Shown piece by piece: positions 1-44,798 of a stretch of 44,798 nt of DNA. A program made the position numbers and the translations under genes. The stretch covers positions 1 to 44,798 of the forward strand of contig BJHS01000016.1 of NCBI GenBank assembly GCA_014193315.1, in the 5' to 3' direction. Below the pieces are notes generated by a model. That model had not been told where the DNA came from, made no database searches, and saw only the letters and a program-made list of their open reading frames with translations. Origin of the DNA: Verrucomicrobiota bacterium (GTDB lineage Bacteria > Verrucomicrobiota > Verrucomicrobiia > Opitutales > UBA953). Every line of letters begins with the position of its first letter. The first letter of the stretch is position 1.

Positions 1-976
1 GCTTAGGCGCCGGGGTGGCGGGCTTACGGCCCTTGGGGTCCTGATTCGCGGCGAGCTGCTCGTCCGTGAACTTAGTCACGACCCCCGCCGCGGGCACCTC
101 GGCCTTCGCTGTCCAGGCAATGGCGTTGAGCACGAGGGTGCGTTGGCTGTCGTTGGCCCAACCTTTATGGAAATGTCCGCCCGTGAAACCGAAGCCGCGA
201 CCGCCATCCTTCCGCTCAACCGCCCAAGCGACGACCGCCGGCTTCTTCTCCTCGAGCACCATCTTACGGACGTCTGGGTTGCCGCTATGCGCACCCATCC
301 CGCGGTTCATAGTGCTCTCTGGAGCAAGCGCCGCGAGGATGGGGGTCACGCCTTCCATGCCGTCACGGAAACGCATATTGAAATACCACTCATCCGTCGT
401 CGCAAAGGGCTTCACGCCGCGGCTCACCGGATGGTTCGGCAAGGTCTTGAAGTCCGCTAACCAGTGCGGGTTGACCGACCAATGCTGTTCGAAGTAACCG
501 CCGAGCCAGTCTTTGAAGTCCTTGGCGCCTTTGCCGGTCGAAGAACGGCCAGGCGGAGCAACCGCCACGGGCTGGCCATCCGCGCTGAGCCAGCCAGCCT
601 TTTCATAGGCAGGCTCGACGGCGTAGTGGAGGCAAACGAAGCCGCAACCCGCCGCCATCTTCTTCGCGAGCTGGTCGAGGTGCGGGAGCGCCGGATGCCC
701 GCCGCCACCGTCAGAATAAATGACAATCGTGTCGGCCTTGGCGACGACGTCCTCAGACGGCCACTTACCGCCGAGGCTGACGGTGACGGTGACGCGGTCA
801 GCGGCACCTTGCTGGAGGCCAGCCGCTAAGAGCTGGATGCCCGCGTTATGTTCATGCTCGCCGGGGCCGTGGCTAGGACGGCCAGCAATCATGAGCACGT
901 TCTTCTTTTCTTCGGCATGCACGCCGGCGAGGCTGCCGCAAAGGGCGAGCACACTGAGGAGGAGGGTTTTGTTCAT
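1..976 (-). CDS. ThuA-like domain secreted protein (3' end outside window)
   Basis: The reading frame is open from an ATG at 976 to the left edge, giving 325 codons with no stop, so the C-terminus lies outside the window. The N-terminus is a clear signal peptide (MNKTLLLSVLALCGSLAGVHA). The body has the glutamine-amidotransferase-like look of ThuA proteins: NVLMIAGRPSHGPGEHEH near residues 26-42, a later DTIVIYSDGGGGHP stretch, VCLHYAVEP, and GGYFEQHW. ThuA-like proteins in Planctomycetes and Verrucomicrobia are usually secreted and lie beside DUF1080 and sugar epimerase genes, as here; they are associated with sugar (trehalose, keto-sugar) use, but the reaction is not firmly established. A strong minus-strand terminator (990-1027) separates it from the upstream DUF1080 gene, so it may have its own promoter or depend on read-through. 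Confidence 0.85.
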   Translation of the reverse strand, partial: MNKTLLLSVLALCGSLAGVHAEEKKNVLMIAGRPSHGPGEHEHNAGIQLLAAGLQQGAADRVTVTVSLGGKWPSEDVVAKADTIVIYSDGGGGHPALPHLDQLAKKMAAGCGFVCLHYAVEPAYEKAGWLSADGQPVAVAPPGRSSTGKGAKDFKDWLGGYFEQHWSVNPHWLADFKTLPNHPVSRGVKPFATTDEWYFNMRFRDGMEGVTPILAALAPESTMNRGMGAHSGNPDVRKMVLEEKKPAVVAWAVERKDGGRGFGFTGGHFHKGWANDSQRTLVLNAIAWTAKAEVPAAGVVTKFTDEQLAANQDPKGRKPATPAPK

Positions 977-989
977 CGGTATGTTTAGT

Positions 990-1027
990 AAAAAGAAAGG
1001 CCGCAGAGATATACATCCTGCGGCCTT
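990..1027 (-). terminator. Rho-independent terminator after the DUF1080 gene
   Basis: A perfect 10-bp stem (AAGGCCGCAG at 997-1006 paired with CTGCGGCCTT at 1018-1027), followed on the minus strand by a T-rich run at 990-996. It sits 22 bp past the DUF1080 stop and only 14 bp upstream of the thuA-like ATG, so it ends the epimerase-DUF1080 transcript just before the next gene. Confidence 0.8.
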
Positions 1028-1048
1028 AGGGTAAGCGCTGGGTGAAGG

Positions 1049-1735
1049 TTACTTGGTTTCCTTCAGGACGAGATCCTTGAATTGGACCACCATCGCAGGG
1101 CCGGCATGGAGCTGGAGCGCGAGGATGCCCTTCTTGGCGCCGAGCGCGGTTTCGTCGGTGACGTCGATGGTCTGGACGCCGTTGATGAAGTGCTGCAGGT
1201 GGCCGCCCTTAGCGACGATGCGATAGTCATTCCAGTCATCAGCCTTGATCTTAGCTTGGATCTCGGCGGACTTGCCGACCCCTTTCTCAGCGACTTCGAT
1301 CTTAGGCTTGTTCGGAGTAGCGCCTTCCTTGATTACAACCTTCTGGCCACGCTGTGCCAAGATACCGCGACCTCTTTCTTCGTAGAGGATACCCGAGTGG
1401 GTCTTGCCCGCTTCGAAGTCGGCCTGGTAGCCGGCCACCACAAACGCTTTCTCGTCGGTGAGCTTGGAGCGGTACTGGACGCCGGAATTACCGCCGATGA
1501 TCTTGTACTTAAAGGTGAGCTCGAAGTCAGCGACCTCGTCCTGGTAGACGAGGAAGGTGTTGCCCTTGGTGGGCTTCTCCTTGGTCGTGCGGCCGGTGAT
1601 GCAACCGTCTTCGACGGACCAGAAGTCGAGGCCCTTCCAGCCGGTCAGGTCCTTGCCGTTGAAGAGGTTCTTGTCCTCGGCGACGGCCGTCGAGGCGAGG
1701 GCGAGAAGCACGAGGAGGGAGGTGGGGAGTTTCAT
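1049..1735 (-). CDS. DUF1080 (3-keto-disaccharide hydrolase family) secreted protein
   Basis: A 228-residue protein with a signal peptide (about residues 1-19, ending ...STAVA) followed at once by the family hallmark LFNGKDLTGWKG. Further family signatures are GNSGVQYRS near residue 85 and GHLQHFINGVQTIDVTDE near 180-197, typical of this concanavalin-like fold. Members with known activity hydrolyse 3-keto-glycosides; many in Verrucomicrobia are uncharacterised. It starts 10 bp after the epimerase gene ends and is probably cotranscribed with it. A terminator follows directly. The neighbours (sugar epimerase/isomerase, ThuA) support a role in periplasmic breakdown of oxidised sugars; the exact substrate is inference. 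Confidence 0.88.
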   Translation of the reverse strand: MKLPTSLLVLLALASTAVAEDKNLFNGKDLTGWKGLDFWSVEDGCITGRTTKEKPTKGNTFLVYQDEVADFELTFKYKIIGGNSGVQYRSKLTDEKAFVVAGYQADFEAGKTHSGILYEERGRGILAQRGQKVVIKEGATPNKPKIEVAEKGVGKSAEIQAKIKADDWNDYRIVAKGGHLQHFINGVQTIDVTDETALGAKKGILALQLHAGPAMVVQFKDLVLKETK

Positions 1736-1745
1736 GTTGGGGAAA

Positions 1746-2600
1746 TTATTTGGTGCGACCGAAGAGGCGGTGCATGTTCTTCAAACCCTTCACCGGGATA
1801 TCATCGCGCTTGGGCTCCATCTTGCGCCAGATGGCGGCGGCGCGGGCGATGACCTTCACGTCGGTGGTGAAGGACTCGATCACAACGTCCTGCTTGTAGC
1901 CGATCTTCTTGAGCGCGGCCACGATGGGCTTCCAGTCGAGGGAGTCGCCGCCGGGGACGCCGCGGTCGGTACCACAAGCGTGGAAGTGGCCGAGGTGCTT
2001 GCCCGCCTTGAGGATGGCGGTGCCCTGGTGCTTCTCTTCGATGTTCATGTGGAACGTGTCGAGGTGCAGTTTCACGACCGGGGAGTTGACGGCCTTCACG
2101 AGGCGCAGGCCCTGGTCGCAGGTGTTGAGGAAGTCGGTCTCGAAGCGGTTGAGGGGCTCGACGCAGAGGAGGACGCCCTTCTTCTCGGCGTGCTTGGCGA
2201 GCTGCTTGAGGTTCTTGACCACGAGCTTGAAGTGCGCGGCCTTGGTCTTGTCGTCGTGCGAGCCGATGAGGCCGACGACGGAGTAGAGCGGGCCGATGAT
2301 GCGCGGGCAGCCCATGGCGGCGGCCTGGTCGACGAGCGCGGTCAGGTACTGCTGTGCGTTCTTCTGGTCGGCGGCGCTGCCGCGGAAGTCGCGACCCGGG
2401 CCCATGGCGGCGCAGACCGAGCCGATGGCGATACCCGCCTTAGCCGCGGCGGCCTTGAGGACGGCGGGGTCGACGTGCGACGGGTCCTCGATGGCGATCT
2501 CGACGGTGTCGAAGCCCCACTTCTTGAGTTTCTTGAACATGGAGACGCTCGCGTTGGTGAACGGCGAGGCGTAGAGGAAGGTATTGAGACCGAAGCGCAT
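1746..2600 (-). CDS. Sugar phosphate isomerase/epimerase (D-psicose/tagatose 3-epimerase-like TIM barrel)
   Basis: I place the start at the ATG at 2600 (MRFGLNTFLYASPF), where family homology begins; a 20-residue in-frame extension to 2660 is low-complexity and unlikely. The 284-residue protein carries the metal-site pattern of the xylose-isomerase-like TIM-barrel epimerases: a Glu in LLCVEPLNRFE, Asp and His in LHLDTFHMN, His in GHFHACGTDRG and Glu in VVIESF. There is no signal peptide, so it is cytoplasmic. It likely acts on ketoses or keto-sugars released by the neighbouring DUF1080 protein; that link is inference from gene order. It is the first gene of a two-gene transcript ending at the terminator at 990-1027. 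Confidence 0.87.
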   Translation of the reverse strand: MRFGLNTFLYASPFTNASVSMFKKLKKWGFDTVEIAIEDPSHVDPAVLKAAAAKAGIAIGSVCAAMGPGRDFRGSAADQKNAQQYLTALVDQAAAMGCPRIIGPLYSVVGLIGSHDDKTKAAHFKLVVKNLKQLAKHAEKKGVLLCVEPLNRFETDFLNTCDQGLRLVKAVNSPVVKLHLDTFHMNIEEKHQGTAILKAGKHLGHFHACGTDRGVPGGDSLDWKPIVAALKKIGYKQDVVIESFTTDVKVIARAAAIWRKMEPKRDDIPVKGLKNMHRLFGRTK

Positions 2601-2684
2601 GGTGGGGGTGGGTGGGAGGGGGAAGGCGTCCAGCGTTGCCGAGGGGCTGGGCACGGTCAAGGCTGGGCCTTGATAAGAAGGTTT

Positions 2685-2855
2685 TTAAGGGACGAGCTCG
2701 CCCAGGATTAAGAGGCCGCCCGGGAAGAAATGGCGGTCGGCGAAGCGCTCGGGCTTGTCGATGCGTTCCTTCCGCTGGGCCAAGATGGCGGCCTTATCGA
2801 AGGCGGCGGGCAGCAGGCCGACCGACAGCAACAAGGCGCAAAACAGGGAACGCAT
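2685..2855 (-). CDS. Small secreted hypothetical peptide (56 aa)
   Basis: A short frame from an ATG at 2853-2855. It opens with a convincing hydrophobic leader (MRSLFCALLLSVGLLPAA) followed by a charged tail (AQRKERIDKPERFADRHFFPGG). The frame stays open further upstream, but that part has biased composition and overlaps the divergent gene. I do not recognise a family. It fills the space between the epimerase gene and the divergent YdjM-like gene. It may be a real small exported protein or a chance frame. Confidence 0.4.
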   Translation of the reverse strand: MRSLFCALLLSVGLLPAAFDKAAILAQRKERIDKPERFADRHFFPGGLLILGELVP

Positions 2856-2973
2856 GGGGTAGAAGGTGAGTCCCGCCAAGGTGACGGAAGTTCCCAGCGT
2901 CGACAAAGTCGCAGCGAAACCCGTTTCGCACAAAACGCTTCCGTCCCGCGAACCGCCCGACAATAGTCGACCT

Positions 2974-4011
2974 ATGGATAACGTCACGCACGCCGCCCTC
3001 GGCATCGCCGCCGGGATCGTCGTCCGCCGCCAAGGCTCGTCCCTCGCGGCCGCCGCCGTGGCGGGCCTGCTCGCGGCCGAAGCCCCCGACCTCGACGTCT
3101 TCATCCGCCAGGCCGACGACCCGCTGGTGGCGTTCCGCTGGCATCGCCATTTCACCCACAGCTTCGCCTTCCTCGCGGTCTGGGCGGCCCTGACCGCCGG
3201 GATCGTGGCCGGGCTCTTCCACTGGCGGGGCCGGCACCCCGGACCCTGGACCGGCCTGATCCTTCCAGCCGCCGCGGGGACCCTGACCCACTTGCTGTGC
3301 GACAATTGCACGAGCTACGGGACGATGCTGCTGTGGCCGTTCTCGGACGCGCGGTTCTCCTGGGATTGCCTGCCGATCATCGATCTCTTCGCCACCCTGC
3401 CCTTGCTCGTCCTGGCCATCCTCGCCTGGCGCCGCCATTCCCGGCGCCTCGCCGCCTACGGGCTCCTCTGGTTCTCGGCCTACGCACTCGCCGGCCTGTG
3501 GCAGCAGCACCGCGCCGAGGCGGGCGTCCGCGCTTGGCTCACCGCCAAGGGCGTGGTCCCCGCGAAACTCGCGGTGAAGCCGACGATTTCCAACTTGCTC
3601 GTGTGGCGGGTGATCTGGCTGCACGAAGGGACCTGGCAGGTCGCGGTGGTCCGCGTGGTCCCCTTCGGTGGCCGGCAGTTGCTGCTGGGCGAGACACGCT
3701 CGGCGTGGACCCCGGCGAGCCTCGGCAACCCCCCGCCCTACTCGGAGGGCGCGCACGTCATCGCCGACTTCTCGGTCTTCACCCAAGGCTGGAACAGTTA
3801 CGACCGAGCCGACGGCGCCATCCTCGTCGGCGATATCCGCTTCGCGATGCTCCCAACGAGCAGCCGCCCGCTGTGGTCCGTGCACTGCGGCCCCAGCGGC
3901 ACGGCCGCCGAGACCGCCCTGAAGATGGACCGCCACCTCGACGACGGCGACTGGGGCCGGCTCGGGGACTTGCTCACCGGCGGCGACCCGCGTTATTTCC
4001 CGATCCCATGA
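2974..4011 (+). CDS. YdjM/DUF457-like membrane-bound metal-dependent hydrolase
   Basis: The start is taken at the ATG at 2974 (MDNVTHAALGIAAGIV), the typical opening of the YdjM/YbcI family (LexA-regulated, membrane-bound metal-dependent hydrolase, DUF457). The 345-residue product shows the family's conserved polar residues between membrane segments: APDLDVF near 45, WHRHFTHSF near 64-72, and LTHLLCDNCTSYGT near 103-117. About four membrane helices occupy the first half. The C-terminal half is soluble and extends past the basic family. The stop codon overlaps the start of the GH16 gene (ATGA at 4008-4011), so the two are translationally coupled. The physiological substrate of the family is unknown. 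Confidence 0.8.
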   Translation: MDNVTHAALGIAAGIVVRRQGSSLAAAAVAGLLAAEAPDLDVFIRQADDPLVAFRWHRHFTHSFAFLAVWAALTAGIVAGLFHWRGRHPGPWTGLILPAAAGTLTHLLCDNCTSYGTMLLWPFSDARFSWDCLPIIDLFATLPLLVLAILAWRRHSRRLAAYGLLWFSAYALAGLWQQHRAEAGVRAWLTAKGVVPAKLAVKPTISNLLVWRVIWLHEGTWQVAVVRVVPFGGRQLLLGETRSAWTPASLGNPPPYSEGAHVIADFSVFTQGWNSYDRADGAILVGDIRFAMLPTSSRPLWSVHCGPSGTAAETALKMDRHLDDGDWGRLGDLLTGGDPRYFPIP

Positions 4012-4787
4012 TTCCCCGCCTCCTCCCCTGCCTCCTCGCGTCCGCCCTCGGCGCGGCCGAGCCGTCCGGGAAACTCACGCTCGACGAGAACTTCGACGGG
4101 GCTGAGCTCAACCCGAAGGTCTGGACGATCGAGACGGGCAAGCGCCGGGATTCGCTGAACTCGCCCAAGGCGGTCGACCTGAAAGCCGGCGTCCTGAAGA
4201 TCACGACGTGGACCGACGCGGACGGCACGACCTACTGCGGCTTCGTCACCACGCGGAAGAAGTTCTTCGTCACCCAAGGCAAGACGGTCGCGCGCTGTCG
4301 CTTCAGCGTCCAGCCGGGCACGCAGATCGCCTTCTGGGCGCAGTCGGCGACCTACGGCAAGTCGGGCAAGGCCGCCGGCGCGGCCGAGGATGGCGTGGAG
4401 ATCGACATCCTGGAGACGACCGGCCTGAAAAAGGGCGGCTACCAGTCGGTGCTGCACTGGGGACCTTACGGCAACAAGGAGGAGAAGCAGAGCCGCTCGA
4501 TTCAGCACCCGCAGCCGGTCGGCGCCGAATGGCATGACTACGGCGTGGAGTGGGATGACTCCGGCTACCGCTTCACGTTCGACGGGACGGTCGCGTGGAC
4601 GGACACCCAGTGCCCCGGGTCCAAGGCGCCTCAGTTCCTCCTCTTGACGAGCGAGTCGAACATCAAGGGCTGGAACGGCGAACGTCCCAAGCAGGGCTAC
4701 GGCATCAAGGACGCGGCGGCGGCCTTCCAGAACACTTTCGAGATCGATTGGGTGAAGGCCTGGGAACGCGTTCCCGCCGCGAAGTGA
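4008..4787 (+). CDS. Secreted glycoside hydrolase family 16 (beta-glucanase/laminarinase-like)
   Basis: A 259-residue protein starting in the ATGA overlap with the upstream gene; this start gives a short signal peptide (MIPRLLPCLLASALGAAE). The GH16 fold opens with LDENFDGAELNPKVWTIETG. The catalytic motif ExDxxE is present as EIDILE near residue 132, with the nucleophile and acid/base glutamates intact and the extra residue typical of the laminarinase-like branch. Later GH16 features are EWHDYGVEWDDSGYRFTFDG and the final FEIDWVKAWE. It probably cleaves beta-1,3 or mixed-linkage glucans outside the cytoplasm. Coupling to a YdjM-like membrane protein is unusual, and I know of no functional link between them. 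Confidence 0.9.
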   Translation: MIPRLLPCLLASALGAAEPSGKLTLDENFDGAELNPKVWTIETGKRRDSLNSPKAVDLKAGVLKITTWTDADGTTYCGFVTTRKKFFVTQGKTVARCRFSVQPGTQIAFWAQSATYGKSGKAAGAAEDGVEIDILETTGLKKGGYQSVLHWGPYGNKEEKQSRSIQHPQPVGAEWHDYGVEWDDSGYRFTFDGTVAWTDTQCPGSKAPQFLLLTSESNIKGWNGERPKQGYGIKDAAAAFQNTFEIDWVKAWERVPAAK

Positions 4788-4793
4788 CCCGGG

Positions 4794-5348
4794 TCACTTC
4801 AGGACCTCAACCTTGCTCGCCGGCAACTTGAAGCCCGCCGGCAGACCGGGGAACAGTTTGGCGAAAAGCTCGGGCTGCTTGGCGAAGCCGGCCCCATCGA
4901 GGCAGAACCACTCGGCCGTACCGACGGTCCGCGCGCCGACCATGAAGCCTTCCGAGCGCAGGCGGTTCTTCTCGATCCGCAGCTCCATGACCAAAGGAAC
5001 GAAGACGATCTCCTGATCGCCCGCGCGCATGGGAGGCAAGGGCTCGCCCACCGTGTAGCTCTCGAAGCGAAAACCGGCGGCGAACTTGACCGAGGCACGG
5101 ACGGCTTCCTCGAATTTCTGGTGCGAGCCCGCCAACTGGATGATCCCGGGGTGCGTGTACTTGATGAGCGGCTCAGGGTCCCCGCGGCGCATGGCCTCGT
5201 TGAGTTCCTTGATGCGCGCGACCAACGCCTCGGCGTCGGTCTTGGCGAGCGGGGCGACCGCGACGGGTCCCGGCGGGGGTACGCCGGGCGCCGGGACGTC
5301 CGCGGCGGCGAGGACGGAGCAAAGCAGGCAAGCAAGGAGGCGGTTCAT
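4794..5348 (-). CDS. Secreted hypothetical protein
   Basis: A 184-residue protein with a signal peptide (MNRLLACLLCSVLAAADV), a Pro/Ala/Val-rich linker, and a small alpha/beta domain beginning LVARIKELNEAMRRGDPEPLIKYTHPGII. That opening resembles NTF2/SnoaL-like folds (helices followed by 'one protein, one dose' strands), but no catalytic residues can be assigned. Its ATG overlaps the stop of the TonB-type gene by four bases (5345-5348), so the pair is coupled. It converges with the GH16 gene, the two stops being 6 bp apart. Function unknown. Confidence 0.72.
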   Translation of the reverse strand: MNRLLACLLCSVLAAADVPAPGVPPPGPVAVAPLAKTDAEALVARIKELNEAMRRGDPEPLIKYTHPGIIQLAGSHQKFEEAVRASVKFAAGFRFESYTVGEPLPPMRAGDQEIVFVPLVMELRIEKNRLRSEGFMVGARTVGTAEWFCLDGAGFAKQPELFAKLFPGLPAGFKLPASKVEVLK

Positions 5349-5977
5349 CGAAGTTCAAAACGGTAGGTGGCGAGAGCCTCGGAGGCGACGGTGGCCGCAT
5401 CGCGTGAAGCCGGGGCGAAGCGCGAGGCGCGCGCGGCGGCGAGGGCGGCGTCGTCGAGCAGGCGGCTACCGGAGGCTTGGACGAGCTCGACCGCGACGAC
5501 GACCCCGGTGGGATCCAGCTGCACGCGCACGGTGGCGACGCCTTCGACCCCGGCGCGACGAGCGCGCTCCGGGTAGAGCGGCTCGACCCTCTCCACGAAA
5601 GCAGGCGGAATGAACAAGGCGGCGGGCGGCGCGGCGGCGAGGGCCACGGGACCGGCGGCCAGCATCGCCGGACCGGGGACGGAGGAAAGTTCGGCGGACG
5701 GGTCGGCCGCGGTGGCGACGACGGGCCCCGGCGCCGTGGCCACCACCGGGCGGGCGGCGACGGCGAACGGCAGGCCCGCGCCGAGCGCCTGACCTGCGAG
5801 CTGCTCGCCGGGCAAGGCGACCGGCTCCGGGGAAAGCAGCAGGATCATCAAGCCACCCTCAGGCGAAGGTTGCGGGCCGACGCCCGTACGTCCGCTCGAC
5901 CAGACCGCGGCGATGGCGGCCAGATGCGCCGCCGTGACGGCGACCCAGATCAGGCGATGGCGGCGGCTGGCAAGCAC
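5345..5977 (-). CDS. TonB family protein
   Basis: A 210-residue protein with one N-terminal membrane anchor (LIWVAVTAAHLAAIAAVW), a long Ala/Pro/Val-rich periplasmic spacer and a C-terminal TonB domain: FVERVEPLYPERARRAGVEGVATVRVQLDPTG, then ASGSRLLDDAALAAARASRFAPA. TonB proteins carry energy from the inner membrane to outer-membrane receptors. No exbB or exbD gene is visible nearby, so any partner lies elsewhere. It is the first gene of a pair with the secreted hypothetical protein downstream (4-bp overlap). Confidence 0.87.
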   Translation of the reverse strand: MLASRRHRLIWVAVTAAHLAAIAAVWSSGRTGVGPQPSPEGGLMILLLSPEPVALPGEQLAGQALGAGLPFAVAARPVVATAPGPVVATAADPSAELSSVPGPAMLAAGPVALAAAPPAALFIPPAFVERVEPLYPERARRAGVEGVATVRVQLDPTGVVVAVELVQASGSRLLDDAALAAARASRFAPASRDAATVASEALATYRFELR

Positions 5978-6024
5978 GGCGGTAGGGTCGGGTGGCGCAC
6001 GGGTTCAGTCAAGAACCGGCCGTG

Positions 6025-6507
6025 TCATTTGGCGAAATCCGGCACGACGTACCAGAGCAGTCGCCAGCCACCATAAGGGTGCGCCCGGCTCGGGCGTTGG
6101 GTCCGCTCCAGCGCGAGCAAGCCGGCCTTGCGCAGGCGGATCCCGTCGGTCGGCAAACCCAGCAGCAGTTCGGCCACGGTGGCCAGGTGCGGGTTATGCC
6201 CCACCAGCAGGCGGTCGCGACGGGTCTTGCCCAACTGCGCCGCGGTCTTTTGCGGGGCGGCCGCTGGCTCCATTCCGGGCAGGACCTTGAGCGGCAAAGG
6301 GCTGCCGGTCAGCATGCGCAGCATCTGCGCGGTGCGCACGGCGCGGACCAAGGGGCTGTGCTCGATGGCCCGGACGGTCGCCAGCGGCGTGCGCCCGGCG
6401 CCTTTCGCGAGATCCGCCACCTGCCGCTGCCCCTTCGGGGAAAGGTCACGCATCGGGTCGGGCTCCCCTGCGACGGCGTCGGCATGACGGAGAAGGTAGA
6501 CTCGCAT
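6025..6507 (-). CDS. sixA: SixA-type phosphohistidine phosphatase (histidine phosphatase superfamily)
   Basis: The start is set at the ATG at 6507, giving a 160-residue protein opening MRVYLLRHADA, the SixA form of the catalytic RHG motif (catalytic His 8). SPKGQRQVADLAK follows near 24-36, and the second catalytic histidine is in LLVGHNPHLATVAELLLG. The length fits SixA. Family members remove phosphate from phosphohistidine in histidine phosphotransfer domains. The gene is divergent from the broken carboxypeptidase gene, with 78 bp between their start codons. A longer frame reaches 6750 but overlaps that gene and is rejected. Confidence 0.85.
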   Translation of the reverse strand: MRVYLLRHADAVAGEPDPMRDLSPKGQRQVADLAKGAGRTPLATVRAIEHSPLVRAVRTAQMLRMLTGSPLPLKVLPGMEPAAAPQKTAAQLGKTRRDRLLVGHNPHLATVAELLLGLPTDGIRLRKAGLLALERTQRPSRAHPYGGWRLLWYVVPDFAK

Positions 6508-6585
6508 GTCAGCCACGGTGCGGGGGTCGTCCTTTTTTGCAAATCGGACTTGCCCCCAAGGGTCGCCCGACGAGGAATCGTGCCC

Positions 6586-7565
6586 GTGCGAAGAACCGCC
6601 AGCTCCTTCCTGCTTTGCCTCACGGCACTGGGTTGGTCGGCGCCTCGCCCGAACTACAGCGCCGAAGGGATGACCTTCGACGGCACGCTCTGCCTCGACG
6701 CCGCGACGGGCGAGGTGCTGTCGCAAAACCGACCGGACGTCGCGGGCCATCCGGCCAGCGTGACAAAGTTGATGACGATGCTGCTCGTGCTGGAAGACAT
6801 CCAGGCAGGCAAGACCACGCTCGCGACCCAGGTTCAGGTGACGAAAGCGGCGGCCGGCGTGGGCGGGTCCTAGGTCTGGCTGGCGCCTGGGAAAAATTCC
6901 CCGTCGAAGAGCTCCTTTACGCGATCATGCTGCAATCGGCCAACGATGCCGCGGTCGCCCTCGCCATCGACCGCGCCGGCACGGTGCCCGCCTTCGTCGA
7001 ACGCATGAACCAGCGGGCCGTCGAGTTAGGCATGACGCTGACGCGGTTCGTGACCCCCAACGGGCTGACGACGGGCCGCGGCCCGCATGACATCACCACC
7101 GCCCGCGACCTGGGCAAGCTCTGCGTCGAGCTTTGCAAACGACCAGAGGCGCTCCGCTTCACTGGGACGCAGAACCATCGCTTCGCGCGGTTCCTCAAGC
7201 CTGTCGACATGGTGAACCACAACCACCTGCTACCCACGTTCCCCGGCTGCGATGGCCTGAAGACCGGCTGGACCGTGGCGGGCAAGGCCTCGATGGTCAC
7301 GACCGCAGCCGATGGCCCGCGCCGGGTGATTGCCGTGGTGCTCGGTTGCGACAGCCCGCAGGAAGCCAAGGCGGCGCAACGCCTGCGCGACCAACTCGCC
7401 GCCGAACTCATGCTGGAAGGGCTGACTAAACTCGCCGAAAAAGAGCTCGCGAAAGAACGTTCACCGAAAGCCGTTCCCTTGGCGTCGGCGGCCCTAAAAA
7501 AGGTATCGATCGCGAAGGAGGAACCGGGGTTCTGGGCTTGGGTGGGTGATTTATTTAGTTTTTAA
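6586..7565 (+). pseudogene. D-alanyl-D-alanine carboxypeptidase (PBP5/DacA-type), broken by an amber codon and a frameshift
   Basis: The first segment starts at a GTG (6586, or 6580) with GAGGA 9 bp upstream, has a signal peptide, and carries the SxxK motif as SVTK near residue 58. It ends at TAG at 6871-6873. The reading continues as VWLAPG in the same frame, then needs one extra base in GGGAAAAA (6889-6896) to join EKFPVEELLYAIMLQSANDAAVALA, which holds the SxN motif (SAN). The KTG motif (DGLKTGWT) and the remaining C-terminal part are intact to the stop at 7565. In relatives the junction reads like GGSQVxLxxGE, so the TAG most likely replaces CAG. All catalytic motifs survive, so this is either a very recent pseudogene or a local sequence error. 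The enzyme would trim D-Ala from peptidoglycan in the periplasm. Confidence 0.85.
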
Positions 7566-7597
7566 CCCCTTGCAGAGCATAGGGTAAAGAACGGTAG

Positions 7598-7611
7598 TGA
7601 ACATTTGTTCA
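7598..7611. promoter_or_regulatory. LexA/SOS box upstream of recA
   Basis: TGAACATTTGTTCA is a near-perfect palindrome containing GAAC-N4-GTTC (7599-7610), the pattern bound by Gram-positive-type LexA. It lies 58 bp upstream of the recA start codon and within 50 bp of the preceding gene's stop, where an SOS operator is expected. Confidence 0.75.
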
Positions 7612-7669
7612 TTTTGCTTGCCTGCGGGAAGACTTCGGTCACTTTCCTCCTTACCAACGCAACCCTCCC

Positions 7670-8752
7670 ATGTCCGCTAAAACCGAACCCACCGCCAAGG
7701 AAAAATCTGCCAACCAGGCAGCCGAGAAGAAGACCCTCGATCTGGCTCTTTCCGCCATCAACAAGCAGTATGGCGACGGCACCCTGATGCGGATGGGCGA
7801 CGCGACCAAGATGCAGGTCTCGTCTGTCTCCACCGGCTCGGTCGCCATCGACCTCGCCTTGGGCGTCGGTGGCCTCCCCCGCGGTCGTATCGTCGAAATC
7901 TTCGGCCCGGAGTCCTCCGGTAAGACGACCCTCTGTCTCTCCATCATCGCCGAGATCCAGCGCCAGGGCGGCAACGCCGTCTTCGTGGACGTCGAACACG
8001 CCCTCGACCCCCGCTACTCCAAGGTAGTCGGCGTCGACCTCGACAACCTCCTCGTCTCCCAGCCGGAATCCGGCGAAGACGCCCTCAACATCGTCGAAAC
8101 CCTCATCCGCTCCGGTGCCGTCGACGTGGTCGTCATCGACTCCGTCGCCGCCCTCGTCTCCAAGCAGGAGCTCGACGGCCAGATGGGCGACGCGACCGTC
8201 GGCGTCCAGGCTCGCATGATGAGCCAGGCCATGCGCCGCCTCACGGCCGCCATCAGCCGCACCAATTGCATCTGTATCTTCACGAATCAGATTCGCGAAA
8301 AGATTGGCGTGATGTTCGGTAGCCCCGAGACCACCCCCGGTGGTCGCGCCCTCAAGTTCTTCTCCTCCGTCCGCATCGACATCCGCCGCATCGGCCAGAT
8401 CAAGGAGCCTTCCGGCAAGGTCATCGGTAACCGCACCAAGGTGAAAGTCGTGAAGAACAAGGTCGCCCCGCCTTTCACCGAGTGCGAGTTCGACATCATG
8501 TACACCGAAGGTATCTCCCGCTCCGGCTCGGTCCTCGACCTCGGCATCGAACACAAGATCCTCGAGAAGAAGGGCGCCTGGATCGCCTATAACGGCCAGC
8601 TCATCGGCCAAGGCCGCGAAGCCGCCAAGGACTACCTCATCAAGAACCCGAAGGTCCTGGAGGAAATCCAGAAGACCATCATGGAGAAGGTCCAGGTCGT
8701 CGGCGGCATGACGCTGGGCGTCGGCGTCGCCGAGAACGTGACGGCCGAATAA
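7670..8752 (+). CDS. recA: Recombinase RecA
   Basis: A 360-residue protein that matches RecA over its whole length. It shows the Walker A motif GPESSGKT (79-86), the [13 protein letters not shown] region, the Walker B-like [11 protein letters not shown], the L1/L2 DNA-binding stretches ([22 protein letters not shown] and [33 protein letters not shown]-like positions), and the family C-terminus. It forms filaments on single-stranded DNA, promotes strand exchange and triggers LexA cleavage. The SOS box at 7598-7611 indicates damage-inducible control. No Shine-Dalgarno sequence is evident before the ATG. It is transcribed alone and followed by a strong terminator. The N-terminus is slightly extended and rich in Lys/Glu/Ala. 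Confidence 0.98.
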
Positions 8753-8780
8753 GAGTTTCGTTGTTGGCTAGCCATAGCCC

Positions 8781-8812
8781 GGGCCGCGCGCAAGCGCGGC
8801 CCGTTTTCTTTC
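8781..8812 (+). terminator. Rho-independent terminator after recA
   Basis: A perfect 9-bp GC stem (GGGCCGCGC at 8781-8789, loop GCAA, GCGCGGCCC at 8794-8802) followed by GTTTTCTTT. It lies about 30 bp past the recA stop and faces the convergent SGNH hydrolase gene. Confidence 0.88.
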
Positions 8813-8825
8813 CGGACCAGGCGGC

Positions 8826-10145
8826 TTAGCGGACTTCCTCGACGTTGAGCGAAGTCTCCACCGGGGCGTAGGCCGCCTTGAGGGCGGCAACAAACTTAGC
8901 GTGCTCAAGCTCGGAGGCCTGCACCACGGCCTCCATGTCCTGCTTCGCCTCCGGGCTCCGGAAGAGGGACTTGATCTGCTTGGTCTCGTAAGCCTGCTTG
9001 TCGCCGACGGCCTTCCAGATCTTATCGAAGGCCGGCTTGAGCGGGCCTTGGGGAAACTCGGCCACGAGATTCACGCCGGCCTCCAAGGCGGCACGGGCGA
9101 AGACCTTCGACTGCCCGCCCCAAGTCACCTTGACCTGGGCGGTCTGAGCGCCCTTCACCTGCAGCGTGAGTCGGTTGAAACGCTGATTGAACTCGGCCAG
9201 CGCGAGTCCGGCGGCGATCGTGCCATCCTTGGCGACGTCGCCGGCCTCGAAGACACCCGGAATCCGGTCACTGGTCAAGGTCAGGCCACCGGTATCAAGC
9301 GCCACGAGGCGCTGGCCACCGGAGCCCTTGGCCGAATGGTCGGAGAGATCGATGTCCACGGTTCCGATGTCGCCATCCAAACCGAGCGCCTTGAGGTAGG
9401 CCGCGGCCATCATCACATGACCGGCCCACCCCGGGTGCACCCCGTCCCCGCCCTCGAGCTTGAAGGTCTCGCCATAGTGGGCCCGCGTCTCATAGCCCTT
9501 GGCGAGCATCGGCCAATAGACATCGGCGAAGGCCACCTGCTCGGCCTCGGCCACCTCGATGTCGATGTTGCGGAACTGCAGCAGCGCGAGGTTCAAGGTC
9601 TCCCAGGTGCCTTTGGCCGACTTCACCCACGGCGGGACGGAGTGGATGGTGCCGGAGGAGCCGAGCACGACGCGTGCGCCAGCGGCCTTGAAGGCTTGCA
9701 CGACCTTGGTCTGGTTCTTGCGAAAATCTTCGCCGATCGACTTCTCAAACGGAACGTAGCGGAAATCGTTCATGCCATAGCAGGTGGAGGCGATGGTGGG
9801 CCGGAAGCGGAGGACGTCGTTCTTCATCCGTCCCGCAAACCCGCCGGCGGTCTCGCCGCTCCAACCGTATTGGCGACATTCCACGGCGAGGTCAGGGCGC
9901 GCCGCGGCGAGGTAGGCCTCGATCAGTCGGCTATACATCTTTTGCTCGGTGATCGAATCGCCGCAGATCGCGTAGCGGTCGCCCTGCTTAAGCAGCAAGC
10001 CCTTGGGTTCAGGCGCCAAGTGGCCGACGTAATCGGCCGGAACCCCGGGAGGCAGCGGCTGCGTGTCGCGGGCGAGGAGGGCCCCGGCGAAAGCGACGCC
10101 AAGGAGGAGAAGGAAGCGGGGGGGGCGCACGCGATGTCCTACCAC
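8826..10145 (-). CDS. Secreted SGNH/GDSL-type hydrolase
   Basis: A 439-residue protein with an N-terminal signal (PRFLLLLGVAFAGALLA) and the four SGNH blocks: the catalytic Ser in ICGDSITEQ (about residue 60), Gly in QYGWSGETAGG, Asn in CYGMNDFRYV, and the Asp-x-x-His pair in GGDGVHPGWAGH near 235. The C-terminal 150 residues form a second beta-rich region plus a helical tail, common in Verrucomicrobia and Planctomycetes SGNH proteins of unknown substrate. It is probably an esterase acting on acylated polysaccharides. It stands alone: its start faces the 6S RNA region and its stop faces the recA terminator. Confidence 0.88.
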   Translation of the reverse strand: MVGHRVRPPRFLLLLGVAFAGALLARDTQPLPPGVPADYVGHLAPEPKGLLLKQGDRYAICGDSITEQKMYSRLIEAYLAAARPDLAVECRQYGWSGETAGGFAGRMKNDVLRFRPTIASTCYGMNDFRYVPFEKSIGEDFRKNQTKVVQAFKAAGARVVLGSSGTIHSVPPWVKSAKGTWETLNLALLQFRNIDIEVAEAEQVAFADVYWPMLAKGYETRAHYGETFKLEGGDGVHPGWAGHVMMAAAYLKALGLDGDIGTVDIDLSDHSAKGSGGQRLVALDTGGLTLTSDRIPGVFEAGDVAKDGTIAAGLALAEFNQRFNRLTLQVKGAQTAQVKVTWGGQSKVFARAALEAGVNLVAEFPQGPLKPAFDKIWKAVGDKQAYETKQIKSLFRSPEAKQDMEAVVQASELEHAKFVAALKAAYAPVETSLNVEEVR

Positions 10146-10183
10146 CGCACCGGCCTGAAATCTAACCTGATTTACCCGCCTGC

Positions 10184-10212
10184 TTGCTTTTTCTGAGTAA
10201 AGATGCTAGTTT
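10184..10212 (+). promoter_or_regulatory. Promoter of the 6S RNA gene
   Basis: TTGCTT (10184-10189), a 17-bp spacer and TAGTTT (10207-10212) form a reasonable housekeeping promoter. The predicted transcript start at about 10218-10220 falls exactly where the 6S RNA 5' strand begins. Confidence 0.6.
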
Positions 10213-10217
10213 AGCCA

Positions 10218-10384
10218 TCCCCTGCAGTGTTCGACACCCGCGGCAGCCTCCCTTCCCTACGAACATAATATACGGGAGGTGCGACCCGACCGGCCTCGTC
10301 CGAGCCGTGGCAACGTACCGCCCACCTAAATCCAGGAAAAAGTGGAGCTCCAATCGGAATCGGCACAGGTGGGGGACCTTTTTT
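10218..10384 (+). ncRNA. ssrS: 6S RNA (SsrS) candidate
   Basis: The stretch begins with ATCCCCTGCAGTGTTCGACA, matching the strongly conserved 5' strand of bacterial 6S RNA (CCCTG followed by TGTTCG). The 3' strand CGGCACAGGTGGGGGACC can pair back to close the terminal stem. The roughly 165-nt length, the long rod-like pairing potential and the T6 run at 10379-10384 all fit. A promoter lies directly upstream. No protein-coding frame here is convincing. 6S RNA binds housekeeping RNA polymerase by mimicking an open promoter and damps transcription in stationary phase. In many bacteria it sits beside ygfA; here it is followed by repeat arrays and then by convergent DUF1552. Identification is by eye; a covariance-model search would settle it. 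Confidence 0.72.
10367..10384 (+). terminator. Terminator of the 6S RNA gene
   Basis: AGGT-GGGGG-ACCT followed by a run of six T (10379-10384). The hairpin is short, but the T-run is clear and coincides with the 3' end expected for the RNA. Confidence 0.5.
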
Positions 10385-10399
10385 GCAGAGTCAAAGAGT

Positions 10400-10448
10400 T
10401 CGGAGTGCCGAGAACAGAGTACGGATTACGGAGTACAGAGTACTGAAT
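10400..10448. repeat. Heptanucleotide tandem array, ACAGAGT orientation
   Basis: Seven contiguous 7-bp units, of which five are clear: ACAGAGT, ACGGATT, ACGGAGT, ACAGAGT, ACTGAAT (10414-10448). Two weaker units precede them. The array lies 16 bp past the 6S RNA terminator. Its unit is the exact reverse complement of the units in the arrays at 10565-10669. Confidence 0.8.
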
Positions 10449-10564
10449 CGAGGGCAGCATCGAGGGCTGAATCGATCGCTGAAACGGTGAGTGGGCCGAG
10501 TGCGGGGCGAAGGATTCGAATCCAGCATCCCGTCCCACGCGCGCCCCTAATCGACCCTAAACCC

Positions 10565-10669
10565 TATCCGTACTCCGCACTCAGTACTCTGTAATCCTTA
10601 CTGAGCGCTGTATCCACTAATTGATTCTAAACTCTATCCGCACTCTGTACTCTGAACTCTGTACTCTAT
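10565..10669. repeat. Heptanucleotide tandem arrays, ACTCTGT orientation
   Basis: Two arrays of the 7-bp unit in the opposite orientation. The first (10565-10606) includes ACTCCGC, ACTCAGT, ACTCTGT and AATCCTT. The second (10624-10669) has two units, a 4-bp slip, then ACTCTGT, ACTCTGA, ACTCTGT, ACTCTAT. It stops 1 bp before the DUF1552 stop codon. With the array at 10400-10448 it forms a long imperfect inverted repeat around a 110-bp centre. Confidence 0.8.
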
Positions 10670-10670
10670 C

Positions 10671-11987
10671 CTAGCCCAGCTTCAACGCCCCGCCCGCGCA
10701 GAGGCTGGGATTCCCGAAAGTCTTCATCGGGTGGCCAAAGCTCTGGGCGATTGCCATGAGGAGACGGTTGTGGGGCTCCTTCTTGAACTTGAGGGCACGA
10801 CCCGTCGTGAAGCCGAGGCCACCGCCGATCAGCACCCACGGGATATCCTCGAGGGCATGGCTGTTGCCTTTGCCGAGTTCATTCGTCCAGACAATCGTCG
10901 TGTGGTCGAGCATCGAGCCGCCGCCATTGGGCTCCGGGGTCTCCTGCAGGCGCTTGGCCAGGAAGGCGATCTGCTCGGCGAACCAGGTGTTTATCTTGGT
11001 GAGTTTCTCCAAGGAACCGGTGTTCAGGTCGGGGTCGTGCGAGAGCGAGTGGTGCCCTTCCTCGATGCCCAACCACTTCATGCGGATGCCGCCCACGGAG
11101 TTACTGAACTGGAAGGTCGAGACGCGGGCGAGGTCGTTCTGGAAGGCGCTGATGAGCAGTTCGGTCTGCATCTTGGTGATGAGCGGGATGTTGTCGTTCT
11201 CCATCATCACGCCGACTTCGGGCGCGGTCGGGACGAGCAACGCCCCGGAGGTCTGCTGCTCCTTCATGTTGCGTTCCAACTCGCGTAGCGCGGTCGTGTG
11301 CTGGTCGAGTAAGCCCCGGTCCTTGGCATCGACGGCCCGGGAAATCGTGGTGAGCTCATCGCGCAGGCCATCCAGGACGGAGACCATGCTTTCCCCTTCT
11401 TTCATCTGGCCGTAGAGCTTGTCAAAGAGGTCGTACGGGTTCGAAATCGGGGCGACCGGCTGATTGGCGCCGACGTAACTCCAGCGGGTCCAAGGGTCCG
11501 CGCGGTTGCCGACGGAGATGCCGATCTCCAGCGAGCCGAGGCGGGTCTTGGTCTCGGGGCGAGACTGCAGGAAGCGGCGAATCTCCTGGTCGATGGACGG
11601 CCCGCTGGCCCAGCCGGCGGGTTGACCGCCACCACCCATGATGTTCCCCGGGAAGAGCTCGATGCCCGTCAGGAGGCAGCTCATCCCGCGCATGTGCGAA
11701 TCGCCGTCGCCGCGCACCAGGTTGTTCACGCCCTTCAGCGTGAGCAGCCGATCCTTGAACGGGGCCAAGGGCTGCAGGATGCGCTTGAGTTTGAAGTCGC
11801 GGCCTTCACCTTCCGGCCAGAACTCCGTCGGCACGGTGCCATTGGGCGAGAAGACGAAGATGAGGCGTTGCTTCGGGGCCGACGGCGTGTCGGCGCCTCG
11901 CAACGAAGTGAAGCCGTGCAGGAGAGGTAACGCGGCGGCGGACAGGCCGAGTTTGCGAAGGAAGTCGCGGCGGTTTTGCAGGTTCAT
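10671..11987 (-). CDS. DUF1552 domain-containing protein, Tat-exported
   Basis: A 438-residue protein opening MNLQNRRDFLRKLGLSAAALPLLHG, a twin-arginine signal (RRDFL). The body is typical of DUF1552: RLIFVFSPNGTVPTEFWPEGEG, GDGDSHMRGMSCLLTG, SGPSIDQEI, GNSHALEDIPWVLIGGG. This family is abundant in Planctomycetes and Verrucomicrobia and is nearly always encoded next to a DUF1592-type cytochrome-like protein, as here (14 bp downstream of it). Tat export suggests that a cofactor is inserted before export. Its biochemical role is not known. It is the last gene of the operon, ending against the heptamer arrays. Confidence 0.92.
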   Translation of the reverse strand: MNLQNRRDFLRKLGLSAAALPLLHGFTSLRGADTPSAPKQRLIFVFSPNGTVPTEFWPEGEGRDFKLKRILQPLAPFKDRLLTLKGVNNLVRGDGDSHMRGMSCLLTGIELFPGNIMGGGGQPAGWASGPSIDQEIRRFLQSRPETKTRLGSLEIGISVGNRADPWTRWSYVGANQPVAPISNPYDLFDKLYGQMKEGESMVSVLDGLRDELTTISRAVDAKDRGLLDQHTTALRELERNMKEQQTSGALLVPTAPEVGVMMENDNIPLITKMQTELLISAFQNDLARVSTFQFSNSVGGIRMKWLGIEEGHHSLSHDPDLNTGSLEKLTKINTWFAEQIAFLAKRLQETPEPNGGGSMLDHTTIVWTNELGKGNSHALEDIPWVLIGGGLGFTTGRALKFKKEPHNRLLMAIAQSFGHPMKTFGNPSLCAGGALKLG

Positions 11988-12001
11988 GGAAGAAGGAGGG
12001 G

Positions 12002-14308
12002 TTACTTGGGGAGGGCGGCGATGACCGCGACCTCGATGGCGAGGTTGCGGACATGGTAGTGATCGCGCCGGAAGTGGCCGGTGAGCTGGCCGAGCAGCTC
12101 GGGCGAGTAGGCCGTGGTCGGCTGCTTGACCATCGCCTGGAAGAGATTACGGACGAAACCGGCCTGCCCCGCCTGGCTCTCGGCGGCGTGCAGCGCGACA
12201 TCCCGGGCCCCGGAAAGCTTGATCAGCGTGCCATCGGCCGCGGTGTAGTCGGCCGTCGCGTTGATCGGCTTGTTATTGTCGGTGGCCCGCACGCGACCAA
12301 CGGCGTCGAAACGCTCAAAGCTGAAACCGAGCGGGTTAATCGTGACGTGGCACGACTGGCAAGCCGGCTTGGCGGTGAGCTCGGTGACCTTCTCGCGCAT
12401 GGTGAACGAGGGGTCGAACTTGTCGTCCATGAAGGCGATTGCCATGGGCGGCGGCTTCAGCATGCGGCCCAGGATGTTGCGCGTCAGGAAGACGCCGCGG
12501 TGGATGGGCGAGCTGGACTTCGTGTACGAGAACGTGGCCAGGACGTAGGGGTGCGTGAGCACGCCGGCGCGCTGGTCGGCATCCATCTTGACGGGGCGGA
12601 AGCCATGGCCTTCCGGCAGCGTCTGGCCGTAGAACTTAGCGAGCCGCTCGTTCATGAGGATGGCGTCGCTGAGCAGCAGCTGGCGGTAGTCAGAGGCGTC
12701 CGACCAGACCACGCTCTCCGAAAACAGGTCCAAGGAGGTGCGAAGGTCCATGACCACGCCTTGATCGAAGCCCGGGTAGGCGAGCTGGTCCTTGGCGATC
12801 TCCGCGCCTTCTTCGACGTGCAGCCAATGGTGGAGGAAGTCGCGGAGCTTCGCCTTCGCACGGGGGTCCTTCTGCATACGCTGGGCCTGGGCGCGCACCA
12901 GCTCGGGCGTCTTCAGCGCGCCCTTGGCGGCGGCCTGCAGGAGGGTTTCGTCCGGCAAGGAATCCCACATGGCCAAGGCGAGGCGGGCGGCGACAGCGTA
13001 ATCGTCCTGCGGGCCGGTGGCCGGATAAAGGAAATAGGGCGAAGACAGCGCATGCAGGACCGCGCGCTTGGTCGCGACCTCGGGGGTCACGGCGGGCGTG
13101 AAGAGTTTGAGGAGCTCCGCCCTCTGGGCTTCCTCGAGGGGGCGGCGATACGCCAACTGCGCGAACCGCAGGCTGAAGGCCTTGAGTTTCTCGGCGCGGT
13201 CGGGCGCGACCGGCGTGGTGGCCGCGTACTCATGGAGCCGCGGCGCCAACTGGGCGGCGGCTTGCAGGCCCCCCTTGGCGACGGCCTCGGTCCATTCCCG
13301 GGAGACGGACACGCCGCGCTCATAACCCATGCTGGCATCATCCGGCGGCAGCGGGATCGAGACGACCGCGACACTCGAGGAAGGCTTGGGGGAAAGGTTC
13401 TCGGCCGGAATCACCGTCCAGGCGCCGCCGGGGGGCCGCCACTCCAACTTGATGGAGGCGGTCTTGTCCTTGTACTTGAAGAACTCGACCTTGAACGGGT
13501 AACTGCGACCACCCAACAGGAAGGCCTGGCCTTGGCCGCTGCGCAGCATCGCCGAACTCACCCACAGGTCGATGAGCGCGTTCTTCTCGGACCCATTCGA
13601 GGGGGCGTTGACGTAGACCCGGACGCCATTCGGGGTCGTGACCCGGAAGTCGTACTCGCCGGTATCCGGCACGAGCAGCGAGCCAGTCCAGTCGATCTTG
13701 AACTGCTCGGCGCGGGCACCCGTCGCCGGCGCCTTGGTGCCGAAATCAAAGTCGATCGCCGGATCGACCCGCTGGAGGAACTTGGCCTCGTTCGTATTGG
13801 TGTTCGTCGAGTCACCATCCTTCAAGCCACGGTACACGGCCGCCAAGCCACCGGACTCGCTCGTCGCGTTACCGCGCCAGAAGGAGCCGAGCAGGTCGGT
13901 GATGCTTTCGCGGTATTGGCGGTCCGTCAGGTGAGCGAGTTCCAGCCGAGGGGGGTTGTTCCGCGCGCGCGCTTCGGGAGAGTAAAATGCTTTATGGATG
14001 AACTCGGCAGAGGCGAGGGACTCGGCGGCGGAGAGCGCACCGGGGTCATCCTCGGGCATTTCCTTGGCGACATACTTGGCCAGAGATGCGATGGACTTCT
14101 CGCCGACGAGCGGCTCGTCGGACTTGCCGGCCACCCCCTGCCCCATCGAGCCGTGACAGCGGAGGCACTCCTCGCGGTAGACGACCTCCCCGGAACGGGG
14201 GGCGGCTAGGTTCTTCTTATAATAGCGCGTACCCTTCACGACCGCTAATGCGAGGACACCGACGCCGCCGGTGGCGACCAAAAGCTTGAGTGGCCGGGGA
14301 AAGGGCAT
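12002..14308 (-). CDS. DUF1592/DUF1588/DUF1585 multidomain cytochrome-like protein with PA14 domain
   Basis: A 768-residue protein with an N-terminal membrane anchor (LLVATGGVGVLALAVV) and a haem c site CLRCH at 48-52. A PA14-like carbohydrate-binding domain lies near 190-310 (FKIDWTGSLLVPDTGEYDFRVTTPNG, IKLEWRPPGG). The DUF1592-type core follows (FAQLAYRRPLEEAQRAELLKLF, DEKLLQ-like segments, FLHHWLHVEEGA), then DUF1588 (NERLAKFYG, HPYVLATFSYTKSSSPIHRGVFL, second haem-type motif CQSCH) and DUF1585 (SGARDVA, QAMVKQPTTAYSPE). Such proteins are a trademark of Planctomycetes and Verrucomicrobia and are thought to act in periplasmic oxidation of complex polysaccharides, which is unproven. It is first in the operon with DUF1552. 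Confidence 0.9.
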   Translation of the reverse strand: MPFPRPLKLLVATGGVGVLALAVVKGTRYYKKNLAAPRSGEVVYREECLRCHGSMGQGVAGKSDEPLVGEKSIASLAKYVAKEMPEDDPGALSAAESLASAEFIHKAFYSPEARARNNPPRLELAHLTDRQYRESITDLLGSFWRGNATSESGGLAAVYRGLKDGDSTNTNTNEAKFLQRVDPAIDFDFGTKAPATGARAEQFKIDWTGSLLVPDTGEYDFRVTTPNGVRVYVNAPSNGSEKNALIDLWVSSAMLRSGQGQAFLLGGRSYPFKVEFFKYKDKTASIKLEWRPPGGAWTVIPAENLSPKPSSSVAVVSIPLPPDDASMGYERGVSVSREWTEAVAKGGLQAAAQLAPRLHEYAATTPVAPDRAEKLKAFSLRFAQLAYRRPLEEAQRAELLKLFTPAVTPEVATKRAVLHALSSPYFLYPATGPQDDYAVAARLALAMWDSLPDETLLQAAAKGALKTPELVRAQAQRMQKDPRAKAKLRDFLHHWLHVEEGAEIAKDQLAYPGFDQGVVMDLRTSLDLFSESVVWSDASDYRQLLLSDAILMNERLAKFYGQTLPEGHGFRPVKMDADQRAGVLTHPYVLATFSYTKSSSPIHRGVFLTRNILGRMLKPPPMAIAFMDDKFDPSFTMREKVTELTAKPACQSCHVTINPLGFSFERFDAVGRVRATDNNKPINATADYTAADGTLIKLSGARDVALHAAESQAGQAGFVRNLFQAMVKQPTTAYSPELLGQLTGHFRRDHYHVRNLAIEVAVIAALPK

Positions 14309-14317
14309 AGGCGTATG

Positions 14318-14328
14318 ACCCCATTAAA
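14318..14328. repeat. Possible remnant of REP-like palindrome
   Basis: GACCCCATTAA matches 11 bases of the arm of the large palindrome at 27944-28015. It lies just upstream of the DUF1592 gene. The match is short and could be chance. Confidence 0.25.
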
Positions 14329-14343
14329 TACACAGGAGTTCCC

Positions 14344-15024
14344 CTAAATCAACCCCGCCTCCCCGAAACTGAACCATCCCTTCCCGCCAGCATCGGCCTC
14401 GGGCCGACCTAAAATGACGTGATCAATCAGTTCCACGCCCACCACCCGGCCGGCCTCGGCCAGTTGCCGGGTCACCGCCCGGTCCGCCGGGCTGGGGGCC
14501 GGGTCCCCGCTGGGATGATTATGCGCCACGATCGCCGCCGGCGCGGCATGCTTGAGCGCGATACGGAAAACCTCCCGGGGGTGCAGCAGGGAACTCGTGG
14601 CGGTGCCGGAACTGACCTCCTGCAAGCCTAAGAGCCGATTGCGGCGGTTCAGCGAGAGCACCCAGCACTTCTCGACGGCGAGCCCGACCGTCAAAGGTTC
14701 GAGCCGAGCCCAGACCTTGGCCGGCGTATCCAGTTTCGCGCCGGGGTCGACGGCCCGCTCGCGGATCCGGCGCGCTAACTCGAACGACGCCGCGAGCTCG
14801 GCGGCCTTGGCCGGACCCAGCCCACGGACCCGGGCGAAGTCGGCTGGCTCCCAGAAGGACAAGGCGGCCAACTCGCCAGCCTCGCTCACCAAAGTTTGCG
14901 CCAACTGGTGCGCCGACGCCCCGCGCGAGCCCGCCCCGATCAGTAGTTCGAGCAATTCCGCATCGAGCAAGGCGCGCGGGCCGAGCCGAGCCAAGCGTTC
15001 GCGCGGGCGGTCGGCGGTGGTCAT
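14344..15024 (-). CDS. radC: RadC-family JAB/MPN metalloprotein
   Basis: Start taken at the ATG at 15024 because the family opening then reads TTADRPRERLARLGPRALLDAELLELLIGAG; a 10-residue extension to 15054 is possible. The 226-residue protein has the helix-hairpin-helix region (ADFARVRGLGPAKAAELAASFELARR) and the JAMM metal motif HNHPSGDPAPSPAD near 175-188, preceded by SSGTATSSLLHPREVFR. Chromosomal RadC is widely conserved, but its role in DNA repair is disputed; the fold suggests a metal-dependent hydrolase. It sits on the same strand as the carbonic anhydrase gene upstream, 55 bp apart. Confidence 0.92.
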   Translation of the reverse strand: MTTADRPRERLARLGPRALLDAELLELLIGAGSRGASAHQLAQTLVSEAGELAALSFWEPADFARVRGLGPAKAAELAASFELARRIRERAVDPGAKLDTPAKVWARLEPLTVGLAVEKCWVLSLNRRNRLLGLQEVSSGTATSSLLHPREVFRIALKHAAPAAIVAHNHPSGDPAPSPADRAVTRQLAEAGRVVGVELIDHVILGRPEADAGGKGWFSFGEAGLI

Positions 15025-15079
15025 GGCTGCACGCAACCGCCCCGACCGCGCCACCGCAAGCGCCCCCCTGCCCTAGGCG

Positions 15080-15733
15080 TTAAGCCTTGGCGCGATACCG
15101 GGCCAAGACCCGTCCGTAGGCTGGGGTGATCTCCTCTTGCTTGCCGACGTTCAGCCCGAGGTCTTTGACCAGGCCGTCCTTGAGGCCGTAAATCCAAGAG
15201 TGGACCTGGACTTGCTGCCCGCGGGCCCAAGCGTCTTGGACGACGGTGGTCTGGCAGACGTTGAGCGCCTGCTCGATGACGTTGAGCTCACAAAGGGTGT
15301 CGAGCTTCTCGACCGGGGCCAACACCGCCTCGACCGCGATGGCATGCTTGTGGTGGACGTCGCGGATGTGGCGCAGCCAATTGTCGATCAGGCCGAGTTT
15401 ACGGCGCTCCAAGGAAGCCTGCACGCCGCCGCAACCATAATGGCCGCAGACGATGACGTGGTCGACCTTCAGAACGTCGACGGCGTATTGCAGCACGGAG
15501 AGGCAGTTGAGGTCGGTGTGCACGACGACATTGGCGACGTTGCGGTGCACGAACAGTTCGCCGGGAAGCATGCCGACGATCTCATTGGCGGGGACGCGGC
15601 TGTCCGAACAACCGATCCAGAGGAACCGCGGCGACTGCTGCTGGGATAACTTCGTGAAGAAGTCGGGCTGGGTTTTCCGAACCACTTCGGACCAAGTACG
15701 GTTACGAGCGAAGAGGTCGTGGATTTCAGTCAT
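15080..15733 (-). CDS. can: Beta-class carbonic anhydrase
   Basis: A 217-residue cytoplasmic protein with all zinc ligands of the beta class: Cys42 and Asp44 in CSDSR, and His98 and Cys101 in GHYGC. FVHRNVANVVV (61-71) and the tail SWIYGLKDGLVKDLGLNV match the Can/CynT type. It interconverts CO2 and bicarbonate, supplying bicarbonate to carboxylases and buffering pH. The 268 bp upstream hold no convincing gene, only a GC-rich stretch with inverted GGCGCCGC/GCGGCGCC arms at about 15797-15895. Confidence 0.95.
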   Translation of the reverse strand: MTEIHDLFARNRTWSEVVRKTQPDFFTKLSQQQSPRFLWIGCSDSRVPANEIVGMLPGELFVHRNVANVVVHTDLNCLSVLQYAVDVLKVDHVIVCGHYGCGGVQASLERRKLGLIDNWLRHIRDVHHKHAIAVEAVLAPVEKLDTLCELNVIEQALNVCQTTVVQDAWARGQQVQVHSWIYGLKDGLVKDLGLNVGKQEEITPAYGRVLARYRAKA

Positions 15734-15963
15734 CGCTGCGATGCTGGAAATGCCCGGGGCGTTGCAAGCCGAAAGGCGACCAAGGTTGGACCGCCGGGCG
15801 CCGCACCCCGGCTCGCCCAGGCAAGATCATCCCGGCGGGCGGCGCCTGGGTCGGGTCCGTGCCGTTCCGGATGATTTTCACGGGGAAAATGGGGAGAGGA
15901 CTCCCTTTGGGCCCTTTTCCGCATCTTAGGGGCGGTTTTCTTCATCTTCGGCCCCAACCGCCC

Positions 15964-15994
15964 TTGAAACAACCCCGCGGGCGGGGTGTTATAT
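15964..15994 (+). promoter_or_regulatory. Promoter-like region with palindrome before the Ala/Lys-rich protein
   Basis: TTGAAA (15964-15969) and TTATAT (15989-15994) are separated by a 19-bp spacer that holds a tight palindrome, ACCCCGC-GG-GCGGGGT (15972-15987). The ATG follows at 16002, so any leader would be nearly absent. The palindrome could be an operator; this is only a pattern-level suggestion. Confidence 0.35.
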
Positions 15995-16001
15995 AACTAT
16001 C

Positions 16002-16601
16002 ATGAGTCTCCTTACCCTTGCCCTCATCGTCGCCGCGACCAACACGCAGCCGAACACCAAAGGGACGACGACCAAGACCAACTCCTCGAAGACGACCTTG
16101 CGCGCGTCGAAGAATTCCAAGACGAGCACCGCCAACGCCCCGACAGATCCCAACGCGCCGGCGACGACCGATGACGCCGTGGCCACCGACCCGGCATCCC
16201 CGAAGAAGCCGAAGGGCAAGAAGGACGAGGCTCCGGCCGCCGCCCCGGAGGCGGGCGACCCGGCCTCCTTGGTCGCTAACTCCGTCGACGCCGCCACGCA
16301 GATCGCCAACGCCGCCGCCAAGGCTGCGATGGATGAAGTCGCCAAGCTTTCCGCGATCGGCAGCGGTTCCGCCGGCCCCTCGCTCGTCGACGGCAAGACG
16401 GTCGAGGCGGGCGTCGCCGGCGCAGGCGCCGTCGCCAAGGAAGTCTCCAAGGCCAGCAAGGCCAAGAAGGAAGCCCCGGCCGATAGCGCCGAGGAGCCAA
16501 AGCCGGAGAAGAAAGGCAAGCCGACGAAGGCCGCCCAGACCGAAGGCAAGGACGGCGAACTCTTTGGTGTGAAGGTCGAAGGTAAGCCGGAGAAGAAGTA
16601 A
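16002..16601 (+). CDS. Ala/Lys/Pro-rich low-complexity protein, probably exported
   Basis: A 199-residue protein. A short hydrophobic leader (MSLLTLALIVAA) precedes a disordered Thr/Lys/Ala/Pro-rich chain with alternating basic and acidic blocks (KKPKGKKDE, KASKAKKEAP, PEKKGKPTKAA). A more helical middle reads DPASLVANSVDAATQIANAAAKAAMDEVAKL. The frame is supported by its own promoter-like sequence and by the reverse frame being less plausible. No family is recognised; the composition resembles histone H1-like tails, but the leader argues for export. It shares style with the 75-residue protein at 17066. Confidence 0.62.
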   Translation: MSLLTLALIVAATNTQPNTKGTTTKTNSSKTTLRASKNSKTSTANAPTDPNAPATTDDAVATDPASPKKPKGKKDEAPAAAPEAGDPASLVANSVDAATQIANAAAKAAMDEVAKLSAIGSGSAGPSLVDGKTVEAGVAGAGAVAKEVSKASKAKKEAPADSAEEPKPEKKGKPTKAAQTEGKDGELFGVKVEGKPEKK

Positions 16602-17065
16602 AGGGAAGCTTCGCTGGGCCGGGGCGAGGAGCGGAGCACGGAGTCGATGAAGGCACTGCTGACTTGCTGACAGGAACGGGCATCTCGTGGCTCTTTGGTT
16701 TTCGCTCCGGCCAACTTGCCAACCGATCAACGGATTAACCACTGCCTCGCGTAGGGCTGACCGTCTTCGGTAGGCCGCGGACAAGCGGGACGCTCATCCC
16801 TACCTTGAGCGGTCATCGGTGCGCCTCTGGCCAACGACTCAACCGGTCAACGGATCGACTCTACCCGAGAGACTTCAGGGCCAGGGGCAGGCTTCCGGAA
16901 CGATAAAGACGGCGGAAGCCACATCGCCCCTAGGGCACCCTGCTTGGCCCTGACCCTATCGCCTGGCCCTATTCATTGGCTCCCGCCTGTCCCCGGCCCC
17001 AGCTCTCGCCCTTTTCAATTCCGCAACTTCTACCCTCCGCTGGGGTTTTTACTTACTGAATACCC
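16602..17065. other. Gene-free stretch with octanucleotide-period repeats
   Basis: No supported gene lies here. Three short arrays have an 8-bp period: GCTGAC at 16658 and 16666; CAAC at 16712, 16720 and 16728 (then TAAC at 16736); and CAAC at 16832, 16840 and 16848 (then CGAC at 16856). The last two arrays are a 28-bp imperfect direct repeat offset by exactly 120 bp. No terminator or known RNA motif was found. Confidence 0.6.
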
Positions 17066-17293
17066 ATGAAGAACCTCCTCGCACTCCTCCTCATCGCTGG
17101 CCTGGCTCAGGCCGCTGATACTCCTGCCAAAGATCCGGTCGCCCCGGCGGTCGCCCCGGCGGTCGCTCCGGCGACCGACCCGGCCGCTCCGGCCCCGACC
17201 GTCGACCCGACCAAGCCGACCACCCCCGCGGTGACCCCGGCCCCGACGCCTGAGCCGGAGAAGAAGAAAAAGAAGAAGAAGAAAGACGCCTAA
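17066..17293 (+). CDS. Small secreted Ala/Pro-rich protein with poly-lysine tail
   Basis: A 75-residue protein. A good signal peptide (MKNLLALLLIAGLAQAAD) is followed by a VAPAVAPAVAPATDP repeat region encoded by near-identical 12-bp units (about 17139-17185), a Thr/Pro stretch, and a C-terminal run of eight lysines before Asp-Ala. A strong terminator follows at 17317, which supports a real transcript. Function unknown; the basic tail could bind DNA, lipopolysaccharide or other anionic polymers outside the cytoplasm. Confidence 0.7.
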   Translation: MKNLLALLLIAGLAQAADTPAKDPVAPAVAPAVAPATDPAAPAPTVDPTKPTTPAVTPAPTPEPEKKKKKKKKDA

Positions 17294-17316
17294 GCCGTCT
17301 GGTCTTCGCAACCAAA

Positions 17317-17347
17317 CCCCGGCTCCGCAAGGAGGCCGGGGTTTTTC
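17317..17347 (+). terminator. Rho-independent terminator after the small secreted protein
   Basis: CCCCGGCTCC (17317-17326), loop GCAA, then GGAGGCCGGGG (17331-17341) form a 10-bp stem with one bulge, followed by TTTTTCTT. It lies 24 bp after the stop codon at 17293. Confidence 0.85.
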
Positions 17348-17373
17348 TTACCTTGAGGCCGACGCGAGCAGGC

Positions 17374-17751
17374 CTACTCCCAGTCGCATCGGCGGATCTC
17401 CGCGATATAAGGGAGCGAGGCCAAGCGGTGGAGAATCTCCCGCCACCCGGGTTGATGGGTATGGCCGAGGCACAACGCCTGACCCTCGCGACGACCGCTC
17501 CTCCCCCGCGAGACGAGCGAGATCCGCACGGTGGGGTCGATCGCGCGCACTTCCGCCAAGACCGCGGCGGCGGCCGGGACGCAGAATTCATAATCGACGG
17601 CGACCAAGCCATCCGCGGGCCCGCTCAGCCCATCGGGGCGGATCGCTGCCAACGAAAATCTCACCTTGTCATCCAACGAGACGCACCCGGGGGCGGCGAA
17701 CCCGAGCGCCAGCAGGGCCCCGCCCAGCCAAAGCCTGATGGAAGTTTTCAC
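17374..17751 (-). CDS. Hypothetical lipoprotein
   Basis: I favour a GTG start at 17751, which places a lipoprotein signal at the N-terminus (VKTSIRLWLGGALLALGFAAPGC, lipobox-like APGC at residues 20-23) and gives 125 residues. An in-frame ATG at 17817 would add 22 residues and bury the signal. The mature part includes DYEFCVPAAAAVLAEVRAIDPTVRISLVSRGRSG and ends SLPYIAEIRRCDWE. No family is recognised. It stands alone between the terminator at 17317 and the ftsK end. Confidence 0.6.
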   Translation of the reverse strand: MKTSIRLWLGGALLALGFAAPGCVSLDDKVRFSLAAIRPDGLSGPADGLVAVDYEFCVPAAAAVLAEVRAIDPTVRISLVSRGRSGRREGQALCLGHTHQPGWREILHRLASLPYIAEIRRCDWE

Positions 17752-17992
17752 GGTTTTTGGTCCCGCGAAGTCTGACCCTAGAGATATGATTGACGACAAC
17801 AACCGAAGCACCCCCATCGAAAGCCCTCAGTATGCACCAAGGTAGGGCGTTTCCCATCCTCCCAGCGGCAGGACCAAGGCGGCTCGGGCATCCTGACATG
17901 GCGGCACGAATCAGGAACTGGCCTTCCCATTCCCGCTTCGGCCCCTGGCCTAACCCGCGCCCTGAGCCTGCGAAGCCAAGGCTTCGCCCCGC

Positions 17993-20677
17993 TCAATCCT
18001 CCCGCAGGATCTCGCGCGGGCTGGAGCCGTTCTCGGGCCCGACATACCCACGTTCCTCCAGGGAGTCCATGATACGCGCGGCGCGATTATAGCCCAGCTT
18101 GAGCTTGCGCTGCAGCATGGAAACCGAGGCCCGGCGGTGGGTCTTGATGATCTGCCAGCAGCGTTCGATGAGCGCCTCCTCGTTATTGACGTCGACTTCG
18201 CTCGTGTCCTCATCGCCTTCCTCCGAGGCGCTGTTGATCGCTTCGACGATGTCCTGAGCGAACTCGGGGCCGCCGTTCTTGGCATGGATCTCGTCGACGA
18301 TGGCGCTGATTTCCTGTTCGCCGATGAAGGCGCCCTGCACGCGATTGAGCGTGGCCGTTCCCGGCGGGATGAAGAGCATGTCGCCGCGACCCACCAAGGA
18401 CTCCGCGCCGCCACGGTCGAGGATGGTGCGCGAGTCGATCTGCGAGGAGACCTTGAAGGCGATCCGGGTCGGGAAGTTGGCCTTGATCAGGCCCGTGATG
18501 ACGTCGGTCGAAGGACGCTGGGTGGTGAGCACCAGGTGGATGCCAGCGGCGCGGGCCAGCTGGGCCAGGCGCGCGACGAGCGTTTCGATGTCCTTGGCGG
18601 CGACCATCATGAGGTCCGCCATCTCGTCGATGATGCAGACGATGTAAGGTAGCCTCTCCGTCGGGATGACGATGCCGTCATCGATCACGCTTTCGGCCGC
18701 CTCGGTGGCCGCGGCCTGCTCCTCGGGGGTGAGCACGAGTTCCTCCTGCTTGGGTTGGCCCTTCTCCTTGTCAATCTTGGCGTTGAAGCCGGCGATGTTC
18801 TTCACCCCGAGCTTGCCGAAGATCTTGTAGCGCTTGCTCATCTCGGCCACCAGCCACTTCAGGGCGGCGGGCACGCGCTTCGGGTCGGTCTCGACCGGCA
18901 CGAGCAGGTGGGGGAGCTTGCTGTAGACCTGCAGCTCGACGACCTTCGGGTCGACCATGATGAAGCGGAGGTCCGCCGGGCGGTGGCGATAGAGCAGCGA
19001 GGCGATGAAGGCGTTGATGCAAACGGACTTCCCCTGGCCGGTGGAGCCGGCGATGAGGCAGTGCGGCATCTTCGCGAGGTCGGCGATGACGGGCTTGCCC
19101 GTGACGCTGTCCACGCCGAGGACGACGGGGACTTCCATCTTGGCGCGGGCGTCGACCCAAGCCTGGGATTCGATGATCTCGCGCAGGAGCACGTCCTTGC
19201 GGACGCGGTTAGGGATCTCGATGCCGACGGTGCCCTTGCCGGGTACCGGCGCGAGGATGCGCACAGCCTCGGCCTCGAGGTTCATCGCGATGTTATTCGA
19301 GAGGTTGGCGATCTTCTCCACGCGGACCCCGGGGGCGGGCTTGATCTCGTAGCGCGTGATGGACGGGCCTTGCTGGATGCCCACGTCGATACCGGCGGTA
19401 GGGTCGACCGGGATGCAGTCGACCTTGAATTGCTTGAGGGTCTCGATCAGGTCCTGGGCGCGTTTCCGGAAATCCTCGGCCGGCGCTTCCGAACCTTCCT
19501 TGGGCTTGGCGAGGTGATCACGGCTCGGGAAAATGTAATCGCCGCTGCTCTTGAGCTGCTGCGAGGCCTTGGCCCGCTCGATTGCCTCCGGTTTGACCAC
19601 GAGGAGCTTCCCGCCCCCGACGGTCGAGACGACCTCGGGCTCGGGCGCCTTCTTCACGGGCTCCGGCTTGACCGGCTCGGGCTTCGCCGGCGCCGGCGCA
19701 GCCGCGACCACGGCAGGCGTGACGGTCAAGGACTCGGGTTGCACCGTCTCCGGGGCGGAAGCGGCGACCGCAGCCGGCTCGTCGTCCGGAGTCGCCTTGC
19801 CGCGACCCTTTTTCACGGGCGGTAAGTCGAGCGCATCGAGGTCGTCGTCCAACGGGACATCGACCAAGCCGGTCACGGTGATAGCTTTGGTTGAGGATTT
19901 CGGCTGGGCGGAAGGCAGCACCTCGGCACCGACGATTTCCTGCTGCTTGCGGCGCAACTCGGCGGCGGCCACGGCGCGACGGCGGCGCTCCTCCTCCACC
20001 TTGAGGGCGGCGGCCTTGCGGTCGGCATTCCAAGCGCCCACCCCATCGCGCAACTCGGCGATCCAGGCGGACAACGTGGCCTTCGGGTCGTCGGCGACGA
20101 CGCCGAGTAAACAGAAACCGTAAGGCAAGATGAGCACCCACACGCCGATCGGCCCCAGCACGGGTTTGCAGAGGCTGTTATAAAGGAAACCGCCGAGCAC
20201 CCCGCCGGCGCCCTTGGGATCAAAGGCGCCCCAGGGCACCGTCTGGTTCGCATCCGCCTCCATCCCCAGCCAGCGCGCCAGGATTGGGGCGCCGAAGAGC
20301 AGGCAGGCCGCCATGAGCGCGACCTTGGTCGGCCAAAGCGTGTGGGCGCGATTATTGAGCGCGAACCACGCGGCGAGGAAGAGGAAGGCGGGGATCAGGA
20401 AGGCCGCGTAACCGAAGAGGCTGAACAGCAGGACGGCGATGCTGGCACCAAAGTCGCCGCAGGGGTTGTGAACTTCCGGGGCCCCGGTGGCCGCGGGTAG
20501 GACGAGATTTGTCTCCAGCCATTTGCGCATCCAGACGGCGTCCTGCAGCGTGTGGAACGCCATCGCGATCAGGAGGAACGTGCCGACCACGCCGAGGACG
20601 ACGGCGAGGATCGGGCGACTCTCGCTCGTCGGGCGGGCGAGGGTCGCGGTGGTGCGCTTGCGGGCGGGGGCGGGCAT
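17993..20677 (-). CDS. ftsK: DNA translocase FtsK/SpoIIIE
   Basis: The start is set at the ATG at 20677 (MPAPARKRTTATLARP); the open frame to 20875 lies inside the upstream gene. The 894-residue protein has about four N-terminal membrane segments (for example ILAVVLGVVGTFLLIAMAF), a Pro/Ala/Val-rich linker, and the FtsK motor. The motor includes the alpha/beta start (IGQ-like GIDVGIQQGPSITRYEIKPAPGV), Walker A GSTGQGKS near 540-547, Walker B IVCIIDEMADLMM near 675-688, and TQRPSTDVITGLIKANFPTRIAFKVSS. A C-terminal winged-helix gamma domain (SVSMLQRKLKLGYNRAARIMDSLEERGYVGP) reads KOPS-type sites. It moves chromosome dimers and termini through the division septum. It follows the HAD phosphatase gene with 5 bp between them. 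Confidence 0.95.
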   Translation of the reverse strand: MPAPARKRTTATLARPTSESRPILAVVLGVVGTFLLIAMAFHTLQDAVWMRKWLETNLVLPAATGAPEVHNPCGDFGASIAVLLFSLFGYAAFLIPAFLFLAAWFALNNRAHTLWPTKVALMAACLLFGAPILARWLGMEADANQTVPWGAFDPKGAGGVLGGFLYNSLCKPVLGPIGVWVLILPYGFCLLGVVADDPKATLSAWIAELRDGVGAWNADRKAAALKVEEERRRRAVAAAELRRKQQEIVGAEVLPSAQPKSSTKAITVTGLVDVPLDDDLDALDLPPVKKGRGKATPDDEPAAVAASAPETVQPESLTVTPAVVAAAPAPAKPEPVKPEPVKKAPEPEVVSTVGGGKLLVVKPEAIERAKASQQLKSSGDYIFPSRDHLAKPKEGSEAPAEDFRKRAQDLIETLKQFKVDCIPVDPTAGIDVGIQQGPSITRYEIKPAPGVRVEKIANLSNNIAMNLEAEAVRILAPVPGKGTVGIEIPNRVRKDVLLREIIESQAWVDARAKMEVPVVLGVDSVTGKPVIADLAKMPHCLIAGSTGQGKSVCINAFIASLLYRHRPADLRFIMVDPKVVELQVYSKLPHLLVPVETDPKRVPAALKWLVAEMSKRYKIFGKLGVKNIAGFNAKIDKEKGQPKQEELVLTPEEQAAATEAAESVIDDGIVIPTERLPYIVCIIDEMADLMMVAAKDIETLVARLAQLARAAGIHLVLTTQRPSTDVITGLIKANFPTRIAFKVSSQIDSRTILDRGGAESLVGRGDMLFIPPGTATLNRVQGAFIGEQEISAIVDEIHAKNGGPEFAQDIVEAINSASEEGDEDTSEVDVNNEEALIERCWQIIKTHRRASVSMLQRKLKLGYNRAARIMDSLEERGYVGPENGSSPREILRED

Positions 20678-20682
20678 CGGGA

Positions 20683-21708
20683 TTATTCGCCGAAGAGATG
20701 ACCCTGCTGCGTGCCGGCCTCGGGCGGAGGCGTCGGGTCGGCATGCAGGTGACGGGGCGGACGGGTGACACGCGCGGCGACGGAACGCTGCCGTTCCTGG
20801 GCGAGGCGCTCGACCATGCTCACGAGGGCGTGGCGGATCCACTTCGGGGTGAAAGAGGCGGCGGCGTAGTCGCACGGGCCGTAGCCGTGGACGCGGCCGG
20901 CCTGGAGCAGCGCGTCGTTCTGGGCGAACTCGGCCTCGCTCTCGGGCACGTAGACCGCGAAGGCCTTGCCGCCGTTCTTGCGCAGCAGCGAAAAGACCGG
21001 CACGTCACTGGGACCGTCGGCCACGTAGATCATGTTCTCGAACGGGACGCGGCGATCCTCGGTGCGCACCACCGCATTGACGTCAATCTCGGGGTTCTTG
21101 TTCGAGCCTTTGTTGATCTCGAAAAGGAAGCGTGTCTTGATGGTGTTATCGACCATCGCGGCGACTTGGGTGATCTCGGTCGGCAGCTCGAGCGAGAGCT
21201 CATCCTGGCGGGTGAAATGGGGCGGCAGCGGGTGTTCGAGGAACTCGCAGCCGTAGATGCCGTCGACGTGCGGGGCGAGGCTCGTACCGCGGATCATCTC
21301 GGCGAGGCCAGTGCTGATGACGTAATGCTCGAGGGCGACCTCGACGTTGTGCTTCCGGCCGAGCTCGCGGACGAAGTCCTTGAGCGCCGGGAAGAAGTCA
21401 GGGAGGCCCGGGCAAAGCGCGATGTCGCCGCCGAGCTCGCGGAGCCGCTGGTTGGTCAGGCCCTTCATGGCGCCGGACTTCACGTAGCTGAGCAGGTGAT
21501 TGAGGTAGACGGAGTCCTTGGAGGTCCGGATGCCCTTGCGGGCGTAGAACGCGGGCAGCTGGTTGGTCTCCTTCCAGAAGAGTTCCTCGTCCACGCCAAA
21601 GGCCTTGAACAAAGGCGTCTGCATGTAGCCCGGGCAAAGGGTCTTGTCGAAATCCCAGACGCAGGCGAGCACGTGGCTTCCTCGAAGGGCGGGTTCCTGG
21701 GGCTGCAT
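20683..21708 (-). CDS. HAD-superfamily phosphatase
   Basis: The start is set at the ATG at 21708 (MQPQEPALRGSHVLACVWDFDKTL), giving 341 residues. The HAD nucleophile motif is DFDKT near residue 20. Motif II/III candidates are STGLAEMI near 120-135 (threonine/serine) and IYVADGPSDVPVFSLLRKNGG near 220-240 (acidic motif IV). The long segment between them is a cap domain. It is a cytoplasmic phosphatase of unknown substrate. It is encoded immediately upstream of ftsK (5 bp gap) and divergent from prfA. The last 35 residues are Pro/Arg-rich and probably disordered. Confidence 0.85.
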   Translation of the reverse strand: MQPQEPALRGSHVLACVWDFDKTLCPGYMQTPLFKAFGVDEELFWKETNQLPAFYARKGIRTSKDSVYLNHLLSYVKSGAMKGLTNQRLRELGGDIALCPGLPDFFPALKDFVRELGRKHNVEVALEHYVISTGLAEMIRGTSLAPHVDGIYGCEFLEHPLPPHFTRQDELSLELPTEITQVAAMVDNTIKTRFLFEINKGSNKNPEIDVNAVVRTEDRRVPFENMIYVADGPSDVPVFSLLRKNGGKAFAVYVPESEAEFAQNDALLQAGRVHGYGPCDYAAASFTPKWIRHALVSMVERLAQERQRSVAARVTRPPRHLHADPTPPPEAGTQQGHLFGE

Positions 21709-21826
21709 GTCTGGTAAAAGGAGGGAGGAGGTGCGAAAGGTCGTGCTTGCGGAGGTCGTCCGACCGCACTCCATTGATTAACCGAGGGACCTGCCCTATC
21801 CAAGTCCTGATTGCCCGAAACCCGCC

Positions 21827-22918
21827 ATGTCCGACTCCCCCCTCCGCCCCGATATGTCCGGGTTCCGCCGTCGCCTGACGGAGCTGGAGGGGCTGATGGC
21901 CGACCCGGCGACCTTCGGGGATGGCCGCCGGGCCGCCGCCCTCGGCGCCGAGCTCCGCTTCACCTCCAAGGCGGTCAAGGCCGACGAAATCCTGGTGGGG
22001 CTGGAAAAGGAACTCGCGGAGTCCCAAACCTTGCTCGCCGAGAGCGACGGCGAGATGCGGGCGATGGCCGAAGAAGAGGTCCGTCGCCTGACCCCCTCCG
22101 TCGCCACCGCCCGAGAACAGCTCATCCGCGCCATCCTTCCGCCCAACCCCGATGACTCGCGCAACGCGATGGTCGAAATCCGGGCCGGCACCGGCGGCGA
22201 CGAGGCCTCGCTGTTTGCGGCCGATCTCCTGCGGGCCTACACCCGCTTCGCCGAACGCAAGGGCTGGAAATGCGAGCTGATGTCCTTGGCCCAATCCGAC
22301 CTCGGCGGGGTACGCGAGGCGGTCCTGCTCATCGAGGGCGAAGGGGCCACCGCCCTGCTCCGCCACGAAGCCGGCGTCCACCGCGTCCAGCGGGTGCCGG
22401 CCACCGAAGCCTCCGGGCGCGTCCACACCTCCGCCGCCACCGTCGCCGTCTTGGCCGAGGCCGAGGAGGCCGAAGTCGTGCTCAAGCCCGAGGACCTCGA
22501 GATGACGGTCGCCCGGGCTTCCGGGGCCGGCGGTCAGCACGTCAACAAGACGGAGTCGGCCGTCCAGATCATCCATAAGCCGACCGGCCTGATGGTCTAC
22601 TGCGCCGACGAGCGCTCCCAGCTACGCAACCGCCAGAAAGCCCTCCGCGTCCTCCGCTCCCGCTTGCTGGACCAGACCCGGACCAAGGAACGCGAGCTGC
22701 GCGCCGACACCCGCAAGAACATGATCGGCTCCGGCGACCGGTCCGAGCGCATCCGCACCTACAATTTTCCGCAGAACCGCATCACGGACCACCGCATCGA
22801 CCTGACGGTGCACGGGATCGAGCAAGTCCTCGAAGGCGAACTCGATGAGTTGGTGAATGCGCTCTACGAGGCCGATATCCGCACGCGCGCGGAAGCGATC
22901 ACTCGTCCCTCAGCGTAA
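21827..22918 (+). CDS. prfA: Peptide chain release factor 1
   Basis: A 363-residue class I release factor. The peptidyl-hydrolysis motif GGQ is in [17 protein letters not shown] (about 235-237). The codon-recognition tripeptide is PAT (about 191-193, in [20 protein letters not shown]), which marks RF1 (UAA and UAG) rather than RF2. Other conserved stretches are [23 protein letters not shown] and [20 protein letters not shown]. Its presence shows that UAG is a normal stop in this genome, which matters for the amber codon at 6871. Its 3' end overlaps the convergent hypothetical gene by 20 bp. Confidence 0.97.
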
Positions 22919-23399
22919 AGACGCCGGCTTGGTCGTCGGCGCGAAACTTGCCAGCGGTCGTCCGCCCGTCATCCAACTGCGCATCGACCGCCGTCAGCAG
23001 ACGTAGCGTCCCGTCGCCCGGCTCCGCGGCGGTGAAAACCAACGCGGGCTTCCCCTTCCCGGCTGGCCCGTTGGTCGTGAACCGCCAGGTTCCGACCGCG
23101 GTGCACTTGGCCACGCTCGGCTGGACCGCGGCGGCGAAGCCGTAACCTTGGATAGACTCCGGTGCCTTGGTGAAATCGAAATCCTCCGGCCAGGCGCCCT
23201 TCTCGGCCCGATGCTGGAGCAGGGGCACCCGGGCGGCCCGGCAGACGGCGGCGACGGTCTCGGCCTTCAGGCTGTCCTTGCTGGCCACGAAAAAAGCGTA
23301 GCCGAAGGCGAGCGCCAGGCCCAGCACCGCGGAGATGGTCACGTGGTACCATAAGGGCGACGTGGGTGCCTGGAGAATTTTGGGCGAGGTATCGGCCAT
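22899..23399 (-). CDS. Single-pass membrane hypothetical protein
   Basis: A 166-residue protein with one membrane helix near residues 22-43 ([20 protein letters not shown]) followed by a soluble periplasmic domain: [30 protein letters not shown], then [15 protein letters not shown] and a beta-rich end. The helix plus the 'short helix then GxWP' layout resembles type II pseudopilins, but the cleavage motif is not canonical. Function unknown. It converges with prfA, overlapping its last 20 bp. Confidence 0.7.
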
Positions 23400-23500
23400 A
23401 GGGGGAAGCCTAGGTTGCGACGCCCGGGATAACCTTCAAGCCCGGAGCCAACCATTTTGCTTCTTGGAGCGGACCCATTTCGCGCCTTGATGGGGAGCGG

Positions 23501-24283
23501 ATGGATCCCGCCCACCTCGAACGCTTCGCCGGCATCGGCCGCCTCTACGGGCGCGCCGGGATGGAGCGCCTCGCCCGCGCGTCGTTCATGGTCGTCGGCC
23601 TCGGGGGCGTCGGCTCCTGGACCGCCGAAGCCCTCGCCCGCTCCGGCGTGGGCCACCTCGCGCTCGTCGACGGCGATAGCGTGTGCGTCTCCAACACCAA
23701 CCGGCAGTTGCACGCGGTCGCGGGCAACCTCGGCAAGGCCAAGACCACCGCGGTCGCAGAACGGGTGCGCGCCATCCACCCAGCGATTCGCACCACGGAG
23801 CACACGCGGTTTCTCTCGCGTTTCAACCCGCACGAAGTCCTCGCAGGTTTTGAGGGCGTGGTAATCGACGCAATGGACGCGCTTTCGCCGAAGTGCGGGC
23901 TCATCGCCGAGGCCGTGAACCGCAAGTTGCCCGTGGTGACGGTCGGCGGGTGCGCCGGCCGGCTCGATGGCACGCGCCTCAAGGTGACGGACCTGCGCGA
24001 CTCGCGCGACGATCCACTGATGATGCTGGTGCGCAAGCGGCTCCGGCAGAATTTCGACTTCCCCCGCGGCAAGACGCCCTTCGGGGTGTCGTGCGTGTGG
24101 TCCGATGAACCGTTCACGCAGCCCACCGACTGCGAAGGTCTCCCGGGCGGCGAGATCCCCGAGGGCGAGGACCTCCACCCGAACTGCGAATGGGGTTACG
24201 GGACCGCGGCCCACGTGGCCGGAGCCTTCGGGCTGGCCGCGGCGGGCGAGGCCCTGCGGCTCGCGCTACGTCCCCAGGAATAG
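23501..24283 (+). CDS. tcdA: tRNA threonylcarbamoyladenosine dehydratase (ThiF/E1-like)
   Basis: A 260-residue E1-like adenylating protein. The nucleotide-binding loop is VVGLGGVGSWTAEALARSG (31-49), followed by VDGDSVCVSNTNRQLHA (56-72), the signature of TcdA/CsdL. The later stretch VVIDAMDALSPKCGLI and the C-terminal WGYGTAAHVAGAFGLAAAGEALR also fit. TcdA converts t6A37 of ANN-decoding tRNAs into its cyclic form using ATP. Its last 18 bp overlap the end of the convergent tatD gene. Confidence 0.9.
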   Translation: MDPAHLERFAGIGRLYGRAGMERLARASFMVVGLGGVGSWTAEALARSGVGHLALVDGDSVCVSNTNRQLHAVAGNLGKAKTTAVAERVRAIHPAIRTTEHTRFLSRFNPHEVLAGFEGVVIDAMDALSPKCGLIAEAVNRKLPVVTVGGCAGRLDGTRLKVTDLRDSRDDPLMMLVRKRLRQNFDFPRGKTPFGVSCVWSDEPFTQPTDCEGLPGGEIPEGEDLHPNCEWGYGTAAHVAGAFGLAAAGEALRLALRPQE

Positions 24284-25063
24284 CCGCGTGAAATTCGCCC
24301 GCGTCGTCGCGGCGGCCTGCTCCGGCTCCACGCCCATCGTGGAAGCCAGTTCACCGAGGTTGCGCAACAGGTTGGCCGGGTGGTTCTGCGGCGTGCCATC
24401 GGCCGCCGGCGGCAACTCATGGACTCGGTAGGCCGGAGCCGGGCAAAGGGCGGGCGCATCCGTCTCGACGAGGACCCGCTCCCGGGGGATGGCCGCGGCG
24501 AACTGCTCGCGCAGGTGGGCCTTGCGCTCCGGGAAGTGATGCGCGCTGAAGGAGAAGTAGGCGCCGAGCCGCGCCAGCTCGAGCACGAGCTCGACCGGGC
24601 CGTTCCAGCTGTGCAGCAAGAAGCCGCGCCGCGGTCGCTCGGTCGCCCGCAGGATGTCCATCAACGGCCCGATCGCCCGCACGCAGTGGATCGTGAGCGG
24701 CCGGTCGAGCTCGACGGCGAGCGCGAGCTGCGCGCGGAAGGCCGCCTCCTGCGCAACCGGGTCGAAGCCCTCGACCCAGCGGTCGAGCCCCATCTCGCCG
24801 ACGCCCGCGCCCGGATGGGCGAGGAGCACGCGCCGGAGCTCGGCCAGCCAGCCCGCCGGGGCGGTCGGGACATCCCAAGGATGCAGGCCGAAGGACGGGA
24901 GGTTGCGCGGGTCGCGCACCGCGAGCGCCGCCACGTCGGCCCAATCCTCGGGCGAGGATCCGTTGATGACGGCGTAGCTGACGCCTTCGGACCGGGCCAG
25001 TTCCACCGCCGCGGAGGGCACCTCGGCGAACTGGTAATGGCAATGGGCGTCGTGGACTTCCAT
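24266..25063 (-). CDS. tatD: TatD-family metal-dependent hydrolase
   Basis: A 265-residue TIM-barrel hydrolase with the TatD metal ligands in order: His7 and His9 in DAHCHY, Glu90 in GEMGLDRW, His126 in LTIHCVRA, His in LLHSWNGP and Asp in VLVETDAPALCP. Related enzymes are 3'-5' exonucleases or deacylases. It is the housekeeping-type member; a second, divergent TatD-like protein in this window (40582-41397) belongs to the ebo cluster. It diverges from purC, with 95 bp between start codons. Confidence 0.88.
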   Translation of the reverse strand: MEVHDAHCHYQFAEVPSAAVELARSEGVSYAVINGSSPEDWADVAALAVRDPRNLPSFGLHPWDVPTAPAGWLAELRRVLLAHPGAGVGEMGLDRWVEGFDPVAQEAAFRAQLALAVELDRPLTIHCVRAIGPLMDILRATERPRRGFLLHSWNGPVELVLELARLGAYFSFSAHHFPERKAHLREQFAAAIPRERVLVETDAPALCPAPAYRVHELPPAADGTPQNHPANLLRNLGELASTMGVEPEQAAATTRANFTRLFLGT

Positions 25064-25158
25064 CTCGGTCGGGTTAGCGTGACGCGCCCGCTGGACGCCT
25101 CAACGCTGAACGCGTTTCCTTGCCCTCGGCCCCCGCCCTGCCCTATCTCGGTGCCAGG

Positions 25159-26055
25159 ATGAAAGCGCCTGCCTTGCCGACCGAAGCCCTGATGACCGTC
25201 ACCGGTCTACCCTACCCGCTGAAGGCGAAAGGCAAGGTGCGCGAGGTCTTCGACCTGGGCGAGCACTACCTAATCGTCGCGACCGACCGCCTCTCGGCGT
25301 TCGACGTCGTCATGCCCAACGGCGTCCCGGGCAAGGGTATCCTGCTCACGCAGATCAGCCTCTGGTGGTTCGAACAGGCCGCGGCGGTCTTCCCGACGCA
25401 CCTCGTGCCCGATCACCTCGCCGCGTTGACGCGCGCCCTCCAGGGCCACGAGCAGCTCATCCCGCGCTCGATGCTCGTCCGCAAACTCGTCCCCCTCCCG
25501 GTCGAGGCGGTCGTGCGCGGTTACCTCGCCGGCAGCGGTTTCAAGGAATACACCCGTACCGGCGCCATCCTCGACCACGCCCTACCCAAGAGCCTGCTCG
25601 ACGGCTCCCAACTGCCCGAGCCGATCTTCACGCCCTCGACCAAGGCCGCCGAAGGCCACGACGAGGCGATCACCCGCGCGCGATGCGCCGAAATCCTAGG
25701 TGAAAAGGTCTTCCGCACGGTGCACGACACGTCGATCGCGCTCTACCGCATGGGCAACGCGCGCGCGGCGAAGGCCGGCGTCATCCTGGCCGACACCAAG
25801 TTCGAGTTCGGCACCGCCCCCGATGGTTCGCTCGTCCTGATCGACGAAGTGCTCACGCCCGACTCCTCCCGCTACTGGCCACGCGAGAGCTGGCAGCCAG
25901 GCCGCTCGCAGCCTTCCTACGATAAGCAGTTCGTGCGCGATTGGCTCGAGGCGCAGCCGTGGAACAAGACGGCGCCGGGTCCTCGCCTGCCGGACGACGT
26001 GATCGCGAAGACGCAGGCGCTCTACCGCGAGTGCCTAGAACGTCTGACGGCCTGA
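25159..26055 (+). CDS. purC: Phosphoribosylaminoimidazole-succinocarboxamide synthase
   Basis: I take the ATG at 25159 (MKAPALPTEAL), preceded by AGG, giving 298 residues; an upstream ATG at 25120 would add 13 poorly conserved residues. Hallmarks of SAICAR synthase are GKVREVFDLGEHYLIVATDRLSAFDVVMPNGVPGKG, VEAVVRGYLAGSGFKEY, FTPSTKAAEGHDE, ILADTKFEFG and IDEVLTPDSSRYWP. It joins aspartate to CAIR with ATP in purine synthesis. The length (about 300 residues) is that of the longer, yeast-like PurC subtype seen in several phyla. Confidence 0.96.
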   Translation: MKAPALPTEALMTVTGLPYPLKAKGKVREVFDLGEHYLIVATDRLSAFDVVMPNGVPGKGILLTQISLWWFEQAAAVFPTHLVPDHLAALTRALQGHEQLIPRSMLVRKLVPLPVEAVVRGYLAGSGFKEYTRTGAILDHALPKSLLDGSQLPEPIFTPSTKAAEGHDEAITRARCAEILGEKVFRTVHDTSIALYRMGNARAAKAGVILADTKFEFGTAPDGSLVLIDEVLTPDSSRYWPRESWQPGRSQPSYDKQFVRDWLEAQPWNKTAPGPRLPDDVIAKTQALYRECLERLTA

Positions 26056-26064
26056 ACGCACCGG

Positions 26065-26118
26065 TCCGCTCATAAGCGGAGGAAAGTGAGCGAAGGTGGG
26101 CAAATACTTGCCCGCTCA
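26065..26118. other. Two consecutive hairpins between purC and marC
   Basis: TCCGCT-CATA-AGCGGA (26065-26080) starts 10 bp after the purC stop. A longer one follows: TGAGC, 6-nt bulge, GGGCAA-ATAC-TTGCCC, GCTCA (26088-26118). No T-run follows either, so they are not classic terminators; they could be a processing or attenuation structure before marC. Confidence 0.45.
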
Positions 26119-26161
26119 GCGTTTGCGTCCGCGCGGGCGCGTGTCATGCTGCATCGTCCGG

Positions 26162-26791
26162 ATGGATACGCTCAAACCCCTGCTCACTTTGCTCGCCGTG
26201 CTGAACCCGATCGGCGTGATTCCGTTCTTCATCCACTTCACCGCGGGGCTGACGCCGGCGCAACGTGGCCGGACGATCTGGGTGAGCACGCTGACGGTCT
26301 TCCTCGTCATCGCGGCGAGCGCCCTGGCCGGCCTGCAGCTCCTCCGCTTCTTCGGCATCTCCATTGCGTCGTTCCAGGTCGGCGGCGGCGTACTCCTGCT
26401 CATCAACGCGGTGCAGATGCTCAACGCGGAACCAGCCGACAGCCGAGCGAGCGACCTCAGCGCGGCGAACCAGAAGATCGACGCGGGCGATAGTGTGGCG
26501 GTGTCGCCGCTCGCCGTGCCGCTCATCACCGGGCCGGCCACGATCTCGACCATGATCATCTACGCCGAGAAATCACAGGGGCTCGCCGACCAAGCCCTGC
26601 TCGTGGGCTACGCCGTCGTCGGCGCGCTCGCGACCTTCGCCTGTCTCGCGGCCAGCACGCGGATCACGCGCTTCCTCGGCCAGACCGGCATCAATGTCAT
26701 GACCCGGCTCATGGGCCTGGTCCTCGCCGCCATCGGCGTGGAGATCATGGCCGACGGCCTCGGCAAGTTGTTCCCGGCGCTACTGCGCTGA
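26162..26791 (+). CDS. MarC-family integral membrane protein
   Basis: The ATG at 26162 gives a 209-residue protein with six hydrophobic segments and the MarC hallmarks: LLTLLAVLNPIGVIPFFI at the N-terminus, SIASFQVGGGVLLLINAVQML near 75-95, and SPLAVPLITGPATISTMIIY near 115-135. Despite the name, MarC is not part of the multiple-antibiotic-resistance operon's function, and the family's substrate is unknown. An upstream in-frame ATG (26096) adds a basic, unconserved stretch and lies in the hairpin region. Confidence 0.85.
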   Translation: MDTLKPLLTLLAVLNPIGVIPFFIHFTAGLTPAQRGRTIWVSTLTVFLVIAASALAGLQLLRFFGISIASFQVGGGVLLLINAVQMLNAEPADSRASDLSAANQKIDAGDSVAVSPLAVPLITGPATISTMIIYAEKSQGLADQALLVGYAVVGALATFACLAASTRITRFLGQTGINVMTRLMGLVLAAIGVEIMADGLGKLFPALLR

Positions 26792-26803
26792 GCGGGCCCG
26801 CGC

Positions 26804-27901
26804 TCAACCCGTGCAGTGGGGCATGCGCCACGAGAGGGGGGACCATCGGCTGGTCTTCCACCCATCGATGGTGGCGAGCTCGCGCACGAGGATCTCGCGC
26901 GCATGCACCTCGGCGTACAGGAAGGCCTGCGCGGGGCCGCTGAAGTGCGCGGCGTTGTCCGTGTTGAAGGTCGGGATACCGGCCGGCAACGGCTTGCCGA
27001 CGACCACCGGGGCGGGCTTCGGGCCGGTCCAAGCATAGACGCCGCGGACGTGGGTGTGGCCATAGAAGATGCCCGCGACGCGGTAGGGTTGGAGCGCCGC
27101 ATGAAAGGCCGCGACATCGGCGTAGTCCCACTCATGCTTGAGGACGATATCCTCGGCGACCTGGCCGCAGTAGCGGGCGAAGTCGACGTGGTGGGCGATG
27201 ACGACCGGTCGCCTGGAGGTGCCAACGTGCTTCGCGAGGTCGGCGACGAGGAAGTCGAGGCTTTCGACGGGGTCGTAGCGGCGCTTGCGCTTCACTTCCT
27301 TGACCTGCCCGACGGTGATGCCGAGGTGGACGAAGTGGACGGGGCCGGCGTCCCAAGAGTAGTGTAGCCCGTTGGCGGAGACGCCTTGGAGGTTCTTGCG
27401 CCGCTTATTCCGGTCGACGATACCGTCGAGCACGATGCCTTTGCCGTGTGGGCCGTCGTGGTTGCCGTGGATCTCGTAGACGGGGAACTTCAGCCGGCCC
27501 TCGACGCCGTCGAGCCCGTAGTCGTTCTGCCACTCGGCCCATTCGGTCCGCTGCATCTGTTGGATGACGGTCCCGTTCTTGTCACCGCTGTCGATGAGAT
27601 CACCCACGTGCAGGAGCGCGGCCAGCGGGGCGACTTGCCCGCCGCCGGCGGACTCGTCGATCGCCCGGCCAGGCAGGGCGTTGAGCGTGTCGACCAAGCC
27701 GGTGTTCATCGCGCGCGAGGCAGGCTGGAGACGGGATGGGTCGTCCTTGTCGGCGAAGTAATGCGTGTCGCCCACGACGGCGAAGGCCGCGAGCGGGGCC
27801 GCGGCCTTGATCTCCTCGACCGCGCGCAGAGCGGGACGGGCGAGGAAGGCCGCGGCGGTCGCGCCGGCGCCCAGCTGCAGGAAGGACCGACGGGGTAGCA
27901 T
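26804..27901 (-). CDS. Tat-exported calcineurin-like metallophosphoesterase
   Basis: A 365-residue protein opening MLPRRSFLQLGAGATAAAFLARPAL, a twin-arginine signal. The metallophosphoesterase motifs appear in order: GDTHYF (Asp-x-His), LLHVGDLIDSG (Gly-Asp), YEIHGNHDGP (Gly-Asn-His-Asp), VIAHHVDF (His) and FYGHTHVRG (Gly-His-x-His). Tat export suits a two-metal enzyme folded before export. It probably removes phosphate from phosphomonoesters or phosphodiesters in the periplasm. It converges with marC (12 bp between stops). Confidence 0.9.
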   Translation of the reverse strand: MLPRRSFLQLGAGATAAAFLARPALRAVEEIKAAAPLAAFAVVGDTHYFADKDDPSRLQPASRAMNTGLVDTLNALPGRAIDESAGGGQVAPLAALLHVGDLIDSGDKNGTVIQQMQRTEWAEWQNDYGLDGVEGRLKFPVYEIHGNHDGPHGKGIVLDGIVDRNKRRKNLQGVSANGLHYSWDAGPVHFVHLGITVGQVKEVKRKRRYDPVESLDFLVADLAKHVGTSRRPVVIAHHVDFARYCGQVAEDIVLKHEWDYADVAAFHAALQPYRVAGIFYGHTHVRGVYAWTGPKPAPVVVGKPLPAGIPTFNTDNAAHFSGPAQAFLYAEVHAREILVRELATIDGWKTSRWSPLSWRMPHCTG

Positions 27902-27943
27902 GCCACTTTGCTAGATGCGGCCCGGAAGACCTCAAACGCATAT

Positions 27944-28015
27944 CGGGGCCACACCCACTTAATGGGGTCAGACCCCATTAAGTGGGTCTGACCCTGTTAA
28001 TACGGTCTGGCCCCG
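27944..28015. repeat. REP-like palindromic element
   Basis: The core is a perfect inverted repeat with 17-bp arms (ACCCACTTAATGGGGTC at 27953-27969, a single A, then GACCCCATTAAGTGGGT at 27971-27987). A further copy of the TCTGACCC-N2-TTAA motif follows, and outer arms CGGGGCCA (27944-27951) and TGGCCCCG (28008-28015) close the element. The GGGGTCAGACCCC core is reminiscent of REP sequences mobilised by Y1-type (RAYT) transposases; no such gene is in the window. It sits between two divergent genes. Confidence 0.85.
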
Positions 28016-28063
28016 GTCGGAACCGCGGTGGACAGGCGGGGTCGGAATTGTTACCTCCTCCCC

Positions 28064-29185
28064 ATGCGCCCCTCCCTGCTCCTCGCCCTCGCGCCTTTGC
28101 TGGCCTTGGCCGCGCCCGCCGAACCAAAATTCCGCCTTCAGGAGATCGATAAGGTCTCCATCGGCTACGGTCTCGCGATCGCCGACGTGGATGGCGACGG
28201 AAAGCCGGACATCCTCTTGGCCGATCAACACACGGTGCAGTGGTACCAGAACCCGACGTGGAAGAAGCACGTCATCGCGGAGAACCTGACGAAACTCGAC
28301 CACGTCTGTATCGCGGCCCAAGTGGTCGACGGCAAGTGCGAGGTGGCGGTGGGCGCGGGCTGGAATCCTGCCGACACCGTCAACAGCGGCGCGGTCTTCT
28401 ACCTGAAGGCCCCGGCCGACCCGACCCAGAAGTGGGCAGCAATCGAGCTCCCGCACGAACCGACCGTCCACCGCATGCAATGGGTGCAGGTCGACGCCCA
28501 GCGCTGGGATCTCGTCGTGCAGCCGCTCCACGGCCGCGGCAACAAGAACACGGTCGGCGAAGGCGCGAAGATGATCGCCTACGAGAAGCCGGCCGACCCC
28601 ACGCAGCCGTGGAAACTCCACCCGGTCAACGACGCTGGTCATGTGACGCATAACCTGCAGCCGACGCGTTGGAACGCCGGCCCGGCCCAGCAGATCCTGT
28701 CCGGTTCCAAGGAAGGCATCTGGTTCAACACCTTCGAGGCCGGCGCCTGGACCAAAACCCCGCTGACGAACGTCCCCACCGGCGAACTCCGCGACGGCAA
28801 GCTCGCCAACGGCCGGCGCTTCCTCGCGACGGTCGAGCCCTTCCACGGCACGACGTCGGCGATCTACACGCAGGACGCCGGCGGCAAGTGGGTCCGTCAG
28901 CAACTGCTCGACGGTTTCAAGGAAGGCCACGCGGTCGCGGTCGCCGACTTCCTCGGCACGGGCTCGGACCAGTATGCGGTGGGCTGGCGCGGCGCCGACC
29001 CGGGCATCCGCCTGCTGACCCCGCTCGACGCCGACGGCAAGACGTGGCGCACGAGCACACTCACGACCAAGGAGGTCGCGGTCGAGGACTTCAAGGCGGC
29101 CGACCTCGACGGCGACGGCAAGCCCGACCTCATCGTCGCGGGTCGTCAGACCAAGAACCTCGTCATCCTCTGGAACGCCCGATGA
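28064..29185 (+). CDS. Secreted VCBS/FG-GAP repeat protein
   Basis: The ATG at 28064 gives 373 residues with a signal peptide (MRPSLLLALAPLLALAAPAE). Calcium-binding FG-GAP/VCBS-type loops are seen at both ends: IADVDGDGKPDILLAD near 42-57 and AADLDGDGKPDLIVAG near 345-360, with a weaker VADFLGTGSDQYAVGW in between. These build a beta-propeller. In Verrucomicrobia such proteins are common in periplasmic carbohydrate loci, with unknown ligands. The stop overlaps the next ATG (ATGA at 29182-29185), coupling it to the DUF4380-type lipoprotein. Confidence 0.85.
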   Translation: MRPSLLLALAPLLALAAPAEPKFRLQEIDKVSIGYGLAIADVDGDGKPDILLADQHTVQWYQNPTWKKHVIAENLTKLDHVCIAAQVVDGKCEVAVGAGWNPADTVNSGAVFYLKAPADPTQKWAAIELPHEPTVHRMQWVQVDAQRWDLVVQPLHGRGNKNTVGEGAKMIAYEKPADPTQPWKLHPVNDAGHVTHNLQPTRWNAGPAQQILSGSKEGIWFNTFEAGAWTKTPLTNVPTGELRDGKLANGRRFLATVEPFHGTTSAIYTQDAGGKWVRQQLLDGFKEGHAVAVADFLGTGSDQYAVGWRGADPGIRLLTPLDADGKTWRTSTLTTKEVAVEDFKAADLDGDGKPDLIVAGRQTKNLVILWNAR

Positions 29186-30129
29186 CGCGTCGCGCGGCTT
29201 GCGTCCTCCTGCTCGCGCTGGCCGGGTGCACCGCGCCCGAGTCACCGACGAACTACCGCGGCTGGGCGAACCCCGCCATCGTCCGCGGCGACGGGATCGA
29301 AGCCGTGGTGATTCCCTCCCTCGGGCGGATCATGGACCTGCGCCGCCCGGGCGAGAAGGAGGGCGTGCTTTGGCAGAATCCCGACCTGCGCGGCGAGGCT
29401 GTCCGGCCCGAGGCCGAGACCTGGACGAACTTCGGCGGCGACAAGACCTGGCCGGCGCCGGAATCCCGCTGGATGAAGAGCGCCGCCGGGAAATGGATGC
29501 CGCCCAAGGTCTTCGACCAGAGCCGCCTCACCGCGCGCCTGACCGCGGAAGGTCTCCTGCTAGAATCACCCGTCGACGCCCTCTCCGGCGTGCGCTTCAC
29601 GCGCCTGATCCGCCCCGCCGGCCGCCGCACCCTCGCCGTCACCACCACGTACACCAAGGTCCAAGGAGATCCGATCCAGATCGCCGTCTGGGTCGTCACC
29701 CAGCTCGCCGAGCCCCGGGTCATCGCCACCACCGCCAACCCCGTGGGTAACCCGGTGAACCTCGGCTTCGGCAAGGTCAAAGGCGTCGAGATCGAGCAAG
29801 GCGTCGTCTTCTGGAAACGCTTCCCGGACGTCTGCGCCAAGCTCGGCACCACCGGCCGCGCCCTCGCCTGGGTCGGCGATCGCCACACGCTGCTGATCAC
29901 CTCCGTCCCGGGTGAGCCGACCGGCGTCTTCGCCGGCGAAGGCAACAGCGCCGAACTCTACGTGAATCCCGACCCCCTCCCCTACGTCGAACTCGAGACC
30001 CTAGGGCACCTCCGGACCCTGCGCGTCGGCGAGTCGACCGCGTGCACCAACTTCTACCGGCTCGACGAGACCCGCGAGGGCGAGGCTCCCAAGGCGGCCG
30101 CCCGCCGGCTGCTCGAGTCGGCCCGCTAG
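29182..30129 (+). CDS. DUF4380-type lipoprotein
   Basis: A 315-residue protein beginning in the ATGA overlap. A lipoprotein signal (TRRAACVLLLALAGC, Cys17) is followed by a beta-rich body: GIEAVVIPSLGRIMDLRRPGEKEGVLWQNPDL, then TWTNFGGDKTWPAPESRW, which I recall as the hallmark region of DUF4380. It probably folds like aldose-epimerase/galactose-mutarotase domains and binds sugars at the membrane, paired with the VCBS protein; the exact role is not known. Confidence 0.78.
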   Translation: MTRRAACVLLLALAGCTAPESPTNYRGWANPAIVRGDGIEAVVIPSLGRIMDLRRPGEKEGVLWQNPDLRGEAVRPEAETWTNFGGDKTWPAPESRWMKSAAGKWMPPKVFDQSRLTARLTAEGLLLESPVDALSGVRFTRLIRPAGRRTLAVTTTYTKVQGDPIQIAVWVVTQLAEPRVIATTANPVGNPVNLGFGKVKGVEIEQGVVFWKRFPDVCAKLGTTGRALAWVGDRHTLLITSVPGEPTGVFAGEGNSAELYVNPDPLPYVELETLGHLRTLRVGESTACTNFYRLDETREGEAPKAAARRLLESAR

Positions 30130-30134
30130 GCACG

Positions 30135-30157
30135 AAAAAGCCCTCCGGGCGGAGGGC
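30135..30157 (-). terminator. Terminator of the tRNA-Gln gene
   Basis: On the minus strand GCCCTCC-GCCC-GGAGGGC (30140-30157) is followed by TTTTT (30135-30139). It lies 13 bp past the tRNA 3' end and faces the DUF4380-type gene, which it may also serve from the other strand less well. Confidence 0.8.
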
Positions 30158-30170
30158 TTCGTGATTCAGG

Positions 30171-30244
30171 TGGTAGTCCGACTAGGATTCGAACCTAGAC
30201 AAGGAGAATCAGAATCTCCTGTGCTACCATTACACCATCGGACT
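30171..30244 (-). tRNA. tRNA-Gln (anticodon CTG)
   Basis: The minus strand reads as a complete tRNA: acceptor arms AGTCCGA/TCGGACT, a D-arm containing TAATGGTAGCA, anticodon stem GGAGA/TCTCC around the loop TTCTGAT (anticodon CTG, Gln), a T-arm with GGTTCGAATCC, and discriminator A with an encoded CCA (30171-30173). A terminator follows directly. A weak promoter candidate (TTGACG at 30282-30287) lies upstream. Confidence 0.93.
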
Positions 30245-30445
30245 GTCCTGAGTCGTCTGACGATGGGAAGCCCCGGCCTTTCGTCAAAACGAAAGAGAGG
30301 CCAAAAAACCGCCAAAAGGCCGACTAGCCATCACTTCCCGCGACTTCGTCGCGCCTTGGCCGCCACCCGAACCAACGGCCGGAGACGGCGGGTGGTCTCC
30401 TCCCGATCGGGATCGTGAGGCGAAAATCGTTCCCCGGCATGCGCT

Positions 30446-30673
30446 TCACGCCAACCTACGCATCGTCCGCGCGTAATCCTTCATGACGCCTTTGATGGTG
30501 GCGGCAACTTCCCCCGCCGAGGGACGGGAGCGCAACGGCGTGATCGTGATCGTGCCGCCTGCATGGACCTCGACGTTGACGTCGTCACTGGTCTTCAGCC
30601 GCGCCAGTTCCATTAAAGCAACGTCAAAGACCAAGGCGTGGAGTTTTCCGATTTTGGTGATTTTTTTGTGCAT
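30446..30673 (-). CDS. AbrB/MazE-type transcription regulator (orphan antitoxin-like)
   Basis: The ATG at 30673 gives a 75-residue protein opening MHKKITKIGKLHALVFDVALMELARL, the swapped-hairpin beginning of the AbrB/MazE fold, followed by VNVEVHAGGTITITPLR. The C-terminal third is a basic helix (IKGVMKDYARTMRRLA). Antitoxins of this type repress their own promoter and bind a MazF-like toxin through the tail. No toxin gene follows: downstream lie 200 bp without a frame and then tRNA-Gln. It is therefore an orphan antitoxin or a stand-alone regulator. Its promoter overlaps a perfect palindrome (30676-30694), and the mRNA may be leaderless. Confidence 0.78.
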   Translation of the reverse strand: MHKKITKIGKLHALVFDVALMELARLKTSDDVNVEVHAGGTITITPLRSRPSAGEVAATIKGVMKDYARTMRRLA

Positions 30674-30675
30674 GG

Positions 30676-30694
30676 TGCAATGTATCACATTGCA
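30676..30694. promoter_or_regulatory. Operator palindrome at the AbrB/MazE-type gene
   Basis: TGCAATGT-ATC-ACATTGCA is a perfect inverted repeat with 8-bp arms, beginning 2 bp upstream of the ATG. It covers the predicted -10 element, so binding by the gene's own product would block transcription. Confidence 0.7.
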
Positions 30695-30709
30695 GCGGAT
30701 TTTTGCCAA
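30681..30709 (-). promoter_or_regulatory. Promoter of the AbrB/MazE-type gene
   Basis: On the minus strand: TTGGCA (30709-30704), a 17-bp spacer, and an extended TGT-GATACA -10 (GATACA at 30686-30681). The predicted start of transcription falls at or within 2 bp of the ATG, suggesting a leaderless mRNA. Confidence 0.6.
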
Positions 30710-30748
30710 GCGGGCACAGGCTGCTGGGGGTATTTCCGACTCCAACCG

Positions 30749-31669
30749 CTACTTCCGCTGCTTCGCGGGCGGCAAGGTATCGTCGATCGCCCACTCCGGC
30801 CAGGTCTCGCGGGTGTACTGCTGGAGCGCGAGGATGGCATCGCGGAGCAGCGGCGAAGGCTCGCCGTTCCAGCGGAGCCCGATCTCCGCCGGGGCGAAAC
30901 CGCTCAAGGGCAACGCCCGGACCTCCGGATGCTCGATCGCCTCCGGGATGGCCAGGTTCACGCCCCACCCTTCCCCGTTGGCCACGTAGCTGGTGACCAT
31001 CTCCATGGAGGTGGCCTCGACCGCCTGCGGCCAGGTCACGCCCAGCTTGCGGAGATCGCGCTGGAAACTGCGGGTCACGCTGCTGGCCGCCGGCAGGCTC
31101 ACCAAGGGCTCGCGCAGTTTCTTCTGCTTCCAAAGGTCCGCCGCCTGCTTCAGGGCGCACTTCCGCGGGACCAGCAGGACGAGCGGCACGCCCGTCAACC
31201 GCAGCTGCCCAAGGCGCGCACCGGGCTTCTGGTCGATCGGGACCACGGCGAGGTCGATGAGGCCATCGCGCAGCCAGGTCTCGAACTGTACCTGATAGCC
31301 GGACCGCAGGCTGAGCTGGAGGCGTGGGTGGCGCTCGCGCAGCCGCCGCGTCACGGTCGGGATGTGCAGACGCAGAACGAGCTCCGAAGCCCCGAGCCGC
31401 AGCTCCGGACGCTCCTCGTTGCGCAACTGACCGGCGAGCGCGGGCAAGCCGGAGAAGAACGGCTCGATGTGGGCGAAGAGTTTGCGCCCCGCCGGGGTCA
31501 GCCGAAAGGGACTACGCTCGAAAAGCCGCGTCACCAGGTCGGCTTCCAGGGCGCCCATCTGTCCGCTGACCGCCGGCTGCTGGATCCCATACGGGATGTG
31601 GCGCACCGCGGCGCTGATGCCGCCATGCTTCGCCACATAGTAGAACAGTTCGAGGTGATGCACGTTCAT
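30749..31669 (-). CDS. LysR-family transcriptional regulator
   Basis: Start taken at the ATG at 31669 (MNVHHLELFYYVAKHGGISAA), giving 306 residues. The winged helix-turn-helix covers the first 60 residues (GISAAVRHIPYGIQQPAVSGQMGALEADLVTRLFERSPF), and the effector-binding domain follows (LRLGASELVLRLHIPTVTRRLRERHP; LVSLPAASSVTRSFQRDL). It is divergent from the CarF-type gene, with 128 bp between start codons, the usual arrangement for a LysR regulator and its target. That region holds an AT-rich island (about 31741-31758), unusual for this genome. The effector is unknown. Confidence 0.9.
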   Translation of the reverse strand: MNVHHLELFYYVAKHGGISAAVRHIPYGIQQPAVSGQMGALEADLVTRLFERSPFRLTPAGRKLFAHIEPFFSGLPALAGQLRNEERPELRLGASELVLRLHIPTVTRRLRERHPRLQLSLRSGYQVQFETWLRDGLIDLAVVPIDQKPGARLGQLRLTGVPLVLLVPRKCALKQAADLWKQKKLREPLVSLPAASSVTRSFQRDLRKLGVTWPQAVEATSMEMVTSYVANGEGWGVNLAIPEAIEHPEVRALPLSGFAPAEIGLRWNGEPSPLLRDAILALQQYTRETWPEWAIDDTLPPAKQRK

Positions 31670-31797
31670 GGGGCCGAGATGCAATTGTCCACGTTCCCGG
31701 CGGCGAAGCAACGCCCATTCCCCTGTTGTATGGACCCTATCAATATTATCGATTAACGGGTTTACCCCCAAAGGCGTATCATGGTCGTCCTCAAACC

Positions 31798-32436
31798 ATG
31801 CATTCCGCCCTACTCATCGCCTTGCAAGCCCTCGGGGTCGTCCTGCTGGCCGACTTCGTCGCGGGTTTGGTTCACTGGCTGGAGGACGCCTACGGCTCGG
31901 AGGACACCCCGTTGGTCGGCCCGCTACTGATCAAGCCGAACATCGTCCACCATCACCACCCGCGCTTTTTCACGAAGCTCAGCTGGTGGCAGAGCTCCTG
32001 GGACCTCCTGCTGGTCGGAGCCGCGATCCTCGGCGTGGCCGCCTGGCTGGACGCGCTCACCTGGCAGGTCGGGCTCTTCGTGATCATCAGCGTCAACGCC
32101 AACCAGATCCACAAATGGTCGCACATGTCGCGCGCCGAGGTCGGCCCCGTCGTGGCCTTCCTCCAGGACTGCCGGATCCTGCTCACGCCGCGCCAGCACG
32201 CCTTGCACCATACGGATCCGAAGAACACCTACTACTGCCCGGTGACCAACCTCATGAATCCGGTGCTCGAAGCCATCCGCTTCTGGGATCGGCTGGAGAC
32301 CGCCGTCGCATGGCTGACCGGTATCGGACACCGCCATGACGCGTCCAACCGCGGGCAAGGGTCTGGCCCGGCCTGGCTCGCTGATTATCGGCCCGTGCGC
32401 ACCAGCCGCGCCCCCGCGGTCCGCGACGACGTTTGA
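31798..32436 (+). CDS. carF: CarF/PEDS1-type lipid desaturase (plasmanylethanolamine desaturase family)
   Basis: The ATG at 31798 gives 212 residues, the usual family length. About three to four hydrophobic segments surround a rich set of histidines: LADFVAGLVHWLEDAYG (18-33), PNIVHHHHPRFF (48-58), ANQIHKWSHM (101-110) and TPRQHALHHTDPKNTYYCPVTNLMNP (130-155). These match the di-iron lipid desaturase domain of CarF in Myxococcus and TMEM189 in animals, which introduce the vinyl-ether bond of plasmalogens. Older annotation calls it Kua or fatty-acid desaturase. A divergent LysR gene may control it. Substrate assignment is by family resemblance. Confidence 0.8.
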   Translation: MHSALLIALQALGVVLLADFVAGLVHWLEDAYGSEDTPLVGPLLIKPNIVHHHHPRFFTKLSWWQSSWDLLLVGAAILGVAAWLDALTWQVGLFVIISVNANQIHKWSHMSRAEVGPVVAFLQDCRILLTPRQHALHHTDPKNTYYCPVTNLMNPVLEAIRFWDRLETAVAWLTGIGHRHDASNRGQGSGPAWLADYRPVRTSRAPAVRDDV

Positions 32437-32467
32437 CGGCGTCTGCCGCTCCCACCTCTAGGCCCTC

Positions 32468-32653
32468 ATGACCACCCCCAACCCGAAACTCGGTTGGTTC
32501 GTCCACGCCCTGCTCGGCGCATCCATCCTCGGCGGGATCGGGTTCCTCGGTGGCTTCTTCGGCCCGATGATTTTCAAGCCCGAGGCCAACCAAGGCCCGC
32601 TGCTCGGCATCTTCATCACCGGTCCGCTCGGCGCCGTCCTCGGTCATCAATGA
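32468..32653 (+). CDS. Small membrane protein (61 aa)
   Basis: A 61-residue frame 31 bp after the desaturase gene. It has two glycine-rich hydrophobic segments: ALLGASILGGIGFLGGFFGPMIF and GPLLGIFITGPLGAVLG. No family is recognised. Its position suggests cotranscription with the desaturase, as an accessory or lipid-binding peptide, but there is no direct evidence. Confidence 0.6.
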   Translation: MTTPNPKLGWFVHALLGASILGGIGFLGGFFGPMIFKPEANQGPLLGIFITGPLGAVLGHQ

Positions 32654-32689
32654 TATTTTACTGTTAACAAATTTCGGGTTTTTCTCCCA

Positions 32690-35600
32690 TTACCGCCCCA
32701 AAGGCACCTGTCCGTCGCCCATGAGGTACTTCAGGAGGTCCTTTTGCTGCTCCGGCGACAAGGCCTGCAGGAGTCCTTCGGGCATGAGCGAGATCGGCAG
32801 GGTCGCGCGCTGCGCGATTTCCGTGCGCTCGATGACGTTTTCCTGGCCGATCATGCGCAGCGTGAGCGTGCGCTCGGTCTGCGCACCGACGATGCCGCTG
32901 AGCACGCGACCATCCTTCAGCGTGAGCGTGTTCAGGAAATACGCCGCGTCCACGACCGCGCTCGGGTCGACGATGTTCTCGACAAGGTAATTGAGATCGC
33001 GACGTCCGCTGCCGGTGAGATCCGGTCCGAGCGCCCCGCCCTCGCCGAAAAGTTTATGACATTGCCCACACACGCTCGCGAAGAGCGCGCGTCCGCGGCT
33101 GGCGTCACCCGACGCGATTTCCGCCGGGGTGTGGCGCGCCTTGAGTTCGGCCATGAGCTTGAGTTTGTCCGCCGACGTCTCGCGAGCTTCGCCCCAGACC
33201 TTGGCTAGCAACGCGTTGAGTTTGGCGTCATTGAACCCGCGCACCTGCCGCGCCGCCGCCGGCCCGAGGTCGGACTTGGGGAGCTTGCCCGCCTCGATCG
33301 CCTTGAGCAGGTCGGTCGCAAAACGCGGTCGGGAGACGAGCGCCATGATGGCCTGCGGGCGTTCGTGGGGGTAGAGTTGCGGGTAGCGTTCGAGGATCTT
33401 CTTCGCGACGCCCTCCTCGTCGAACTGCGTGAGGCCTTGGATCGCCTCGAGGTTCACGCCGCGAACCGAGATGAGCTTCTCGCAGACCGACTTCAGCTGC
33501 GTGTCCTTGGCTTCGATGAGGGCGAGCAAGGCCACCCGGCGCTGGTCCACGAGCGCGTGGTCGTCGAGGGCGATACGGCGAACCTCGTCGAGGGCGAGAC
33601 CGTCGCCGAAGAGCACATTCAACGCGCGGATCTGATCCTGCGCGGCCACCGCATCCTTCGGGAGCGTCGCGACGAACTTGTCCCAGGCGGCCGGCTTCGG
33701 CGCCTTGCGCCAACCTTTGAGCCCTGCGGCCATGCCCGCGACGACCTCCGCTTGCCCATCGGGCATCTCCGCGGCTTCCGCAAGCAGGTCGTTCAACGGA
33801 CCGGGTTGCTTGTCCGAGGCTTCGGCGAGACGCCGGGCGATGAGCCGCGTCACCTGCGGGATCCGGCAGACGTGGGCGCAGTTCGCCAGCTCGGTCAGAG
33901 GCAGCTCGCGGATGCCCGTCCAGACGAGCAACGGCAGGTTGTGGTCGGTCGTGTCGTGTTCGTAGCGCAAAAGATGCTGGGCCACGAGTGTGCGCATGGT
34001 CGGGGTGAGGTGCGGGAGCGACTCCGCCAACGCGAGACGGACGCGCTGGCCGTGCGGGGCCGAGGCCAGCTGGAGCAACGCGCCCTCCTGCTGTTCGCAG
34101 GCCGGGATGAAACCGGTATGGTTCGCATACTTGGTCAAGGAGTTGTTCCGACGAACCAGCGGCTCGGTGAGTTCGCGCTCAATCAGGCGGGCCTGGACGT
34201 CAGGGCGCTTTTCGGCGCCGACAGCGGCCGGGGAATAATGCGCGTCATGTTGGGCGGCGAAGGGTGCGTTGCCCTGCTTGGTCGCACGCAACGCGAGCAG
34301 CGTGGAATGCGCGTTGAGCGCGAGGACCGGGTTGGCCTCGGCGGCGAGCCGCTCCCAAGCGGGTAAGGCCGACGAGAGGTCGGCGCCTTGCCAGGCGCGC
34401 TCGCGGAGTTCCCAGCGCGCCATGCGGACAAGCCACTCGTTCGGGCTGCGCTGGAGTTCGACGAGCTGAGCGGGCGTGGCCTGGGTCAGGTCGACTTCCG
34501 GCCGCTTGGGCGTACCATAAGCGACCTTGAAGATGCGGCCGCTGGTGCGGTGGATGCCGTCTTGGTCGTGGCACTCCCCGATGTCGCTCCAGTCAAGGAT
34601 CGTGACCGCGCCGTCCGGGCCCTGGCTGAGCTCGATCCCGCGGAACCACTGGTCATCCGATTTTAGGATATCCAGCTGATGCTTCATCACCAGCGCGCTG
34701 CCGATCCGTTCGATGGACTCCACGTTGACGCGACGACCATGGAGGTTCAGGGTCATGAGCTGGTCGCGATACCGGGCGGGCCAGTTTTCGCCTTGGTAAA
34801 TCATCATCCCCACGTGCGCATGACCGCCGCCGAGGCTATCGGCCCCGCCGCGACCGCCGTCCGCATCGTTCCACTTCTTGCCGGTATCCCAGTGGTAGTG
34901 GTCCGCCTGCTGGTCGATGAGCTCGTAGACGAACGGGTACGGATCCTCGCCATGCATGCGCTTGAAGTGCGCGCCGTGGATGCCCTGCCAGCCATGGCCG
35001 ATGACGGTGTTGATGAAGAGCAGCTCATGGTCCTTCGTCCAGTCGGACCCCCATGGGTTCGTCGTACCGTGGCAATACGGCTCGAAGACCTTGGTCGCCG
35101 GGTGGTAACGCCAGAGCCCGCCCGCGGTCGGCTGGCGTTTCTCCTGGGGGACGCCCGGCACATCGATCCACGAGGTGCTCGAGATGCCCACCCGTCCGTA
35201 GAGCCATCCATCCGGGCCCCACTTCAGCCCGTTGGCGAACGTGTGACGGCTGGCGGCCGTGATGCTGAAACCATCGAGCACCACCTGCGGCGGACCCGCG
35301 GGCTTATCGCCGGCCATGGGGATGAAGAGCAGGTGCGGCGGGCACATCGCCCACACCCCGCCGAACCCACGCTCGAGACTCGTGAGCATCTGGACGTCGT
35401 CGGTGAAGACGGTGCGCTTATCGAATTTCCCGTCATGGTCCGCGTCCTCGAAAATCACGATGCGGTCCTTCAGTTTCAGGTCGAACCGTTCCTTGCCGTC
35501 GGCGTAGGTGTAGTTCTCGGCGACCCAGAGCCGGCCGCGCTCATCCCAGCAAAGCGCGATCGGTTGGCGCACGTCAGGCTCGCCGGCGAAGAGCGTGGCG

Positions 35601-35746
35601 CGGAAACCTTCGGGGAAACGGAGCTTGGTCAGGGCATCGGCCGGCGTGAGCAGCGGAATCGTCTCCGGCTGGTTGTTCGTCGGCTCGGGGAACGGCGCCG
35701 CCCCTAGGTTCAGGGCGACAAGCAAAGCGGCGAGGCGGACATCCAT
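32690..35746 (-). CDS. PVC-type haem-binding CxxCH protein (membrane-bound dehydrogenase-like)
   Basis: Start taken at the ATG at 35746 (MDVRLAALLVALNLGAA, a signal peptide), giving 1,018 residues. The N-terminal half is a beta-propeller of the membrane-bound dehydrogenase type (LRFPEGFRATLFAGEPDVRQPIALCWDERGRLWVAENYTY, RIVIFEDADHDGKFDKRTVFTD, NGLKWGPDGWLYGR). The middle is helical, HEAT-like. The C-terminal haem c domain has CGQCHKLFGEGGALGPDLTGSGRRDLNYLVENIVDPSA. This architecture is widespread in Planctomycetes and Verrucomicrobia; it probably oxidises sugars or alcohols in the periplasm, but no substrate is proven. It lies 66 bp downstream of eboF on the same strand. Confidence 0.9.
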   Translation of the reverse strand: MDVRLAALLVALNLGAAPFPEPTNNQPETIPLLTPADALTKLRFPEGFRATLFAGEPDVRQPIALCWDERGRLWVAENYTYADGKERFDLKLKDRIVIFEDADHDGKFDKRTVFTDDVQMLTSLERGFGGVWAMCPPHLLFIPMAGDKPAGPPQVVLDGFSITAASRHTFANGLKWGPDGWLYGRVGISSTSWIDVPGVPQEKRQPTAGGLWRYHPATKVFEPYCHGTTNPWGSDWTKDHELLFINTVIGHGWQGIHGAHFKRMHGEDPYPFVYELIDQQADHYHWDTGKKWNDADGGRGGADSLGGGHAHVGMMIYQGENWPARYRDQLMTLNLHGRRVNVESIERIGSALVMKHQLDILKSDDQWFRGIELSQGPDGAVTILDWSDIGECHDQDGIHRTSGRIFKVAYGTPKRPEVDLTQATPAQLVELQRSPNEWLVRMARWELRERAWQGADLSSALPAWERLAAEANPVLALNAHSTLLALRATKQGNAPFAAQHDAHYSPAAVGAEKRPDVQARLIERELTEPLVRRNNSLTKYANHTGFIPACEQQEGALLQLASAPHGQRVRLALAESLPHLTPTMRTLVAQHLLRYEHDTTDHNLPLLVWTGIRELPLTELANCAHVCRIPQVTRLIARRLAEASDKQPGPLNDLLAEAAEMPDGQAEVVAGMAAGLKGWRKAPKPAAWDKFVATLPKDAVAAQDQIRALNVLFGDGLALDEVRRIALDDHALVDQRRVALLALIEAKDTQLKSVCEKLISVRGVNLEAIQGLTQFDEEGVAKKILERYPQLYPHERPQAIMALVSRPRFATDLLKAIEAGKLPKSDLGPAAARQVRGFNDAKLNALLAKVWGEARETSADKLKLMAELKARHTPAEIASGDASRGRALFASVCGQCHKLFGEGGALGPDLTGSGRRDLNYLVENIVDPSAVVDAAYFLNTLTLKDGRVLSGIVGAQTERTLTLRMIGQENVIERTEIAQRATLPISLMPEGLLQALSPEQQKDLLKYLMGDGQVPLGR

Positions 35747-35812
35747 CGGGGCGGGGCTGGGAGCGACGATGCGGACGAACGGCGCGGAGTCCACCCCGCA
35801 GGCGGAACGGCT

Positions 35813-37177
35813 TCAGAATCCGCGCAGGATCTGCGCATGGACGTCGGTCGAGGCGACCTCGGCCGGCAGGGCCGCCTGGCGGGCGGTGATGCACACCGGC
35901 CAATCCAGCGTGTCCGCCGGCAAGCGACCATGCGAGCCCTTCACGAGGGACGCGTCGAGCGAAATCACTTCCATCAGTGCCTTGAAGCCAAGTTTCTTCT
36001 TCAAGAGGAACCAGGCGATCTTCAGCATCGGGAAGCGGATCTGCGGGTCGATGAAGAGCTCGACCGGGTCGTAACCAGGCTTGCGGTGGATATCGATGGT
36101 GCGGGCGTAGTCCGGATCGCCGTGACCCGCCTCCCACCAGTAATACGAGAACCAGCTATGCTCGTCGGAGACCACGACGAAGTCGCCGCTGCGCGGGTGC
36201 GCGATCCCGGCCGCGGCCTGCGCCTCGGCGTCGAGCACCTGGCCGACCCCCGGCGTGGCGAGGAGGACCTTGCGGACTTCCTCGCGGATCGCGGGGTCGA
36301 GGACGACGACGTGGGCGACCTGGTGATCGACGACGGCGAAGGCCCGCGAGTTGAAGACGTCGAGGATCTCGGAGCCGTCCTCCTCCTTGAGCACGAGCCA
36401 GCCTTGCTGACGCAGCACCTGGTTCAGCGGGACCGCCCGATCGACCGCGGTGATCGCGTACTCCGAGACGATGACCACGTCCACGCCGCGGGCTTCGAGG
36501 AAATCGGCCAGGTCGCCGACGAGTGCGTCGGCCTCGCGGCGCGCGGCGTCACTGCGCGGGTCGTTCGGCCCGAAGCGCTGCAGGTCATAATCGAGGTGCG
36601 GCAGGTAGACCAGGTTGAGGTCGGGCTGCTCCTTCTCCTCGACCCAGCGGGCGGCGTCCGCGATCCACCGCGTGGACGGCAGGCCGGCGCGCGGCCCCCA
36701 GAACGAATGGAACGGGAACGCCCCGAGGTCGCGCTTGAGGCGCGTGGCCAGCGAGTGCGGGAACGAGGCGATGTCGAAGATCTTGCCGCCGTTGGACTTG
36801 TAGATGGGGCGCGGCGTGACGGAGAGGTCGGCGTTCGTGCCGAGGTTATACCACCAGAAGAGGTTCGCGACCTTGAGCTTCGGGTTCTTCGTGTGGAGTT
36901 CGTCCCAGACCTTGGGCGCACCGACGAGGCGGTTGGACTGTTTCCAGAACTGGACCTCGCTGAGCGCGCGGTCGTACCAGCCATTGCCGACGATCCCGTG
37001 CGCCGACGGGAGCTTACCCGTGAGGTAATCGGACTGCGCGGTGCAGGTGACGGCGGGGAACGCGGGCTTAACCCGGGCCATGGAGCCCTGCGCGGCGCGC
37101 GCGGCGAGGCGCGGCATGACGCCGGAGCGCAGGTCCCGGGCGGAGAGACCGACGACGTTCAGGACCGCGCGGCGCAT
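35813..37177 (-). CDS. eboF: EboF: alkaline phosphatase/nucleotide pyrophosphatase-family protein of the ebo cluster
   Basis: Start taken at the ATG at 37177 (MRRAVLNVVGLSARDL), overlapping the end of eboD by 19 bp; 454 residues. It has the alkaline-phosphatase-like fold: a nucleophile region RVKPAFPAVTCTAQSDYLTGKLPSAHGIVGNGWYDR (36-70), YLPHLDYDLQRFGP (191-204) and SDEHSWFSYYWWE late in the chain. Oddly, the metal-binding SDHG motif of nucleotide pyrophosphatases is replaced by VSEYAI at 237-242. There is no signal peptide. It is the last gene of the ebo run. The cluster is known, mainly from cyanobacteria, to be needed to move metabolites such as the scytonemin precursor to the periplasm. 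Confidence 0.85.
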   Translation of the reverse strand: MRRAVLNVVGLSARDLRSGVMPRLAARAAQGSMARVKPAFPAVTCTAQSDYLTGKLPSAHGIVGNGWYDRALSEVQFWKQSNRLVGAPKVWDELHTKNPKLKVANLFWWYNLGTNADLSVTPRPIYKSNGGKIFDIASFPHSLATRLKRDLGAFPFHSFWGPRAGLPSTRWIADAARWVEEKEQPDLNLVYLPHLDYDLQRFGPNDPRSDAARREADALVGDLADFLEARGVDVVIVSEYAITAVDRAVPLNQVLRQQGWLVLKEEDGSEILDVFNSRAFAVVDHQVAHVVVLDPAIREEVRKVLLATPGVGQVLDAEAQAAAGIAHPRSGDFVVVSDEHSWFSYYWWEAGHGDPDYARTIDIHRKPGYDPVELFIDPQIRFPMLKIAWFLLKKKLGFKALMEVISLDASLVKGSHGRLPADTLDWPVCITARQAALPAEVASTDVHAQILRGF

Positions 37178-38310
37178 GGCTGCTGGTCGCGCGCGCGCAA
37201 CTCGTCGGTCGCGCGGCGCACGACGTCGGTGGGCATGACGTGGACCTGGGTCGACCGGCCGATGGCGGTCGGCAGGACGAGCGTGAGCTGGCCGCCGAGG
37301 TGCTCGCGGAATTCCTCGAGCCCGGCGAGCATGGTGGCGCCGCCGTCCTGGTGCATCTCGGGCGCGTAGATCCTGAAACCGAGGGCGACGAGCAGGTCGA
37401 GCGCGCGGGCGGTCTCGGCCGCGCCGAGGAACCCGAGGTCCCGGGCGCAAAGAAGGTCGAGCGCCAAGCCCACCGCCACGGCCTCGCCGTGGGTGAGCCG
37501 GTGGTTCGTCATGGACTCGAGCTTGTGCGCGGCCCAATGGCCGAGGTCGAGCGGACGGGCGCTGCCCAGTTCGAAGGGATCGCCATTGCCGGCGATATGG
37601 CGGGCGTGCAGTTCGGCGGAGCGACGGACGGCGCGGCCGATCGCGGGAATGTCGCCCCCGGCGAGCAGCCCAGAATCCTTCTCGAGGTTGGCGAAGAAGA
37701 CTGGGTCCTTGAGCAGCGAGACCTTCACGGCTTCGACGAGGCCATCGCGCAGGCCGCGGGCGTCGAGCGAGGCGAGCAGCGCGAGGTCGTTGACCACGGC
37801 GGCGGGCACGGCGAAGGCGCCGGTGAAATTCTTCTTACCAAAGGTGTTGATACCGTTTTTCACGCCGACACCGGCATCGCCTTGGCTGAGGGTCGTGGTG
37901 GGCATACGGACGAGGCGCACGCCGCGGTGGGCGGTGGCGGCTGCGAAGCCGACGGCGTCGAGGAAGGCGCCGCCGCCGATGGCGAGGACGTAGGAGTGGC
38001 GGCAGATCTTGTCGGCCTCGATCGCGGCGAGGGCGGCCTTGACGACCGCGGAGTCCTTCTTGGCGGCCTCACCGCCGGTGAGCACGAGCGGCTGGCGGGT
38101 GAAATGCACGCCCATGGCCTGGCCGTAGGCGGCGACCTCGGCGACGAAACCCGGACGGGAGTTCGCGAGACCGGCGTCGACGATCGGGATGACCTTGGCG
38201 CCGGCGAAGAGGTCGGCGAGGACACGATTACCCGGAGCGAACGCGCCTTCGGTGAAGAAGATGCGGTGGCGGTAGGTTACCGCGAATTCGAGGTCAAGGG
38301 AGTCGTCCAT
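37159..38310 (-). CDS. eboD: EboD: 3-dehydroquinate synthase-like protein
   Basis: A 383-residue member of the dehydroquinate synthase/sedoheptulose cyclase-like fold. It shows the NAD-binding loop (YVLAIGGGAFLDAVGFAAATAHRG), the core RMPTTTLSQGDAGVGVKNGINTFGKKNF, and metal ligands in DGLVEAVKVSLL (Glu) and the HGEAVAVGLALD histidine. It is not placed among shikimate genes but between eboC and eboF, which identifies it as EboD. Its end overlaps eboF by 19 bp; its start is 94 bp from the end of eboC, the only sizeable gap inside the cluster. Confidence 0.87.
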   Translation of the reverse strand: MDDSLDLEFAVTYRHRIFFTEGAFAPGNRVLADLFAGAKVIPIVDAGLANSRPGFVAEVAAYGQAMGVHFTRQPLVLTGGEAAKKDSAVVKAALAAIEADKICRHSYVLAIGGGAFLDAVGFAAATAHRGVRLVRMPTTTLSQGDAGVGVKNGINTFGKKNFTGAFAVPAAVVNDLALLASLDARGLRDGLVEAVKVSLLKDPVFFANLEKDSGLLAGGDIPAIGRAVRRSAELHARHIAGNGDPFELGSARPLDLGHWAAHKLESMTNHRLTHGEAVAVGLALDLLCARDLGFLGAAETARALDLLVALGFRIYAPEMHQDGGATMLAGLEEFREHLGGQLTLVLPTAIGRSTQVHVMPTDVVRRATDELRARDQQPCAARS

Positions 38311-38404
38311 AGCCCTGGGGGAGGGTTAATCAGAAGAGGATAGACGCCTGAGGACAAGCCAAGTTCCCGATTTCGGCCGTCGTAAAGGCCCCAAACCGGC
38401 CCGT

Positions 38405-39403
38405 TCAGGTGGTCGGGATCCAACGGCGCAGCAGCAGGGTCAGTCCGAACGCGCCGAAAGGCATGATCCAGACGAGCCGCGAGGCGAAGACGGCCCAGCC
38501 GACCTCGATCGAACCTTCGGTCCCGGAGCGCATGAAGCCGACGTTATAGTAGAAGAGACCGGCGGCGGCGAAGTCGACCAGCGGGAACGCGGCGAGACGG
38601 TCGGCGACGCGTCGGCCGACGCCGGCGGGAAGCGCGTGACGACGGTTCGAGAAATACACCCAAGCCCAGAACAGCACGCAGCCGATGAGCGCGGCCCTGG
38701 GGTTGGCGTGCACGTCTGGCAGCACCAAGACCAGCAGGAGCGGGACGGGCACGAGATAGAGCAGCCACTCGGCCCAGCGCGGCGGCGTGCCGGGGCTGGC
38801 CTCGTGTCGCGCGACGAGCGTGATCGAGAACGTCAGCAGCCAGAGCACGCAAGGGTGCGCGAGGAGCGCGACGAGGTTCCAGCCGCGGAAATGCGGACCG
38901 TCGATAAGTCCGCCGACGGCGAAGAAGCCAATGAGCGGCAAGAGTGCGCGGCAGAGCCCCATGACGGCCGGCGCCCAGCTGACGCCCTTGTGCCAGCGGT
39001 CGTAGACGATCACTCCGCCGACCAGCAACGCGACGAGCACGAAGGTGATCCCGCGATGCCCACCGAGCGAAGCGGCGACGGTGAACCATGAGCCGAAGAA
39101 GAGCGCGAGTCCGCCGACGATGAACGCAGAGCGCGCGGAGACGAGGCCGGCCGGAATCGGGCGCGTGGAACGGCGCTCGGTATCCCAACGCGCGTCAAAG
39201 GCGTCGTTGAGGATCATGCCGCCCACGTAAATGAGCGAGACGCCGAGGAGGAGCCCCAACAGCGAGAGCAAGAGGCCGTTGGCGTAAGGGAAACGGTCGG
39301 TGTAGACGTACCCGAGTAGCCAGCCGGCGACGAGATTGCTCCAGACCGTCGGCAGGTTGGAGCCGCGGGAAAGGATCAGCCAGGCGCGGATCTGGGCGAA
39401 CAT
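38405..39403 (-). CDS. eboC: EboC: UbiA-family prenyltransferase
   Basis: A 332-residue integral membrane protein with about nine hydrophobic segments. The first Asp-rich motif of UbiA prenyltransferases is NDAFDARWDTERRSTRPIPAG (66-86), preceded by SNLPTVWSNLVAGW near 15-28, a family hallmark. UbiA enzymes transfer prenyl chains to aromatic or other acceptors in the membrane. In the ebo cluster this member is required, but its substrate is unsettled. It starts 1 bp after eboE ends, so translation is probably coupled. Confidence 0.88.
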   Translation of the reverse strand: MFAQIRAWLILSRGSNLPTVWSNLVAGWLLGYVYTDRFPYANGLLLSLLGLLLGVSLIYVGGMILNDAFDARWDTERRSTRPIPAGLVSARSAFIVGGLALFFGSWFTVAASLGGHRGITFVLVALLVGGVIVYDRWHKGVSWAPAVMGLCRALLPLIGFFAVGGLIDGPHFRGWNLVALLAHPCVLWLLTFSITLVARHEASPGTPPRWAEWLLYLVPVPLLLVLVLPDVHANPRAALIGCVLFWAWVYFSNRRHALPAGVGRRVADRLAAFPLVDFAAAGLFYYNVGFMRSGTEGSIEVGWAVFASRLVWIMPFGAFGLTLLLRRWIPTT

Positions 39404-39404
39404 C

Positions 39405-40577
39405 TCAGAGGGGCTTTACGCCGCGCTGCGCGAGCTCGGCGAGTGTCCAGCGATATTCCTCGGCGATCATGTCGGCGACATCGGCCGCGCGGACTTCGGG
39501 CGGCAGGACTTCCCACGTATACGTCTCAATTTCAAGCTCGCGGCAAGCGCCAGGCGCTTTCGCAATGACATCGAGCGCGGCCTTGAGGTGGTCGTTGGTC
39601 GTGGAAAGTTCGTCGGAGAGGCGATCGGCGTTCACCGGCACGTGGAAGTGCACGCGGAGTTCCTCGAGCGCTCGCAGCTGATTGATGGCGGCCATGGCGA
39701 AAGGGATATCCTTGAAGCGCACGATGGAGCCGTCCTTGGCGCGACCCATGGTCTGGTGCAGGTACGTGGGCTCGTGCATCTTCGCGAGGCGCGCGAGCGC
39801 GACCTCGGTGGGCTTGAGCTTGAGCGCCGAACTAAGGTGGAACTTGAGCACCGGCGCGCCGCCGGCGTTGAGCCGCGCGATGGCTTCGTGGGCTTCTTCG
39901 TATTGCAGCGCGAAGTGGCAGGTGTCGTAGGCGATGCCGAGGTGCGCGTCGACAAGGCCCTGGGCAGGCTCTTCGGCGCGAAGCTGCTCGAACAGGCGCA
40001 GGGCTTCCGGGGTGTTCTCGGCGTGCCCGAGCGGTTCGGGCTCCAGCGCGAGGCGGAGGTGCGCGCCGGTGCGGTCGCGCAGGCGGGCGAGGTGTTCGGC
40101 GCACGCAAGCAGGTTGCGGCGCATGACCTTGAGTTCGTCGGCGTTGCGACCGAAGCCCTTGAACGAACCCGGCAACGTGCTGACGGTGCCGACGTTGTCC
40201 GGCGGGCCAAACGCGGCGAGGAGGTCGAAGAGGCGGTTGGTGTATTCGAGGCGCGGCGCTTCGCACCAATCCGGCGCGAAGACGTTGTCCTTCACGGCCT
40301 GGCCATGGAACGGACCGAACGGGAAACCATTGATACCGGCGACGACGCAGTTCTCCTGGTCGAGCCAGGCGCGGAAGGCCGCGAGCGGGGCGGGGGCGGC
40401 GAGCTCCTTCGCGGCGAGGTCGCCGAGGCGCAGGCCGAGGATGTACGTCTTGCCTGGGCAGACGCGGTCGCGCACGCGGAGCGCGTGGTCGCGCAGGCCG
40501 GCGAACGTCTCGACCCACCCTTCGCCGCGGTGGACGTTGGTGCAGTAGGCGAGGGAAAGTCCGGACGTGAGCTTCAC
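39405..40577 (-). CDS. eboE: EboE: xylose-isomerase-like TIM-barrel protein
   Basis: A 390-residue TIM-barrel protein opening MKLTSGLSLAYCTNVHRGEGW, the typical EboE start. Candidate metal ligands are Glu in LRLALEPEPLG, Asp and His in IAYDTCHFALQYE and His in LKFHLSSAL. The segment CVVAGINGFPFGPFHGQAVKDNVFAPDW is also typical. The fold suggests an isomerase or epimerase, but the substrate is unknown. It lies 4 bp after eboB and 1 bp before eboC. Confidence 0.88.
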   Translation of the reverse strand: MKLTSGLSLAYCTNVHRGEGWVETFAGLRDHALRVRDRVCPGKTYILGLRLGDLAAKELAAPAPLAAFRAWLDQENCVVAGINGFPFGPFHGQAVKDNVFAPDWCEAPRLEYTNRLFDLLAAFGPPDNVGTVSTLPGSFKGFGRNADELKVMRRNLLACAEHLARLRDRTGAHLRLALEPEPLGHAENTPEALRLFEQLRAEEPAQGLVDAHLGIAYDTCHFALQYEEAHEAIARLNAGGAPVLKFHLSSALKLKPTEVALARLAKMHEPTYLHQTMGRAKDGSIVRFKDIPFAMAAINQLRALEELRVHFHVPVNADRLSDELSTTNDHLKAALDVIAKAPGACRELEIETYTWEVLPPEVRAADVADMIAEEYRWTLAELAQRGVKPL

Positions 40578-40581
40578 GCGT

Positions 40582-41397
40582 TCAAGCCTGAGCGGCGGGG
40601 TCCTTGAAGCGCGGCGACTGCGAGAGGAACTTCACCGGATTGCCGTAGACGAGGCGGTCGATGGCGGCGGCGGAGTGGCCGCGGCGACGCATCTCCTGCG
40701 CGGCCTTGGGTACGGACAACGGATCGCTATGGCCCCAATCGCACGCGCTGTTGAGCCAGACGCGCTGGGCGGAGACGGATTCGATCATGTCGATGGCGCG
40801 CACGGGCGTGGCCTTCGATTCGGGGTAGAGCGTGATGCCGGCCCAGAAGCCTTGGTCGAGGACCTCGTGGATGGTGTGCTCCTCGACGTGGTCGATGATC
40901 ACGCGCTCGGGCTTCACGACGCCGTTGGCCTTGAGGGCGTCCATGATCAGGCGCGTGCCCTTGCGCTTGTCCTCGAGGTGCGGCGTGTGCACGAGGATCA
41001 TCTGGTCGTGCTTCACCGCGAGCCCGATGTGCTGCTCGAGCACCTTCATCTCGTTGCGCGTGTTCTTGTTGAGGCCGATCTCGCCGATGCCGAGCACCGT
41101 CGGGGCCTTGAGGAATTCCGGGATCAGCGCGAGGACGTCGGCGGCGAGCGCCATGTCCTCGGATTCCTTCGGGTTGATGCAGAGCCAGGAGTAATGCGGC
41201 AGGCCGTACTTGGCGGCGCGCTTGGGCTCGATCTGCGTGAGCTGGCAGAAGTAGTCGTAGAAGCCATCGGCGGACTTGCGGTCGAAGCCGGCCCAGAAGG
41301 CGGGCTCGCAGATCGCGGCACAGCCAGCGAGGGCCATGGCTTGATAGTCATCGGTGGTGCGGCTCACCATGTGGCCGTGCGGTTCGATGTATCGCAT
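40582..41397 (-). CDS. eboB: EboB: TatD-like metal-dependent hydrolase
   Basis: A 271-residue TatD-like TIM barrel opening MRYIEPHGHMVSRTTDDYQAMALAG. The metal ligands are visible as HGH (7-9), Glu in GIGEIGLNKNT, His in ILVHTPHL, His in VIIDHVEEHT and Asp in SACDWGHSD. It differs clearly from the housekeeping TatD at 24266: the N-terminal PHGHM motif and the FWAGFDRKSADGFYDYF region are those of the ebo type. It is the second gene of the cluster, 9 bp after eboA. Confidence 0.88.
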   Translation of the reverse strand: MRYIEPHGHMVSRTTDDYQAMALAGCAAICEPAFWAGFDRKSADGFYDYFCQLTQIEPKRAAKYGLPHYSWLCINPKESEDMALAADVLALIPEFLKAPTVLGIGEIGLNKNTRNEMKVLEQHIGLAVKHDQMILVHTPHLEDKRKGTRLIMDALKANGVVKPERVIIDHVEEHTIHEVLDQGFWAGITLYPESKATPVRAIDMIESVSAQRVWLNSACDWGHSDPLSVPKAAQEMRRRGHSAAAIDRLVYGNPVKFLSQSPRFKDPAAQA

Positions 41398-41406
41398 GGT
41401 CGGGGC

Positions 41407-41709
41407 TTACTTGAGGCCGGGCCAGACGCCCGAGGCGGCCTTGGTGTCGGCCTTGGCGATGGGTTCGGCGGTGGGGTCGCTCCAGAGCGTCAGGATGCGG
41501 GCGACGCGACCTTCGTCTTTTTCCAGGAGAAGCGGGAGGGCGGCGCGGAGGCCGCGGACGCGGTGGTCCTCGCCGCCGGCGGCCCGGTCGAGGCGGTCGA
41601 GGAAGGCCGCGAGGTCGAGCAGCTTATACCGCGCGTCCATGAAATGGAGGTCGGCCACCTGCTCGCGGGTGCGAGCGGGGGCGCCGGGATGGGGTTGGGG
41701 GGGCGACAT
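41407..41709 (-). CDS. eboA: EboA-like short protein (first gene of the ebo cluster)
   Basis: I prefer the ATG at 41709 (100 residues; 41775 would give 122). A Pro-rich beginning leads to a helical domain: FMDARYKLLDLAAFLDRLDRAAG, RVRGLRAALPLLLEKDEGRVARILTLWSDPTAEPIAKAD. I recall EboA proteins being roughly twice this long, so this one would be only the C-terminal part or a short type. The name rests mainly on position immediately before eboB. There is no room upstream for a longer gene, because the cytochrome gene ends at 41801. Confidence 0.6.
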   Translation of the reverse strand: MSPPQPHPGAPARTREQVADLHFMDARYKLLDLAAFLDRLDRAAGGEDHRVRGLRAALPLLLEKDEGRVARILTLWSDPTAEPIAKADTKAASGVWPGLK

Positions 41710-41800
41710 AGGGGAGGCACGCCAGCGCGTGCTTTGATGAGACACCAAAGTGCGGCAGAGGTCCCCGATGGTCAAGCCGACCCGCCCGAGGGCGACGGGC

Positions 41801-42256
41801 TTACTTGGACTCCTTGGCTTCCTTCTCGTACTCGGCCGCGGTCCACATGGTCTTACGGTCGGCGTACTTCTGCTTGATGGCGGTGACTTCGGCCTCGGTC
41901 ACGGTCGGGCCGGTATTGCCCCAGCTATTGTTCACGTAGGTGACGACGTCGGCGATGTCCTTGTCGGTCACGCCCGAGACCGGCGGCATCACGCTGTTGT
42001 AGGTGACGCCCTTGACGGTGACCGGACCCATCATCCCGTTGGTGATGTTGCGAACGGCGATCGAGGCGCCCTTGGCGATCCACTCGGAGCCGGCGAGGGG
42101 CGGGAACACGGGCGGCAGGCCCAGGCCGGTCGGCAGGTGGCAGGCGATGCAAGTGCGCGAGTAGACGGCTTTGCCGCGCTCCATGGTGGCGGCGTCGGGC
42201 GCGGACTGGGCGGCGGCGACGAGGGTGGACAGGGCGAGAAGCGGGAGGAAACGCAT
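41801..42256 (-). CDS. Class I cytochrome c, exported
   Basis: The ATG at 42256 gives 151 residues with a signal peptide (MRFLPLLALSTLVAAAQSAP). The haem site is CIACH at 36-40, in RGKAVYSRTCIACHLPTGLGLPPVFPPLAGSEW, and the axial methionine is in YNSVMPPVSGVTDKDIADVVTYVNNSW. It is a small periplasmic electron carrier. It ends 25-91 bp before eboA on the same strand with no terminator visible, so it may head the same transcript. Confidence 0.9.
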   Translation of the reverse strand: MRFLPLLALSTLVAAAQSAPDAATMERGKAVYSRTCIACHLPTGLGLPPVFPPLAGSEWIAKGASIAVRNITNGMMGPVTVKGVTYNSVMPPVSGVTDKDIADVVTYVNNSWGNTGPTVTEAEVTAIKQKYADRKTMWTAAEYEKEAKESK

Positions 42257-42483
42257 GGCAGGAGGATGTACCCCCAAGGAGGCGACTTTCCCGGCGACCT
42301 CAACCCGAACTTGCGGCCCGGCTCGGGCATTAGCCCGCCCCACCCGGCACATAAGCCGAGCCCGCCACCCGGCCTCAACGGTTGATTACGACAAATCGCC
42401 GATCTAGCCAACGCGCCCAAACCTGCATCCTGACCTTGTTTTATTTAGTCGACCTCACGTTATGGCGGCGGAATAATGGTTGT

Positions 42484-43230
42484 ATGAAAACGACCGGGGC
42501 CCACGAGACTTGGCTTCGCCAGCTCCAGGTGCGCAGCTTGCGCTCGGTCTTCGACCACCTGCCCGGCGTCATGTTCTTCGCCAAGGACCTCGAGGGTCGT
42601 TTCACCATGGCCAACCTCGCCTTCGCCCAACGTTGCGGGTGCAAGGACGAAGCCGCCCTGCTCGGCAAGACGGACGCGGACATCTTCCCCCCCGAGCTGG
42701 TCGCGGCCTTCCGCAAGAAGGACCTCCAGATCGTCGAGACCGGCCAGCCCGTCCCCCGGATCATCGAGCTCTTCCCCAACGAGGTCGGCGACCATGTCTG
42801 GTACGAGACGACCAAGCTGCCAATCTTCGACCTCGACGGCCGCCCCTGCGGCGTCTGCGGCACGGTCCGTAGTTATGAAGGGACCAAGGCCATCCTAGAG
42901 CCCTTCCTCCAAGTCGAGGCCGCCGCCGAGTTCATCAAGGACAACCTTACGGAGAGCCTGCACATCGCCAAATTAGCCAAGCTGACCGGCCTTTCCGTCC
43001 GCCAGTTCGAGCGTAAGTTCCACAAGGCCTACCAGGTCAGCCCGCGCGCCTACCTCGTGCGCATGAGGGTGGCGGCCGCCTCCGACCTACTCCGTTCGAC
43101 CAGCCTACGGCCCTCGGAAGTCGCCACGCGGACCGGGTTCTACGACGCCAGCGACTTCTCCCGCCAGTTCCGCCGGGCCATGAAGCTCAGCCCGACCGAG
43201 TTCCGCCGGCTGCACGGGCCGGGCCGTTAG
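42484..43230 (+). CDS. PAS-domain AraC-family transcriptional regulator
   Basis: The ATG at 42484 gives 248 residues; the frame extends upstream but without conserved sequence. An N-terminal PAS domain (about 20-125: SVFDHLPGVMFFAKDLEGRFTMANLAFAQRCGCKDEAALLGKTDADIFPPE, later IFDLDGRPCGVCGTVRSY) is followed by a double helix-turn-helix AraC domain (about 150-245: LTESLHIAKLAKLTGLSVRQFERKFHKAYQVSPRAYL, then EVATRTGFYDASDFSRQFRRAMKLSPTEFRRLH). The PAS domain presumably senses a small ligand. It lies directly upstream of an MFS gene on the same strand and may control it. Confidence 0.92.
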   Translation: MKTTGAHETWLRQLQVRSLRSVFDHLPGVMFFAKDLEGRFTMANLAFAQRCGCKDEAALLGKTDADIFPPELVAAFRKKDLQIVETGQPVPRIIELFPNEVGDHVWYETTKLPIFDLDGRPCGVCGTVRSYEGTKAILEPFLQVEAAAEFIKDNLTESLHIAKLAKLTGLSVRQFERKFHKAYQVSPRAYLVRMRVAAASDLLRSTSLRPSEVATRTGFYDASDFSRQFRRAMKLSPTEFRRLHGPGR

Positions 43231-43283
43231 GCCCCGGCCCCCATCGGGTTAAATGCCCGAAAACTGCGATTTGCCTTCTCGAC

Positions 43284-43327
43284 AGATGGGGGTTGATGGG
43301 TTTTATTCACACCCGTACCCCCCATCT
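43284..43327 (+). promoter_or_regulatory. Inverted repeat upstream of the MFS transporter start
   Basis: AGATGGGGG (43284-43292) pairs perfectly with CCCCCATCT (43319-43327), with a nested GGGT/ACCC pair in the loop. The repeat ends 6 bp before the ATG, so it could be an operator for the neighbouring AraC regulator or an mRNA hairpin hiding the ribosome-binding region. Confidence 0.6.
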
Positions 43328-43333
43328 CTACCC

Positions 43334-44798
43334 ATGAGCACACAAGAAAACAAACCGGATATGGCCCTCTTTTGGGGCTGTTTCATCGCCCTGATCACCA
43401 CGGCGTTCGCGTTCATCACGCGCGCGTTCCTGGTGAACGACCCCAGCCTCTGGCCCAAGACCTTCGGTCTGGATAATGTCCAGGCCCAGGAGCTCTTCGG
43501 CGCCGGCATCTGGCCGTTCGCGATCTCCATCATCGTCTTCTCCCTGATCATCGACCGCATCGGCTACAAGACCGCCATGTGGTTCTCGGCCATCTGCTAC
43601 GCCGGCTACGCGGTCCTGGCGCTCAAGGCCCACGGCGTGATCACCGCCGACCCCAACGCCAAGAAGGAAGCGTTCAACCTGCTCTACTGGGGTTCCGTCG
43701 TCCTCGGCCTCGGCAACGGCACCGTGGAAGCCTACATCAACCCGGTCGTCGCCACCATGTTCAACAAGGACAAGGCCAAGTGGCTCAACATCCTGCACGC
43801 CGCCTGGCCGGGTGGTCTCGTGATCGGCGGTCTCCTCACCCTCGCCCTCGGTGGTTATGCCCACCAGGACTGGCGCATCCTCGTCTACATCATCGCCGCT
43901 CCGGCCGTGGTCTACGTCGCCATGCTCTCCCGCGCGGTCTTCCCGCCCAATGAGCGCGTCGCCGCCGGCACCACCTACCGCGAGATGCTCGCCGAATTCG
44001 GCATCCTCGGCGCCGCCATCGCCAGCTACCTGATCACCGCCCAGCTCGCCCAGGTCTTCGCCTGGAGCGCCGCCATCCAGTGGTCCGTGTTCGCCGTCAT
44101 GGTCGTCGCCTTCGGCGCCTACAGCCGCTCCCTCGGCCGCGGCATCCTGGTGTTCCTCTGCCTCGTCATGATCCCGCTCGCCACGACCGAGCTCGGCACC
44201 GACGGCGCGATCTCCGGCATCATGGAGAAGCCGATGGCCGCCATCGGTGGCAACGGCCTCTGGGTGCTCATCTACACCTCGGCCATCATGATGGTGCTGC
44301 GCTTCTTCGCCGGCTCCATCGTCAGCCGCATCTCCCCGCTCGGCCTCCTCGCCGGCTCCGCGGTCCTGGCCATCGTAGGCCTCTATAGCCTGGCCGTCGC
44401 GACCAGCCTCGTCGTGATCTTCATCGCCGCCACGATCTACGCCTTCGGCAAGACCTTCTTCTGGCCCACCACCCTCGCGGTGGTGTCCGAGCAGACCCCG
44501 AAGGGCGGCGCGCTCACCCTGAACGCGATCGGCGGCATCGGCATGCTCGCCGTCGGCATCCTCGGCGGCCCGGTCATCGGCGCCATCACCGAGAAGACCG
44601 CCGAGACCGCGATCGTCGCGCAGACCGACGCCGCGACCTACGCCAAGGTCTCCAAGGACGGCAGCTACGTCCTCGGCAGCTACAAGGCCATCGACGCCGA
44701 GAAGGTCGCCAACCTCGCCAAGACCGACAAGGCCGCGGCCGAGAAGATCACCGCGGCCCGCGAAGGCGCGAACCAGGGCGCCCTGGCGAAGATCGCCA
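43334..44798 (+). CDS. MFS transporter (3' end outside window)
   Basis: Open from the ATG at 43334 (MSTQENKPDMALFWGCFIALIT) to the right edge, at least 488 codons. At least ten hydrophobic segments are present; typical MFS stretches are LLYWGSVVLGLGNGTVEAYINPVV, ILHAAWPGGLVIGGLLTLALGG and FFAGSIVSRISPLGLLAGS. A soluble Lys/Ala-rich loop follows after about residue 415 (IVAQTDAATYAKVSKDGSYVLGSYKAIDAEK), unusual in length. The neighbours suggest sugar uptake, but the substrate cannot be read from sequence. An inverted repeat lies just before the start codon. Confidence 0.88.
   Translation, partial: MSTQENKPDMALFWGCFIALITTAFAFITRAFLVNDPSLWPKTFGLDNVQAQELFGAGIWPFAISIIVFSLIIDRIGYKTAMWFSAICYAGYAVLALKAHGVITADPNAKKEAFNLLYWGSVVLGLGNGTVEAYINPVVATMFNKDKAKWLNILHAAWPGGLVIGGLLTLALGGYAHQDWRILVYIIAAPAVVYVAMLSRAVFPPNERVAAGTTYREMLAEFGILGAAIASYLITAQLAQVFAWSAAIQWSVFAVMVVAFGAYSRSLGRGILVFLCLVMIPLATTELGTDGAISGIMEKPMAAIGGNGLWVLIYTSAIMMVLRFFAGSIVSRISPLGLLAGSAVLAIVGLYSLAVATSLVVIFIAATIYAFGKTFFWPTTLAVVSEQTPKGGALTLNAIGGIGMLAVGILGGPVIGAITEKTAETAIVAQTDAATYAKVSKDGSYVLGSYKAIDAEKVANLAKTDKAAAEKITAAREGANQGALAKIA

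Follow-up and report, generated by a model that had tools for sequence, protein, structure and literature searches.

The window analysed here is a stretch of 44,798 nucleotides from a Verrucomicrobiota bacterium whose genome (G000) comprises 2.36 Mb in 44 contigs. It carries a 6S RNA gene at 10216..10379 on the + strand (RF00013, 47.5 bits; gathering score 46.4), in a stretch that is conserved at the orthologous loci, and a DUF1552 gene at 10671..11987 on the - strand (PF07586, E 4.1e-78; stop codon 10671-10673). The two genes are convergent, and both point at arrays of a heptameric repeat that sit between them. The unit is GAGTACN, often altered from copy to copy. The left array (10396..10451, +) is purine-rich, consists of eight degenerate units and is prolonged by 12-bp repeats of the type CTGAATCGAGGG (10443..10483, +), while the reverse complement of the unit forms two arrays on the right, at 10569..10596 (-) and 10639..10666 (-). 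These edges apply at a strict threshold of at least 13 of 15 matches to GAGT-C over three units; looser matching extends the first right array to 10565 and gives the second one edges of 10635-10669. TRF reports a period of 7 at 10396-10443 and 10642-10667. The arrays are thus as real as an earlier sequence-only reading of this DNA had claimed, including a last unit that ends one base short of the DUF1552 stop codon. The spacer between the facing arrays (10452..10568) measures approximately 117 bases, not 110 as given in that reading, and its right part is mostly common to the distant relative G007. The right side as a whole (10556..10671, -) contains a putative diverged duplication with an offset of 70 bp, in which CCTAAACCCTATCC at 10556-10569 corresponds to TCTAAACTCTATCC at 10626-10639.

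The two sides were described in the same reading as exact reverse complements of each other. As the units are degenerate, this is true of the unit and not of the whole arms, for which we found 74-90% complementarity over 16-36 nt in ungapped pairs, with 85% for 10414-10439 against 10567-10592 and 78% for 10411-10446 against 10637-10672. A transcript crossing the site could nevertheless form the long imperfect hairpin that had been proposed: the predicted RNA fold of 10390-10675 has a free energy of -105.1 kcal/mol compared with -82.28 (sd 4.91) for shuffled sequences (z -4.65), and none of 200 shuffles folded as well. No gene was called across the arrays, and their 7-bp units follow one another without spacers, so the site is neither coding sequence nor CRISPR. 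In an Rfam scan of the window only the 6S RNA and one tRNA reached the gathering score and the arrays matched no family. Between 10100 and 10800 we found no tRNA remnant that could account for the spacer, and no terminator-like site with a short G+C-rich stem and a U-tract behind it. Six consecutive T (10379-10384), read from the sequence directly after the 6S RNA gene, may already end that RNA.

Heptamer arrays in the genome and the genus

Neither of the two outcomes that would have counted against the repeat, a lack of other copies and a periodicity no better than chance, was found. A three-unit pattern with at most two mismatches has 104 matches (52+52) in the own genome, compared with 12 (3+9) for the reversed pattern, and 142 intergenic regions of G000, in stretches chosen around arrays, contain 33 period-7 arrays whatever the unit, against a mean of 0.0 over 20 dinucleotide shuffles. 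The observation itself is therefore confirmed as real and above chance. For the intergenic analyses, genes were taken from a home-made caller; the stretches of G000 and G033 were picked around arrays, and those of G006, G007, G025 and G028 at regular positions on hand-picked contigs. In the latter group the intergenic period-7 arrays came to 10 for G006, 8 for G007, 1 for G028 and none for G025, where shuffles averaged 0.0-0.1. The two-mismatch listing of the own genome falls into 22 clusters, several consisting of one weak match each; the strict threshold leaves 17, which puts the number of array-bearing places at about 20. One of the 17 strict clusters (L064, 7570-7590) overlaps a called gene; it is a weak match and probably due to chance.

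Among 55 genomes of the genus, which is taken to be one of freshwater Verrucomicrobiota and probably of Opitutae, a search with at most one mismatch gave at least one match in 33. The counts are bimodal, with at least 14 matches in 12 genomes, referred to below as array-rich, and at most 5 in the other 43. The period of 7 is not the only one: G000 contains further arrays with periods of 8 (19 arrays), 12 (9) and 6 (5), and in G028 there are 7 with a period of 8. The commonest word is GAGTAC in G000 and G007, GGGGAT together with GAGTAC in G006, and GGTGGC in G028.

GAGTACN also occurs in many phyla, in at least 118 stretches, of which 80 loci were examined. In viral contigs, however, a scrambled unit, TGAGCAN, was found in 44 stretches, and outnumbers GAGTACN (21), GGGGATN (16) and CATGAGN (7). 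We therefore make no claim that GAGTACN is special, and its occurrence across phyla was rejected as a mark of common descent. One locus, L123 of Clostridium hydrogenum, holds eight GAGTAC-type arrays in 8 kb, and the four displayed are near-identical blocks, perhaps of a separate dispersed element. A role of the heptamer as a methylation motif was likewise rejected: the single methylated motif listed for the Verrucomicrobia bin BS8, whose record agrees with G006 in its coordinates, in the accessible part of PMC6329791 is AGGNNNNNRTTT, not a heptamer.

Short tandemly repeated heptamers (STRR) also lie between genes in cyanobacteria, with units that differ from the one found here. Repeats of this length between genes have been described as over-represented in bacteria. 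The available part of PMC4692102 describes GGGAATC in Xanthomonas and GGGGA(C/T)T in Nostoc/Anabaena, leaving their function open. The present arrays resemble these in kind, as the sequence-only reading had suggested for cyanobacteria: they have a tandem unit of 7 nt, are dispersed and mostly intergenic, and vary between close relatives, and those of Xanthomonas likewise come in inverted pairs (PMC4692102). They differ in belonging to another phylum, in the change of unit at one and the same site, and in having relatives with unrelated hairpins there. In addition, GAGTACN has no GGG run, which is a trait of the Xanthomonas and Nostoc units and not of heptamer repeats generally. The quadruplexes seen with oligonucleotides in that study (PMC4692102) are accordingly not expected here, although two-layer ones are possible where the last base is G, and G006 does carry GGGGATN, a unit with a G run. 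The TAACTGA repeats of marine Beggiatoaceae are similar in being intergenic direct repeats of a heptamer, with many sets per genome and a scattered distribution (PMC4679880). Unlike the arrays studied here, they mostly lie just upstream of start codons, and the Guaymas genome is credited with 169 direct sets and one indirect repeat, so inverted pairing is not the rule (PMC4679880). Among the titles and abstract openings of published, mostly open-access papers, we found no description of heptamer or tandem repeats in Verrucomicrobia or Opitutae.

Orientation, folding and flanks of the arrays

Period-7 arrays in G000, G006 and G007 together were present in 14/58 convergent, 21/173 tandem and 4/70 divergent intergenic regions (convergent versus divergent, Fisher p 0.004). 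This bias comes mainly from G000, where the stretches were chosen around arrays, and G007 alone shows no difference (3/23 convergent versus 1/8 divergent). Divergent genes flank two of the array regions in G000, one of which folds with z -6.2. The scarcity between divergent genes is shared with Xanthomonas, for which few such arrays are reported in the accessible text, along with 70 and 75 cases of facing pairs in two genomes (PMC4692102); for Anabaena the same text reports few inverted pairs.

The predicted folding of intergenic regions follows gene orientation as well. With regions longer than 400 bp excluded, the median z over five genomes was -2.42 for convergent (n=52), -0.78 for tandem (n=195) and -0.11 for divergent regions (n=98). 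A z below -2 was obtained for 13 of 19 regions with GAGTAC arrays. The convergent regions of G000 that lack such arrays fold too (median z -3.22), and since they do so equally well, the arrays contribute nothing visible there.

In all 18 regions with both orientations, the first purine-rich (+) array precedes the first - array, so that the purine-rich strand reads away from the gene edge; in one of them (L279, at 7190) a + array also follows a - array. The same placement is found in Xanthomonas and Anabaena (PMC4692102). Of 78 period-7 arrays of any unit, 63 are purine-first inward, 14 outward and 1 ambiguous, and 10 of the 14 outward arrays are centred at 0.35-0.65 of their region. For the 80 named cross-phylum loci we counted 16 inward pairs within 400 bp, derived from 10 organisms, against 1 outward, with 15 versus 3 and 11 versus 1 in other scorings. 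TGAGCAN, the scrambled control that turned out to be a real repeat, gave 12 inward versus 2 outward in viral contigs. In G000 such a skew is general: averaged over intergenic regions, with or without arrays, purines prevail on the left and pyrimidines on the right.

Arms from the same region of G000 match each other better than arms from different regions in all orientation classes (convergent 14.6 versus 9.8, reached in 0 of 2000 permutations). In the corresponding test on G006, same-region arms were no better (p 0.23 and 0.36).

Lastly, the base composition next to the arms is skewed. The 10 nt before the left arms contain 36% A (binomial versus 25%, p 0.001) and the 10 nt after 18 right arms contain 34% T (p 0.014), compared with 18-23% A and 19-23% T at the edges of array-free regions. 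Again, the 16 pairs from other phyla show the same tendency, with 32.5% A before the arms versus 21.5% in their loci and 35% T after them versus 23.1%. An A-rich stretch before the arms and a T-rich one after them is how a two-way terminator whose tail is weak would be laid out.

The same site in relatives and the turnover of its insert

A DUF1552 match was found in 48 of the 55 genomes, and the best 30 loci were read downstream of the stop codon. In 28 of these the 6S anchor was found and the insert between the two was folded (L191 and L206, which did not fit the anchor pattern, were dropped). The relatives retain both genes, and the inserts between them are unrelated in kind. L183, L184 and L188 have GAGTAC arms, and L187 has GGGGATGG with CCATCCCC. 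L199 and L201 are examples of GCGGTTA-type heptamers on one side and CATCTGY-type heptamers on the other, with further palindromes between them. L195 has a long inverted repeat, and L197 and L207, from the array-free genomes G028 and G025, have short terminator-like hairpins. Palindromes of the GGTAGGG type such as GACAGCACGTGGTGCTGTC, REP-like in look, recur in the inserts of L190, L192, L200, L205 and others. The inverted repeats of L195 and L204 contain the word GGGGTCAGACC or GGGGTTAGACC, the same word as in a repeat of 19-bp period found elsewhere in the window (27945-27994, GGGGTCAGACCCAATTAAG).

Despite this variety, 21 of the 28 inserts fold with z below -2 on both strands. L193, L198 and L202 miss this value on one strand, and L209 folds weakly (z -1.0, -1.7). 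The inserts of L185 (-0.1, 0.9), L186 (-0.9, 1.0) and L189 (-0.7, -1.2) fold no better than shuffles; these three hold mixed 12-bp and 7-bp repeats and all come from among the six closest relatives.

At a few loci the arms are shown to change in length by steps of 7 bp. In 31 comparisons of array length between relatives, 4 were equal and 12 of the 27 unequal ones differed by a multiple of 7, where approximately 4 would be expected, some loci and reciprocals being counted twice. The steps would be explained by slippage, and an alternative to any function is that the arrays are neutral low-complexity DNA, in which replication slippage favouring steps of 7 nt is tolerated between genes only, template switching between the facing arms keeps them complementary, and selection against damage to promoters causes the shortage between divergent genes. 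Besides the excess of 7-bp differences, the occurrence of periods 6, 8 and 12 and the general purine-left, pyrimidine-right skew of intergenic regions fit this account, and 7 nt has been proposed as the stretch held by the polymerase (cited in PMC4679880 and PMC4692102, in the parts available). On its own, however, it leaves unexplained the inward polarity of the arrays and the other hairpins present at the site in array-free relatives, and we regard it as possible, if somewhat doubtful.

Whole hairpins have also been exchanged or copied, at two loci. At the DUF1552/6S site, the inserts of G033 and G037 are 98.7% identical over 150 positions with a 14-bp (two-unit) difference, although their flanks are only 91.5, 95.0 and 88.8% identical, whereas G033 and G039 have flanks of 94.5, 97.5 and 98.8% identity and unrelated inserts. 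The near-identity of the G033 and G037 inserts against the order of the flanks points to an exchange of the insert as a block between species (L184, L185, L188). The second locus, L061 on contig C11 of G000, has two whole hairpins, arms and spacer, at approximately 7047-7198 and 8563-8719 that are inverted copies of each other (local alignment of about 155 bp), with an MFS transporter gene between them. Both cases are what would be seen if the hairpin were a MITE- or REP-like mobile element of small size, its arms built of heptamers, that an enzyme encoded elsewhere moves as a whole. However, homologous recombination accounts equally well for the exchange among G033, G037 and G039, and a conserved core is missing: among 9 spacers of G000, compared in 36 pairs, there is one clear match (score 46), followed by a score of 23 with a shuffled maximum of 18. 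A proper MITE would share its core, so the differing spacers count against one. Nor does a candidate enzyme track the arrays. Y1_Tnp (PF01797) was found in 28 of the 55 genomes, namely in 8 of the 12 array-rich and 20 of the 43 others, with no match in the array-rich G000, G007, G012 and G033, and a RAYT as mover or writer of the arrays was rejected on this distribution. A mobile element thus seems quite unlikely.

Between G000 and the distant G007 (L212), whose DUF1552 genes are 77% identical, the spacer (window 10452-10568) is better shared than the arms, which would make the arms the faster-changing part. Closer relatives hold other inserts, even though this spacer is common to G007. Of three other array sites traced in relatives, two lack the array in at least one relative that has the gene, some contigs ending early; at the third, L049, the sole relative with the full gene has no array. 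In G033, two arrays of L279 (1880-2480 and 2900-3150) each begin after a common leader (approximately AAAGAGTTGAGGGG), which precedes their first unit. About 430 bp starting inside the first of these arrays are missing from G037, and arrays can thus be deletion end points.

A candidate two-way terminator hairpin

The reading that we favour, with evenly balanced confidence, is that the facing arrays form a rapidly evolving hairpin between convergent genes, which changes in 7-bp steps and would serve as a two-way terminator or mark 3' ends. Read from either side, RNA would meet the purine-rich array first and its pyrimidine-rich complement second. A pyrimidine RNA strand forms a weaker hybrid with DNA. 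The purine-first order would thus allow the nascent transcript to fold while the pyrimidine RNA strand lies in the polymerase, whichever gene is being transcribed. The hairpin would then stop transcription arriving from either side, or give the RNA a protected 3' end, and would keep the DUF1552 transcript from running into the 6S RNA gene and vice versa. That transcripts end at the hairpin is what we infer from the sequence.

The comparison with known bidirectional intrinsic terminators goes both ways. Here, too, a hairpin lies between convergent genes with A-rich sequence before and T-rich sequence after it, but the arms are long and imperfect and the T tail is weak (34%). A stable hairpin is predicted at the gene ends, except at L185, L186, L189 and L209 and, on one strand, at L193, L198 and L202, and a U-tract is missing. 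Of the two functions raised in the sequence-only reading, a two-way transcription barrier gains from the inward polarity, the convergent bias, the unrelated hairpins at the site and the A/T flanks; it loses from the empty terminator scan and from the three of six closest relatives without a significant fold.

The other function raised there, an array bound by a protein on DNA or RNA, was neither strengthened nor eliminated. Regular spacing and the many loci would suit it, and RNA-binding regulators have been suggested for the TAACTGA repeats upstream of start codons in the accessible part of PMC4679880. The units are degenerate, however, and they vary between close relatives and even inside one genome, which argues against one fixed site and makes binding very unlikely. 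DNA-uptake words, which in Neisseria and Pasteurellaceae also serve as terminators, offer a formal parallel, in that a repeated word comes in inverted pairs at gene ends and the facing words often form terminator hairpins (PMC1852404, as far as accessible). Those words are nevertheless fixed at 9-11 nt and generally number at least 1,000 per genome (PMC1852404), compared with tandem degenerate arrays at about 20 places here, and an uptake function is hardly credible. The least probable account, that a reverse transcriptase wrote the arrays off a short RNA template, would explain one dominant unit per genome that differs between species, but G031 is the single one of the 55 genomes in which PF00078 was found, so that the remaining 11 array-rich genomes have no match.

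Returning to the two-way hairpin, heptameric intergenic repeats and their facing pairs are already known (PMC4692102, in its available part). New are the taxon, a unit that lacks GGG runs, its change at one and the same site, and the unrelated, partly terminator-like hairpins found there in relatives. A much broader and on balance improbable extension would be that heptamer arrays across phyla are one thing, namely two-way transcription-ending hairpins with free letters. Their constant features would be a step of 7 nt, a purine-rich array in first place and arms that pair, and their letters would be swapped blockwise, even across species. If true, this would give Xanthomonas, Nostoc and other heptameric repeats a common function without the need for quadruplexes, against which, as a common function, a unit without GGG runs also argues. 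The question of function becomes testable in these relatives, where a single gene pair is parted in some by a heptamer hairpin, in others by a different palindrome or by a short hairpin of terminator-like form: if all such inserts stop transcription, heptamer arrays would be terminators with free sequence.
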